Below, one piece after another: positions 1 through 64,000 of a stretch of 64,000 nt of DNA. Each line of letters opens with the position of its first letter. Positions within the stretch are counted from its first letter, which is position 1. A model generated the notes under the pieces. That model saw nothing but the letters and a program-made list of their open reading frames with translations, searched no databases and was not told where the DNA came from. Source of the stretch: Pseudomonas poae (GTDB lineage Bacteria; Pseudomonadota; Gammaproteobacteria; Pseudomonadales; Pseudomonadaceae); NCBI GenBank assembly GCA_004000515.1, contig CP034537.1:4106001-4170000 (forward strand), in the 5' to 3' direction. The position numbers and the translations under genes were made by a program.

Positions 1-370
1 CCTTGCCGATGGCGTGATAGGAAAAGAACCCGCACACCACAGACATCAGCAGATACGTCAGCAGCGGCTGGCCCAGGTAAGCCTGTTGCACCACCAACAG
101 CAAACCCACGCTGGCGCCGATCAACGTGCCATAGGCGCGCTCCACGGCTTTTTTGCCGATGTTGCCGTGGTGCTGCAAGCCGCCGATCACGATCAGCATG
201 GTCACCGACGCCCACTCGCCGTGGGGCAGGTTGATGCCGGTGGTCAGCAGGATCGTCGCCAGCAGGCCGATGGACACGCGCACCGCGTGGATCAGCTTGG
301 CGTGGCGGTAGCGGCGGTACGGGTCGAGCAGCGGGCGCAACAGGCGCCGGGCAAACATGGGCAGGTTCAT
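1..370 (-). CDS. FUSC-family inner-membrane transporter (N-terminal part)
   Basis: The reading frame starts at the ATG at 370 and runs off the window, leaving 123 codons. The first 25 residues are basic (RRLLRPLLDPYRRYRHAK). Three hydrophobic segments follow (about residues 32-45, 56-64 and 84-93), with a short motif around NLPHGEWASVTM between the first two. This is the N-terminal pattern of FUSC/YccS-type aromatic-acid or efflux membrane proteins. Substrate cannot be told from this part. The next gene leftwards in the same direction (554-2169) ends 183 bases upstream, with a REP doublet between, so they are probably separate units. Confidence 0.7.
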   Translation of the reverse strand, partial: MNLPMFARRLLRPLLDPYRRYRHAKLIHAVRVSIGLLATILLTTGINLPHGEWASVTMLIVIGGLQHHGNIGKKAVERAYGTLIGASVGLLLVVQQAYLGQPLLTYLLMSVVCGFFSYHAIGK

Positions 371-430
371 CGGTAGTAAAGGGGCCTCGATATCAGGGAT
401 GTGCTCGATCTAAATGTTGGAGCAGGCTTG

Positions 431-519
431 TGTGGGAGCTGGCTTGCCTGCGATAGCATCAACTTGATCTCATGCAAAGACCGAGGTGCCTGCATCGCGG
501 GCAAGCCCGGCTCCCACAC
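431..519. repeat. REP doublet (inverted pair)
   Basis: Two copies of the Pseudomonas REP core face each other: GTGGGAGCTGGCTTGCC near 432 and its reverse complement type GGCAAGCCCGGCTCCCAC near 500. The transcript would fold into a long hairpin between two minus-strand genes. The same core recurs at 42471, 45361 and 59643. Confidence 0.85.
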
Positions 520-553
520 TAGCCCGACTCCTGCCTTGAGTACGGCGTCGTTT

Positions 554-2169
554 TTAGAATATGTAGTCGGTCGTCAGGAAGCTCGAGTCACGGTTTCGCA
601 AGATATCGCTGACCAACGCCTTGTTGCTCTCCTGGAACTTGGTCGCCACCAGGGTACGGATCGAGAACACCCGCAACGCGTCATGTACCGACAGCGTGCC
701 TTCGGCCGAGTTCTTGCGGCCGTTGAACGGAAGGTGTCCGGCCCGCGCTGGCACTGGGCGTTGATATTGATACGGCCCACTTGGTTGGCGAAGGTGTCGA
801 CCAAGCGCCCGACTTCCTCAGGGTCGGTGCCGAAAATGCTGAGCTGCTGGCCGAAATCCGAATCCAGTACGTATTCGATCACCGTCTCCAGGTCACGGTA
901 AGGCACGATCGGCACCACGGGGCCAAACTGTTCCTCGTGGTACACGCGCATCTGCGGGTTCACCGGGTACAGCACCGCCGGGTAGAAGAACGAACCTCGG
1001 CTGGTGCCGCCATTGTCATTCACCACCTGCGCGCCGTGCTGCGCAGCATCGGCCACCAGGCCATTGAGGTAATCCACCTTGCCCACTTCCGGCAACGGGG
1101 TCAGCGACACACCGTCTTCCCAAGGCATACCGGGCTTGAGTGTGGCCAGTTTCTTGTTGAATTTCTCGATGAAGCTGGCAACCACGTCTTCGTGCACAAA
1201 CAGGATTTTCAACGCGGTGCAGCGCTGGCCATTGAACGACAGGGAACCGGTGACCGCTTCGTTCACCGCATTGTCCAGGTCCACCTCAGGCAGCACGATG
1301 CCGGGGTTTTTCGCGTCCAGGCCCAATGCTGCGCGCAAGCGGTGGGGCTTGGGGTGCAGCTTTTTCAAGTCACTGGCGGCCTTGTTGGTGCCGATAAACG
1401 CAAAGATGTCGATCTTGCCGCTGGCCATCAACGCGCTGACGGTTTCGCGGCCGCTGCCGTAGATCACGTTGATCACCCCGGCCGGGAAGCTGTCGCGGAA
1501 CGCTTCGAGCAATGGGCGTATCAACAGCACGCCCAGCTTGGCCGGCTTGAACACCACGGTGTTGCCCATGATCAGCGCCGGGATCAAGGTGGTGAACGTC
1601 TCGTTCAGCGGATAGTTGTAAGGGCCCATGCACAACGCCACGCCCAACGGCACGCGGCGGATTTGACCGAGGGTGTCCTGTTCCAGCTCGAAGCGGCTGG
1701 AGCGGCGGTCGAGTTCCTTGAGCGCATTGATAGTGTCGGTGATGTAGTCGCAGGTGCGGTCGAACTCTTTCTGCGAGTCCTTGAGGTTCTTGCCGATCTC
1801 CCACATCAGCAGCTTGACCACCGCGTCGCGTTGTTCACGCATGCGGCGCAAGAACGCCTCGACGTGCTGGATACGATCGGCCACGCGCATTGTCGGCCAC
1901 TCTCCCTGGCCTCGGTCGTAGGCGCGCACGGCAGCGTCGAGGGCGGTGAGGGCGGTCTCGGCATCCAGCAGCGGCGTGCTGCCGATATGCACCCGCGTGT
2001 CGCCAAGTTGCACCGGGCTCTGCACTTGGGCCAACGGGCCGTTCCACACCTGCAACTGGCCGTCGACCAGGTAATCACGCTGTTCAATGGGCGCCGCCAG
2101 GCGGAATTGTTCGGGAATATCGGCGGCGGAGGCTGGAAACAGCTGTGCGAGCAAGTTGCTGGTGGTCAT
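554..2169 (-). CDS. NADP-dependent aldehyde dehydrogenase, GapN (ALDH11) type; broken by one indel
   Basis: Aldehyde dehydrogenase of about 538 residues resembling non-phosphorylating glyceraldehyde-3-phosphate dehydrogenase (oxidises glyceraldehyde-3-P to 3-phosphoglycerate with NADP). The catalytic Cys is near residue 317 in FNGQRCTALKI, and the cofactor loop is around GPYNYPLNETF. Where most ALDHs have ELGGK this one has LGLDAKN, a feature I associate with this subfamily. The start at 2169 has an AGGGG ribosome site. The frame is lost near 735-740: after GPDTF the reading continues as PFNGRKNS only if one C is restored in a C run. The true C-terminus ends in TTDYIF at 554. Substrate is inferred from family resemblance only. 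Confidence 0.8.
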
Positions 2170-2307
2170 GTCGCTACCCCTGGAATAGTTGCAAAACATG
2201 ACTAGAGAGTCACCCAACACAGGGCTCTATGGCAAGGCTTGTGCGCTTTCTCCTACGCAGCGCGCTGATCGCCGGTTAAACTGCGCGGCTTTCTTGAAGG
2301 AGTTCAC

Positions 2308-3172
2308 ATGAGTCACTACCAGCCGGGCATTCTTGCCGCACCGGTGCCGTTGCAGGCACGCCATCTGTTTTTTGCCTTGGATTCCCTGGCTGCCGTACCC
2401 GCTGCGCTGGACGCGCTGGTGCAGTTGACCGATTCGGCGGCAGTGGTCGGTTTTGGCGAGCCGCTGGTAACCGCACTGGTTGCACGCATCGACGGCCTAC
2501 GCAGCTTCCCCTGCCGTCAGTGGGCCCGGCGCGCATAACCCATCTACCCAGCACGCGTTGTGGGTGTGGTTGCACGGTGTAGACCGCGGTGAACTGTTGC
2601 TGCGCAGCCGTGCGTTTGAAAAAGCCCTGGCCCCGGCGTTCAGCCTGGTGCAGATGACCGAAGGCTTCCGCTACAAGACCGGTTTCGACCTCACCGACTA
2701 CGAAGACGGCACCGAAAACCCCCACGACGATGCTGCCGTTGAAGCCGCCCTGACCGACAGTGGCGCCAGCTTCGCCGCGATCCAGCAGTGGCAGCACGAC
2801 CTCGACGGTTTCGCCGCACTGCCGGCCCAGGAGCGCGACCACATCATCGGCCGCCGCCATGGCGACAACGAAGAACTCGACGACGCCCCTGAATCCGCGC
2901 ACACCAAGCGCACCGCCCAGGAAAGCTTCACTCCGGAAGCCTTCGTGGTGCGCCGCTCGATGCCATGGGCCGAGAACGGCCAGGCCGGGTTGATGTTCCT
3001 CGCGTTCGGTCATTCGTTTGATGCATTCGAAGCGCAATTGCGCCGCATGAGCGGGCTGGAAGACGGGATCGTCGACGGCCTGTATCGCATCAGCACACCG
3101 TTGACCGGTGGCTACTACTGGTGCCCGCCGATCAACGCGGGGCGCCTGGACCTGAGTGCACTGGCAAGCTGA
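2308..3172 (+). CDS. DyP-type heme peroxidase; broken by one indel
   Basis: Dye-decolourising peroxidase of about 287 residues, a cytoplasmic heme enzyme that uses hydrogen peroxide. Visible landmarks are the acidic DYEDGTENP motif near residues 130-138 (DyP catalytic Asp), the proximal heme His near 198 in SAHTKRT, and FVVRRSMPW with the conserved Arg. The start at 2308 follows GAAGGAG by 7 bases. The frame breaks at the CCCC run 2508-2511, where removing one C joins GLRSFP to AVSGPGAHNPS. It is transcribed divergently from the aldehyde dehydrogenase with only 138 bases between starts, and a strong hairpin terminator follows. Confidence 0.88.
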
Positions 3173-3195
3173 TCACTCAACCCAAAGCCATAAAG

Positions 3196-3232
3196 AACGC
3201 GCCATGACCCCGACGGTCATGGCGCGTTTTAT
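3196..3232 (+). terminator. Rho-independent terminator after the peroxidase gene
   Basis: A 14-base arm AACGCGCCATGACC pairs with its exact complement across the loop CCGAC and is followed by TTTT. It separates the peroxidase from the buf-like operon. Confidence 0.85.
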
Positions 3233-3394
3233 GGCTGTGTATCACACTGTGTCCCCGGGCCCCTCTGATACACCGCCATGATCTTGCTGGCAGTTCGCGA
3301 CACAGACCGGATACACGCCTGGCTTTAAATCTGCCTACCAGCTGGCGCACCTACCGCGCCCTGGTTTCTTCAGACAAGCCAGGAGACTCACCCC

Positions 3395-3667
3395 ATGAAG
3401 CGTCCTTACGCTGCCCTCGCTGCAACCCTCGCCCTGTCCCTCAGCGCCTTCGCGGCGGTGGCCCATGCCGATGAGGCCAAGCCCCAGGAAAAATGCTTCG
3501 GCGTGTCCCTGGCCGGTGCCAACGATTGCGCCGCCGGCAAGGGCACCTCGTGCGCCGGTACCGCCACCGCCGACTACCAGGGCAACGCCTGGGTGCTGGT
3601 GGACAAAGGCACCTGCACCCAGATCAAGACCCCCAAAGGCTACGGCAGCCTGACGGAGCAACCGTGA
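3395..3667 (+). CDS. bufA1: Bufferin-type RiPP precursor, DUF2282 (BufA1-like)
   Basis: A 90-residue exported small protein. Residues 1-25 form a Sec signal peptide (basic start, hydrophobic core, cleavage at AHA-DE). The mature part has four Cys, at 34, 45, 53 and 74, in the spacing C-x10-C-x7-C-x20-C with [17 protein letters not shown] and a KTPKG tail, which is the DUF2282 pattern. In characterised homologues the central Cys residues are turned into thiooxazole-type rings by an MNIO enzyme and the peptide binds copper; that role is inferred here. The start at 3395 has AGGAGA 8 bases upstream. Its stop overlaps the next start by four bases, so the two are translated together. Confidence 0.85.
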
Positions 3668-4077
3668 TCCAGCGGCTGTTGCCCGAAGCGCTGCTGTTGC
3701 TGGTGGCGCGCGTGGGGATCGCGGCGGTGTTCTTCCTGTCGGGGCGCACCAAGGTCACCGGGTTTCTTGAGCTTAAGCCGTCGACCTACACGCTGTTCCG
3801 TTCGGAATACGCCTTGCCGCTGATCCCGCCGGAGTGGGCGGCGCACCTGGCGACCTACGCCGAGCACCTGTTCCCGCTGTTGCTGGTGTTGGGGCTGCTG
3901 ACCCGCCCGGCAGCCGCTGCGCTGCTGGGCATGACGCTGGTGATCGAGGTGTTTGTGTACCCCGATGCCTGGCCGGTGCACCTGACCTGGGCGGGCCTGT
4001 TGCTGCCGTTGCTGGCGAAGGGCGGTGGGGCTTGGTCGCTGGATCGCCTGTTAGCGGGCAAACGTTTATCACTTTGA
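3664..4077 (+). CDS. DoxX-family membrane protein (BufD-like)
   Basis: A 137-residue integral membrane protein. The GTG start at 3664 overlaps the precursor stop (GTGA), and no better start exists. Four hydrophobic segments are visible (about residues 8-26, 62-80, 82-98 and 104-117), with the conserved early [12 protein letters not shown] motif of DoxX proteins. DoxX partners are found in many DUF2282/DUF692 operons; a role in redox or membrane steps of maturation or export is plausible but unproven. Confidence 0.8.
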
Positions 4078-4089
4078 TGGAGACTTCTT

Positions 4090-4851
4090 ATGCGCATGCT
4101 TTCTTCCCTGGCCCTTGCCGTGGCCATGACTGTTCCCGTACTGGCACAGGCCGCTGATGCGCCGCAGCCCGGCACCGGTAAAAGCGTGGTGATCGTGCCC
4201 GGCTCGTTTGTCGACGGTTCCGGCTGGCGGGTGGTGCACGACATCCTGATTCACGAGGGCTACAAGGTCACCGTGGTGCACCAGGGCCACGAGAGCCTGG
4301 CCGCCGATGTGGCCGAGGCGCGTGAGGTGCTGGAGCAGCAAGTTGGCCCAGTGGTGCTGGTGGGCCACAGTTCCGGCGGCGGGGTGATCTCGATTGCCGG
4401 CGACCGTGGCAAGGTCAAGTCGCTGGTCTACGTCTCGGCCCTGCAACCGGAAGTAGGCGAGAACATGGCCCAGTTGATCGGCTCCATGCCGTCCCCAAGC
4501 GATGACATCAAGCCGAGCCGTGACGGCCACCTGTTTTTCGATCGCGCCAAGTTCAACGCGGATTTTGCCGCCGACCTGACCACCAATCGCACCGACTTCA
4601 TGGCCGCCTCGCAAGTGCCGGCCACCGCCACGCTGTTCGGCGGCACCGTGTGGGCCGCCGCCTGGCATAACAAGCCGACCTACGCCGTGGTGTCCACCGA
4701 AGACCGCGCCCTGAGCCCCGACCTGCAGCGTTGGATGTACAAGCGCGCCGGTTCCAAGGTCACCGAAATCAAAGCCAGCCACGCGGTGTACATCTCCCAG
4801 CCTGAGGCTGTGGCGAAGGTCATCGAAGACGCGGCTTCCGTTATCAAATAA
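4090..4851 (+). CDS. Exported alpha/beta hydrolase within the buf-like operon
   Basis: A 253-residue protein with a signal peptide (cleavage near AQA-AD, residue 22). The hydrolase fold is intact: oxyanion strand PGSFVDGSGW near residue 37, nucleophile elbow GHSSGG with Ser near 95, a candidate acid in STEDRAL, and the catalytic His near 235 in ASHAVYIS. It resembles secreted esterase-like hydrolases. It sits 12 bases after doxX, with GGAG before the start, and 25 bases before the second precursor gene, so it is co-transcribed. No hydrolase is a standard part of the bufferin operons I know. A peptidase or esterase acting on the precursor is one guess; unrelated periplasmic chemistry is equally possible. 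Confidence 0.82.
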   Translation: MRMLSSLALAVAMTVPVLAQAADAPQPGTGKSVVIVPGSFVDGSGWRVVHDILIHEGYKVTVVHQGHESLAADVAEAREVLEQQVGPVVLVGHSSGGGVISIAGDRGKVKSLVYVSALQPEVGENMAQLIGSMPSPSDDIKPSRDGHLFFDRAKFNADFAADLTTNRTDFMAASQVPATATLFGGTVWAAAWHNKPTYAVVSTEDRALSPDLQRWMYKRAGSKVTEIKASHAVYISQPEAVAKVIEDAASVIK

Positions 4852-4876
4852 CCCATCACACCCTGGAGCAATACCC

Positions 4877-5149
4877 ATGAACACTGCACTTAAATCCCGC
4901 TTGAGCCTCGCTGCTGCCGCTGCCTTGATCGCCATGGCGTCTGCGTCGTTCGCCACGGCTGCCAGCGCCGCCGACCAGCAGGAAAAACCCGGCCGTTGCT
5001 ACGGCGTCAACACCTGCAAAGGCACCAGCCTGTGTGCCACCGCCAAGAACGACTGCAAGGGCCTCAACAGCTGCAAGGGCGAGGGCGTGATCGTCAAGAC
5101 GCCGTCCGAGTGCCTCAAGGCTGGCGGCACCCTGACTGAGCCGAAATAA
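4877..5149 (+). CDS. Second Cys-rich exported RiPP precursor candidate (BufA2-like)
   Basis: A 90-residue protein with a 31-32 residue Ala-rich signal peptide (cleavage near ASA-AD). The mature part carries six Cys, at 41, 47, 53, 60, 66 and 79, spaced 5-5-6-5-12, and the repeated CKG motif, which gives it a low-complexity, Lys/Gly/Cys-rich look. It is clearly a different family from the four-Cys DUF2282 protein upstream. It lies just before the MNIO gene and has a GGAG ribosome site. By position and Cys content I take it as a second substrate of the same enzyme, similar to the BufA2 group. Confidence 0.8.
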   Translation: MNTALKSRLSLAAAAALIAMASASFATAASAADQQEKPGRCYGVNTCKGTSLCATAKNDCKGLNSCKGEGVIVKTPSECLKAGGTLTEPK

Positions 5150-5229
5150 CTCAACCTCCACCAGGGGCGGTTTTTTGTGGTGAGGGCGCCACAAAGAGCT
5201 CGCCCTACAGGTTCAATCGAGAATCCCTC

Positions 5230-6054
5230 ATGCCGACACCCAACCCACACTTTTCAGGCTACGGCCTGGGGATGCGCAAGGAGCATTACTGCGATTTCCT
5301 GGAAACCACCGTGCCTGTGGATTTTGTCGAAGTGATCTCCGAGAACTTCATGGTCGCCGGTGGCCAGCCCCGGCACATCCTGCGTCAGGTCCGCGAGCGC
5401 TACCCGGTGGCGCTGCATGGCGTGTCGATGTCCATTGGCACTGCCGAAGGACTCGATGCCGACTACCTGCGCCGCCTCAAAGCGTTGGTCGATGAAATCG
5501 ACCCGCTGTTTGTTTCCGATCACTTGAGCTGGTCACGCAGTGGCGCCTTCAATTCCCATGACTTGCTGCCGGTGCCTTATACCGACGAAGCGTTGGACCG
5601 GGTGTGCGCCAATATCCATCAAGCCCAGGACCTGCTGGGCCGCACGATGCTGTTTGAAAACCCGTCCAGCTACCTCGCCTTCGAGGGCGCGTCCATGAGC
5701 GAGTGGGAATTTATCGCCGCTATGGCCAAACGCACCGGCTGCGAACTGTTGCTGGACGTCAACAATGTGTTTGTCAGCGCCAGTAACCATGGCTTCGATG
5801 CGCTGGCGTTTCTGGATGGCATCCCTGCCGAGCGGGTGCGTCAGGTACATCTGGCTGGGCATAGCCAGGGCCGCGGGCTGTTGATCGACAGCCATGACAG
5901 CCCGGTGTGCGCAAGCGTCTGGGAACTGTATGCCCAGGCCATGGCCAGGCTGGGCCCGGTGGCAACCATGATCGAACGCGATGATGAAATTCCGCCGCTG
6001 GGCGAGTTGCTGCTAGAGCTGGGCATGGCCCGAGCCTTGGGAGCGCAGCGATGA
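5230..6054 (+). CDS. bufB: MNIO (DUF692) multinuclear iron oxidative enzyme, BufB-like
   Basis: A 274-residue TIM-barrel enzyme of the DUF692 family, which uses two or three iron ions and oxygen to rebuild Cys residues in RiPP precursors. All expected metal ligands can be seen: His63 (LHGVSMS), His98 (SDHLSW), Glu143 (FENPSS), Asp176 (LDVNNV), His207 (VHLAGH), Asp220/His222 (IDSHDS) and Glu249 (IERDDE). The ATG at 5230 is 80 bases after the second precursor; the ribosome site is weak. The stop overlaps the next start (ATGA). The call of the family is firm; the exact modification made is inferred from the precursors beside it. Confidence 0.92.
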   Translation: MPTPNPHFSGYGLGMRKEHYCDFLETTVPVDFVEVISENFMVAGGQPRHILRQVRERYPVALHGVSMSIGTAEGLDADYLRRLKALVDEIDPLFVSDHLSWSRSGAFNSHDLLPVPYTDEALDRVCANIHQAQDLLGRTMLFENPSSYLAFEGASMSEWEFIAAMAKRTGCELLLDVNNVFVSASNHGFDALAFLDGIPAERVRQVHLAGHSQGRGLLIDSHDSPVCASVWELYAQAMARLGPVATMIERDDEIPPLGELLLELGMARALGAQR

Positions 6055-6799
6055 CCCTGGCGCAGTGGCAACAGACGTTTCGCCATTGGTTGGTAAGTGC
6101 GGCGGATGAGTCTGCACAGCGCCTGGGCAATAACCACGCAGGCCTGGCGGTTTACCAGAACAACTACCGCGCGCAGTTGGTGGGGTGCCTGGAGCAAGCG
6201 TTTCCTAACGTGCGGCGCTGGGTTGGCGAGGAGGCGTTTTGACAGCCTGCATTACGCATATCGACCAGCAACCGCCCCATGCCTGGACGCTTGACGCCTA
6301 TCCCGAAGGGTTTCACTCGACCTTGAGCGCGGTGTTTCCCCATAACCCGGACGTACTGGAGTTGGCCTGGATCGAAGGGGCATTGAATGAAGCGTTTGTC
6401 GCCGCCGATGCCCAGGCCTTGCCGCTGGAAACCTTGGCCAGCGCGGATTGGGACACGGCAGTGTTGCAACTGACACCGTCGCTGCGTTGCCGCGCCTTGA
6501 CCACCAACGCTGAAGCCATCTGGTCGGCGCTGTGGCAGGAAGCATCGGCGCCCGAGGCGGTGATGTTGGCGCAGGCCGGTGGGCTGCTGGTCTGGCGCCG
6601 CCAGTTCACCTCGCGCCTACGTCAGGTGGATACCCTGGAGTTGCAGGCCTTGTTGCACCTGCAGGGCGACGGCAGCTTCGCGGGCTTGTGTGAGTTTCTG
6701 GTGACGCACCTGGACGAAGCGGCAGGCGTAGCGCAAGCCGGTGAATACTTGGCCACTTGGCTGGGCAGTGAATTGATCGTAGGGGTGAGTGATTTTTGA
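6051..6799 (+). CDS. bufC: DUF2063 (BufC-like) MNIO partner protein; broken by one indel
   Basis: About 249 residues once repaired. The N-terminal 65 residues (QWQQTFRHW, LAVYQNNYRAQLVGCLEQAFPNV) are the DUF2063 domain that in related systems recognises the precursor and hands it to the MNIO enzyme. The remainder is the less conserved helical/winged part. It starts inside the stop of bufB (ATGA at 6051). The literal frame stops at 6240 right after GEEAF. Adding one T to the TTTT run 6237-6240 restores EAFLTACITHID and an open frame to 6799. This is most likely a read error. Confidence 0.85.
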
Positions 6800-7247
6800 T
6801 CGTCGTGGTTTTTTGCTGTTGGCAGCCGTGGTGGCAGCGGCACCGGCATTGGCGGTGCAGCGGGTGAGTACCGACGATGACCGGGAGATCCGCTATGAGC
6901 AGTTCGGACCGGAGGAAGGGCGCGCGATTATCCTGTTGGCCGCAGATGGGCAGGTGTTTGCCCAGGTGACTGCACCGTTGGCGGCCCAGGGGTTTCGGGT
7001 GATTGTTCCGTACCTGCGTGAGCAGGACGATGCGGTGCTTGGCCAGGATGTGCTTGAGCTGATGAACGCCCTGCATATCCCAGAAGCCGTGCTGGCCGGA
7101 GTCGAGCAGGGTGGGCGTGTGGCTATCCGAGCGGCTGGCTTGAAACCGAGCCGCTGCGTGGCGCTGTTGACGTTGAACAGCGCACCCCTGGCGGGTTTTG
7201 CCGAGGCGGTCGGGCTGATGGCCAAGGCCGGATACTGGCGGACCTGA
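6789..7247 (+). CDS. Tat-exported half-length alpha/beta hydrolase fold protein lacking a catalytic Ser
   Basis: A 152-residue protein from a GTG at 6789 that overlaps the end of the DUF2063 gene by 11 bases. It begins with a twin-arginine leader (DRRGFLLLAA followed by an Ala-rich core, cleavage near ALA-V). The body has the first half of an alpha/beta hydrolase, but the nucleophile elbow reads AGVEQGG: Glu stands where Ser or Asp should be, and the protein ends before the catalytic acid and His. The next gene's stop codon abuts directly at 7248, so no missing second half is present. It is probably non-catalytic; binding or scaffolding are guesses. Confidence 0.7.
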   Translation: MIFDRRGFLLLAAVVAAAPALAVQRVSTDDDREIRYEQFGPEEGRAIILLAADGQVFAQVTAPLAAQGFRVIVPYLREQDDAVLGQDVLELMNALHIPEAVLAGVEQGGRVAIRAAGLKPSRCVALLTLNSAPLAGFAEAVGLMAKAGYWRT

Positions 7248-7973
7248 TTAGGCGATCAACTCCACGGCGCCGCTGTGCAGCCGGTAAATGCCGCCGACGA
7301 TACTGAGCTTTCCTGCGCCAAGGGCATCGGCCAGCAGCTGGGATTCACTGTTGAGCCGGGCCACAGTGTCCCGGACGTTCTGCGCAATCGCGTTATCCAG
7401 CAGAGTGCCGGGAGCTTGCAACACCTTGCTCACCGAGGGTTTGAGCGCATCGGCCAGGCCCTGGATCTTGCCGGGGAAGGTGGCGTTGTCCTTGACGGCC
7501 TTGACCCCGGCAGCAACGGCGCCACAACTGTCATGCCCCAGCACCAGGATCAGCGGCGTACCGAGTACCGCGATGGCATATTCAAGGCTGGCGAGCCCTT
7601 CGTCAGTGACGAAATTGCCCGCAACCCGGACCGAAAACAGCTCGCCCAGGCCGGTGTCGAACACGTATTCGGGGCGATCCTTGAATCCGCGCAGGCCAGC
7701 ACCGCCGCGAAGGGGTGCTGGCTGTCTAACAGCGCGACGCGTTCGACCATCAGGTCACGGCGCTTTGTCACGTCGGCGGCATAACGCTTGTTGCCCTCCA
7801 TCAGCCGTGCCAAGGCTTGCTCCGGGTTGACTACCGTGAGTGGCGTGGGCGCCGCTGCATGGGCGATAGCGTTCGGCAGCGCCCCGACAACAGCAGGCCC
7901 CGGCGCTGGCAGTGGCCAGGCGCAAGAAGTTTCGACGATCGTCAGAAGGAGCCTTGTCGCGATTGTTACGCAT
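7248..7973 (-). CDS. Beta-class carbonic anhydrase with Tat leader; broken by two indels
   Basis: About 241 residues. It interconverts carbon dioxide and bicarbonate, here probably in the periplasm. The leader DDRRNFLRLATAS is a twin-arginine signal. Zinc ligands are Cys94, Asp96 (ACADSR), His147 and Cys150 (LGHDSCG). The start is the ATG at 7973. Two breaks occur: one extra base in the CCCC run at 7898-7901 (repair gives SAGPAVVGALPN) and one missing base at GGGG 7671-7674 (repair gives RIAPEYVFDTG). It converges on the buf-like operon with no spacer between stop codons. Confidence 0.85.
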
Positions 7974-8171
7974 CGGTTGGGTTCTCGGGGGGACGGGGAG
8001 ACGCGCCAAGGTTGCAAACAATGCTGCGCAAAAAATGTAGGGGGTTTCCTTTAATAAACGTCCAGGGTTGTAGGGCTTGAACATGAAAAATCCGACAGCC
8101 AAGCAATCCCTCACTGAAAAAATCGCCACTCCCCGTAATCTAATGGCCTTTGTTACCTGCGCGGACCATTC

Positions 8172-9536
8172 ATGTCTTCTGTTGCCGATGGGTTGCCCCT
8201 GAACAAACGCCTGCCGGCTGTGATCGCGATCTCCCTGGGGATCGGCATGGCGACCCTGGACACGGCCATCGTCAACACCGCATTGCCTACTCTGGCCGAG
8301 GGCATCGGCACGGACTCCGCCTCGGTGATCTGGGTGGTCAATGCGTACCAGCTGGCGACTATCGCCATGGTGCTGCCGTTCGCGTCGTTAAGCGAAGCGC
8401 TGGGCCATCGCCGCGTGTACCTCGGTGGGCTGCTGGTGTTTATCGTTGCGTCGCTGTTCTGCGGGTTGGCCGGCTCGCTGGTCACCCTGACCGTTGCCCG
8501 AGTGATGCAGGGGCTGGGTGCGGCGGCGATCATGAGCGTGAACACTGCGCTGCTGCGGCATATCTACCCGTCGAAAATGCTCGGGCGGGGCCTGGGTTAC
8601 AACTCGCTGGTGGTGGGGCTGGCGTTTACGCTGGGGCCCACTGTTGCCTCGGCGATTCTGTCGGTCGCGACCTGGCATTGGCTGTACCTGATCAATGTGC
8701 CGTTGGGGGTGTTGGCGTTGGTACTGGGCGTGCGCTCACTGCCGGCTCTGCCGATCACCGGACACGCGTTCGACCGTTTCGCCGCGTTGCTGTGTGCTGG
8801 GTTGTTTGCCTTGCTGGTGCTGGGCTTGGGGTCTGCGGTGCACGGCGCCCAAGGCGCGTTGACGCTGGGCCTGATCGCTGTGGCGCTGGTGTGCGGCGCG
8901 TTGCTATTGCGTCGTCAGGCCGATCACCCGGCGCCGATGTTGGCCGTGGACTTGTTCAAGCGGCCACTCTTTGCGTTGTCTTCCCTTACCGCAATCTGCG
9001 CGTTCGCCGCTCAGGGGTTGGCGTTTGTGTCGCTGCCGTTCCTGTTGCAGACGGTGCTGGGGCACAGCCAGGTGGAAACTGGTTTTCTGATGACGCCTTG
9101 GCCGGCCGTTGTTGCGGTGATGGCGCTGGTGGCGGGGCGCCTGGCGGATCGCATGTCGTTGGGCGTGTTGTGTGGCATCGGGTTGTTGCTGCTCAGCGCG
9201 GGCATGGCGACGTTGGCCACGTTGGAAAGCGGCGCCTCGGCTTTCGATATCGGTTGGCGCATGGCGTTGTGCGGCGCCGGTTTCGGCTTCTTCCAGTCGC
9301 CTAATCTCAAGGCGTTGATGACCAGCGCACCGCTCGCCCGCAGTGGCGGGGCCAGTGGCATCGTGGCGGTTTCGCGCCTACTGGGGCAGACGCTGGGGGC
9401 GTCGTTGGTGGCGCTGTGTTTCCACTTGTCCCTGGGCAGCGGCCCGCAATATGCCCTGTGGTTGGGCTGCGGATTTGCGTTGGTGGGCGCTGCTGCCAGT
9501 GGTTTGCGCTTGCTGCCCTATGGGAAAAGGGCGTGA
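8172..9536 (+). CDS. MFS drug exporter, DHA2 (14-TM) type
   Basis: 454 residues, almost entirely hydrophobic, with about 14 membrane segments. Near the N-terminus is the DHA2 signature LDTAIVNTALPTLAEGIG, and motif A appears as GHRRVYLGG near residue 79. Proteins of this group (EmrB/SmvA-like) are proton-driven exporters of toxic cations or drugs in the inner membrane. The start at 8172 is the first Met; its ribosome site is poor. It is divergent from the carbonic anhydrase with 198 bases between the starts. Substrate cannot be named from sequence. Confidence 0.85.
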   Translation: MSSVADGLPLNKRLPAVIAISLGIGMATLDTAIVNTALPTLAEGIGTDSASVIWVVNAYQLATIAMVLPFASLSEALGHRRVYLGGLLVFIVASLFCGLAGSLVTLTVARVMQGLGAAAIMSVNTALLRHIYPSKMLGRGLGYNSLVVGLAFTLGPTVASAILSVATWHWLYLINVPLGVLALVLGVRSLPALPITGHAFDRFAALLCAGLFALLVLGLGSAVHGAQGALTLGLIAVALVCGALLLRRQADHPAPMLAVDLFKRPLFALSSLTAICAFAAQGLAFVSLPFLLQTVLGHSQVETGFLMTPWPAVVAVMALVAGRLADRMSLGVLCGIGLLLLSAGMATLATLESGASAFDIGWRMALCGAGFGFFQSPNLKALMTSAPLARSGGASGIVAVSRLLGQTLGASLVALCFHLSLGSGPQYALWLGCGFALVGAAASGLRLLPYGKRA

Positions 9537-9582
9537 TTAAGGCTACCGTGGCGGCCTGAATATTTCGGGATGTTTCAGAATT

Positions 9583-10716
9583 ATGACCAGCCAGGCCCTT
9601 CGCACCGCCGACACCCAGTCCCGCCGCGCCGCGCTGACCCTGGCGCTGTGCTTGCCCAGCGACGTGTTGCTCTACCTGCTGCTGCCCATGGAATCCCAGG
9701 CCTTCGGTATCACCTTGGCCCAGGCGGGTATGCTGCTGGCCGCCAACCGCCTGGTGCGGATTTTCGGTTACCGGCATGTGCTCAATTTCTACGCGCGCAA
9801 CGGTGACCGTCTCACCTGCATGATCGCCGCCGGCGCCGCAACGCTGTGTGCCGTGGGTAACTCGATGTTGTCCGGCTTCGCCGCGTTGCTCGGCCTGCGA
9901 TTGGTGTGGGGCCTGTGTTTTGCAGCGCTGAACCTGTCGACCCAGGTATTGGCCACTTCTGAACCGACGGGCGCCGCACGTAGAGCCGGGCGCTCGCGGG
10001 CATTGATCGCCCTTGGGCCGATGCTCGCGCTGCCTCTGGGTGGGTGGCTGACACTGTGGGCCGGGCCACGTCCAATTTTTCTGATCCTGGCGGGTTGCTG
10101 CCTGGTGGGTTTGTGGATGGCGCGCGGCTTGCCGACACTCGGCCACAACCTGCACAGCACGCCGGGACGGCGCTTCAAGTGGCCGGACAGCGTGGCAATG
10201 TGGTCGTTTATCGAAGGCGTGGCACTGGATGGGCTGTTTATCTTCGGCTTGTCGATCCAGGCGCAGAAACTGCTTGGTGGCGATGCGGTGCTGATCGCCG
10301 GCGGCTTGATGGCGCTGCGGTATGTCTCTGAAATGCTTCTGAGCCCGTTGGGCGGCAGGGCGGCACAGCGCTTTGGCGCCACGTCGATGCTGTTGCTGTT
10401 TTCGTTCCTCAGCGCCCTGGCCCTGAGCGCATTTGGCAGTTACTGGGTGATTGTCGGCGCAGCGGCGGTGCTGGTGCTGCGTGCGTTGCAACTGCCATTG
10501 GTGACGACGTTGGTGGCCGAGCGCAACCCAGGGTCGATGCGCGTCTCGGCACTGGCGTCCAACGCGGTGTGGCGGGATATCGGTGCAGGCCTGGGGCCGT
10601 TGCTGGCCGGCCTGCTATTACCGATAGCCTCGGCGCCCTGGGTGTTCGGCGTGGCCGGCGCAGCGATTGCCGTGAGCGCGGTGTTCTGCTGGCGAGCAAA
10701 GGTTTCCACGCCGTAA
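9583..10716 (+). CDS. MFS transporter (12-TM)
   Basis: 377 residues with about 11-12 hydrophobic segments and the basic loop typical of major facilitator proteins (LAANRLVRIFGYR near residue 51; SEPTGAARRAGRSRALIALG in the middle). It starts 46 bases after the DHA2 exporter on the same strand, so the two may be co-transcribed. No motif identifies a substrate. The frame is open and intact. Confidence 0.75.
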   Translation: MTSQALRTADTQSRRAALTLALCLPSDVLLYLLLPMESQAFGITLAQAGMLLAANRLVRIFGYRHVLNFYARNGDRLTCMIAAGAATLCAVGNSMLSGFAALLGLRLVWGLCFAALNLSTQVLATSEPTGAARRAGRSRALIALGPMLALPLGGWLTLWAGPRPIFLILAGCCLVGLWMARGLPTLGHNLHSTPGRRFKWPDSVAMWSFIEGVALDGLFIFGLSIQAQKLLGGDAVLIAGGLMALRYVSEMLLSPLGGRAAQRFGATSMLLLFSFLSALALSAFGSYWVIVGAAAVLVLRALQLPLVTTLVAERNPGSMRVSALASNAVWRDIGAGLGPLLAGLLLPIASAPWVFGVAGAAIAVSAVFCWRAKVSTP

Positions 10717-10748
10717 TCGTTGGTGTCGACACTTCACGCCGCCATCAT

Positions 10749-11270
10749 TCAAGCGTTTTTCAAACCGTCGATCCACGCGGGGTCAAAGCGCGTTTGCTCG
10801 GTATCGATGCCCAACGCCTGCATCTTCGCCTTATGCGCCTCGATCTCACCCACCATCTGCGCCTGGGCGCTGGAGTTGGCGTCCAGTTCGTGCATTTGCG
10901 TCAGCCCCAGATGATAGAAACGCAGCACTTTGATCGCCGTCGGATCATTGGCCTGCACCCGCTCAGTGACCTTGTGCATCACATTGGTCACGCTCATCAG
11001 GCAGCGCTTGAGCTGCCAGCCGTACACCGCCGCCGCCAGCCACGGCTGTGTCCAGAACGGGCCCCGTACCAGCGCCACGGTAATCAGCACGCCGGCAAAT
11101 ACACCGCCCACATTGAAGCGAAAGTTGTCGCCGCCAGGTTCACCGAACAGCATCACTGCCAGAGTAGACAGCACCATGGCCAGCACCAGGAACAGCACGG
11201 CCACGATCAACGTGCTGCGGCGGGTCTGCTGGCGGAAGGTGACGGGGTCGCAGGGTTTGAGTTCGAACAT
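10749..11270 (-). CDS. DUF3087-type inner-membrane protein
   Basis: 173 residues from the ATG at 11270, which has GGAG about 10 bases upstream; an earlier in-frame start at 11312 lacks one. Two membrane segments (about residues 20-42 and 53-67) are followed by a soluble, helical domain with FYHLGLTQMHELD. The pattern matches the DUF3087 family, whose function is unknown. It converges on the MFS gene. Confidence 0.7.
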   Translation of the reverse strand: MFELKPCDPVTFRQQTRRSTLIVAVLFLVLAMVLSTLAVMLFGEPGGDNFRFNVGGVFAGVLITVALVRGPFWTQPWLAAAVYGWQLKRCLMSVTNVMHKVTERVQANDPTAIKVLRFYHLGLTQMHELDANSSAQAQMVGEIEAHKAKMQALGIDTEQTRFDPAWIDGLKNA

Positions 11271-11387
11271 CCGGTTCAAGTCTCCAGAAGGGGCGGGGTG
11301 GCATCTTCGCATGTCTGGGCAATCAAGTTGAACGATGCCTCATCGCGGTTTCTCTAAACCTGTGTAGACCCATTGAGGTGAACCATC

Positions 11388-11564
11388 ATGGCCGAATACA
11401 AACAGCCGCCACCCGGCACCCCGAATCCTGACCGCACACCCGGCGAAGAGGAGCGCGACAACGATGCGTTGCGTCCCAACGACCCGGCGGAGCGTCAGAA
11501 CGACGACGTGGAGCAAGTCGAGGAAAACCTGGAAAACCTGCACGACAAGGCCCGTCCACTGTAA
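11388..11564 (+). CDS. Small acidic, disordered protein of unknown function
   Basis: 58 residues, too short for a standard ORF cutoff. The composition is extreme: rich in Asp, Glu, Asn and Pro (EEERDNDALRPNDPAE, VEQVEENLENLHDK), with no hydrophobic core, so it is probably disordered. It is followed 14 bases later by another small gene, and the pair shares a terminator. I cannot assign a function; a stress-related small protein is only a guess. Confidence 0.6.
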   Translation: MAEYKQPPPGTPNPDRTPGEEERDNDALRPNDPAERQNDDVEQVEENLENLHDKARPL

Positions 11565-11578
11565 GCGAGGAGATTGCT

Positions 11579-11774
11579 GTGAATAATCCTGCGAAAGGCC
11601 CGCATTCGGGTGAGCATGGGAGTGGTAAGGATGAGCTGGGGTTTGATCCGGATTCGCCGGATGTATCCGATCCTCAGGTGGACCCGGTCGGTCCGGCCAT
11701 CGCGCCGTTGGACAAGCAACAGGCGCCTCAAAAAAAGCCGCCCTACGATCCGTTGGGCGACCTGAAGAAAGTAA
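11579..11774 (+). CDS. Small acidic protein, DUF6021-like; stop lost by one indel
   Basis: A GTG start with GAGGAGA in front gives a protein of 64 residues with DELGFDPDSPDVSDPQVDPVGPA and a PYDPLGDLKK ending. In the literal sequence the frame reads through into 12130, across a terminator and an opposite gene. Dropping one A from the AAA at 11768-11770 creates TAA at 11772-11774 directly ahead of that terminator, which I take as the real end. The middle resembles small Pseudomonas proteins annotated DUF6021; function unknown. Confidence 0.6.
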
Positions 11775-11779
11775 GCCAA

Positions 11780-11803
11780 GCCCCGCCGTCGTGCGGGGCT
11801 TGT
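11780..11803 (+). terminator. Terminator after the small acidic gene pair
   Basis: AAGCCCCG pairs with CGGGGCTT across the 8-base loop CCGTCGTG. It is placed between convergent genes (small acidic gene and DUF6555-like gene), so it may serve both. Confidence 0.7.
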
Positions 11804-11806
11804 GGT

Positions 11807-12043
11807 TCATTTAGGTGCGATCCACGTGACCTCGGTAATTCCAAACTTTTCTGCCCAAGGTCGAGTCGTTTTCTTCACCTGTTCATGCCCAACGCGCCCT
11901 ACGCGGCTCACATGCGCAATATCCGCATCCACCGCCGCCCAGTGCCAGGCCTCGGCGTTGTTCATCACCTCGGCGCGCACCACAAAGGACTTCGGTTGAC
12001 CGTGCAGTTGATAGTTAATGGTGTAGATTTTCGCGGTGCTCAT
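11807..12043 (-). CDS. Small DUF6555-like protein
   Basis: 78 residues from the ATG at 12043, with an ideal GGGAGG ribosome site 5 bases upstream. The sequence (KIYTINYQLHGQPKSFVVRAE, AEAWHWAAVDADIAH) matches the short Pseudomonas proteins annotated DUF6555. It has no signal peptide or membrane segment. Function unknown. The frame is open far upstream but only this start has a ribosome site. Confidence 0.7.
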   Translation of the reverse strand: MSTAKIYTINYQLHGQPKSFVVRAEVMNNAEAWHWAAVDADIAHVSRVGRVGHEQVKKTTRPWAEKFGITEVTWIAPK

Positions 12044-12163
12044 GTTGCCTCCCTGTGTTGTTATCAATGGATAGGGAAGTCTTTGAAAAGGTTCATTCAA
12101 AATGACAACCTGCGTGCTGGCGCGGCATAGTGATGCCTTCGCCCTGTGCCCAAGGATCGCGCA

Positions 12164-12991
12164 ATGTCCCGCCTGACCCATCGCTCGCTCTACCTTCAAC
12201 GCCTGGGCTACGACGCGCCGCCGCCGCCCACCCTGCAAACCCTGCAGGATCTGCAACTGCGCCACGTCTGCACCTTTGCGTTTGAAAGCCTGTCGACGCT
12301 GCTGCACCTGCCGGTCCCCATCGATCTGCCCAGCGTGGAGCAGAAAGTGCTGCTGGATGGACGGGGCGGCTATTGCTATGAGTTGAACCAGATGTTCCTG
12401 ACGTTGCTGCAGGAACTGGGTTTCGACGCCCGTGGTATCACCGGCCGAGTAGTGATGGGCGGTCCGGCAGATGCGCACACGGCGCGTACTCATCGCCTGA
12501 GCCTGGTGACTCTGGACGGTGCGCGCTACATCACGGATGTCGGCTTTGGCGGCATGGTGCCCAGCACTCCGTTGTTGCTGGACAGCGAAGCGGTGCAGCC
12601 CACGGCCCATGAGCCGTATCGGCTGACGTTCGACGGGCAGGGCAGTTACACCTTGTGGGCGCAGGTCGCCGAGGAGTGGCGTGGGCTGTATGTGTTCGAC
12701 CTGCAAATGCAGGGGGATATCGACTACACCATCGGCAACTGGTACGTGTCCACGCACCCGGAGTCACCGTTCGTAGGCCAGCTCAAGGTTGCACGCTTGG
12801 CCGAGGGTAAACGCCATACCCTGAACAATGCCAACTACGCCGTGCACTACCTGGATCGGCCGAGCGAGAAATACACGGCCCAGAGTGCCGATGAGCTGCT
12901 GACCTTGCTGCAGGAGACTTTTGGCATTCGCTTACCCGCCCATTCCCACCTTCGGCAAACGCTGGATGCACTCGTTCTGCCTAAGTACTGA
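12164..12991 (+). CDS. Arylamine N-acetyltransferase
   Basis: 275 residues. It transfers acetyl from acetyl-CoA to arylamines or hydrazines in the cytoplasm. The Cys-His-Asp triad is complete: Cys71 in GRGGYCYELN, His110 in ARTHRLSL and Asp125 in YITDVGFGG. The ATG at 12164 is preceded by AAGGA at 8 bases, preferred over a GTG 18 bases upstream. It is divergent from the DUF6555-like gene. The length is normal for the family and the frame is intact. Confidence 0.92.
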   Translation: MSRLTHRSLYLQRLGYDAPPPPTLQTLQDLQLRHVCTFAFESLSTLLHLPVPIDLPSVEQKVLLDGRGGYCYELNQMFLTLLQELGFDARGITGRVVMGGPADAHTARTHRLSLVTLDGARYITDVGFGGMVPSTPLLLDSEAVQPTAHEPYRLTFDGQGSYTLWAQVAEEWRGLYVFDLQMQGDIDYTIGNWYVSTHPESPFVGQLKVARLAEGKRHTLNNANYAVHYLDRPSEKYTAQSADELLTLLQETFGIRLPAHSHLRQTLDALVLPKY

Positions 12992-13101
12992 GCGCGTCGA
13001 GATAGAGCCTTCGCTGAGCTTTCGTCCCCTGTTTGCAATACCACGCTAACGCGCGACGAATGCAATATAGCGCTCTGGCCCGAATCCTTACTTACCTTTA
13101 C

Positions 13102-13126
13102 GCAGAGTTAAGTCCCACAACTCTGC
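13102..13126. promoter_or_regulatory. Inverted repeat upstream of tssA
   Basis: GCAGAGTT and its exact complement AACTCTGC lie 9 bases apart, about 95 bases before the tssA start, in the 228-base space that must hold the promoter of the T6SS operon. A possible -35 TTGACC lies downstream at 13157. I see no sigma-54 site. It could be a regulator binding site or a leader hairpin. Confidence 0.4.
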
Positions 13127-13219
13127 ATGATTCCACCTACATTTCTTCGTAGCCCATTGACCTATAAATCCCAACCGAGCTTGTTCTACTTCCAGAACAC
13201 GTTGAACGAGGGATTTGAG

Positions 13220-14225
13220 ATGGGCCTGCCCACCAACGCTCAACCATTGGATTTCACCGCGCTTGCCCAGCCCTTGGGTGAGGTCGATGGCGGTGGCCAG
13301 AACCTTGAATATGCCCCCGAATTCCTGGAACTGGAAGAGGAGGTCCTGGGTAAGCCCGAGGTGCAATACGGCGACACCATCACCCAGGCCATCGACCCCA
13401 ATTGGCAGCGGGTGACACTGCTCGCCTTGCCGCTGCTGGAGAGCAGCCGTGACTTGCGACTGGCCATCTGGTTGACCCGTGCGCAGCTCAACGTGCACGG
13501 CATTGCGGGCCTGGCTGCCGGCCTGCAGTTGATCCATGGGTTGCTGGATAACTGCTGGGACGGTCTGCACCTAACTCGACCCCCTCGACAATAACGATCC
13601 GCTGCTGCGCATCAATATCCTGGCGTTCCTGTGCGAGCCCGGCGGTCTGCTGCGTGACCTGCTGGATGCGCCACTGGTTCGCGCCCGCAGTGTGGGGACG
13701 CTGAATCTGCGGCAGATCGATCTGGCCAACGATGAGCCAACCGGTGACCTCAGCCCGGCCTTGCTTGAGGGCGCCCTGGCCGAGGCTGACCCGCGCGAGC
13801 TGGGCGCTACCGCCCAGGCTTTGGCACAGGCCCTGGCCCTGAGCGTGCAGATCGAACATTTACTGACGGAGAAGGTTGGCGTCGGCCGCGCCATCGATTT
13901 GAGCCGTCTGGTCACACTGTTGCGGCGTGCGGCGCACGCCACTCGGCGTGACCCACCGCAAATCGATGTGCCTGCGGTTGGCGTTGCTATGCCGACGACG
14001 CGGCTCATCCGTGACGAGATCAACAGCCGTGAAGACGCGCGCCAAGCCATCGACCGCGTGTGTCGCTACTTCCAGGTTCACGAGCCTGCCAGCCCGGTGC
14101 CGTTTTTGCTGCTGCGGGCCAAGCAGTTGATCGACAAGAACTTCATGGAATTGCTGCAGGACCTCGCTCCCGACGGTCTTGCCCAGTTGGCGGTGGTCAG
14201 CGGTATGCGTGACAGCGGCAACTGA
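13220..14225 (+). CDS. tssA: T6SS component TssA; broken by one indel
   Basis: About 334 residues. TssA caps and organises assembly of the T6SS sheath and baseplate. The N-terminal part (LDFTALAQPLGE, LEYAPEFLELEEE, PNWQRVTLLALPLLESSRDLRLA, LTRAQL) is the ImpA-N domain. The ATG at 13220 has GAGGGA 6 bases upstream. The frame shifts by +1 at about 13573-13577 (between DGLH and LDPLDNND); repair leaves an open frame to 14225. It is the first gene of the tss operon. Confidence 0.85.
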
Positions 14226-14261
14226 TCCCTTGCATCAGCCTCACTCAACGGAGCCAGTCCT

Positions 14262-14762
14262 GTGGCTAAAGAAAGCAGTCAGAAATTCATCGCGCGCAAC
14301 CGGGCGCCACGCGTCCAGATCGAATACGACGTGGAGATCTACGGCGCGGAGAAAACCGTGCAGTTGCCTTTTGTCATGGGTGTGTTCTCCGATCTTTCAG
14401 GTAAACCTGCCGAGCCCTTGCCGCCGGTGGCTGAGCGCAAGTTCCTTGAGGTCGATGTCGACAATTTCGACGAACGCCTCAAGTCCATGAAACCTCGCGT
14501 GGCATTCCAGGTGCCCAACACCCTGAGCGGCGAAGGCAACCTGCCGGTAGAAATCACCTTCGAATCGATGGACGACTTCAGCCCGGCCGCCATCGCCCGC
14601 AAGGTGCCAAGCCTCAACCAATTGCTCACCGCACGCAGCCAATTATCCAACCTGTTGACCTACATGGACGGCAAGGTCGGCGCCGAGGCGTTGCTGGCCG
14701 GCGTGCTGGCCGATCCAAGTGTGATGCAAGCCTTGAGCGCTGCGCCCAACCAACCGGAATAA
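14262..14762 (+). CDS. tssB: T6SS sheath small subunit TssB (VipA)
   Basis: 166 residues, intact, from a GTG with CGGAG upstream. TssB and TssC build the contractile sheath. Family hallmarks are the start SSQKFIARNRAPRVQIEYDVE, LPFVMGVFSDLSG and the VDNFDERLKSMKPR region. It lies 36 bases after tssA in the same operon. Confidence 0.95.
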   Translation: MAKESSQKFIARNRAPRVQIEYDVEIYGAEKTVQLPFVMGVFSDLSGKPAEPLPPVAERKFLEVDVDNFDERLKSMKPRVAFQVPNTLSGEGNLPVEITFESMDDFSPAAIARKVPSLNQLLTARSQLSNLLTYMDGKVGAEALLAGVLADPSVMQALSAAPNQPE

Positions 14763-14841
14763 CCGACTGACTGCTCACCTTGCCGGAGCCTCGTTTGCCC
14801 CGGCACGAGGACGCTTTTGCCAAAAATTGAAGGATAACGTC

Positions 14842-16339
14842 ATGTCCGCTACACAATCGGAACAGACCGGACAGTCGCCAGTCACAGCTGAGTTCGACAC
14901 CGGCGACTTCGCAAGCCTGTTGCAAAGAGAGTTCAAGCCCAAGACCGACAGGGCCCAGGAAGCCGTGGAAACTGCCGTGCGTACCTTGGCTGAGCAGGCA
15001 TTGCAAGGCACCTGCCTGATACCCAATGACGTATTGGGCACTATCGAGGGGTTGATCGCTGCGCTGGACCAGAAGCTCACTGAGCAGATCAATCACATCC
15101 TCCATCACGAGGAATTCCAGGGCGTTGAAAGCGCCTGGCGTGGCCTGCATTACCTGGTCAACAACACCGAGACCGACGAGTCGTTGAAGATCCGGGTGAT
15201 GAATATTTCCAAGAGCGAAGCGCACAAGACCTGCGCAAGTTCAAGGGGTGGCCTGGGACCAGAGCCCGCTCTTCAAGAAACTCTATGAAGAGGAATACGG
15301 CCAGTTCGGCGGTGAGCCCTACGGTGCGTTCGTCGCCGATTACTACTTCAACAACAGCGCGCCGGATGTAGAGTTGTTGACCCAGATGGCGCGCGTCAGT
15401 GCTGCGGCCCACTGCCCGTTGATCACCGCCGCCGACCCCAGCGTGATGCTCATGGAGTCGTGGCAGGAACTGGCCAACCCGCGTGACCTGACCAAGCTCT
15501 TCCAGACCCCGGAGCACGCAGCCTGGCGCAGTTTTCGCGACAGTGAGGACTCGCGCTATGTGGGCCTTGCAATGCCGCGCTTTCTCGCCCGTGCGCCTTA
15601 TGGTGCCAAGACCAACCCGGTGGACGCGTTCGACTTCGAAGAAACCACCAGCGCCACTGGCGCCAAGAACTTCACCTGGGCCAACGCCGCCTACGCGATG
15701 GCGGTGAACATCAACCGTTCGTTCAAGCACTACGGCTGGTGCTCGCAGATTCGCGGTATCGAATCCGGTGGTGTCGTGGAGGGGCTGCCGGTGCATACCT
15801 TCCCGACCGACGACGGCGGTGTGGACATGACCTGCCCGACCGAAATCGCCATCAGCGATCGGCGTGAGGCAGAGCTGGCGAAGAACGGCTTCATGCCCCT
15901 GGTGCACAAGAAAAACAGCGACCTGGCGGCCTTTATCGGCGCGCAGTCGATGCACCGACCCGCCGAGTACGACGACCCAGACGCCAGTGCCAACGCCAAC
16001 CTGGCCGCGCGCCTGCCGTACCTGTTTGCCACTTGCCGTTTCGCGCATTACTTGAAGTGCATCGTGCGCGACAAGATCGGCTCGTTCAAAGAGCGTGACG
16101 ACATGCAGACCTGGCTCAACAACTGGATCGGTCGCTACGTGGAGCACAACCCGGCCACGGCCTCCGACGCCGACAAGGCGCGCAAACCGCTGGCCGGTGC
16201 CGAAGTGGTGGTGGAGGAAATCGAAGGCAACCCAGGCTACTACAGCGCCAAGTTTTTCCTACGCCCGCACTACCAGCTTGAAGGCCTGACCGTGTCGTTG
16301 CGGTTGGTTTCGAAGCTGCCTTCTACAAAATCAAATTAA
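14842..16339 (+). CDS. tssC: T6SS sheath large subunit TssC (VipB); broken by two indels
   Basis: About 499 residues, the normal length. It contains the typical [33 protein letters not shown], and the conserved end [13 protein letters not shown]. The ATG at 14842 has AAGGA 7 bases upstream. Two single-base losses lie 17 bases apart, one in the ACC at about 15229-15230 and one in the GGGG at 15245-15248; restoring both gives [15 protein letters not shown]. It pairs with TssB to form the sheath. Confidence 0.92.
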
Positions 16340-16360
16340 CCCACCTGAAAGGCAATCCGC

Positions 16361-16839
16361 ATGATCCTGATGAACTTCACTGGCACCCCAATCAAAGGCA
16401 CCTCCACTGTTGACGCGCACAAAGACTGGATCACCCTCGACGCGCTTCAAATGGGCGTGGGCCGGGCGATTTCCACCAGTGGCGGCGGCGACCGTGACAC
16501 CAGCAATCCATCGTTTTCGGAAATCTCCCTGACCCGGGTTACCGACCTGTCTTCCGCCGACCTGTTTATGCAAGCAGTCTGCGGCAAGAGCCTGGGGGAT
16601 GCCGAGATCCACTTCATCCAGACCGGCGGTTCGGACAAGAAACAGCAGGTGTTTCTCAAACTCATCCTGGGCGGCGCGATCATCAGCGCCTACTCCGCCA
16701 GCAGTAACGGCGAGCGCCCGACTGAAACCATCGCCATCAACTTCACCACCATCAGCTACGAGTTCAACGCCTTTGCCGGCGACACCGTGAAAACCGGCAC
16801 GCCGAAGAAGTGGGACCTGGAAAGAACCAACCCATCTGA
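16361..16839 (+). CDS. hcp: T6SS tube protein Hcp (TssD); stop lost by one indel
   Basis: About 159 residues. Hcp hexamers stack as the inner tube and carry small effectors. Hallmarks are the start MILMNFTGTPIKG, SFSEISLTRVTDLSSADLF and the C-terminal YEFNAF. The literal frame continues to 16894 into a REP element, giving an unlikely tail. One missing A in GGAAAGAACC (about 16821-16823) would give the end LEKNQPI and the stop at 16837-16839, which I take as real. The start has only a weak ribosome site (GAAAGG). Confidence 0.88.
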
Positions 16840-16843
16840 GCCT

Positions 16844-16993
16844 TGTAGTGAGCGGGCTTGTCCCGCGCTGGGCTGCGAAGCAGCCCTAATTTAACCGACG
16901 CGCTCTGCCAGGTAGAGCCCAGTTTTCCGGTTTTGGGGCCGCTTCGCCCCCCAGCGCGGGCGGTGCGACGATTCGACAAGCCCGCTCACTACA
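16844..16993. repeat. Long imperfect palindrome, REP type, between hcp and tssE
   Basis: TGTAGTGAGCGGGCTTGTC at the left end matches, reversed and complemented, GACAAGCCCGCTCACTACA at the right end, and the inner parts also pair in pieces (CCCGCGCTGGG with CCCAGCGCGGG). It is a different REP subtype from the GTGGGAGC one. The right end runs straight into the AGGAG ribosome site of tssE, so the mRNA hairpin would sit inside the operon, just before that gene. Confidence 0.8.
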
Positions 16994-17007
16994 GGAGCAA
17001 TAAATCC

Positions 17008-17525
17008 ATGGGGAGCTGACCAGTCGGGAGCGCCTGCAACCGTCGTTGCTTGACCGTCTGAGCGATGACGACCGCGGGCAGGTCGTAGAGCCGCGGGACA
17101 AACGCGTGTTGTCCATGCGCGATTTGCGCAAGGCGGTGCTGCGCGATCTTGGCTGGCTGCTCAACAGCAGCAGCTTGGGCAGTTTTCGCGACCTCAGTGC
17201 CTACCCGTTGGCCAGTCAATCGGTGCTCAATTTTGGCCTGTTGGACTTGGCCGGCAAAACCGCCGCCGGGTTGGATCGCGAAGCGTTGGGGCGGCGTATT
17301 CGTCAGGCAATCTGGGATTTTGAACCACGCATTTTGCGTGACAGCGTACGCGTGATACCAGTCGCACCGTCCGGCAAAACAGCGGGCCCGAACCAGATGG
17401 CCTTTGAAATTCACGGCGAACTGTGGGGCCAACCGTTGCCCGAGCGCCTGTACCTCAAGACCGAACTCGACCTGGAAGCAGGTGAGGCTCGGCTATTCGA
17501 TATCGAGACAAGGGACGTGCGGTGA
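17008..17525 (+). CDS. tssE: T6SS baseplate protein TssE; broken by one indel near the start
   Basis: About 172 residues, gp25-like baseplate wedge protein. It shows RERLQPSLLDRLSDD, the SVLNFGLLDLAG segment, and the gp25 core AIWDFEPRILRDSVRV. The ATG at 17008 has AGGAG 10 bases upstream, but the literal frame stops at once. Adding one G to GGGG 17010-17013 gives MGELTSRERLQP. The stop overlaps the tssF start (GTGA). Confidence 0.88.
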
Positions 17526-19396
17526 ACGCCAAACTGCTGCGCTATTACGAACGTGAACTGGCTCACCTACGGGAGGGCGGTGCCGAGTTCGCCCGTGACT
17601 ACCCCAAGGTCGCCGGTCGCCTGGGCCTGGAAACCTACGCCTGCGCCGATCCCTATGTGGAGCGCTTGCTGGAGGGGTTCAGCTTTCTGGCGGCGCGGGT
17701 GCAGTTGAAGATCGATGCGGAGTTCCCGCGTTTTACCAATCACCTGCTGGAACTGGTCTACCCGCAATACTTGGCGCCCACGCCATCGATGGCGGTGGTG
17801 CAGCTTCAGCCGGACCTGAGCGAGGGTAGCCTGGCCGCCGGTTTCAAGGTGCCCCGTGGCACTGCACTGCACAGCCAACTGGGCAAAGGCGAGCAAACGG
17901 CCTGCGAATTTCGCACCGCCCACGACGTGACCCTGTGGCCAGTAGAGCTGGTAGAGGCGCGCTACTTTGCCTGTGGCGGGCAAGTCGCGGGTGTCGACCT
18001 GTCGCGTCTCGGCCCGGTCAATGCCGCCTTGCGCCTGCGCCTTCGCACCGGTGCCGGCCTGGCATTCAGCGACCTGGCGCTTGATCAGTTGCCACTGCAC
18101 ATGCGTGGCGGCGATGCCATGCCCGCACGCATCCTCGAACACCTGTTGGCCCAGGCGGTCGGCGTGTTGGTGATGCCGGTACAAACGCCTGTGGACTGGC
18201 ACCACTTCTTGCCAAAAGTGCGATTCGCAGCGCCGGGTACAGCGACAGCGAAGCGTTGCTGCCCAGCGGCCCGCGTTCGTTTCAGGGCTATCGGCTGTTG
18301 CAGGAATACTTCGCCTTGCCCGAGCGTTTCATGTTTGCGCAGGTGACCGGGCTGGCAAGCAGCATCAGCCGGTGCGCTGCTGAACAACTGGACGTGATCG
18401 TGTTGTTCAAGAAACTCGACCCGTTGCTGGAGCAAGGCCTCAGCGCCGCCAACTTCGCCTTGTACTGCACCCCGGCGATCAACCTGTTCCCGATGCGCGC
18501 CGAGCGCGTGCACCTGTCCGATCAGCAAGCGGAGTACCACGTGGTCCCCGACCGTACCCGTCCGATGGATTACGAGGTCTACCAGATCCAAGGCGTGACC
18601 GGTTATGGCAGTGATACCCAGGCCAGCCAAACCTTCGAGTCGTTCTACCGCGCCAATGACCTGCAAGGGCACACACCGGCGAACGCCTATTACCAGGTGC
18701 GCCGCGATGCGCGGGTGTTGTCCGAGCAGCAGCAACGTCAGGGCCCGCGCTCCAGCTACCTGGGCAGCGAAGTGTTCCTGTCCCTGGTGGACGCGTTTGA
18801 CGCCCCCACAGCAGTGATCTGCGCCAGTTGGGCATCGACACCCTGTGCAGTAACCGCGACTTGGTGCTGAGCATGCCGGTGGGCACGGGCCGTACCGATT
18901 TCAGTGTCGAGTCTGGCGCACCAGTGCAGGCGGTGCGTTGCATGACCGGGCCCACGATGCCCGCGCCATCCTTTGCCGAAGGCGAGACGGCGTGGCGGCT
19001 GGTCAGCCACTTGTCTCTCAATTACCTGTCGTTGCTGGGCCAGGACAAGGAGCAGGGCGCCAACGCCTTTCGCGACCTGTTGCGGCTGTATTGCCGTGTC
19101 GAAGATGAGGTGGCCCACAAGCAGATCGAGGGCCTGTGCTCGGTGAGTGCCCAGAGCATTGTGCGGCGCCTGCCATTGCCGGGGCCGATCAGTTACGGGC
19201 GGGGTTTGCAGGTCTGCGTGACCCTGGACGAAGCGGCGTTCGAAGGTGCCGGCGTGTTTGTTCTGGGGCGGTGCTGGAGCAGTTTTTTGCCAGGTACGTG
19301 TCGCTTAATAGCTTCACCGAAACACTGATCAAAAGCACCACGCGTGGAGTGATCATGCAGTGGCCAGCACGGGTGGGCCGATGCGAGATCCTCTGA
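17522..19396 (+). CDS. tssF: T6SS baseplate protein TssF; broken by three indels
   Basis: About 625 residues, the core baseplate wedge protein that binds TssG. It starts MNAKLLRYYERELAHLREGGAE-like (typical: YERELAxLRexxxEFA). It is in four frames in the literal sequence. Breaks: AAAA at 18214-18217 (one A missing), CCCCC at 18803-18807 (one base missing), and GGGG at 19265-19268 (one G missing). Repaired, it reads smoothly to 19396 and ends VGRCEIL. The GTG start overlaps the tssE stop; its end overlaps tssG by 16 bases. Confidence 0.88.
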
Positions 19397-20401
19397 CCTT
19401 GCTCGATGCCCTTGAAGCGCACCCGGCACGTTTTGATTTCTATGCGGCTTTGCGCCAGTTGGAGTGTGCATTCCCGCACTTGCCGCGGATCGGTCAGGCT
19501 GCGCGTTCTGCGGATGAGGCGGTGCGTTTTGGCCAGCAACCGTCACTGGCGTTCGAACCGGCGATGCTCGCAGCGCTCAAGCCGGGTAACACGCCTAAGC
19601 TGCTACTGAATTTCTTCGGCCTGATGGGCGCCAATGGCCCCTTGCCGATTCACTTGACCGAGTACGTTCGTGACCGCCAGCGCAATCGGAATGACCCGAC
19701 GCCCGCTGCATTTTTTCGATGTATTCCATCACCGCATGATCAGCCTGTTCTACCGCGCCTGGGCCAGCGCCCAACCGGCGGTGAGCCTGGACCGGCCAGG
19801 GGCAGATCGGTTCGCCCAGTACCTGGGGTCATTGATAGGGATCGGCCAGGCATCGTTGCTGGGTCGCGACACGCTGCCGGACGTGGCCAAGCTGCATTTT
19901 GCCGGACGCCTGGGGCCCCAGGTGCGCAATGCCGAAGGCCTCGCTGCGTTGCTGGGTGATTACCTTGGGATGCCCGTGCAGGTGAAGCAGTTTGTCGGCC
20001 ACTGGATGAAGTTGCCCGCGGATGGCCTGTGTGTGTTGCGCAGCGGCCCGCAAGCCGCTGTGCTCGGCCAGGACACGGTCATGGGCAGGAAGGTCTGGAA
20101 TGCCCAGCACAAGTTCCGCCTGGAAATCGGCCCTCTGGACCTGGCACAAACCCGGCGCCTGCTGCCCGGTGGTGACAGCTTGCCACGGGTGCGGGACTGG
20201 GTCCGCCAGTACGCCGGCCTGGTAATGGATTGGGATATCAACCTGATCGTCAAGAAACAACACCTGCCAGGCTTGCGCCTCGGTTCCGCGCCCTTGGGCC
20301 GCATCAGTTGGCTGAGAAGCATGGCCCCTTTGGCAGATGACCGGCAGTTGCTGATCAATCCACGTCTCTCTTTTACTTCGCAAGGACCTGCCCATGGCTG
20401 A
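19381..20401 (+). CDS. tssG: T6SS baseplate protein TssG; broken by one indel
   Basis: About 339 residues. TssG with TssF forms the baseplate wedge. Typical features are FDFYAALRQLECAFP, LLLNFFGLMGANGPLPIHLTEY and HFFDVFHHRMISLFYRAWA. One extra C in the CCC at 19702-19704 shifts the frame between DPT and LHFFD. It overlaps tssF at its start and clpV at its end (ATGGCTGA), so translation is coupled. Confidence 0.88.
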
Positions 20402-23025
20402 TATCAGTCGCGTCACGCTGTTCGGCAAACTCAACAGCCTGTGCTATCAGGCGATTGAAAGCAGTACAGTGTTCTGCAAGCTGCGTGGCAACCCCTATGT
20501 GGAACTGGTGCATTGGCTGCAGCAGTTGCTGCAACTGGCCGACTGCGACCTGTTGCGGCTGGTGCGTCACTACGGCCTTGACACGAGCGTACTGGCACGC
20601 GACCTGGCGGCTGCTCTAGACCGTCTGCCCCGTGGTTCAACTTCGGTTACCGACCTTTCTTCGCAGGTGGAAGAAACCGTCGAACGCGCGTGGGTCTACG
20701 CCACGCTGATGCTCGGTGAGACCCAGGTGCGCTCCGGTCATTTACTGCTGGCACTGCTGAAAACCCCGTCCTTGCGTAATGGTTTGTATGGCATGTCCCG
20801 TGAGTTCAACAAGGTCGGGGTCGATGACCTGAGCGAGCAGTTCGACACCTTGCTCAACGGCTCTCCCGAAGCCTTGATGGAGGCACGCGACGGGCATCAA
20901 ATGCCGGGTGAAGACCTCGGGGCGCTGGCCCCTGCAAATCAGCAGGCAGCGTTGAAGCGTTTTACCGTCGACCTCACTGAGCAAGCCCGCAACGGCAAGA
21001 TGGACCCCATCGTCGGCCGTGATCCAGAGATCCGCCAGGTGATCGACATCCTCATGCGCCGCCGGCAGAACAACCCGATCCTGGTGGGTGAGGCGGGCGT
21101 GGGCAAGACCGCCATCGCTGAAGGGCTTGCCCAACGCATCGCCCGTGGCGATGTACCGCCCAGCCTGAAAGACGTGCAACTGCTCGCCCTTGACGTTGGC
21201 TTGTTGCAGGCGGGCGCCAGCATGAAAGGCGAGTTCGAACAGCGCTTGCGTTCGGTGATCGATGAAGTACACGCCAGTGTCAAACCGGTGGTGTTGTTTA
21301 TCGACGAAACCCACACCCTGGTGGGCGCCGGTGGGCGGCGGGCACGGGGATGCAGCTAACCTGCTCAAGCCGGCACTGGCCCGTGGCACTTTGCGCACGG
21401 TGGGCGCCACGACGTTTGCCGAGTACAAGAAGCACATCGAAAAAGACCCGGCGCTGACACGGCGTTTCCAGGTCGTGCAAGTGGATGAGCCCGACGAGGC
21501 GCGAGCCCTGCTGATGCTGCGCGGCCTTGCCGAAACCCTGCAGGACCACCACCAGGTACACATTCTTGATTCGGCGCTGGAAGCCGCCGTGCGCCTGTCC
21601 AACCGCTACATCCCGGCGCGGCAGTTGCCGGACAAGGCGGTCAGCCTGATCGACACCGCTTGCGCCCGTGTTGCCATCAGCCTGCACGCCACCCCGGCCG
21701 AGGTGGACGACAGCCGTCGACGTATCGATTCCCTGGAAACCGAGTTGACGATCATCGCGCGTGAGACGGCTATTGGCGTGGACACCGCCAGCCGCCGCAC
21801 TTCGGTGCAAGCGTTGCTGGCGAGCGAACGCCAGCGTCTGGATGAGGTAGAAGGGCGCTGGAATAACGAGCTGGCCCTGGTGGAGCAGATTCAGCACCTG
21901 CGCCGCCAACTGGCCGAAGCCACCGATTGCGCCGACGGCCTGGCGCAACTGCGCCAGTTGCAGGACCAGTTGGCAACCCTGCAAGGCGAGCATCCGCTGG
22001 TGCTGACCTGCATTGACGAACAGGCCGTGGCTTCAGTGGTGCAGGACTGGACGGGGATCCCCGTGGGTCGCATGGTCAAGAATGAAATCGACAACGTGCT
22101 GCGCCTCGCCGAGCGCCTGGGCCAGCGGATTATTGGCCAGGATCACGCGCTGGAGATGATCGCGCGACGCATCCAGACCTCCCGCGCTGGCCTCGACAAC
22201 CCCGGCAAACCGGTGGGTGTGTTCATGCTCGCGGGCACCTCCGGGGTGGGCAAGACCGAGACTGCCCTGGCCCTGGCCGAGTCGTTGTATGGCGGCGAAC
22301 AGAACGTCATCACGATCAACATGAGCGAGTACCAAGAAGCCCACAGCGTTTCCACCCTCAAGGGCGCGCCGCCCGGCTACGTGGGCTATGGCGAAGGGGT
22401 GCTCACCGAAGCGGTGCGGCGCAAGCCCTACAGCGTGGTCCTGCTGGATGAAGTGGAGAAGGCCCATTCGGATGTACACGAGCTGTTTTTCCAGGTGTTC
22501 GACAAGGGCTGGATGGAGGACGGCGAAGGCCGAATCATCGACTTCAAGAACACGTTGATCCTGCTCACCACCAACGTCGGCACGCCGCTGATCAGCCGCC
22601 TGTGCCGTGATCCGCAGGCCGTTCCAGCCCCTGATGCGATGGCCAAGGCTCTGCGCGAACCGCTGTTGCAGGTATTTCCTCCCGCGTTGCTCGGGCGCCT
22701 GGTAGTCATCCCTTATTACCCACTGAGCGACGTCATGCTAGGCAGCATCATCCGCCTGCAATTGGGGCGGATCGAACAACGCATCGCCGCTGCTCACAAG
22801 GTGCCGTTCACCTACAGCGAAGCGGTGGTGCAACTGATCGCCAGTCGTTGCACCGAGCTGGAAAGCGGCGGGCGGATGATTGACGCGATTCTGACTCATT
22901 CGATGTTGCCGGCTATCAGTACTGAATTTCTCAATCGCTTGTTACTCGGGACACCGGCAACCCATGTGCAGGTTCGTGTAGAAAACGGCGAGTTTGCCTA
23001 TGTCTTTTCCGAGTCCGCGAGGTAA
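20394..23025 (+). CDS. clpV: T6SS sheath-recycling AAA+ ATPase ClpV (TssH); broken by two indels
   Basis: About 877 residues, the usual ClpV length. It unfolds contracted TssB/TssC sheath in the cytoplasm. Two AAA+ modules: Walker A GEAGVGKT near residue 232 and GTSGVGKT near 613; Walker B VVLFIDETH and VVLLDEVEKAH; a ClpB-like coiled middle domain between. The N-terminal domain differs from ClpA/ClpB. Two missing G residues, at GGG 21333-21335 and GGGG 21346-21349, break the frame at GAGGAAGTGDAANLLKP. ClpB can be excluded by the T6SS setting and N-domain. Confidence 0.92.
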
Positions 23026-23031
23026 CGCCCT

Positions 23032-24985
23032 ATGGCAACGACACAGACTCACCGTGAAATACAGGTCACCAGTGTCTTGGGCGCCGATGCGCTGCTGTTT
23101 CGACGCATGCAGGCCCGCGAGGGGTTGTCCGAGCTCAGCGAGTACCAACTCGAATTGTTCAGCGAGCGCGCCGACCTGAATATCGATGATGTGCTGGCCA
23201 CCCAGATGAGTATCGCAGTGGACCTGCCCACGGGTGGCAGTCGCTACTTCAGTGGGCATGTCAGCCAGTTTGCATTCACCGGTCGTCAGGGCCGCTACGC
23301 CACTTACACGGCGGTGCTGCGCCCGTGGTTGTGGTTTCTGAGCTTGGCCAGCGATTGCCGGATCTTCCAGGCGCTGAGTGTGCCGCAGATTCTGAAGCAG
23401 GTATTCGCGCCCTACAGCATTGCCGATGTCGATACGTCGGGCCTCAGTGCCAGCTACGCGGAGCTGACCTACTGCGTGCAGTACCGTGAGAGCGATTTGA
23501 ACTTCGTCAGCCGCCTGATGGAGCAAGAGGGGATTTACTACTACTTCAAGAGCGCCGCCGGGCGACACACCTTGGTATTGGTCGACGCCTACGGCTCGCA
23601 CTCGCCAGCCCCTGGTTACGCGCAGATGCCCTACAGGCCTGGCGCAAGCGAAGCGATCCATGATTGGTGCATGAGCGGCGAGGTGCAACCGGGTGGCTAC
23701 ACGCTGCAAGACTTCGACTTTGAAAAGCCCACCGCCAACCTGTTGGCGAAGTCGGTGCTGGCCGGCAACTACCCGCAATCGCGCCATGAGCGTTACGACT
23801 ACCCGGGTAAATATACAGAGCGCAAGAACGGTGAGTCCTATGCGCGCACCTTGATTGAGTCCTTGCACACAGGCGCCCAGCGCGCCACGGTGTCACGCAC
23901 GCGCGGGGCCTGTTTCCCGGGGCATTGATGACCCTCACCGAGCACCCGCGCAGCGAGCAAAACGCGCAATATTTATTGCTGGAGGCACGTTATGAGTTGT
24001 CGTCGGACACCTACGAGCCAGCGCCGCCGGATAATCCTGCGCCCGTGATGAAGTGCACATTCGTCGCGCTGTCCCGCCAGCAGCCATTCCGTGCGCCGTG
24101 CCTGTCGCGCAAACCACTGATGCACGGCCCGCAAACGGCAATAGTGGTGGGCAAGCAGGGCGAGGAGATCTGGACCGACAAGTACGGACGCATCAAGGTG
24201 CAGTTCCATTGGGACCGCGAGGGCCAGCGTGACGAAAACAGTTCGTGCTGGGTTCGTGTCGCTCAGGGTTGGGCCGGCAAACGCTGGGGCAGCCTGTACA
24301 CGCCGCGCATCGGCCAGGAAGTGGTGGTCAGTTTTCTTGAAGGTGATCCCGACCAACCGTTGGTGACCGGCAGCGTCTACAACGCCGACACGATGCCCCC
24401 TGCACGCTGCCGGAACACGCCACGCGCTCGACGATCAAGAGCCGTTCATCCAAGGGGGGAGGTGGGTACAACGAGCTGCGTTTCGAAGACAAAAGGGCGC
24501 GGAGCAAGTGTTCCTGCATGCGCAGAAGAATCTCGACCAACGTGTGCTCAAGGACTCCCTGGACTGGTCGGCGGTGACCGCCACTCCAAGGTCGACCAGG
24601 ACCTGCGCGAGCAGGTGGGCGGCGACCGGCACTCGGCGGTGGGGGTAATCGCCATGAGAAGGCCGGCGGTGATGTGTCGTTGGCGGCTGAGGCCAACATG
24701 ATCATCAGCGGCGGGCTGAAAACCGGCATCACTGCAGACCAGGGCATCTACATCAAGGGCGGCGACAACGTGGTGATCGAGGCCGGCTCGGCCATCACGT
24801 TGAAAGTCGGCGGGACGTTCCTGACCCTGACGCCGGCAATGGTGGCGGCATCCATGCTCGCTGCTTCGATTATCCCGCAGCCCCAGCCCGGCGCCGCCTC
24901 GGCCGCCACCGCCTTGGCCCTTGCCGCTGCCACCGGGCCGGCGAGCGAGCCGTTACCGCCCAACGCGGCCGATGACGGCCAGTAG
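23032..24985 (+). CDS. vgrG: T6SS spike protein VgrG; broken by five indels
   Basis: About 652 residues. VgrG trimers form the puncturing spike on the Hcp tube. The gp27-like part spans the first about 380 residues (VTSVLGADALLFRRMQ, MEQEGIYYYF). The gp5 OB-fold region follows (QTAIVVGKQGEEIWTDKYGRIKVQFHWDREG, CWVRVAQGWAGKRWG), then the Gly-rich beta-helix. Missing bases lie near 23893-23895, CCCCC 24396-24400, AAAA 24491-24494, GG 24566-24567 and GGGGG 24641-24645. The last 60 residues after TLTPAMV are Ala/Pro-rich with no effector domain that I recognise. tssK follows after 25 bases, with no effector or immunity gene between. Confidence 0.88.
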
Positions 24986-25010
24986 CGCTGCCCTATCAAG
25001 AGAACCTCCT

Positions 25011-26342
25011 ATGTCCTGGAATAACAAAGTCGTCTGGACCGAAGGCATGCTGTTGCAGCCTCAACATCTGCAACAGCATGACCGCTTCCTGCAAACCCAA
25101 CTGGAAGCCCGGGTCTGTAACCTGCGCGCCTATGGCTGGGGCTTTTCCAGATTGGAAATCGACCCGCAGCAGTTGGCGATGGGCAAGGTGTCGTTGCTGA
25201 CGTATAGCGCCGTGATGCCAGATGGCACGCCGGTCGGTTTGCCCTTTGGCGATGAAATGCCGTTGCCCTTGGACATACCGGCTGACGCACGTGACCTGAA
25301 GGTAGTGCTGGCATTACCCAGCCTGCGCCTTGGTGTGCCAGAGGTGGACGATAATCCCGGTGTTGAAAATTGTGCTCGCTATCGCTGCGGCGAATACGAA
25401 GCCTGGGACAGCAATGGTTTGGACAGCAGCGCCTTGATGAGCGTCGGCAAACTGCGCCTGCGCCTGGCCTTTGAAAAGGATGTTGCCGATACCTGCACCA
25501 CCCTTGGCATTGCCCATGTGGTGGAGAAACGTGCCGATAGCAGCGTGCTACTCGACCGTGACTACTGCCCACCGTGCCTGGATATTCGCGCGGCGACGCG
25601 CTTGGTCGGGTATGTCGATGAGCTGTTGGGCCTGGTGCCGCAACGGATCGAAGTCCTGGCTGCGCGCCTGAACCAGCCGGAAGGTAGCAACGCGGCGCAA
25701 GTTGCGGACTTCTTGTTGTTGCAGGTGCTCAACCGTTGCTTGCCGTTGGTGCGCCACCTGTCGACGATGACCGGCCTGCACCCGGAGCAGCTGTACCGCG
25801 ATCTCGCCTCGTTGGCGGGTGAATTGGCGACCTTTACCCGCAACGACAGGCGCACTGCTACCTACCCGGTGTACCGTCACACGGCGCTGGCGCAAACCTT
25901 TGCCCCGGTGTTGCTCGACCTGCGTCGTGCATTGTCCCAGGTGATGGATGCGCGGGCCATCGCCATCCCCCTGGAAGAGCGGGAATATGGCATTCGCGTA
26001 GCGGTGCTGCCCGACCGTGAACTGTTGCGCTCGGCCACCTTCATCCTGGCCGTGCAGGCGCAGATGCCGACCGAAAGCGTGCGCAGTGGTTTTGCACCTC
26101 AAGTCAAGATCGGCTCGGTGGAGAAGATCCGTGACTTGGTCAACCTGCAACTGCCGGGTATTGGCCTGCGGCCCCTGTCGGTATCGCCACGGCAGTTGCC
26201 GTTCAATGCCGACTTCACCTATTTCGAGCTCGACCGTAACAGCGAGTATTGGCAATTACTCAGCCATTCGGCGGGCTTCGCGATGCATATCGCTGGGGCG
26301 TTTCCAGGGCTTGAGCTGCAGTTTTGGGCTATTCGGGATTAA
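25011..26342 (+). CDS. tssK: T6SS baseplate adaptor TssK
   Basis: 443 residues, intact and of normal length. TssK links the baseplate to the TssJLM membrane complex. The start MSWNNKVVWTEGMLLQPQHLQQHDRF is diagnostic, with LARLNQPEGSNAAQVADFLLLQVLNR in the middle. The ATG at 25011 is preceded by AGAGAACCTCCT. It is the last T6SS gene here: a terminator follows, and tssL, tssM and tssJ are not found in this window. Confidence 0.93.
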   Translation: MSWNNKVVWTEGMLLQPQHLQQHDRFLQTQLEARVCNLRAYGWGFSRLEIDPQQLAMGKVSLLTYSAVMPDGTPVGLPFGDEMPLPLDIPADARDLKVVLALPSLRLGVPEVDDNPGVENCARYRCGEYEAWDSNGLDSSALMSVGKLRLRLAFEKDVADTCTTLGIAHVVEKRADSSVLLDRDYCPPCLDIRAATRLVGYVDELLGLVPQRIEVLAARLNQPEGSNAAQVADFLLLQVLNRCLPLVRHLSTMTGLHPEQLYRDLASLAGELATFTRNDRRTATYPVYRHTALAQTFAPVLLDLRRALSQVMDARAIAIPLEEREYGIRVAVLPDRELLRSATFILAVQAQMPTESVRSGFAPQVKIGSVEKIRDLVNLQLPGIGLRPLSVSPRQLPFNADFTYFELDRNSEYWQLLSHSAGFAMHIAGAFPGLELQFWAIRD

Positions 26343-26397
26343 GAGAAGCTGGCAGGAGGGGCGTTTACGAAAACGTCTGTAGCGCAGTGCGTTGCAT

Positions 26398-26426
26398 GAA
26401 AAAAGCCCCGGACTTGCCGGGCTTTG
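26398..26426 (+). terminator. Terminator closing the T6SS operon
   Basis: AAAGCC(C)CGG pairs with CCGGGCTTT across ACTTG, with one bulged C. It lies 55 bases after tssK and 5 bases before the stop of the convergent antitoxin gene, so it may work in both directions. Confidence 0.75.
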
Positions 26427-26430
26427 CTTA

Positions 26431-26743
26431 TCAACCTAGTGCGGCAAGTTGCGCCACGGTTTCTGGAAATCGCGCCACCAGACGAATCAAGGTCGTGGCC
26501 TGGGCATTGGTTTGGCCCGCCCTTGCTCCCAGTTCTCGAGCGTGCGGGTATTGGTGCGCAGGTACATGGCGAATATGGCTCGGGACAGGTTGAGCTGTTG
26601 ACGTACAGCGATCACTTCCTCAGCGGTGAGTGGTGCCAGCTTTTGAGATGAACCTTATGTGTTCGTAGGGTGACTTTGCCTTGACGCTCGTCTGCCAGGG
26701 CGTCGAAGCCTTCGACCAGTTCGGAAAAGATTTCACGTTTCAT
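26431..26743 (-). CDS. XRE-type antitoxin (HigA/NadS-like helix-turn-helix protein); broken by two indels
   Basis: About 104 residues once repaired. The N-terminal part (KREIFSELVEGFDALADERQGKVTLRTHKV) is followed by an HTH region (EEVIAVRQQLNLSRAIFAMYL, NTRTLENWEQGRAKP), the usual layout of antitoxins paired with RelE/HigB toxins. One A is missing at 26641-26644 (TTTT on the plus strand) and one base at GG 26510-26511. It starts inside the end of the toxin remnant (overlap 11 bases), the toxin-first order typical of this type. With no working toxin beside it, it may still act as a repressor. Confidence 0.72.
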
Positions 26744-26852
26744 GATGTGTTCTCGCTTTGATTTCCCTGTCCAGCATGTGTTTGAGGGCTTTACTCAGAG
26801 AGTCCTTGCGATGCCGTTCGAGGGCGGGCAGTTCAATAAATAGAGCATCCAT
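26733..26852 (-). pseudogene. RelE/HigB-type toxin gene with its middle deleted
   Basis: Only 39 codons remain: the start MDALFIELPALERHRKDSL and the end ALKHMLDREIKARTHHET. These look like the first about 20 and last about 18 residues of the roughly 110-residue toxins that sit before this class of antitoxin. The catalytic middle (the Gly/Arg/Lys-rich beta sheet part) is absent and the two ends are joined in frame. The literal frame is open upstream to 27038 but that stretch looks non-coding. Unlike the one-base breaks elsewhere, this is a loss of about 200 bases and so a real deletion. Confidence 0.65.
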
Positions 26853-27041
26853 GTTCTGTACGTACCCTGCGTATAGTTTGGTGGCCCACTCGCAATGGGT
26901 CAAGTGACCCGGCTGTGGGAACTTTCCTAAAACGCAGACACCATACGGCGCACTAAAGCGGGTAGATGCCAGATGAGGTAGGCAAGGCTTAGAGGAGTTT
27001 TCAGCAAGCGGTGAAGGGAAGCGTGTTGGTTCCGCCAATGC

Positions 27042-27067
27042 AAAACGGCGCCCTAAGGCGCCGTTTT
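27042..27067 (-). terminator. Terminator of the nuo operon
   Basis: AAAACGGCGCC pairs exactly with GGCGCCGTTTT around CTAA, 24 bases after the nuoN stop (minus direction). The symmetric A/T flanks would let it act both ways. Confidence 0.9.
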
Positions 27068-27090
27068 GTTTACCGCATTATGCTGAGCGA

Positions 27091-28553
27091 TCAAACACCC
27101 AACACCGCGTGCTGCACCAGGGTGAGCAACGGTTGTGGGTACACGCCCAGGAAGAACGCGAGCAGGGCGATGGCCAGCAGCATCACGCCACCTGCCTTCT
27201 GTTCCCAATGCAGCTCGGCATCCACACGGCGCAGGTTTGGCTCGATCAGGTACAGGGTGACCATCACGCGCAGGTAGTAGAACACGCCGATGGCGCTGCC
27301 CAGTACCAGGGAGGCAACCAGCCACCATTCGTGCGCTTCAACACCGGTTGCGACGATGTAGAACTTGCCGATGAAACCGGCGGTCAGCGGGATACCGGCC
27401 AGGGACAACATCATCACGGTCAGTACGGCAGTCAGGTACGGACGGCGCCAGAACAGGCCGCGGTATTCGTACAGGGCGTCGGCGTCACGGCCTTTGAATG
27501 GCGAGGACATCAGCGTGATCACGCCGAATGCGCCGAGGCTGGTGATGACGTAGGTGACCAGGTACACGCCCATGGCTTCCACGGCCAGGCCTTTGCTCGC
27601 CACCAGGGCGATCAGCAGGTAGCCGAAGTGAGCGATGGAGGAGTAACCCAGCAGACGCTTGAGGTTGTTCTGGGTCAGGGCCAGCAGGTTGCCGAACAGG
27701 ATCGACGCAATGGCGATCACGGTCAGCACGTTGCTCAGCACACCGGTGTTGGCGGCAGGGGAGATCTGGAACAGACGCACCATCACCGCAAACACTGCAA
27801 CCTTCGACGCGGTGGCCAGGAACGCAGCCACCGGCGCGGGGCGCCTTCGTACACGTCTGGGGTCCACAGGTGGAACGGTACCAGCGACAGCTTGAATGCC
27901 AGGCCGATCAGCATCATCGCCAGGCCCAGTTGGGCAATCGGCGCAGGCATGCTGGTGGCAGCCAGGGCGTGGCCGATACCGGTGAAGCTCAGGCTACCGG
28001 CTTCGGCATAGAGCAAAGCCATACCGAACAACAGGAACGCAGAACCGGCCGCCGACAGCACCATGTACTTGATGCCGGCTTCCAGGGAGCGCTTGTTGAA
28101 GAACGCGTATGCCACCAGGCCGTAGGTCGGGATCGACAGCAGTTCCAGACCAATGAACAGGCCGGCCAGGTGCTGAGCGCTGACCAGCACGATACCGCCG
28201 GCCGCAGCCAGCAGGATCAGCAGGTACAGCTCTTCCTTGTTGCCTGGGTAACCGGTGCCGCCTTCGCCCATGTAGGCGTGGGCGAGGGTGACGCAAGCCA
28301 AAGTCGCGACCAGGATCAGCGCGATGTACAGCAGTGCGAAGTCATCGACCATCATCAACGGCGTTACCGCCAGTGGCGCGACCTTGAGGGCCGGGATGAT
28401 CGACAGCAGCGCCAGGTTCAAACCGGCACAGGACAGCAGGAACGTTTGCGAGTGATTGCGGCGCCAGGCGATGGCCAGCATCACCGCAACAACGGTGAGG
28501 CTGGTAATCAGCAGCGGCGCAAGCGCGATAAAGTGTTGGATCGTGAATTCCAT
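27091..28553 (-). CDS. nuoN: NADH-quinone oxidoreductase subunit N; broken by one indel
   Basis: About 487 residues, one of three antiporter-like proton-pumping subunits of complex I, with 14 predicted membrane segments. It shows the conserved [35 protein letters not shown] and [17 protein letters not shown] motifs. One base is missing at about 27836-27837 (repair: [16 protein letters not shown]). It is the last gene of the operon, 7 bases after nuoM. Confidence 0.95.
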
Positions 28554-28560
28554 AGCGCTC

Positions 28561-30093
28561 TTACCGGGCCGAAGCGAGTTGAGAGAAGGCGGTGCCGAAC
28601 CACTGCTGCACGCCATGCATCGTCGCGGCAGAAGTGTCCAGGAACGGTTGCGGGTACACGCCGATGTAGATCAGCAGGACCGCAAGGCCGAGCACCATGA
28701 TCAGTTCGCGAGCATCCATCCCTTGCAGGACAATGTCGGACTTGGCCGGGCCGAAGTAGGCGCGGTGGATCATGATCAACGAGTAAACCGAACCGAATAC
28801 CAGGCCGGAGGTAGCAATGGCGCTGATCCATGGCGTTTGCACGAAGGCACCCATGAGGATCAGGAACTCGCCGATGAAGTTACCGGTACCCGGCAAGCCC
28901 AAGGACGCTGCGGCGAAGAACAGGCTGATCGCCGGCAGGTAGGCAATACGCGACCACACGCCACCCATCTCACGCATGTCACGGGTGTGCAGGCGCTCGT
29001 ACAGCTGGCCACTCAGGATAAACAGCGCAGCGGCCGAAACACCGTGGGCCAACATCTGGATCACTGCGCCTTGCAGTGCCAGCTGGCTGCCGGAGTAGAT
29101 GCCGATCAGTACGAAACCCATGTGGGAAACGGACGAGAAGGCGATCAGACGCTTGATGTCGGTTTGGGCGAAGGCCAGGAACGCACCGTAGAAGATCCCG
29201 ATCAGACCCAGGGTCATGGCGATCGGCGCGAACTCGGCCGAGGCATTCGGGAACAACGGCAGGGCGAAACGCAGCAGGCCGTAGGCCGCCGTCTTCAACA
29301 GGATACCGGCCAGGTCCACGGAACCCGCAGTCGGCGCCTGGGCGTGAGCATCCGGCAGCCAGGAGTGGAACGGCACCACCGGCAGCTTCACCGCGAATGC
29401 GATGAAGAAGCCCAGCATCAGGATGTACTCGGTGGTCAGGGACATCTTGGTTTTCAACAGGTCGGCGTAGTTGAAGGTGATCACGCCAGTGTTGTTGAAG
29501 TTGACCAGTACCAGACCCAGGATCGCCACCAACATGATCAGGCCGGAAGCCTGGGTGAAGATGAAGAACTTGGTCGCCGCATAGATCCGGGTTTTCTTGC
29601 CGTCCGAAGAACTGTGACCCCAGAGCGCGATGAGGAAGTACATCGGCACCAGCATCATTTCCCAGAAGAAGAAGAACATGAACAGGTCGAGGGCGAGGAA
29701 CACGCCGACAACGCCGCCCAAAAATCCACATCAGGTTCAGGTGGAAGAAGCCCACGTGACGCTGAATCTCTTTCCAGGAGCAGAGTACCGAAAGGATACC
29801 CAGCAGGCCGGTCAGCAGGATCATCAACAGCGACAGGCCGTCCAGGGCCAGGTGCACGTTGATGCCGAAGCGTTGGATCCACACGTGCTTGAATTCAAGC
29901 GCAAAGGTGGGATCGACACCCGGTGCCGGAGCAAATGAATAGTCGCCATGGGCCCACAGCCAGAGGCCGAGTGCGAGTTCCAGGGACATGGTCAGCAACG
30001 CAATCCAGCGGGGAGGGTGGCGCCGAAGCGTTCACCCATCCAGCAGAGCAGGCCGCCGATAAAGGGGATCAGGATTAGCCAGGGCAGAATCAT
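28561..30093 (-). CDS. nuoM: NADH-quinone oxidoreductase subunit M; broken by two indels
   Basis: About 510 residues, antiporter-like pump subunit with 14 membrane segments. It shows FFFFWEMMLVPMYFLIALWG, KLPVVPFHSWLPDAHAQAPTAGS and AQTDIKRLIAFSSVSHMGFV. The start is the ATG at 30093 (MILPWLILIPFIGG). One base is missing in GGGG 30010-30013 (repair: LPRWIALLTMSLE) and one A is extra in AAAAA 29720-29724 (repair: WILGGVVGVFLALD). Confidence 0.94.
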
Positions 30094-30142
30094 GACAGGC
30101 TCGTTTCCTTTCGCAAGTTCGCAAAGATCGCAATGTTCATAG

Positions 30143-31995
30143 TCATACCGCTACCACAACGATGGCGCCGATCACCAGCACGGCACCGGCCGCCATCGAC
30201 GCTGCATACCAACGCAGTTGACCGGTCTCGCTGCGGCTCAGGGCGGTGTGACCGGCCTTGGCGGCGCGCGGGATCAAACCGATGGTCTGATCGAGCGGGT
30301 CTTTGCGCAGTACATGGCTGATGGCCAGGTAAGGCTTGACGAACAGTTTGTCGTAGATCCAGTCGAAGCCCCAGGCAGCGAACCACCAGGCTGACAGGAA
30401 GCGGCCAATACCACTGTTGGCAACCGCAGTCACGAAGCGACGCTTGCCAAGGAACAACAGCGCGGCCAGCAAGATACCTGCGATGGCGATAGCGCCCGAG
30501 GCGATTTCAGGCTGTGCTTCGCAGCGCCGCCGGCATGCCCAGCGCTTTCCGGCAGTACGCCGGCCAACGGTGGAGTGATCATGGCGCCGATGAAGGTCGA
30601 CAGCACGATCAGGACCGACAGTGGCAGCCAATGCGAGATGCCGTGGCCTGCGTGCGCTTCGGTCTTGGCTTCACCGTGGAAGGTGATGAAGATCAGGCGG
30701 AAGGTGTACAGCGAGGTCATGAACGCACCCACCAGGCCTGCGTACAGCAGGTTCTGGTTACCGCTGGCAAAGGCTTCCCAGAGGATTTCATCTTTCGAGT
30801 AGAAACCTGCGGTCACCAACGGCAGGGCGGCCAGGGCGGCACCACCGACGATGAAGCTGGCGTAGGCCAGTGGTAGTTTCTTCCACAGGCCGCCCATCTT
30901 GAAGATGTTCTGCTCGTGGTGGCAGGCAACGATCACCGCACCGGAAGCAAGGAACAACAGGGCCTTGAAGAAGGCGTGGGTCATCAGGTGGAAGATCGCC
31001 GCGTCCCAGGCGCCAACGCCCAGGGCCAGGAACATGTAGCCGATCTGGCTCATGGTCGAGTAGGCGAGGATACGCTTGATGTCGGTCTGAACCAGCGCGG
31101 CGAAGCCGGCCAGCACCAGGGTCACGCCGCCAACCAGGCCTACCAGGTGCAGGATTTCCGGCGCCAGGGTGAACAGGCCGTGGGTACGGGCGATCAGGTA
31201 GACACCGGCGGTTACCATCGTTGCGGCGTGAATCAGTGCCGACACCGGGGTAGGACCGGCCATCGCATCCGCCAGCCAGGTTTGCAGCGGCAGTTGCGCG
31301 GATTTACCCACGGCGCCACCCAGCAGCATCAGGGTCGCCAGGGTGATCCAGAAGTCGCCAACCTGGAACTTCTGCGGTGCCAGCACCAGCAGTTCCTGGA
31401 TGTTCAGCGTGCCCACCTGTTGGAACAGGATGAACAGGCCGATGGCCATGAACACGTCGCCGATACGGGTCACGATGAAGGCTTTAAGGGCTGCGTTACC
31501 GTTGTTGCGGTTGCTGTAGTAGAAACCGATCAACAGGTACGAGCACAGGCCCACGCCTTCCCAACCGAAGTACAGGAACAACAGGTTATCGCCCAGCACC
31601 AGGAACAGCATGCTGGCGATAAACAGGTTGGTGTACGAGAAGAAGCGCGAGTAACCGGCTTCACCGCGCATGTACCAGGACGCGAACAGGTGGATCAGGA
31701 AGCCTACACCCACCACCACGCCAAGCATGGTGATCGACAGGCCGTCGACGTAGAGGGCGAAGTTGGGCTTGAAGCCCTCCACCGACATCCACTGCCACAG
31801 CACCAGGGTGTAGTGACCGCCTTCCGGCGGTGCCACGTTGAATTGCCAGATGACGTAGGCGGCCACGATGGCCGACAGGCCAATGGAACCCACGCCCACC
31901 AGGGCAGAGAGGTTTTCCGACCAGCGCCCGCGAGAGAACGACAGCAGCAGGAAACCGATCAGGGGGAATACGAAAGTCAGAAAGATCATGTTCAT
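30143..31995 (-). CDS. nuoL: NADH-quinone oxidoreductase subunit L; broken by one indel
   Basis: About 617 residues, the distal antiporter-like subunit with the long lateral helix at its C-terminus. It shows [51 protein letters not shown] motif and the [19 protein letters not shown] segment. One G is missing near 30508-30509 (repair: [16 protein letters not shown]), which cuts the lateral helix part into another frame. The start overlaps the nuoK stop (ATGA). Confidence 0.95.
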
Positions 31996-32300
31996 CCGCG
32001 CATCTCACTGGCAGCGTCGATATCAAGCGTGTGGAAGCGACGATACAGTTGCAGCAGGATCGCCAGGCCAATACTGGCCTCGGCGGCTGCCAGGCTGATC
32101 ACCAGGATGAACATGACTTGTCCATCCGGCTGGCCCCAACGTGCACCGGCAACGATGAAGGCCAATGCCGCAGCGTTCATCATGATTTCCAGGCTCATCA
32201 ACACGAACAGAATGTTACGGCGAACCATCAGGCCGACCAGGCCAAGGCAGAACAGGATGCCGGCGACCGCCAGACCATGCTCCAAAGGGATAGCAGGCAT
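31992..32300 (-). CDS. nuoK: NADH-quinone oxidoreductase subunit K
   Basis: 102 residues, three membrane helices, with the conserved Glu residues in [11 protein letters not shown] and [11 protein letters not shown] that take part in proton transfer. I chose the ATG at 32300 (MPAIPLEHG) because AAGGAG lies 8 bases before it and it matches the usual length. An ATG at 32306, overlapping the nuoJ stop, is only 2 bases from that site. Intact. Confidence 0.95.
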
Positions 32301-32302
32301 CG

Positions 32303-32806
32303 TCATTGCTCCTTGGCTTCGTTGCGGCCCAAGTGGAAGGCGGTGACAGCTGCAGCGAGCAGCAGCATCGACGCCAGTTCGACCACCAGCAGGTACGGGC
32401 CGAACAGGCTGATGCCCACGGCCTTGGCGTCTACGGTGGTGTGGCCGATGGCCTGGCCGCTCTGGTGAGCGAACAGCACATACAGCAGTTCACCCAGCAG
32501 CAGGGCTGCCAGCACAACCGGGCCGAGCCAGATGCCGGGCTTGAGCCAGACGCGCTCCTGGGCGACCGAGGCCGGCCCCAGGTTGAGCATCATCACCACA
32601 AACACGAACAGCACCATGATGGCGCCGGCGTAGGCGATCACTTCCAGCACACCGGCGAACGGTGCGCCGAGGCTGAAAAAGGTCATGGCCACGGCGATCA
32701 ACGAAATGATCAGGTAGAGCAGGGCGTGCACAGGATTGGTGTTGGTGATCACGCGAAGCGTGGACACCACTGCAATACCGGACGCGAAATAGAAAGCGAA
32801 TTCCAT
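32303..32806 (-). CDS. nuoJ: NADH-quinone oxidoreductase subunit J
   Basis: 167 residues, five membrane segments, with the conserved [21 protein letters not shown] helix (containing the pi-bulge) near residue 55. It belongs to the membrane arm of complex I. Intact; it starts 9 bases after nuoI ends and its stop abuts nuoK. Confidence 0.95.
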
Positions 32807-32815
32807 CTTTCTTCC

Positions 32816-33364
32816 TTAAGGCAGCAAGCTCTTCACGTTGATCGGCTCGGCTTCGTTTTGTGCGGCGCCTTTCGGCTTACCGGCAACGGCCATACCTGCA
32901 ACACGATAGAAGTTGTAATCAGGGTTTTTACCGGGACCAGAGATCAACAGATCTTCTTTCTCGTACACCAGGTCCTGACGTTTGAACTCGGCCATCTCGA
33001 AATCCGGTGTGAGCTGGATTGCGGTGGTCGGGCAAGCTTCCTCGCAGAGGCCGCAGAAAATGCAGCGCGAGAAGTTGATGCGGAAGAAGTCCGGGTACCA
33101 GCGACCGTCTTCGGTTTCAGCTTTCTGCAGGGAGATGCAACCCACCGGGCAGGCCACGGCGCACAGGTTGCAGGCTACGCAGCGTTCTTCGCCATCGGGG
33201 TCGCGGGTCAGTACGATGCGGCCGCGATAACGTGGCGGCAGGTACACCGCTTCTTCCGGGTATTGCAGGGTGTCGCGTTTGCGAAAGCCGTGACCGAACA
33301 CCATCACCAGGCTTCGCAACTGGGTACCGGTACCCTTAACGATGTCGCCAATATATTTGAACAT
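32816..33364 (-). CDS. nuoI: NADH-quinone oxidoreductase subunit I (two 4Fe-4S clusters)
   Basis: 182 residues, ferredoxin-like subunit of the peripheral arm carrying clusters N6a and N6b. Both binding motifs are present: [12 protein letters not shown] and [12 protein letters not shown]. The N-terminal segment is amphipathic and would dock on NuoH. Intact and 11 bases after nuoH. Confidence 0.97.
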
Positions 33365-33375
33365 GGGTCAAATCC

Positions 33376-34383
33376 TCACTGAACCGCGCCGGCGGGCGTG
33401 TTCAACAACACAACGGCAGCCGTCACCAGCAAATTGATCAGGGTCAGCGGCAGGCAGAAGCGCCAGCTGAAATCCATCACCTGGTCGTATCGTGGACGCG
33501 GAATGGAAGCGCGCAGCAGGATAAACAACATGATGAAGAACGCGGTCTTGAGGAAGAACCAGAAGAACGCCAACTGCGGCAGGATGCCGAACGGACCGTG
33601 CCAGCCGCCGAAGAACAGCGTGACCAGCAGGGCCGAGATCAAGATGATGCCGATGTATTCACCAACGAAGAACATGCCCCATTTCATGCCGGCGTATTCA
33701 ATGTGGTAACCGTCGGCCAGTTCCTGTTCCGCTTCCGGTTGGTCGAACGGGTGACGGTGAGTCACGGCGACGCCAGCGATGAAGAAGGTACAGAAGCCGA
33801 AGAACTGCGGAATGATGAACCACAGGTTCTGCGCCTGGTACTCGACGATGTCGCGCATGTTGAACGAGCCGACCTGCACCACGATGCCCATCAGCGCGAG
33901 GCCCATGAACACTTCGTAGGACACGGTCTGGGCCGAAGCCCGCAAGCTGCCCAAGAGGGCGAACTTGTTGTTGCTCGACCAACCGGCGAACAGCACCGCG
34001 TAGACCGACAAACCGGCCATGGCGAAGAAGAACAGCAAGCCGATGTTCAGGTCCGCCACGCCCCAGGTCGGGGTGATCGGGATGATCGCGAAGGCGATCA
34101 GCAAGGCGCTCATGGCCACGACCGGTGCCAGGGTGAAGATCACCTTGTCGGCAAACGGCGGGGTCCAGTCTTCCTTGAAGAACATTTTCAGCATGTCGGC
34201 GGCGATCTGGAACATGCCGAACGGGCCAACGCGGTTCGGACCATAACGGTCCTGCCACCAGCCCAGCAGGCGACGTTCGACGAAGCTGAGCAGGGCGCCC
34301 GCCACGACCACGGCCAACAGGATCACGATGGCTTTGAGGACCGAGATGATCACGTCGATCACTTCAGGAGTGAACCAAGTCAT
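33376..34383 (-). CDS. nuoH: NADH-quinone oxidoreductase subunit H
   Basis: 335 residues, about eight membrane segments. It forms the quinone entry site with NuoB and NuoD. It shows [20 protein letters not shown] and the acidic loop [18 protein letters not shown]. Intact; the ATG overlaps the nuoG stop (ATGA). Confidence 0.97.
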
Positions 34384-37092
34384 TGCGCTGCCTCCTGCAG
34401 ACCGTCAACGGTTTTGCCAAAGATCGCCGCTGGAATGCCGGCGACGCCTTTTGGCAGTGCAACCAGGCCGGCACCCAACTCGTCGTTGATACGCAGCGGC
34501 AGACGCAGGGTCTGGCCAGCCACGTTCAGGCTGAGCAGGGCACCGTCGTTGACGCCCAGGCGGTCGGCTTCGGACTTGGCCACGGACACGTAGGCAGCCG
34601 GGATGCGCTCTTGCACCGGTGCGGCCTTCGAGGAGTTTTCCTCACTGCCAAACAGGTGGAAGAACGGCACAACCTGCCAGGTACCTTGGGCCGGGTTGAA
34701 CGGACGCGGTACGGCGGCGAACCAGTTCAGCGAGTCACCGGTGCTTTCGATCAGGCGGGTGCCCGGGTCGCCAGCGCGGATGTGACCACCGACTTCGTCC
34801 TGGAACTTGTTCCACGCTTGTGGCGAGTTCCAGCCCGGCGACCAGGCGAACGGCACCTGCTGACGCGGCTCGACCGAACCCGAGTAACCTTCCATGGAGA
34901 AGGCAAATGCGGTGTCCGGGTCTTGCGGAGTACGTGGTTCGTGCACGCTGATATTGGCGCGCATGGCGGTACGACCGGAGTAACGCAGCGGTTCACGGGC
35001 CAGTTTCATGCCCTTGATGCGGAACGCGGCGGACGGTGCGGCATCGACGATGCGTGCCAGCTGCGGCGCGCTGGCAGCGGTGGCGGCGGTCACGTGGTCG
35101 AGCTGAGTCCAGTCGATCGGCTGGTTGAGCAAGGTGGCGCGCAGGGCATGCAGCCAGCGCCAGCCTTCGTGAACCAGGATGCTGGCGTCCATGTATTTCG
35201 GATCGAACACCTGGAAGAAGCGCTGGGCGCGACCTTCCTGGCTGACCAGGGTACCGTCGCCTTCGGCGAAGGTGGCGGCTGGCAGGACGAGGTCGGCACG
35301 GTCGCTGGTAGCGGTCTTCTGGTGGTCGGCAACGATCAGCACCTTGGCGGCGTTGAGCGCGGCGTCGACCTTGGCCGAATCAGTGCGGGTGTACAGGTCG
35401 TTTTCCAGCACCACGATGGCGTCGGCATTGCCGTCGATCACCGCTTGCAGGCCTGCGTCCAGGGACTCGCCACCGAGCATGGCCAGGCCAAGGCTGTTGG
35501 CTTCCGGCACGACCAGGCTGATGGAGCCGTTCTTGTCGCGCAGCTTCAAGGCCTTGGCGATGTTGGCAGCGGCTTCGATCAGCGCCTTGGAACCCAACGA
35601 GGTACCGGCAATGATCAAGGGGCGCTTGGCCGCCAGCAGGGCGTCGGCGATACGCTGGGCCAGTTCAACGGCTTCAGTGTCCAGGCCTTCGACAGCCGGG
35701 GCGCTGGCGTCGAGGGCGTGGGCCACGGCGAAACCGATGCGGGCCAGGTCGTCGGGCGCTGCGTGCACGCATTCTTCGGCGATGTCGTCGAGCTTGGTTT
35801 CAGCCAGGCTGGCGATAAACAGCGGGTTCAGCGCGTGCTGGCCGATGTTTTTCACGGCGGCGTCGAGCCACGGCTGGACGCGCATGGCGTCGGCCATGTC
35901 TTCAGCCTTGCCTTTGACCGACTGACGCAGGGACAGGGCCACACGGGCAGCGGTCTGGGTCAGGTCTTCGCCGAGGACGAAGATCGCGTCGTGGTCTTCG
36001 ATGTCGCGCATGTTCGGAACCGGCAGCGGGCTGTCGTTCAGCACTTGCAGGACCAGGCGGATACGCTCCAGCTCACCGGCTTCGATACCGCTGTAGAAGT
36101 GCTCGGCGCCGACCAGCTCGCGCAACGCGTAGTTGCTTTCGAGGCTCGCGCGGCGAACCGATACCGACGATGTTGCGGCCGCGCAGCAGGTCGGCGGCTT
36201 TATCCAGCGCGTCGTCCAGGCTCAGCTTTCCACCGTTGGCCAGCAGTGGCTGGCGTGGACGGTCCTTGCGGTTGACGTAGCCATAGCCGAAGCGGCCACG
36301 GTCGCACAGGAAGTACTGGTTGACCGAACCGTTGAAGCGGTTTTCGATCCGACGCAGTTCGCCGTAGCGCTCGCCCGGGGAGATGTTGCAACCGCTGGAG
36401 CAGCCATGGCAGATGCTTGGCGCAAATTGCATGTCCCACTTACGGTTGTAGCGCTCGGAGTGAGTCTTGTCGGTGAACACACCAGTCGGGCAGACCTCGG
36501 TGAGGTTGCCGGAGAACTCGCTTTCGAGCACGCCGTCTTCAACGCGACCGAAGTACACGTTGTCGTGGGCGCCAAATACACCCAGGTCGGTGCCGCCGGC
36601 GTAGTCTTTATAGAAGCGCACGCAGCGATAGCAGGCGATGCAGCGGTTCATCTCGTGGGAAATGAACGGGCCGAGGTCCTGGTTCTGGTGGGTACGCTTG
36701 GTGAAGCGATAACGCCGCTCGCTGTGGCCGGTCATCACCGTCATGTCTTGCAGGTGGCAGTGACCGCCTTCCTCACAGACCGGGCAGTCGTGCGGGTGGT
36801 TGGTCATCAGCCATTCGACGACACTGGCGCGGAACGCCTTGGATTCTTCATCTTCGATGGAGATCCAGGTGTTGTCGGTGGCTGGGGTCATGCACGACAT
36901 GACGATACGACCACGGGTGTCGTTCTCGTCGGTGTATTGCTTGACCGCACACTGGCGACAGGCACCGACGCTACCAAGTGCGGGGTGCCAGCAGAAATAC
37001 GGGATGTCGAGGCCTAGTGACAGACATGCCTGTAACAGGTTGTCCGCCCCATCGACTTCGAGCGCTTTGCCGTCTACGTGGATAGTGGCCAT
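34380..37092 (-). CDS. nuoG: NADH-quinone oxidoreductase subunit G; broken by one small indel
   Basis: About 904 residues. The N-terminus binds a 2Fe-2S cluster ([15 protein letters not shown]) and 4Fe-4S clusters ([37 protein letters not shown]). The C-terminal two thirds is a molybdopterin-oxidoreductase-like domain without the cofactor. The frame shifts at 36146-36153 in a CGCGCG stretch, fitting loss of one CG pair (repair: [18 protein letters not shown]). A 135-base gap with a hairpin separates it from nuoF, the widest gap in the operon. Confidence 0.95.
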
Positions 37093-37192
37093 GGTTCAAA
37101 GTTCTTCGTTGGCCCGTTGTCAGCGGGCGTGGCTAATGGAATCTTGTTATTCATGTGCATCTACACAGCCATCAAGGCGTCAGCACATGAGA

Positions 37193-37218
37193 AAGCGAAG
37201 GGCACGGACCCTTCGCTT
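37193..37218 (-). other. Perfect hairpin between nuoF and nuoG
   Basis: A 10-base arm AAGCGAAGGG pairs exactly with CCCTTCGCTT over a 6-base loop, 10 bases after the nuoF stop in the direction of transcription. Only a short TTCTC follows in the transcript, so it is a weak terminator at best. It may tune the amount of downstream nuo mRNA or protect the upstream part. Confidence 0.55.
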
Positions 37219-37227
37219 CTTTAAGCG

Positions 37228-38583
37228 TTACGCGCCGACTACGATCGGCCTTGCCAGAGGCGGGACGGCGGCGCTGGTAGGCGCGATGCCGGCTTCGAAC
37301 TCCGAGCGGAAGTATTTGATAGCGCTGCCCAATGGCTCTACGGCGCCCGGTGCGTGAGCACAGAAGGTCTTGCCTGGGCCGAGGAAACCGACCAGACCCA
37401 GCAGGGTCTCGATGTCACCCTCGCGGCCTTCGCCTTTTCCAGGGCCATCAGCAGCTTGACGCTCCACGGCAGACCGTCGCGGCATGGGGTGCAGAAGCCG
37501 CAGGACTCACGGGCAAAGAACTGTTCCATGTTGCGCAGCAACGAGACCATGTTCACGGTGTTGTCGACCGCCATCGCCAGGCCAGTACCCATCCGGGTGC
37601 CCACCTTGCCGATGCCGCCGGCATACATCTGTGCGTCGAGGTGCTCGGGCAGCAAGAAGCCAGTACCGGCGCCACCTGGCTGCCAGGCTTTCAAGGTGTA
37701 GCCGTCGCGCATGCCGCCGGCGTAGTCCTCGAACAGCTCGCGTGCGGTCACGCCAAATGGCAGTTCCCACAGGCCAGGGTTCTTGACCTTGCCGGAGAAG
37801 CCCATGAGCTTGGTGCCCATGTCTTCACTGCCTTCACGGGCCAACGATTTGTACCAGTCCACGCCGTCGGCGATGATCGCCGGCACGTTGCACAGGGTCT
37901 CGACGTTGTTCACGCAGGTCGGTTTGCCCCACACGCCCACAGCGGCAGGGGAAGGGTGGCTTGGAACGCGGGTTGGCGCGGCGGCCTTCGAGGGAGTTGA
38001 TCAGTGCGGTTTCTTCACCGCAGATGTAACGCCCGGCGCCGGTGTGCACGAACAGCTCGAAATCAAAACCGGAACCGAGGATGTTCTTGCCCAGCAGGCC
38101 CGCTGCCTTGGCTTCTTCCACGGCACGGTTGAGGTGCTTGGCGGCGGTGGTGTATTCGCCGCGCAGGAAGATATAGCCACGGTAGGTTTTCAGCGCGCGG
38201 GCGCTGATCAGCATACCTTCGATCAGCAGATGGGGCAGTTGCTCCATCAGCATGCGGTCTTTCCAGGTGTTCGGCTCCATTTCATCCGCGTTGCACAGCA
38301 GGTAGCGGATGTTGATGGATTCGTCTTTTGGCATCAGGCCCCACTTAACGCCAGTGGGGAAGCCTGCACCGCCGCGGCCTTTAAGGCCGGCGTCTTTCAC
38401 GGTCTGGACGATGTCGTCCTGGGCCATGTCGGCGAAGGCTTTGCGCGCAGCGGCGTAACCGTTCTTGGCCTGGTATTCGTCGAGCCATACCGGCTCGGCA
38501 TCGTCACGCAGGCGCCAGGTCAGCGGATGGGTCTCAGGCGAACGCTTGATCAGGTTGGCCGGGCCGAAAGATGTAAGGGTCAT
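37228..38583 (-). CDS. nuoF: NADH-quinone oxidoreductase subunit F; broken by two indels
   Basis: About 451 residues, the subunit that oxidises NADH using FMN and passes electrons to a 4Fe-4S cluster. It shows the nucleotide site [16 protein letters not shown], the FMN region [14 protein letters not shown], and the cluster motif [12 protein letters not shown]. One base is extra in GGGG 37948-37951 (repair: [15 protein letters not shown]) and one is missing at CC 37433-37434 (repair: [14 protein letters not shown]). The start overlaps the nuoE stop. Confidence 0.95.
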
Positions 38584-39076
38584 GGGTAGCCCTCAAGCAA
38601 TTGGGTCACGCCAGTCGCCTGTACGTCACCGAATGTGTCGTCGTCGATCATCAACGCCGGCGCCTTGTCGCAGTTGCCGAGGCAGCACACCGGCAGCAGG
38701 GTGAAGCGCCCGTCTGCAGTGGTTTGGCCAAGGCCGATGCCCAGCTTGCTCTGGATCGCGTCAACTACGGACTCATGGCCGCCGATGTAGCAGACCATGC
38801 TGTCGCACACGCGAATGATGTGGCGGCCGACCGGCTGGCGGAAGATCTGGCTGTAGAACGTGGCCACACCTTCAACGTCGCTGGCAGGAATGCCGAGGAT
38901 CTCGCCGATGGCGTAGAGGGCGCCGTCCGGCACCCAACCACGTTCCTTCTGAACGATCTTCAAGGCTTCGATCGACGCCGCGCGCGGTCTTCGTAGTGAT
39001 GCAGCTCGTGCTCGATGGCCGAGCGCTCGGTTTCACTCAAGGTGAAACGGTCTGTCTGGATAAGCGTGCTGTTCAT
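38580..39076 (-). CDS. nuoE: NADH-quinone oxidoreductase subunit E; broken by one indel
   Basis: About 165 residues, thioredoxin-fold subunit binding the 2Fe-2S cluster N1a through [10 protein letters not shown] and [10 protein letters not shown]. The start is the ATG at 39076 ([15 protein letters not shown]). One base is missing around 38981-38987 in a CG-rich stretch (repair: [15 protein letters not shown]). A start at 38963 inside the gene would cut off the helical N-terminal domain. Confidence 0.93.
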
Positions 39077-39078
39077 GC

Positions 39079-40862
<1,784 letters not shown>

Positions 40863-40934
40863 GGTTTTTTATCGCTTTCGGTCAACGTAAAGAATGAAGC
40901 CAGGTGTTCGTTCTATAAAAGAAGCGGTGCTGGA

Positions 40935-41608
40935 TCAGACTTCGTCAGGGCTGCGCAGGTTGGTGACTGCGATTCGCTGTTCGCGGCGCTCTTCCTTTGC
41001 GAAGGCATCTCGGCGCGGTATACGCCTTGATCGCCGACGACCCAGGAAAGCGGGCGACGCTCCTTGCCAATCGATTCCTGCAACAGCATCAAGCCTTGCA
41101 AGAACGCTTCAGGGCGGGGCGGGCAGCCAGGCACGTAGACGTCCACGGGCAGGAACTTGTCCACCCCTTGAACGACGGAGTAGATGTCGTACATGCCACC
41201 GGAGTTGGCGCACGAACCCATGGAGATAACCCACTTCGGTTCGAGCATTTGCTCGTAGAGACGCTGGATGATCGGCGCCATCTTGATAAAGCAGGTGCCG
41301 GCGATAACCATGAAATCCGCCTGGCGCGGCGATGCCCGGATAACTTCGGCGCCGAAGCGCGCGATGTCGTGGGGCGCCGTGAAGGCGGTGGTCATTTCCA
41401 CGTAGCAGCAGGACAGACCGAAGTTGTACGGCCACAGGGAGTTTTTACGCCCCCAGTTGACCGCGCCACTCAGCACGTCTTCGAGCTTGCCCATGTAGAT
41501 GTTTTTGTGGACTTGATCTTCTAACGGATCGGAAACGGTTTCCCGTTCGCCGATAGGGTACTGATCGTTAGGAGCATCCGGGTCGATCCTGGTGAGATTG
41601 TATTGCAT
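40935..41608 (-). CDS. nuoB: NADH-quinone oxidoreductase subunit B; broken by one indel near its end
   Basis: About 224 residues, carrying cluster N2 that hands electrons to quinone ([32 protein letters not shown]). The ATG at 41608 is chosen over an in-frame TTG two codons before. In the literal sequence the tail changes after EMPSQ. Adding one A opposite TTT 40996-40998 gives [18 protein letters not shown] and the normal end SPDEV at 40935. Confidence 0.95.
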
Positions 41609-41618
41609 CGCCAAAGCC

Positions 41619-42031
41619 TCATTGTTTCAGCTTCGCTTGCCGCTTACGACGAGCTTCCGGAGCCCAGTCAAGGGCGCCCACTCGGAATAGGTAGACAAGG
41701 CCTGCCAACAGAATTGCTATGAAAACGAGAGCTTCGACGAATCCGGTCCAGCCGCTTTCGCGGACAGACACAGACCAGGCAAAGAGAAAGAGGGCTTCGA
41801 TATCGAAGATCACGAACAGCATCGCGACCAGATAGAATTTGGCTGAGAGCCGCAAGCGGGCGCCACCTGTAGGCAGCATGCCGGACTCGAACGGTTCATT
41901 TTGCTGCGGCCCCAGGCTTTTGACCCGAGGAGGCTGGAGACGCCGAGCATGAAGGCGCAAAGGCCGACAACACCGAGGAGGAAAATGGCAAAGCCCCAGT
42001 TGTGGGCCATGAGTCCTGTCGCTTCGGTCAT
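41619..42031 (-). CDS. nuoA: NADH-quinone oxidoreductase subunit A; broken by one indel
   Basis: About 137 residues with three membrane helices; first gene of the operon. It shows [35 protein letters not shown] and [11 protein letters not shown]. The start is the ATG at 42031 ([13 protein letters not shown]). One A is missing opposite TTTT 41899-41902 (repair: WGRSKNEPFESG). Confidence 0.93.
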
Positions 42032-42470
42032 GCTGGAAATCCTTAACAGAGAGCAAAGGTCTCTGAGCTCGAAAAAGTAACGATGCAGTGACGATATGTC
42101 GCACTGCAATCAATCGCGGTGATTTTATGGCTAAACACCGGGCAAGTAAAATTCCTATAGCGAAATTATTCGATGGAATAAGGACATAGTGCACCTTCGT
42201 GGGGCTGTAGCCCTTGCGGCATGGGCATTAGCGGGCTTTTGATCAATTATGTTTTGTTTAACCTGTAACGAAGTTTTCATGCGCTAAATGATAATGACTA
42301 TTGTTTGCGCAGGGTTTAAGCGAATGTTTCTCGTGTGGCGGGGGAAGTTGCCGTTACTTGCTCGATTGCCGCTTAGTTGTTGGCGGGGATCTTTTAACTG
42401 ATCTGGTTGAGGCAGATACCGCTCTAGATCAATGTTTTGCGCAAAATTTTCGGGCTCTACGCAAATTCCT

Positions 42471-42560
42471 GTGGGAGCTGGGCTTGCCCGCGATGGCGGT
42501 GTATCAGATATGGATGTGGTGTTTGACCCACCGCTTTCGCAGGCAAGCCAGCTCCCACAT
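42471..42560. repeat. REP doublet (inverted pair)
   Basis: TGTGGGAGCTGGGCTTGCCCGCGAT faces GCAGGCAAGCCAGCTCCCACA. The spacer begins GGCGGTGTATCAG, which is nearly the same as the spacer of the 59643 doublet. Confidence 0.9.
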
Positions 42561-42584
42561 TGGACTTGTGGTGATCTTGAGATA

Positions 42585-42612
42585 AAAAACGCCCCGAACA
42601 GGTCGGGGCGTG
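42585..42612 (-). terminator. Terminator of aceA
   Basis: CGCCCCGA pairs with TCGGGGCG around the short loop ACAGG, and in the minus direction it is followed by a run of six T. It lies about 65 bases after the aceA stop. Confidence 0.88.
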
Positions 42613-42677
42613 ATTGTTGTGCGGCACGGCGGTTAGGTCTTCCTTGGGGGCCGCCGTGGCCGTGTACGCGATGCTAC

Positions 42678-44002
42678 TTAGTGGAACTGCTCTTCTTCGG
42701 TCGAACCGGTCAGCGCGGTCACGGACGAGGTGCCGCCCTGGATCACGGTGGTCATGTCGTCGAAGTAGCCGGTGCCCACTTCCTGCTGGTGAGCCACGAA
42801 GGTGTAGCCTTTGGCGGCGTCAGCGAATTCCTGCTCTTGCAGCTTCACGTAGGCAGTCATGTCGTTGCGGGCGTAGTCGTGCGCCAGGTTGAACATGCTG
42901 TGCCACATGTTGTGAATGCCAGCCAGGGTGATGAACTGGTGCTTGTAGCCCATGGCGGACAGTTCGCGCTGGAACTTGGCGATGGTCGCGTCGTCCAGGT
43001 TCTTCTTCCAGTTGAAAGAAGGCGAGCAGTTGTAGGACAGCAGTTGGTCCGGGTATTCCTTCTTGATCGCTTCAGCGAAACGACGGGCTTCGTCCAGGTC
43101 CGGCTTGGCGGTTTCGCACCAGATCAAGTCGGCGTATGGCGCGTAGGCCAGGCCACGGGCGATGGCTTGGTCAAGACCGGCGCGCACCTTATAGAAGCCT
43201 TCCTGAGTACGCTCGCCGGTTACAAACGGCTGGTCGTACGGATCGCAGTCCGAGGTCAGCAAGTCAGCTGCGTTGGCATCGGTACGCGCCAGGATGATGG
43301 TTGGCGTGCCGGCAACGTCAGCTGCCAGGCGGGCTGCGGTCAGCTTCTGTACAGCTTCCTGGGTGGGTACCAGTACTTTGCCGCCCATGTGGCCGCATTT
43401 CTTCACCGAAGCCAGTTGGTCTTCAAAGTGCACGCCGGCAGCGCCTGCCTCGATCATGCTCTTCATCAGTTCATAGGCGTTCAGTACGCCACCGAAACCG
43501 GCTTCGGCGTCAGCCACGATTGGCGCGAAGTAGTCGATGTAGCCTGCGTCGCCCGGGTTCTTGCCGGCTTTCCACTGGATCTGGTCGGCACGACGGAACG
43601 AGTTGTTGATGCGCTTGACCACGGTTGGAACCGAGTCCACCGGGTACAGCGACTGGTCGGGGTACATGGATTCAGCGGAGTTGTTGTCCGCTGCCACTTG
43701 CCAGCCGGACAGGTAGATCGCCTGGATACCGGCTTTTACCTGTTGGACTGCCTGGCCGCCAGTAAGGGCGCCCATGCAGTTGACGAAATCTTTGTCGGGA
43801 CGGAAGGAAGGCTTGGCACCTTGGGTTACCAGGTTCCACAGCTTCTCGGCGCCGAGTTTTGCAAAGGTGTGCTCTGGTTGAACCGAGCCACGCAGGCGGA
43901 CGACGTCAGCAGCGGAATAAGCGCGGGTCACGCCTTTCCAGCGTGGGTTTTCAGCCCAATCTTTTCAAGGGCTGCAATTTGCTGTTCGCGTGTCAGTGCC
44001 AT
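42678..44002 (-). CDS. aceA: Isocitrate lyase; broken by one indel near the start
   Basis: About 441 residues. It splits isocitrate to succinate and glyoxylate, the first step of the glyoxylate shunt. The catalytic loop KKCGHMGGK and the [19 protein letters not shown] segment are present. The start is the ATG at 44002 ([20 protein letters not shown]). One A is missing opposite TTTT 43962-43965; without it the frame seems to begin at a GTG at 43931. It is needed for growth on acetate and fatty acids and competes with Icd and Idh encoded nearby. Confidence 0.96.
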
Positions 44003-44496
44003 GGGGAAAAACCTCGTCGCATAGGTCTAGGTGGAAAATTCCATTTGCCAGCCACGTATTCAGTGCGTGGGTATGGCGGCTCGCTGACCAGAAGCTTAGG
44101 TGTTCAAGCCAGGTTTGGCGGGGAAGGCGACGGGATGAACGAGTGGCTCAAGGGGAGAGTTGAGCAGGTAGGGGCGAACTGCGAACAGTCTTCGGGCGTC
44201 GTGGGCCTTTGTACGATCCATCAGTGTGTAGCCGGGTTACCTGGTTAGCTTCCGTCCCTCGGGACAACTTCGTTCCAGTCGCAACCTCGTCAAACACACC
44301 TTGTGGGCGGTACAGACACGAATCGGCTCAGGTGGGTAGCTTAGAGCGACGATCCGAAGGCCCTTGCCAGGGCCCCTGATTAGCGGGAGCGAGGCCATCA
44401 TGCCCATGCTTTTTTGGATCGTCAAATGTTTTGTAGTGCTTTTTTCAAGCACTACATCTTTAGTCTAAGACGACTCATCAGTCAGTTTTTGGTGCT
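44003..44496. other. Intergenic region upstream of aceA, no gene seen
   Basis: The 494 bases between aceA and the secretin-domain gene hold no convincing reading frame or tRNA. They include the aceA promoter and possibly a long leader. The only strong element is the inverted repeat at 44432-44456. A small RNA cannot be ruled out. Confidence 0.5.
44432..44456. promoter_or_regulatory. Perfect inverted repeat with TGTAGT/ACTACA ends upstream of aceA
   Basis: TGTAGTGCTT is repeated as its exact complement AAGCACTACA five bases later. No clear T-run follows in either direction, so it is not a usual terminator. The outer half-sites resemble, from memory, those of RpiR-family regulators of central carbon metabolism in Pseudomonas (RccR/HexR), one of which controls the glyoxylate shunt. 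It is a candidate operator for aceA or for the gene at 44497. Confidence 0.45.
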
Positions 44497-45234
44497 TCAG
44501 TTCAAGGTGTCGACCTTGACCCGCAAAGTCAGGTCATCGCGGCCCTGAGTAGAATACGTGCGGGTTGTAGAGGATTTGTCGGCCTGGGTCTCGCGGTTGA
44601 TGCCGGCCAGGGTGATCCATTCGCCAAGGCGGCCGCTGACACTTGTGTCGGTGCTTTGCACGTTCACTACATCGGGACGCTCCTGGCTCATGCGGTCACG
44701 GTTGGTACTGATTGCCAAGTGAACGGTCTCACCGGTGACGCTGGCAGTGACGTAGAAACCTTGGGTGACGTTGCGATACTGAGTCTGGTTTTGCGGGCGA
44801 CCATAGGCATCGGGTTGGGTCGTGGTGAGCGGTACACTCTGGCCGACCTGAATCAGCGCTGGCACGCCTTCACTGGCCTGGATCTGCTGGATGCCACCCT
44901 CGCGACTAGCGGTGCCATAGCTGATGATGCGGGTCTGGCTGTCGCCACTGTTCTGCTGGTTGGTTTCGTTAGTGTCGACGGTGATCAGCAGGCGCTTGGC
45001 CGGTGTGTCCAGTTGGGCAAGCAAGGCACGCAAGTCCTGGATCTTGCCGGCGTCTGCCTTGACGATAAGCTGGTTGCCATAGGCGCTGACGGTGCCGTCC
45101 TTGCCGATGAAGTTCTGTGCGACGGGCAGCAGATCCGCGCTGGTGCGGTTGCTCAGGTTGACGACTTCGGTGTCTGCCATGGCGGTGACGCTGGCAGTCA
45201 GGAGAAGGGCGGTGAGCAGGGTGCGTAGGGACAT
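44497..45234 (-). CDS. Exported protein with a secretin N-domain
   Basis: 245 residues, signal peptide cleaved near AMA-DT (residue 20). Residues 21-80 (VVNLSNRTSADLLPVAQNFIG, QLIVKADAGKIQDLRALLAQLD) form the N-domain found in type II/III secretins. The rest (QSVPLTTTQ, RNVTQGFYVTASVTGETVHLAIS, EWITLAGI) resembles the beginning of a secretin core, but it stops without the full beta-barrel region. It is alone, with no type II or IV pilus genes near. It probably works in the periplasm or outer membrane; a direct role is unknown. Intact. Confidence 0.72.
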   Translation of the reverse strand: MSLRTLLTALLLTASVTAMADTEVVNLSNRTSADLLPVAQNFIGKDGTVSAYGNQLIVKADAGKIQDLRALLAQLDTPAKRLLITVDTNETNQQNSGDSQTRIISYGTASREGGIQQIQASEGVPALIQVGQSVPLTTTQPDAYGRPQNQTQYRNVTQGFYVTASVTGETVHLAISTNRDRMSQERPDVVNVQSTDTSVSGRLGEWITLAGINRETQADKSSTTRTYSTQGRDDLTLRVKVDTLN

Positions 45235-45317
45235 GTCCGTTATCTCTGCGAGTCATTTAGGCGTGATAGTGCCAGTTTGTCGGCTGGGCGGGGTGCTTGT
45301 TGAATCGTAGACGGCAA

Positions 45318-45342
45318 AATGCCCTGCATGGCAGGGCATTTG
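45318..45342 (-). terminator. Terminator after the GNAT gene
   Basis: AAATGCCCTGC pairs with GCAGGGCATTT across a 3-base loop; in the minus direction TTTT follows. It separates the GNAT transcript from the secretin-domain gene. Confidence 0.85.
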
Positions 45343-45360
45343 TAGTGGTGCTGAAATAGC

Positions 45361-45445
45361 CTTCGCGAGCAAGCCTGCTCCCACACTCGACCGCATTCCA
45401 AGGGATGTACTCGGTCAAATGTGGGAGCGGGCTTGCTCGCGAAGG
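45361..45445. repeat. REP doublet (inverted pair)
   Basis: CTTCGCGAGCAAGCCTGCTCCCACA at the left faces TGTGGGAGCGGGCTTGCTCGCGAAG at the right, a near-perfect 25-base inverted repeat. It lies 18 bases past the end of the GNAT gene. Confidence 0.9.
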
Positions 45446-45462
45446 GGCGAATCGGTCTCGAA

Positions 45463-45885
45463 TCAGTCCCCTCGCACCATATCGACATGCGGAATTCCAA
45501 CTTCCAGGAATTCCTCGCTGACGATCTTGAAACCCAGTCGCTCATAAAATGGCGCTGCATACACCTGTGCGCTGAGGAACTGCTTGGTCTGGCCGCGTTT
45601 TTCAGCCGCGCCAATCACCGCTTCCATCAGCTTGTCGCCGACTTTAAGTCCGCGCCAGTCTTTGAGCACCGAGACGCGCCCGATTTCGCCGCTGGGCAGC
45701 AGGCGAGCGGTGCCTATCGGAAAGTCGCCTTCGAATGCCAGGAAATGCACCGCGTCGGCGTCATCTGCATCCCATTCCAGCTCGGGTGGAACCGATTGCT
45801 CAGCGATAAAAACCGCTTCACGAATGCGCCGAATCTCAGCGATATCCTTTTGCCAGTCCGCGACACTTACGTGAATCTTATTCAT
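45463..45885 (-). CDS. GNAT-family N-acetyltransferase
   Basis: 140 residues. It shows the GNAT core FLAFEGDFPIGTARLLPSG, the acetyl-CoA loop RGLKVGDKLMEAVI (here without the usual Gly-rich QxxGxG/A in full) and the closing QVYAAPFYERLGFK. ElaA-like proteins look similar. The ATG at 45885 overlaps the end of the upstream oxygenase gene by 8 bases, so they form an operon. The acceptor is unknown. Confidence 0.82.
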   Translation of the reverse strand: MNKIHVSVADWQKDIAEIRRIREAVFIAEQSVPPELEWDADDADAVHFLAFEGDFPIGTARLLPSGEIGRVSVLKDWRGLKVGDKLMEAVIGAAEKRGQTKQFLSAQVYAAPFYERLGFKIVSEEFLEVGIPHVDMVRGD

Positions 45886-47044
45886 CGGCAAACCCCAGGC
45901 TCCCTTGCTTGACCAGTTCGCACAGCAGGTCGCGCCCGTCTTCGTCCGCCAGCCATGGGCCGAGGTTTTCGGCGTGCAGGGCGTCCGCGGCGCAGATCAG
46001 TTTGAGCAGTTCGCGCAGTTTGCCCGGCAGGTAACGGCTCTGGCCGCTGGCGAACAGCAGTACGTCGTCGTCTACTTCCGACCAAGCCATGCGCGCGCTT
46101 GGGTTGCGTACCAGGATCGCACCGTCTTGCAGGGCGCTGATGAAGTCGTCTTCGCCGAGTTCTTCGCCAGCCACCAGTTCCGGGTAGCGCGGCTCGGTCA
46201 TGAATTGGCCGAACCAGGTCAGCAGCATGCGCTCGTCGCTCATGTGCTCGGCCAACAAGCTTTTCAGGCGATCGAGAGCATCGGTCTGAATCTGGTGCGG
46301 GTCGCTGACCGGCTGGGCGTCAGCGTCGGTGTAACGCTCTTCGTCTGTCAGGTACTGGCTGAGGAAGTCAGTGAAGTGGGTCAACACTTCGGCGGCGCTC
46401 GGTGCGCGGAAGCCCACGGAGTAGGTCATGCAGTCATCTTCGGCAATACCGAAGTGCGCCAGGCGTGGTGGCAGGTAGAGCATGTCGCCCGGCTCCAGCA
46501 CCCATTCGGCGCTTTCTTCGAATTCGGCGAGGATGCGCAAGTCGGCATGCTGCAGCAGCGGGCTTTCCGAGCTGCACATCTGGCCAATCTTCCAGTTGCG
46601 CTTGCCCTGCGCTTGCAGCAGGAACACGTCGTAGTTGTCGAAGTGCGGGCCAACGCTGCCGCCCGGTGCGGCGAAGCTGATCATCACGTCGTCGATGCGC
46701 CAGCTAGGCAGGAAGCGGAATTGTTCCAGCAGTTCGGCCACTTCCGGCACGAACTGGTCAACCGCTTGCACCAGCAGGGTCCACTCGCGCTCAGGCAGGG
46801 TGCTGAAAGCATCTTCGGCGAACGGGCCACGACGCAGTTCCCACGGACGCTCGCCGTGTTCGATCACCAGGCGCGACTCGACTTCTTCTTCCAGGGCCAG
46901 GCCTGCCAGTTCGTCGGCGTCGATCGGGCTTTCGAAATCAGGGATGGCCTGGCGGATCAGCAGGGGTTTTTTCTGCCAGTAATCGCGCAGGAATTCCCGT
47001 GCCGTGATGCCGCCCAGAAGTTGAAGAGGGATGTCAGGATTCAT
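45878..47044 (-). CDS. JmjC/cupin 2-oxoglutarate oxygenase, RoxA (YcfD) type
   Basis: 388 residues. RoxA-type enzymes hydroxylate an Arg of ribosomal protein L16 using iron, oxygen and 2-oxoglutarate. The iron ligands are in GPHFDNYDVF (His and Asp of HxD) and RLAHFGI (second His). The DYWQKKPLLIRQA start segment is typical of the family. The ATG at 47044 is preferred because homologues begin around MNPDIPLQLLGG; an earlier start at 47068 has no better ribosome site. Its role on L16 is by family only. Intact. Confidence 0.85.
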   Translation of the reverse strand: MNPDIPLQLLGGITAREFLRDYWQKKPLLIRQAIPDFESPIDADELAGLALEEEVESRLVIEHGERPWELRRGPFAEDAFSTLPEREWTLLVQAVDQFVPEVAELLEQFRFLPSWRIDDVMISFAAPGGSVGPHFDNYDVFLLQAQGKRNWKIGQMCSSESPLLQHADLRILAEFEESAEWVLEPGDMLYLPPRLAHFGIAEDDCMTYSVGFRAPSAAEVLTHFTDFLSQYLTDEERYTDADAQPVSDPHQIQTDALDRLKSLLAEHMSDERMLLTWFGQFMTEPRYPELVAGEELGEDDFISALQDGAILVRNPSARMAWSEVDDDVLLFASGQSRYLPGKLRELLKLICAADALHAENLGPWLADEDGRDLLCELVKQGSLGFADE

Positions 47045-47087
47045 GTGTAACCTATTGAAAGAAAGCACTTTTCAGACTGGAATAAAA

Positions 47088-47109
47088 ACGCCCGGCGCGG
47101 CCGGGCGTC
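47088..47109 (-). terminator. Terminator of purB
   Basis: ACGCCCGGC pairs with GCCGGGCGT over GCG and is followed, on the minus strand, by TTTTTA. It lies 18 bases after the purB stop. Confidence 0.88.
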
Positions 47110-47126
47110 TCAAGGTCTTGCGGTAA

Positions 47127-48584
<1,458 letters not shown>

Positions 48585-48620
48585 TTACGCGTAATGCTTG
48601 AACGTGGTGGTTGCTGCGAC

Positions 48621-49244
48621 TTATTCGTTGCGCATCAACGGGTAAAGCTCTTTGAGCAATTTGCGACGGCTGATGACCAGCTGCCAACGATGACCCCCCA
48701 ACTGGCGCCACAACCGCGCCGAACGAATACCGGCCAGGAGCAGGGCGCGGATTTTCGAGGCGTTGTTCGGTTGCTGCAAGTTGCGCATGTCGCCGTGGAC
48801 CTGGATCCGCTGGCGCAAGGTGCTCAAGGTGTCCTGGTACAGCGCGCCGCAGGCCGCGATCACGTTTTCGTGGGCTGGGCCGAAATGTTCTACCTGGGAC
48901 TGAATCTGTGGAAGACGCTTGCCGATGACTTCGAGCATATCTTCGCGCTTGGCCAATTGACGCTCAAGGCCGAGCATCGACAGCGCATAGCGCAACGGCT
49001 CGCGCTGCAGGGTGCTGGGGTCGCGCTCCAGGGCGCCGATCAGCGCTCTGTACCCTTCACGCAGCGCCAAGTCGTCGCCACCATAAACTTCCAGGGTGTC
49101 CTTGGGGTCGCGGATCAGCAAGCTGCCGAGCATGCAGGTCAGGCCTGCCTCGGTGACCTGGCCGGTCTTGGCGATCTTATCCACCAGTACGGCGGCGAGG
49201 AAAACCCCGCCCAGCGCCGTCAACTGCTCCTGGATTGGGTTCAT
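48621..49244 (-). CDS. hflD: High frequency lysogenization protein HflD homologue
   Basis: 207 residues, mostly helical, intact. HflD is a peripheral membrane protein, known in E. coli for affecting lambda CII stability; its cell role is unclear. It shows [21 protein letters not shown] and [18 protein letters not shown]. The gene starts inside the mnmA stop (ATGA), and the order mnmA-hflD-purB is conserved in gamma-proteobacteria. Confidence 0.93.
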
Positions 49245-50365
49245 GCCTTGTTGCTCCAGGCTTGCGCGACTTCAATCACGCCGCCGCCCAGGCAGATTTC
49301 GCCGTCGTAGAACACCACGGACTGGCCAGGCGTAACGGCGCGTTGCGGGTCATCAAAGGTGGCGCGATAGCCGGTAGCGGTCTTTTCCAGGGTGCAGGGC
49401 TGGTCGCTCTGGCGATAGCGCACCTTGGCGGTCAGGCGGCGTGGAGTACTCAGGTCGATCGGGTTGACCCAATAGATTTCCGAGGCCAGCAGGGCGCCCG
49501 AGAACAGCAAGGGGTGTTCGTTGCCCTGGCCGACGATCAGCTCGTTGTTCTCAAGGTCTTTGACCAGCACGTACCACGGCTCTTCGCCGGCGTCCTTCAA
49601 ACCGCCGATGCCCAGGCCCTGGCGTTGGCCGATGGTGTGGTACATCAGGCCATGGTGGCGGCCGATGACTTCGCCTTCGGTGGTCTTGATCTCGCCCGGT
49701 TGTGCCGGCAGGTATTGCTTGAGGAAGTCGCTGAAGCGGCGCTCACCGATAAAGCAGATCCCGGTGGAATCTTTCTTCTTGGCGGTGGCCAGGCCGTGTT
49801 TCTCGGCGATCTTGCGCACTTCGGGTTTTTCCAGCTCGCCCACCGGGAACAGGGTCTTGGCGATCTGTTCACCGCCGACTGCGTGCAGGAAGTAACTCTG
49901 GTCCTTATTCGGGTCCAGGCCTTTGAGCAGTTCGGTGCGGCCATCGATGTCGCGGCGGCGCACGTAGTGGCCAGTGGCGATTAGGTCTGCACCCAGCATC
50001 ATGGCGTAGTCGAGGAACGCCTTGAACTTGATTTCGCGGTTACACAGGATGTCCGGGTTCGGCGTACGGCCGGCCTTGTATTCGGCCAGGAAGTGCTCGA
50101 ACACGTTGTCCCAGTACTCGGCGGCAAAATTGGCAGTGTGCAGCTTGATACCGATCTTGTCACACACGGCCTGGGCGTCCGCCAGGTCGTCCATGGCGGT
50201 GCAATATTCCGTTCCATCGTCTTCTTCCCAGTTCTTCATGAACAGGCCTTCCACCTCATAACCCTGCTCCATGAGCAGAACGGCGGAAACGGAAGAGTCC
50301 ACGCCGCCGGACATGCCGACGATGACGCGCTTCTTTTGTGTGTCAGAAGGGGCTGGATCACGCAT
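49241..50365 (-). CDS. mnmA: tRNA-specific 2-thiouridylase MnmA
   Basis: 374 residues, intact. It adds sulfur to U34 of tRNAs for Lys, Glu and Gln. It shows the ATP pyrophosphatase loop [10 protein letters not shown] near residue 18, the catalytic Cys pair in [10 protein letters not shown] and [12 protein letters not shown], and the [14 protein letters not shown] region. Confidence 0.97.
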
Positions 50366-50423
50366 AGGGTTTCAACGGGTGTCTTGAAAAGGACGCGATT
50401 CTATCAGGCTCGGGCCTTCAAGG

Positions 50424-50870
50424 CTAAAGAGAAGGGCGGATCAATTCGAGACTGTGACGCTGGCCTGCCAAATAATCATCGATGCAGCGGATGATCAGCT
50501 CGCTGCGCCAGGCGTCGCGAACGTCCATCAGTTCGTCGCGGGTCAGCCAGCGGGCGCGCAGGATGCCTTCGTCGAGTTGATAGTCGGGGTGATGTTTCAG
50601 CGCTTTGGCGATGAAGCAAACCCGTTGATAGGTCACGCCATTGCTGGGCGCGGTGTACAGGTAGATGCCCACGATACCGGTGGCTTCGACGTCCCAGCCG
50701 GTTTCTTCGAGGGTTTCGCGTACCGCGGCCTCGGTCAGGGTTTCGTGCGGATCGAGGTGGCCGGCAGGCTGGTTGAGTACGGCGCGGCCGCCCTTGAGTT
50801 CTTCGACCATCAGGAAGCGGCCGTTGTCTTCGACGATGGTGGCGACGGTGATGTGGGGTTGCCAGGTCAT
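50424..50870 (-). CDS. nudJ: NUDIX hydrolase, NudJ type
   Basis: 148 residues, intact. The Nudix box is complete: G-x5-E-x7-REtlEEtGW in the segment starting at GHLDPHET. NudJ proteins act as phosphatases on thiamine-pyrophosphate-like or nucleotide substrates. The gene is 58 bases upstream of mnmA in the same direction, as in other gamma-proteobacteria. Confidence 0.92.
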   Translation of the reverse strand: MTWQPHITVATIVEDNGRFLMVEELKGGRAVLNQPAGHLDPHETLTEAAVRETLEETGWDVEATGIVGIYLYTAPSNGVTYQRVCFIAKALKHHPDYQLDEGILRARWLTRDELMDVRDAWRSELIIRCIDDYLAGQRHSLELIRPSL

Positions 50871-50932
50871 GGAGAGGTCTCGAACGATCGGAGGGGCAGG
50901 CGCACATCATACAGAGGCGCCGCCCCAACCCT

Positions 50933-52150
50933 TTACTTCGCGGCTTTGGTAATGGCGTCGAAGGCGACCATGTCATCGATCACTTCACCGCCCGTGGCTT
51001 TGGTTTGCGCTTGCCACACAACGATCACCACATTCTGGGTGGGGTTGAGGTAGATGAACTGACCGAAGATGCCTGCGGCCGTAAAGGCTTTGTCGGCCTT
51101 GGAGGCGTCAGTCCAGGCGGGCCACCACATGGAGGCGAAGTCGCCATATGCGGGGTCGGTGCCGGTGGTGGCGCTGGCGAAGCTCATCCAGCCTTGGGGC
51201 AGGACTTGTTGGTTGCCGGCTTTGCCGCCGCTGAGTACGAACTGGCCGAAGCGACCGTAGTCCTCCAGCGTTGCGCTGATGCCACTACCGCCCACTTCGT
51301 TGCCGTTGGGGCCGTCGAGCCACCAGTTGGCGTCGGTTTGCATGCCGTAGGGGGCCCAGATCTTCTCGCTCAAGTACTGCGCCAAGGGCTTGCCTACGGC
51401 AGCGCTGACCAGTTGCCCCAGCACTTGTGTCTCGCCGGTGCTGTAGTTGGTACGGGTGCCAGGGGGCGCCGCGCTGGGCAGGCTCGCCATGAACTTCAGG
51501 GCTGAGCCGGGCACTTGTTCGGTTTGCAGCTTGAGCATCATGCGCCGGTCGGAAGTGGGGTCGGCGTATTTCTCGCTCCATTTGACCCCGGAGCGCATCG
51601 CAAGCACCTGGCGTACGGTGGCCTGGTCGTAACCGCTGCCGGCCAGTGCGGGCAGGTAGCGGGTCACTTTGTCGTCCAGGCTTTTGATGGAGCCATCCTG
51701 CAGTGCGGCGCCCACCAGGGTTGAGGTAATGGACTTGGCCACCGACATCGACATCCAGCGGGTCGCCGGTGTGTTGCCTTTTTCGTAGCGTTCAGTAACG
51801 ACTTGGCCGTTCTTGATCACCAGCAAGCCTGTTACCCGATTGAGGGTGACGTAGTCATCGAGGCTGTAGTGCTTGCCTTCGTAGTCGAACGAAACCGCAC
51901 CCAGGGGTTGGCTGCTGCGCGGTAGTGGAAAGGGATGGCCGCCGGCTGGAATGGTACGCACCGGAAACAGGCGGTCGATATTGCGAAAGGTGCTGACGGC
52001 GGCGTCGGGACTGAGTTTGCCGTCGTACATTGTTTGCACGTCGCCTATGGATTCTTGTGCATGGGGGTAGGTGGGTGAGTGACTTGCGCAGGCGCTGAGC
52101 AATGCAATTGCCGAGGCCCAGGTCAGCACCTTGAAATGGGTTCTTTGCAT
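50933..52150 (-). CDS. Beta-lactamase-family serine hydrolase, lipoprotein
   Basis: 405 residues, intact. The N-terminus is a lipoprotein signal with lipobox LLSAC, so it is likely anchored in the outer or inner membrane. The active site has SVAK (SxxK, near residue 137) and the Tyr motif YST (in NYSTGET). Class C beta-lactamase/esterase-like proteins of this type act on esters or peptides; the substrate is unknown. The ATG at 52150 has GGGAAG upstream. Confidence 0.88.
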   Translation of the reverse strand: MQRTHFKVLTWASAIALLSACASHSPTYPHAQESIGDVQTMYDGKLSPDAAVSTFRNIDRLFPVRTIPAGGHPFPLPRSSQPLGAVSFDYEGKHYSLDDYVTLNRVTGLLVIKNGQVVTERYEKGNTPATRWMSMSVAKSITSTLVGAALQDGSIKSLDDKVTRYLPALAGSGYDQATVRQVLAMRSGVKWSEKYADPTSDRRMMLKLQTEQVPGSALKFMASLPSAAPPGTRTNYSTGETQVLGQLVSAAVGKPLAQYLSEKIWAPYGMQTDANWWLDGPNGNEVGGSGISATLEDYGRFGQFVLSGGKAGNQQVLPQGWMSFASATTGTDPAYGDFASMWWPAWTDASKADKAFTAAGIFGQFIYLNPTQNVVIVVWQAQTKATGGEVIDDMVAFDAITKAAK

Positions 52151-52234
52151 AATGACTTCCCTTTTATTGTTTTCCGAATGGCTCGAGCAAACAACACAAA
52201 GCAAGTCCTGCGCCCATTTGCAGGAAAAAGGCCA

Positions 52235-52268
52235 AAAAATCCGGAACCCTTTCAGGTTCCGGATTTTT
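52235..52268. terminator. Terminator after idh
   Basis: AAAAATCCGGAACC pairs exactly with GGTTCCGGATTTTT around CCTTTCA-type loop, a 14-base stem. It lies 53 bases past the idh stop and is symmetric enough to work in both directions. Confidence 0.9.
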
Positions 52269-52320
52269 CTGCTGGGTGAAGATCAGCGGGCGATCTTCAC
52301 TTCAGCCACACCGTGAAGCA

Positions 52321-55039
<2,719 letters not shown>

Positions 55040-56296
55040 ATGGGATACAAGAAGATTCAGGTTCCAGCCGTCGGCGACAAAATCACCGTCAATGCAGACC
55101 ATTCTCTCAATGTTCCTAATAACCCGATCATTCCTTATATCGAAGGTGACGGTATCGGCGTCGACATCAGCCCGGTGATGATCAAGGTGGTCGACGCAGC
55201 TGTTGAAAAGGCCTACGGCGGCAAGCGCAAAATCTCTTGGATGGAGGTATATGCCGGCGAAAAGGCCACTCAAGTCTACGACCAGGACACCTGGCTGCCC
55301 CAGGAAACCCTGGATGCGGTCAAGGATTACGTGGTTTCTATCAAGGGCCCGCTGACGACCCCGGTCGGTGGTGGCATTCGTTCACTTAACGTGGCCCTGC
55401 GTCAGCAACTCGATCTGTATGTGTGCCTGCGCCCAGTGCGCTGGTTTGAAGGTGTGCCTAGCCCGGTGAAGAAGCCGGGCGACGTGGACATGACTATCTT
55501 TCGTGAGAACTCCGAAGATATTTACGCCGGTATCGAGTGGAAGGCTGGCTCGCCGGAGGCGATAAAAGTGATCAAGTTCCTTAAAGAAGAAATGGGCGTT
55601 ACCAAGATCCGTTTTGACCAAGATTGCGGGATTGGCGTCAAACCTGTTTCGAAAGAGGGCACCGAGCGTCTGGCGCGTAAAGCCCTTCAATATGTAGTGG
55701 ATAACGATCGCGACTCGCTGACCATCGTGCACAAAGGCAACATCATGAAGTTCACCGAAGGTGCCTTTAAGGAGTGGGCCTACGGTATTGCCGAGAAAGA
55801 GTTCGGCGCAACCTTGCTCGACGGTGGTCCTTGGATGCAATTCAAGAACCCCAAGACCGGTAAGAATGTGGTGGTCAAGGATGCCATCGCCGATGCCATG
55901 CTCCAGCAGATCCTGCTGCGCCCAGCAGAATACGATGTGATCGCGACGCTTAACCTGAACGGTGACTACCTTTCAGATGCACTGGCGGCGGAAGTCGGGG
56001 GCATCGGTATTGCTCCGGGGGCCAACCTTTCCGACACCGTGGCCATGTTCGAAGCCACCCACGGTACTGCGCCGAAATATGCCGGTAAAGACCAGGTCAA
56101 CCCGGGCTCACTGATCCTGTCGGCAGAAATGATGTTGCGCCACCTGGGTTGGACCGAGGCGGCTGACTTGATCATCAAGGGCACCAACGGCGCGATCTCG
56201 GCCAAAACCGTGACGTATGACTTTGAGCGCTTGATGGAGGGCGCGAAACTGGTCTCGTCGTCGGGCTTTGGCGATGCGATGATTTCGCATATGTAA
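55040..56296 (+). CDS. icd: Isocitrate dehydrogenase, NADP, dimeric type
   Basis: 418 residues, intact. Same reaction as Idh. The phosphorylation site used by AceK in enteric bacteria is conserved ([12 protein letters not shown]), as are the NENSED-type loop [14 protein letters not shown] and [10 protein letters not shown]. The start at 55040 (MGYKKIQVP) has GGAG 8 bases upstream. The pair of idh and icd side by side is typical for Pseudomonas. Confidence 0.97.
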
Positions 56297-56310
56297 AGAA
56301 GCGCCAGAGT

Positions 56311-56348
56311 AAAACAGCCACCTCAAGTTGACTGGGGTGGCCGTTTTT
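56311..56348 (+). terminator. Terminator of icd
   Basis: AAACAGCCACC pairs with GGTGGCCGTTT (one mismatch) and is followed by a run of six T. It lies between the convergent icd and cspD genes. Confidence 0.82.
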
Positions 56349-56376
56349 TGTTGGGCGCTTCACGCTCGTCGGCGGG

Positions 56377-56655
56377 TCAGGCCATTAGTTTCTTTTCTTT
56401 ATGAGCGTATGGGCTTGCACTTTTATCAGCCACTTCGGCTTTGACTGCATCGATATTCACGGCGTGCAGTCCTTTTGGTCCCTGAATGATCTCAAAGCTT
56501 ACCGCTTGGCCCGCCTTCAGCGTTTTATACCCTTCCATGATAATCGCTGAGTAATGCGCAAACAGGTCCTCGGTTTTTCCTTCTTCGTTGATGAACCCAT
56601 AGCCTTTGGCATTGTTGAACCATTTGACCTTGCCATTGATCTTGACGCCAGACAT
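56377..56655 (-). CDS. cspD: Cold-shock domain protein, CspD type
   Basis: 92 residues. The single cold-shock domain has both RNA-binding motifs, KWFNNAKGYGFI (RNP1) and DLFAHYS (RNP2). CspD-type proteins bind single-stranded DNA and slow replication in stationary phase. The ATG at 56655 is chosen because GAGG is 9 bases before it; an ATG at 56661 is too close. It is divergent from clpS, as in other gamma-proteobacteria. Confidence 0.92.
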   Translation of the reverse strand: MSGVKINGKVKWFNNAKGYGFINEEGKTEDLFAHYSAIIMEGYKTLKAGQAVSFEIIQGPKGLHAVNIDAVKAEVADKSASPYAHKEKKLMA

Positions 56656-56879
56656 AACCATATCCCTCTGCACCAGACTCCATCACTGGAGTATCATCCA
56701 GTTTATCCGTCCTAACCCGAATAAATAAGGTTGACTGCGCTGACCTTTTTTACCCACTGTGGGTTCTATTGGTTGTAACACCGATTTGCCGATAGTCAAG
56801 GCGACCAGTCGGTCAGAGTTGAAATTCTGACAGGTCGCCCCCACCACTGTATTTGAACCACTGACGAACCTTTCTTTCC

Positions 56880-57249
56880 ATGCATGCAAACAGCCAGATT
56901 CGACTAACATTCAATCAGGATCGACCGGATCAGGACCATGATGACGACGGTTCTGCAGGCATTGCTGTTCAGGGAGGCCAAGCCTGCCTTACAGGCACCG
57001 CCGATGTATAAGGTGGTTTTGTTCAATGATGACTACACACCGATGGATTTCGTGGTCGAAGTGCTCGAGGTGTTTTTTAACCTGAACCGCGAGTTGGCGA
57101 CCAAGGTAATGCTGGCCGTTCACACAGAAGGACGGGCAGTATGTGGAGTGTTTACCCGCGACATCGCCGAGACAAAGGCCATGCAGGTCAACCAGTACGC
57201 CAGGGAAAGCCAGCATCCGCTACTCTGTGAAATCGAGAAGGACGGTTAA
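56880..57249 (+). CDS. clpS: ATP-dependent Clp protease adaptor ClpS; broken by one indel
   Basis: About 122 residues. ClpS binds N-degron substrates and hands them to ClpAP. The core [20 protein letters not shown] and the [11 protein letters not shown] groove are present. The true start is ATG 56880, giving [25 protein letters not shown]. One extra G in GGG 56972-56974 breaks the frame just before [13 protein letters not shown]. The ATG at 56938 is only an artefact of that break. Confidence 0.92.
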
Positions 57250-57278
57250 CGCCGACCACTTGGGTATGAGGTGAAGCT

Positions 57279-59549
57279 ATGTTAAACCGCGAGCTCGAAG
57301 TCACCCTCAATCTTGCCTTCAAGGAGGCCCGTTCGAAGCGTCATGAGTTCATGACCGTCGAACACCTGCTGCTGGCACTTTTGGATAACGAAGCTGCCGC
57401 CACCGTTCTGCGTGCGTGCGGCGCCAACCTCGACAAACTCAAGCATGACCTGCAGGAGTTTATTGACTCCACAACGCCACTTATTCCCGTCCACGATGAA
57501 GACCGTGAAACCCAGCCAACCCTGGGCTTCCAGCGAGTACTTCAACGTGCTGTTTTCCATGTGCAAAGCTCCGGTAAGCGTGAAGTCACAGGCGCCAATG
57601 TGCTTGTGGCGATCTTCAGCGAACAGGAAAGCCAGGCAGTGTTCCTGCTCAAGCAGCAGAGCGTTGCCCGTATCGATGTCGTCAACTACATCGCCCACGG
57701 TATCTCCAAGGTGCCTGGGCACGGCGATCATTCCGAGGGTGAGCAGGATATGCAGGACGACGAGGGCGGTGAGTCTTCTTCTTCGGGCAATCCACTGGAT
57801 GCCTATGCCAGTAACCTCAATGAGCTGGCGCGCCAGGGGCGGATCGATCCGCTGGTGGGGCGTGAGCTTGAGGTTGAGCGTGTAGCGCAGATCCTTGCAC
57901 GTCGTCGCAAGAACAATCCGTTGCTGGTGGGTGAGGCGGGCGTGGGTAAAACCGCGATTGCCGAAGGGCTGGCCAAGCGCATTGTCGATAACCAGGTGCC
58001 TGACCTGTTGGCCAACAGCGTCGTCTACTCCCCTTGACCTGGGCGCGTTGCTCGCCGGGACCAAGTACCGTGGCGATTTCGAGAAGCGCTTCAAGGCGCT
58101 GCTCGGCGAGCTGAAAAAGCGTCCGCAAGCCATCCTGTTTATCGATGAGATCCACACCATCATTGGTGCCGGTGCGGCATCCGGTGGGGTGATGGACGCC
58201 TCCAACCTTCTCAAGCCATTGCTGTCGTCGGGTGATATCCGCTGCATCGGCTCGACCACGTTCCAGGAATTCCGCGGGATCTTCGAAAAAGATCGCGCGC
58301 TGGCACGTCGTTTCCAGAAAGTTGATGTGTCCGAACCTTCGGTTGAAGACACCATTGGCATCCTGCGCGGGCTGAAGGGGCGCTTTGAGGCGCACCACGG
58401 CATCGAATACACCGATGAGGCGTTGCGTTCTGCCGCCGAGTTGGCGTCACGCTATATCAATGACCGGCACATGCCGGACAAGGCCATCGACGTGATCGAC
58501 GAGGCGGGGGCGTATCAGCGCCTGCAGCCGGTCGAGAAGCGTGTGAAACGCATCGACGTGCCTCAGGTCGAGGACATCGTGGCCAAGATCGCGCGGATTC
58601 CGCCTAAGCATGTCAACAGCTCCGACAAGGAGTTGCTGCGTAACCTGGAGCGTGACCTCAAGCTCACCGTGTTCGGCCAGGATGCGGCGATCGACGCGCT
58701 GTCTACCGCGATCAAGCTTTCGCGTGCGGGTCTCAAGTCGCCGGACAAGCCGGTCGGTTCGTTCCTGTTCGCAGGGCCTACCGGCGTCGGCAAGACCGAA
58801 GCGGCGCGGCAATTGGCCAAGGCCATGGGTATTGAGCTGGTGCGCTTCGACATGTCCGAGTACATGGAGCGTCATACTGTGTCGCGCCTGATCGGTGCGC
58901 CTCCGGGGTACGTCGGTTTCGACCAGGGCGGTCTATTGACCGAAGCGATCACCAAACAACCGCATTGCGTATTGCTGCTCGATGAAATCGAGAAGGCGCA
59001 CCGGAAGTCTTCAACCTGCTGCTGCAGGTCATGGATCACGGGACCCTCACCGACAACAACGGGCGCAAGGCGGATTTCCGCAACGTCATCGTGATCATGA
59101 CCACTAACGCCGGTGCCGAAACGGCCGCGCGAGCCTCGATCGGCTTCAGCCATCAGGATCACTCTTCCGATGCGATGGAAGTGATCAAGAAGAGCTTTAC
59201 GCCGGAGTTCCGCAACCGTCTGGACACCATTATCCAGTTTGGTCGCCTCAGTCATGAGGTTATCAAAAGCGTGGTGGACAAGTTCCTTACCGAGCTCCAA
59301 GCGCAGTTGGAAGACAAGCGCGTGCAGCTGGAAGTGACGGATGCGGCGCGCAGCTGGCTGGCCGAAGGCGGTTACGATGCGGCAATGGGTGCTCGCCCAA
59401 TGGCGCGTCTGATCCAGGACAAGATCAAGCGGCCGTTGGCCGAGGAGATCCTGTTTGGCGAGCTTTCCGACCATGGCGGCGTAGTGCATATCGATCTGAA
59501 GGACGGCGAGCTGACCTTCGAATTCGAAACCACGGCTGAAATGGCCTGA
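57279..59549 (+). CDS. clpA: ATP-dependent Clp protease ATPase subunit ClpA; broken by two indels
   Basis: 756 residues, the normal length. It unfolds proteins and feeds them to ClpP. The N-domain ([22 protein letters not shown]) binds ClpS. Two AAA+ modules are seen: GEAGVGKT and GPTGVGKT, with Walker [10 protein letters not shown] and [11 protein letters not shown]. One extra C in CCCC 58030-58033 (repair: [13 protein letters not shown]) and one missing C at CC 59001-59002 (repair: [13 protein letters not shown]). It follows clpS by 29 bases. Confidence 0.95.
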
Positions 59550-59566
59550 TCGCTGATCGCTATACA

Positions 59567-59594
59567 GCAAAAGGCGCCGAAAGGCGCCTTTTGC
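59567..59594 (+). terminator. Terminator of clpA
   Basis: GCAAAAGGCGCC pairs exactly with GGCGCCTTTTGC over the tetraloop GAAA, 17 bases after the clpA stop. Confidence 0.92.
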
Positions 59595-59642
59595 TGTGTG
59601 CATAATCAGGCCGACCGCTCTTTCATGGCCTCTGAAGATCCA

Positions 59643-59733
59643 CTGTGGGAGCTGGCTTGCCTGCGATAGCGGTGTATCAGTCACGCACGGGCAGACTGAA
59701 CCATCGCTATCGCAGGCAAGCCAGCTCCCACAG
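59643..59733. repeat. REP doublet (perfect 28-base arms)
   Basis: TGTGGGAGCTGGCTTGCCTG..CGATAGCG is repeated as its exact complement, with a spacer that starts GTGTATCAGTCACGC. It lies between the convergent clpA and infA genes. It is the most perfect of the REP doublets in the window, which suggests that it is recent or maintained. Confidence 0.93.
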
Positions 59734-59770
59734 GGTCAAGCAGTGATTGGTAAATAGCGCACACACAAAA

Positions 59771-59791
59771 ACGCCCGGCATAACCGGGCGT
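59771..59791 (-). terminator. Terminator of infA
   Basis: ACGCCCGG pairs with CCGGGCGT over CATAA, with TTTTTG following in the minus direction; 15 bases past the infA stop. Confidence 0.88.
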
Positions 59792-59806
59792 CTTGTATTG
59801 ACTTGC

Positions 59807-60025
59807 TTAGCGAGCGCGGTAAGTGATGCGCCCTTTGCTCAAGTCATAGGGCGTCAGCTCGACGCGCACTTTGTCACCGGTAAGAATACGAATGTAGTTC
59901 TTGCGCATCTTGCCGGAGATATGCGCGGTTACGACGTGCCCATTTTCCAACTCCACACGAAACATGGTGTTGGGCAGGGTGTCGACGACAGTGCCTTCCA
60001 TTTCGAAGCTGTCTTCTTTCGACAT
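59807..60025 (-). CDS. infA: Translation initiation factor IF-1
   Basis: 72 residues, intact, a single S1/OB domain that binds the ribosomal A site during initiation. The sequence ([38 protein letters not shown]) is nearly invariant in gamma-proteobacteria. Confidence 0.98.
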
Positions 60026-60125
60026 GCAGTAAAGCCCTCGGTATCCAGTGAATGGCCCGGTGCAACTGCGCCAGGCAAAAGCGGCGTGCATTGTGCCCGA
60101 AAAAGGGTGTTTAAGCCAAGGGGTT

Positions 60126-60832
60126 CTAGTTAAGCGTGACCCATCTTTGATTAATCAGCAGTTCTATGGGCCGATATTGGGTCTTGTAGTTCATCTTTTT
60201 GCAGTTTTTGATCCAGTAGCCGAGGTACACCGCCTCCAGCTCCAGGCGCAATGCCTCGCCAATTTGCCAGAGAATCGCAAAACGTCCCAGGCTGCGACGC
60301 TCCTCGGTCGGTTCATAGAAGGTGTAGACCGCCGATAGACCGTTCGGCAGTAAATCGGTCACGGCCACCGCGACCAGGCGGCCATTCGCACGAAACTCGT
60401 AGAAACGCGAGAAGGGCAGGTCGCGCACCAGGAATGTTGAGAACTGGTCGCGGCTGGGGGGAACATATCGCCGTCAGCGTGCCGTTGCTCGATATAGCGT
60501 TGGTAGAGGTCGAAATACTCTTCGGTAAACCGCGGCTTGGCCGATGTCACCGTCAGGTCGGCATTGCGCTTGAGGATGCGCTTCTGATTGCGTTCTGGCA
60601 GGAACTGCGCCACGGGAATACGGGCCGGCACGCAGGCATTGCAGTTCTGGCAATGAGGTCGGTACAAGTGATCGCCACTGCGCCGAAAGCCCATCTCCGA
60701 CAGGTCGGCGTAGACATGCACGTCCATAGGCTGGCTGGGGTCGAGGAACAGCGTGGTGGCCTGCTCGTCGGGCAGATAGCTGCAAGAGTGAGGTTGAGTG
60801 GCATAAAACTTCAAGCGCGCCAACTCGGTCAT
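60126..60832 (-). CDS. ate: Aminoacyl-tRNA protein transferase (Ate/Bpt type); broken by one indel
   Basis: About 235 residues. It adds an amino acid (Leu in bacterial Bpt enzymes) to proteins starting with Asp or Glu, marking them for ClpS/ClpAP. It shows the N-terminal Cys motif ([25 protein letters not shown]) and [20 protein letters not shown] near the end. The start is ATG 60832 ([15 protein letters not shown]). One G is missing in GGGGGG 60456-60461 (repair: [19 protein letters not shown]). 55 bases follow aat in the same direction. Confidence 0.92.
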
Positions 60833-60887
60833 GATCAACCCTCGGATAAGCTTTGAAATAAGTGTAAGCCAGGTGCGCGCATGTCGC

Positions 60888-61567
60888 CTAAGAAACCCAT
60901 GGTCCAGCGTTGGGTTGGTCCAGATGGTCGCGCAGGAAACCTGCGAAGTCGCTACGGGATATGGCGCGGGCACCCAGGCTGTGCAAATGATCGTTGGGCA
61001 TCTGGCAGTCGATCAATACAAAGCCCCAGGTTTGCAATTGACGGGTCAAGGTGGCGAAGCCGAATTTCGAGGCGTTGTCGGCGCGACTGAACATGGATTC
61101 ACCAAAAACAATTGACCCATTGCCAGCCCATACAGGCCTCCCACCAATTTGCCGTCGTCCCACACTTCCACCGAATGGGCGTGGCCGCGACGATGCAATT
61201 CCAGGTAGGCGCTCTGTATGCCCTCGGTGATCCAGGTGCCATCGGCATAGGCGCGGGGTGCGGCGCAGGCCTGGATGACGGCGGCGAAATCCTGGTCGAA
61301 CGTCACCGTGTAGCGCTGCTGGCGCAATAACTTGCCCAGGCTGCGGGACACGTGCAATTCGTCGGGGAATATCACGGTGCGCGGGTCTGGTGACCACCAG
61401 AGAATCGGCTGGCCTTGCGAAAACCATGGAAAGCAGCCGTGGCGGTAGGCTTGCACCAGTCGCTCGGCCGACAGGTCGCCGCCGGCGGCGAGCAGGCCGT
61501 TGGGTTCGCGCATGGCTTTGGCCAGCGGCGGGAATGTCAGTGAGTCGCGTTGTAGCCAGGTCAGCAT
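60888..61567 (-). CDS. aat: Leucyl/phenylalanyl-tRNA protein transferase; broken by one indel
   Basis: About 226 residues. It adds Leu or Phe to proteins starting with Lys or Arg, making N-degrons for ClpS. Diagnostic segments are [54 protein letters not shown] and [14 protein letters not shown]. The ATG at 61567 (MLTWLQRDS) agrees with homologues. One T is missing opposite AAAAA 61104-61108 (repair: [12 protein letters not shown]). Confidence 0.95.
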
Positions 61568-62065
61568 GGTATCCAGGCTTGCGGAAGGGGAGAGGAGTGG
61601 CAGGTATGGCACCTGTCGCGGCAGTGCTGATTATTGTCGACGCAGCGTCATCGGGCCAGCCCGAATCGGGCATTGAGGTGGATTAGCGTTAGCGGGTGTT
61701 TCTGCAACTCTATGCCGGGGATGCGGTCGTAATCGGGTTCGGGCAATGCAGGCCATTTGCCAAGCTGGCCTGGATTGGTAAAAACAGCTCATAAGCCTTT
61801 GTCAGCAAAGGCAATGCATGCTCAAATTGAACATGTTGTGACACTTAAATTGGCTATGCTGCTGGGTAAGGGGCAAGGGCGTGGCATCGCGGACACAAAC
61901 CCGTACAATGCGGCCTTTGTGGCGCTTTCGTCATTTCGCCAAGCAATCGCCCAGTGTTAAAAGTAGATTCAACGACGCTCGTTCATTTTTCAACTGCTCG
62001 GATTGGGCAGTATTTATCGTCATTCAATAGATGGACGCGCTAAAAGGCGCAGGAAAAGACTCGTT
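61568..62065. other. Divergent promoter region between aat and ftsK, no gene seen
   Basis: 498 bases. There is a possible -10 TACAAT at about 61905 without a good -35. An AT-rich stretch around 61945-62040 precedes ftsK. I find no coding frame with a ribosome site and no tRNA. Confidence 0.5.
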
Positions 62066-64000
62066 TTGAAGAAATCCGCCGCAACACCTAAAGCAGCAGT
62101 CGTGCCGGCCTGGCGCCAGCACCTGCACTATCGACTCAAGGAAGGCGCGCTGATCGCCATCGGCGCCCTGTGCCTGTTCCTGATGATGGCCTTGCTCACC
62201 TATGGCAAGGACGATCCGGGCTGGAGCCACAACAGCAAGATCGAAGACGTGCAGAACTTCGGCGGCCCCGCCGGTTCCTACAGCGCCGATATCCTGTTCA
62301 TGGTGCTTGGCTACTTCGCCTATATTTTTCCGCTGTTGCTGGCCATCAAGACCTGGCAGATCTTCCGCCAGCGCCATGAACCGTGGCAGTGGAGCGGCTG
62401 GCTGTTCTCCTGGCGCCTGATCGGCCTGGTGTTCCTGGTGTTGTCTGGCGCGGCGCTGGCGCATATCCACTTCCATGCACCCACCGGCCTGCCGGCGGGC
62501 GCTGGCGGGGCGCTGGGCGAAAGCCTTGGCGACCTGGCGCGCAAGACCCTGAATATCCAGGGCAGCACCCTGATGTTTATCGCGCTGTTCCTGTTCGGCC
62601 TCACCGTGTTCACCGACCTGTCGTGGTTCAAGGTGATGGACGTGACCGGCAAGATCACCCTCGACCTGCTGGAGCTGTTCCAGGGCGCTGCCAACCGCTG
62701 GTGGGCGGCCCGTGTCGACCGCAAGCGCATGGTTGCGCAACTGCGTGAGGTAGACACCCGTGTCAACGAGGTGGTGGCGCCAAGCACCCCGGATCGCCGC
62801 GAGCAGGCCAAGGTCAAGGAACGCCTGATCGAACGCGAGCAAGCCCTGAGCAAACACATGTCGGACCGCGAGAAGCAGGTGCCGCCGGTGATCGCTCCCG
62901 CGCCGCCCAAGCCTGCCGAACCGAGCCACCGCGTACAGAAAGAAAAGCAGGCGCCGCTGTTTGTCGACAGCGCCGTCGAAGGCACGTTGCCGCCGATTTC
63001 GATTCTCGACCCGGCCGAAAAGAAACAACTCAACTACTCCCCAGAATCCCTGGCCGCTGTTGGTCACCTGCTGGAAATCAAGCTCAAGGAATTCGGCGTC
63101 GAAGTGTCGGTGGATTCGATCCATCCCGGCCCGGTGATCACCCGTTACGAGATCCAGCCGGCTGCCGGTGTCAAGGTCAGCCGCATCTCCAACCTGGCCA
63201 AGGATTTGGCGCGCTCCCTGGCCGTGACCAGCGTGCGAGTGGTGGAAGTGATTCCCGGCAAGACCACCGTGGGTATCGAGATTCCCAACGAAGACCGCCA
63301 GATCGTGCGCTTCTCCGAAGTGCTGTCGACGCCGGAATACGACAACTTCAAGTCCCCGGTTACCTTGGCCCTGGGCCACGACATCGGCGGCAAGCCGGTG
63401 ATCACCGACCTGGCGAAAATGCCTCACCTGCTGGTAGCCGGTACAACCGGTTCGGGTAAGTCGGTGGGTGTGAACGCCATGATCCTGTCGATCCTGTTCA
63501 AGTCCGGCCCGGAAGACGCCAAGCTGATCATGATCGACCCGAAGATGTTGGAACTGTCGATCTACGAAGGCATTCCGCACCTGCTGTGCCCGGTCGTCAC
63601 CGACATGAAGGACGCCGCCAACGCCTTGCGCTGGAGCGTGGCCGAGATGGAGCGCCGCTACAAGCTGATGGCGAAGATGGGCGTGCGTAACCTGTCGGGC
63701 TTCAACGCCAAGATCAAGGAAGCCCACGAGCGCGGCGAGACCATTGATGACCCGTTGTACAAGCGCGAAAGCATTCACGACGAAGCGCCAAAACTGACCA
63801 AGCTGCCCACCATCGTGGTGGTGGTCGACGAATTCGCCGACATGATGATGATCGTCGGCAAGAAGGTTGAAGAACTGATCGCACGCATCGCCCAGAAGGC
63901 CCGTGCCGCCGGTATCCACTTGATCCTCGCCACCCAGCGTCCGTCGGTGGATGTGATCACCGGCCTGATCAAGGCCAACATCCCGACGCGCATGGCGTTC
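62066..64000 (+). CDS. ftsK: DNA translocase FtsK (N-terminal and motor part; cut by window end)
   Basis: 645 codons are present, unbroken. FtsK sits at the division septum and pumps DNA to resolve chromosome dimers. Four membrane helices lie in the first about 200 residues ([36 protein letters not shown] and others). A Pro/Lys-rich linker follows, then the alpha/beta motor domains with Walker A GTTGSGKS near residue 459 and Walker [18 protein letters not shown] near 585. The start is the TTG at 62066 ([11 protein letters not shown]), with AGGAAAAG upstream, as there is no ATG at the expected place. The C-terminal gamma domain lies outside the window. Confidence 0.94.

Follow-up and report, generated by a model that had tools for sequence, protein, structure and literature searches.

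A compact operon of Pseudomonas poae sets two unlike peptide precursors, one with four Cys and one with six, beside a single DUF692 (MNIO) enzyme, its DUF2063 partner and two hydrolase-fold proteins, raising the question of whether one enzyme pair serves both precursors and what hydrolases do in such company. We analysed the 64 kb stretch of DNA that carries the operon (the window) together with related loci. The explanation we favour, at a probability of roughly 0.6, is a bufferin-type operon whose single Buf2-like MNIO, together with DUF2063, would modify both precursors, the whole acting as an envelope defence module.

Layout, distribution and precedents

A preliminary description of this DNA had read it as a bufferin-type operon of seven products, all of which were found in the order and over the span that it gave, preceded by a palindrome:

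3238..3272, no strand assigned: operator-like palindrome TGTATC-N23-GATACA, ahead of the operon (pattern match)
3395..3667, + strand: BUF1, DUF2282 (Buf1-type) precursor, 90 aa, four Cys (PF10048, 83.9 bits, cut-off 22.4)
3664..4077, + strand: DoxX membrane protein (PF07681, 67.7 bits, cut-off 23.6)
4090..4851, + strand: ABH1, predicted serine alpha/beta hydrolase, 253 aa (PF12697, 78.7 bits, cut-off 26.3)
4877..5149, + strand: BUF2, BufA2-type precursor, 90 aa, six Cys (NF050166, 89.8 bits, cut-off 60)
5230..6054, + strand: MNIO (DUF692, BufB family; PF05114, 364 bits; NF050167, 377.5 bits, cut-off 310)
6051..6242, + strand: DUF2063 partner, N-terminal part (PF09836, 48.7 bits, cut-off 27.2)
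6239..6799, + strand: C-terminal part of the DUF2063 partner, in a different frame (alone without a Pfam match)
6789..7247, + strand: ABH2, shortened epoxide-hydrolase-like protein, 152 aa (alignment)

Family models above their cut-offs thus bear out both precursor classes beside a single MNIO/DUF2063 pair, and by these matches the locus has the maturase-type MNIO, PME1-type DUF2063 partner, four-Cys DUF2282 precursor and six-Cys BufA2 precursor of a bufferin (captophorin) cluster. With DoxX started by choice at the GTG at 3664 (a longer open frame begins at 3493), the three overlaps of 4-11 bases noted earlier come to 4 (first precursor/DoxX), 4 (MNIO/DUF2063) and 11 bases (DUF2063/ABH2), and the intergenic gaps to 12, 25 and 80 bases. 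Against the HvfX DoxX family model NF050144, DoxX stays below threshold (45.9 bits, cut-off 80).

The gene set is far beyond chance: of 27 relatives, 26 have its six core genes and the other (L084) is cut off by a contig edge; of 36 close named loci, 34 have them, and the remaining two, L155 and L157, also stop at contig edges and are excluded from the 34 complete named loci. These 34, all with six genes, belong to Pseudomonas, Burkholderiales and Luteibacter, and the arrangement is conserved across many soil bacteria. Throughout them the relative order BUF1-ABH1-BUF2-MNIO-DUF2063 is kept and the position of DoxX shifts. ABH1 lies between both precursor genes in every one and ABH2 is present in 25, leaving uncounted a 126 aa match in L139 that is a frame of its DUF2063 gene; the hydrolases, on whose place beside DUF692 the preliminary description had staked its reading, are thus conserved there. 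Sphingomonad-type loci are built otherwise: 11 of 12 carry both precursors with DoxX, MNIO and DUF2063, and an ABH1 match is found in none of the 12.

The claim that the arrangement was undescribed had to be given up. An eLife 2021 paper lists a putative gene cluster of P. fluorescens, 'Pep4' (PMC8719888), comprising a DUF2282 peptide, DoxX, a hydrolase, a short peptide without a domain, DUF692, DUF2063 and a hydrolase, which is the same order, as judged on the printed gene order rather than on the sequences of those strains. In the available text of that paper Pep4 is named once and only listed, and its function, wider distribution, regulation and hydrolases are not treated. Moreover, the idea of MNIOs with more than one substrate has been raised from tandem precursors (PMC12452194); a functional study of the two-precursor arrangement was not found in the literature. 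The bufferin clusters of PMC12452194 resemble our locus in their core of precursor, MNIO, DUF2063 and DoxX and cover both precursor families, but Buf1 and Buf2 clusters are handled separately in the available text, unlike the joint locus here, and 'hydrolase' in the main text means peptidyl-tRNA hydrolase only (two occurrences). The same text places sigma/NrsF genes in Buf1 and not in Buf2 clusters; differing from this, sigma and NrsF genes both adjoin BUF2-MNIO in one of our loci (L170). Captophorins (PMC13097082) share the pairing of MNIO with a DUF2063/RRE partner, there installing 5-thiooxazoles, and their Cys-Lys specificity site carries Asp, like ours; the word hydrolase is absent from the main text of that paper.

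One enzyme pair, two precursors

The likeliest reading of these sequences is that a single MNIO/DUF2063 pair acts on both precursor classes. The Buf2-like MNIO with DUF2063 would most likely modify Cys residues of the presumably exported DUF2282 and six-Cys precursors, and we infer that the products are two periplasmic thiooxazole metallophores. Thiooxazole formation is expected to cost 4 Da per modified Cys.

Both precursors are conserved: the four Cys of BUF1 are invariant in 35 of 35 aligned rows and the six of BUF2 in 36 of 36, with omega values of 0.08 and 0.03 in a selection test whose dS filter took no pair out of the six-gene comparison. By eye, their N-termini are hydrophobic with Ala-rich ends, that of BUF1 looking Sec-type, and neither precursor matched a solved structure at E 0.001. 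In hydrolase-type loci a G[ST][LI] motif lies among the last ten residues of BUF1 (34/34) and of BUF2 (29/35), and outside such loci it occurs in none of 18 BUF2 sequences. This likeness of the two tails counts for a shared enzyme pair; the presence of the same tail in 2 of 6 single-type BUF1 counts against it.

The MNIO tree of 77 rows contains a 49-row clade (support 98/94) of loci carrying both precursors, the exceptions being L155 and L157, at contig ends, and L180, in which BUF2 was not found. The node that unites this clade with Buf2-only enzymes (62 rows) is supported at 92/91, which falls short of the threshold set by the tool. Frames shorter than 240 aa, with a stop or below 150 bits were left out of the tree, the split enzyme of L087 and the truncated L192 among them, as were loci below L086, and from L197 upward only L215 and L217 were included.

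Labour might instead be divided, a possibility we regard as appreciable though distinctly less probable: the operon MNIO would modify BUF2 only, BUF1 would either depend on an MNIO encoded at another locus or go unmodified, and DoxX with BUF1 would form a co-regulated module. The enzyme is Buf2-like both by the tree and by its ERDD site, a marker residue of the Buf2 kind that is silent on BUF1. Subgroups of MNIO are also reported in PMC12452194 to follow the precursor families, which argues for specificity and against our explanation. Furthermore, the window's own genome holds a separate DUF2282-MNIO-DUF2063-DoxX locus (L087) that could serve BUF1, and 23 of the 27 genomes searched hold 2 to 4 MNIO genes; both count against one pair for both precursors. 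Gene order elsewhere points the same way, since Luteibacter shows BUF1-MNIO-DUF2063-DoxX-BUF2-MNIO-DUF2063, with an own MNIO for each precursor, and sphingomonad-type loci have BUF1-DoxX on the opposite strand to BUF2-MNIO-DUF2063. Against such a division, four of the 27 genomes (G445, G448, G456 and G458; assembly completeness not given) have one MNIO only, at the two-precursor locus, which counts for the shared pair, and BUF1 has kept all four Cys. A conserved MNIO clade beside two precursor classes, including genomes where no other MNIO was found, offers a clean system for asking how an enzyme and its partner choose substrates, in contrast to the one family per MNIO subgroup reported in PMC12452194.

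Hydrolases and a common operator

ABH1, which appears exported as judged by eye, is probably an enzyme. Its fold and Ser-Asp-His triad fit an alpha/beta serine hydrolase: pyrethroid hydrolase, SABP2 and hydroxynitrile lyase are among the proteins that its fold resembles, and Asp205 and His231 each occur in 36 of 36 rows and Ser94 in 32. Its omega is 0.07.

ABH2 has taken another course. HGxP, an Asp nucleophile, a cap domain and a catalytic His are the defining motifs of the epoxide hydrolase family, and all occur together in the ABH2 of L154, L159, L161, L165 (as HGYP) and L169; aligned with full-length relatives, the window ABH2 has none of them. The full-length ABH2 of Cupriavidus (L161) aligns at 335 bits to KPN_01808, a putative epoxide hydrolase (PDB 5bov), a comparison from which the window protein departs in lacking cap, nucleophile and catalytic His. 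For the AlphaFold model of ABH2 (mean pLDDT 85.8), 5bov is the best fold match. An active hydrolase in this strain was rejected on these losses, and so was a decaying pseudogene, because omega is 0.17 (55 pairs, 11 loci) against 0.19 for the full-length form (21 pairs). Judging from the alignments, ABH2 is a remnant of an epoxide-hydrolase-like protein under purifying selection; catalysis would have been lost and a small folded, probably binding, protein kept, an example of an enzyme remnant maintained by selection. Its N-terminus looks TAT-like, and the TAT_signal model scores below its cut-off. Of the two hydrolases first proposed, ABH1 therefore stands as a probable enzyme and ABH2 does not, being non-catalytic in this strain. 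Defence-system hydrolases were also considered and rejected, PADLOC giving no match at E 0.01.

Counting sites no more than 400 bp upstream and with at most one mismatch, 27 of 34 named loci have the palindrome TGTATC-N23-GATACA, a number that 1 of 2000 shuffled upstreams attains. The other 7 lack it at one mismatch, and the 23 Pseudomonas loci, being related, are not independent, both points weighing against our explanation. In the 64 kb window the palindrome occurs at the operon only, and the genome holds two exact N23 sites (reversed-pattern control, 0). A variant spaced N22 lies at C1:5063018. Among 17 non-operon sites, 11 adjoin a gene for a presumably exported ABH2 paralog and 6 a cytochrome P460 gene, and the palindrome suggests a small envelope-stress regulon. 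A regulator was not identified among genes adjoining the operator sites, nor with a stricter palindrome in 89 genomes (present in 7), and a literature search on DoxX together with cytochrome P460 gave nothing useful.

Sharing of the operator with the epoxide-hydrolase-like protein and cytochrome P460 leads us to take the operon for a module of envelope defence. One operator would govern both peptides, the DoxX membrane protein and an exported serine hydrolase, and it apparently belongs to a small regulon that includes these two proteins; the bufferins would bind metal (copper by family), and the exported enzymes would remove reactive organic compounds that arise or are encountered under the same stress. 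Through the operator that bufferins have in common with cytochrome P460 and the exported hydrolases, the physiological signal would become directly testable.

That the hydrolases instead tailor the peptides, with ABH1 (joined by ABH2 in loci that have it at full length) exported to the periplasm and acting there on modified bufferins, seems unlikely to us. The place of ABH1 between the precursor genes in all complete loci and its conservation, equal to that of BUF1 and MNIO, fit such a role, but sphingomonad-type loci do without it, the same operator adjoins the ABH2 paralog away from the operon, the window ABH2 is not catalytic, and the Ser nucleophile is lost in 4 of 36 ABH1 rows, which counts against our explanation too. 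A bolder proposal is equally doubtful: the whole MNIO clade would be dual-specific through the common C-terminal tail, peptides and exported alpha/beta hydrolases would act periplasmically against reactive organics as much as copper, a dedicated regulator would sit at TGTATC-N23-GATACA, and short ABH2 would have a new, non-catalytic binding role.

A frame break in the partner gene

DUF2063, previously taken as one gene, is not a single open frame in the window, where 6051-6242 and 6239-6799 differ in frame; all 27 relatives compared have the two parts contiguous in a single frame, with identity of the C-terminal part at 75-84% in 21 and 62-68% in the remaining 6. Since ten further sites in the window align with open frames of relatives only as fragments that differ in frame (for one, 10443-10948, the evidence is one short frame), a miscalled base is a more probable cause than biology, and the break is probably a sequencing or assembly error. 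Programmed frameshifting was rejected on the single-frame relatives, the splitting of unrelated genes and a frame-length comparison with the relative G157. It is very improbable that the operon is dead through a true break in its partner gene, as the two frames of the assembled sequence would have it, given those same relatives and split genes and an assembly whose open frames are more numerous and shorter than those of G157 (20.2 against 18.4 of at least 100 aa per 20 kb, 14 stretches each).

Conserved parts of the two-precursor operon

The operon consists of seven neighbouring genes, all on the + strand of the window, listed here with their scores against family-model cut-offs:

BUF1, four-Cys DUF2282 precursor; + strand; 83.9 bits, cut-off 22.4
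DoxX; + strand, start 3664 if so chosen; 67.7 bits, cut-off 23.6
ABH1, putatively exported Ser alpha/beta hydrolase; + strand; Abhydrolase_6, 78.7 bits, cut-off 26.3
BUF2, six-Cys BufA2-type precursor; + strand; NF050166, 89.8 bits, cut-off 60
MNIO, DUF692 enzyme of the bufferin maturase family; + strand; NF050167, 377.5 bits, cut-off 310
DUF2063 protein, MNIO partner; + strand; 48.7 bits, cut-off 27.2, match on an N-terminal piece
ABH2, hydrolase-like, 152 aa; + strand; under all Pfam and NCBIfam cut-offs listed

All seven products named in the preliminary description are present, and its overlaps and gaps between genes match, given a DoxX start at 3664; the DUF2063 gene is spread over two frames in the window. 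The two DUF2063 parts are contiguous in 27/27 relatives fetched from the same genus, and the split is probably a sequencing error. When relatives' open frames are mapped on the window, ten further places match only as different-frame pieces (one of them, 10443-10948, based on a single short frame), and beyond those ten lie more places where the best match is split. An assembly rich in indels is indicated by several conserved genes broken across frames (aldehyde dehydrogenase-like, Dyp peroxidase and carbonic anhydrase-like among them), which lie at 557-2220, 2308-3172, 7248-8017, ~13-42 kb and ~57-62 kb. In this genome, open frames of at least 100 aa occur at 20.2 per 20 kb, versus 18.4 in the relative G157 (14 stretches each). 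In another genome, a DUF2282 precursor gene is matched as two overlapping different-frame pieces (L065:8015-8285, G357).

The arrangement had been presented as one not recognised as described, yet the same gene order is already printed as the ‘Pep4’ cluster of P. fluorescens (PMC8719888, eLife 2021), a name occurring once in the accessible part of that text. No paper examining its function turned up in the literature searched, which mostly lacked subscription papers.

An MNIO 80-100% identical to that of the window occurs in 28/398 genomes of the genus, its own included, and the next best after these is 55% identical. Scanning named genomes yielded 62 loci. Of the 36 close loci (L135-L169, L193), 34 contain the complete core of six genes (BUF1, DoxX, ABH1, BUF2, MNIO and DUF2063), and the other two stop at contig edges. 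The order is window-like in 27 of the 34, with DoxX first in three and last in four, while the relative order BUF1-ABH1-BUF2-MNIO-DUF2063 is constant in 34/34. Host genera are Pseudomonas, Caballeronia, Cupriavidus, Duganella, Massilia, Pseudoduganella and Luteibacter. Twelve loci from sphingomonads and Luteimonas (L170-L181) gave no ABH1 match; 11 of them divide the genes between strands, BUF2-MNIO-DUF2063 lying opposite to BUF1-DoxX, and BUF2 was not found in the twelfth, L180. The other 14 of the 62 loci have different make-ups. In L170, ECF sigma factor and NrsF genes (4416-5614) lie immediately upstream of BUF2-MNIO-DUF2063, whereas this pair is reported for Buf1 and not Buf2 clusters in PMC12452194. 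The window's own genome holds two further bufferin loci, BUF2-MNIO-DUF2063 (C1:1494000-1506000) and BUF1-MNIO-DUF2063-DoxX (C1:7137000-7149000), the latter with MNIO split in two frames.

An MNIO clade of two-precursor loci

The MNIO phylogeny (maximum likelihood, 77 rows, with a warning of long branches for the outer ones) places the two-precursor loci in a clade of 49 rows (support 98/94) that also takes in L180 and the two loci truncated at contig ends, L155 and L157. The enzymes of Buf2-only loci of Pseudomonas and same-order genomes join this clade in a less well supported group of 62 rows (92/91); the five Buf1-only rows (L180 aside) lie outside it. At the position directly following the proposed catalytic Asp, 40 of the 49 clade rows have Asp, eight have Gly and one has Ala. 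Asp also occupies it in 12/12 Buf2-only rows of Pseudomonas and same-order genomes, in L217 and in one of four planctomycete Buf2-only rows, the other three of which have Ala, and each of the five Buf1-only rows has Thr, Ser or Ala. As aligned, this column would correspond to the specificity site of PMC13097082, where Asp is proposed to recognise a Lys following Cys.

The most likely reading, with a probability of roughly 0.6, is that a single MNIO acts on both precursors. That an MNIO perhaps has more than one substrate has already been proposed from tandem precursor genes in clusters (PMC12452194). A single MNIO gene is present in 4/27 genomes searched (G445, G448, G456, G458; 27 of 28 loci covered), and the remaining 23 carry two to four, so most genomes are indecisive on this question. 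The second Luteibacter locus (L227, L228) reads BUF1-MNIO-DUF2063-DoxX-BUF2-MNIO-DUF2063, its own MNIO per precursor, which favours specificity in that case.

The two precursors have similar ends in the two-precursor loci. The motif G[ST][LI] falls among the ten C-terminal residues of BUF1 in 34/34 hydrolase-type and 10/12 sphingomonad-type loci, and of BUF2 in 29/35 and 9/11, respectively; it is found in 0/18 BUF2 stretches elsewhere (13 Pseudomonas and same-order, 5 planctomycete) and in 2/6 Buf1-only precursors. This likeness could reflect a common recognition tag or, as another explanation, common descent of both families. The data establish the genes, their conservation, the clade and the operator; by family, the peptides would be modified, copper-binding and exported (PMC12452194, PMC13097082).

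A conserved operator and the two hydrolases

An alignment of 16 Pseudomonas promoters revealed a conserved palindrome, TGTATC-N23-GATACA, which 27/34 loci carry in the 400 bp upstream when one mismatch is allowed (23/23 Pseudomonas, Caballeronia L154 and L166-L168). At that threshold it is absent from L159-L163 and L165, and L164 has it with two mismatches. One mismatch or better arose in 1/2000 letter-shuffled upstreams, a control ignoring the kinship of loci. In the window's genome the exact N23 form occurs twice and an N22 form once, and 14 operon-bearing genomes together hold 30 N23 sites, one to four per genome (reversed-pattern control, 0). All 17 non-operon N23 sites from those 14 genomes and the window's own were fetched: 11 adjoin an exported full-length ABH2 paralog (own copy, the query, counted), six a cytochrome P460 gene (five of these also by the paralog) and three a formamidase gene, with dienelactone hydrolase at two of the three; two sites (L260, L261) lack a match to any of these. 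A regulon sharing this operator is thus suggested by site distribution, and because of the enzyme families and the shared operator, the exported enzymes may handle reactive organic compounds. The own-genome paralog, epoxide-hydrolase-like, lies at L252:2895-3932 (C1, site 4742426), and cytochrome P460 also occurs at the corresponding site in five relatives' loci. A second operator-like site lies within one operon, between BUF2 and MNIO (G445:C89:16450-16484).

Across 36 ABH1 rows, Asp and His are kept in all and Ser in 32; in the four DoxX-last loci (L164, L166-L168) the Ser nucleophile is replaced by Gly, and the same loci have ERDG or ERDA at the MNIO site. The ABH1 model (mean pLDDT 77) best matches the alpha/beta hydrolase 8hfw, with pyrethroid hydrolase, SABP2-like esterases and hydroxynitrile lyases among the next matches.

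ABH2 occurs in 25/34 loci, long (>300 aa) in 7 and short in 18. Five long forms have the GYDWGG nucleophile and HNLPQE motifs (L154, L159, L161, L165, L169), that of L161 matching the putative epoxide hydrolase 5bov at 335 bits; those of L156 and L164 have Gly at the nucleophile position, the latter also lacking HNLPQE. Among short forms, Asp holds that position in 5/18 (L136, L149, L150, L152, L160), and HNLPQE is found in 0/18. Purifying selection still acts on short ABH2, whose median omega over 55 pairs is 0.17; the medians are 0.07 for ABH1, 0.08 for BUF1, 0.03 for BUF2, 0.08 for MNIO and 0.12 for DoxX. The window's ABH2 has Glu at the nucleophile position and has lost HGxP, cap and His, keeping the final residues; its structure model predicts a folded protein (mean pLDDT 85.8).
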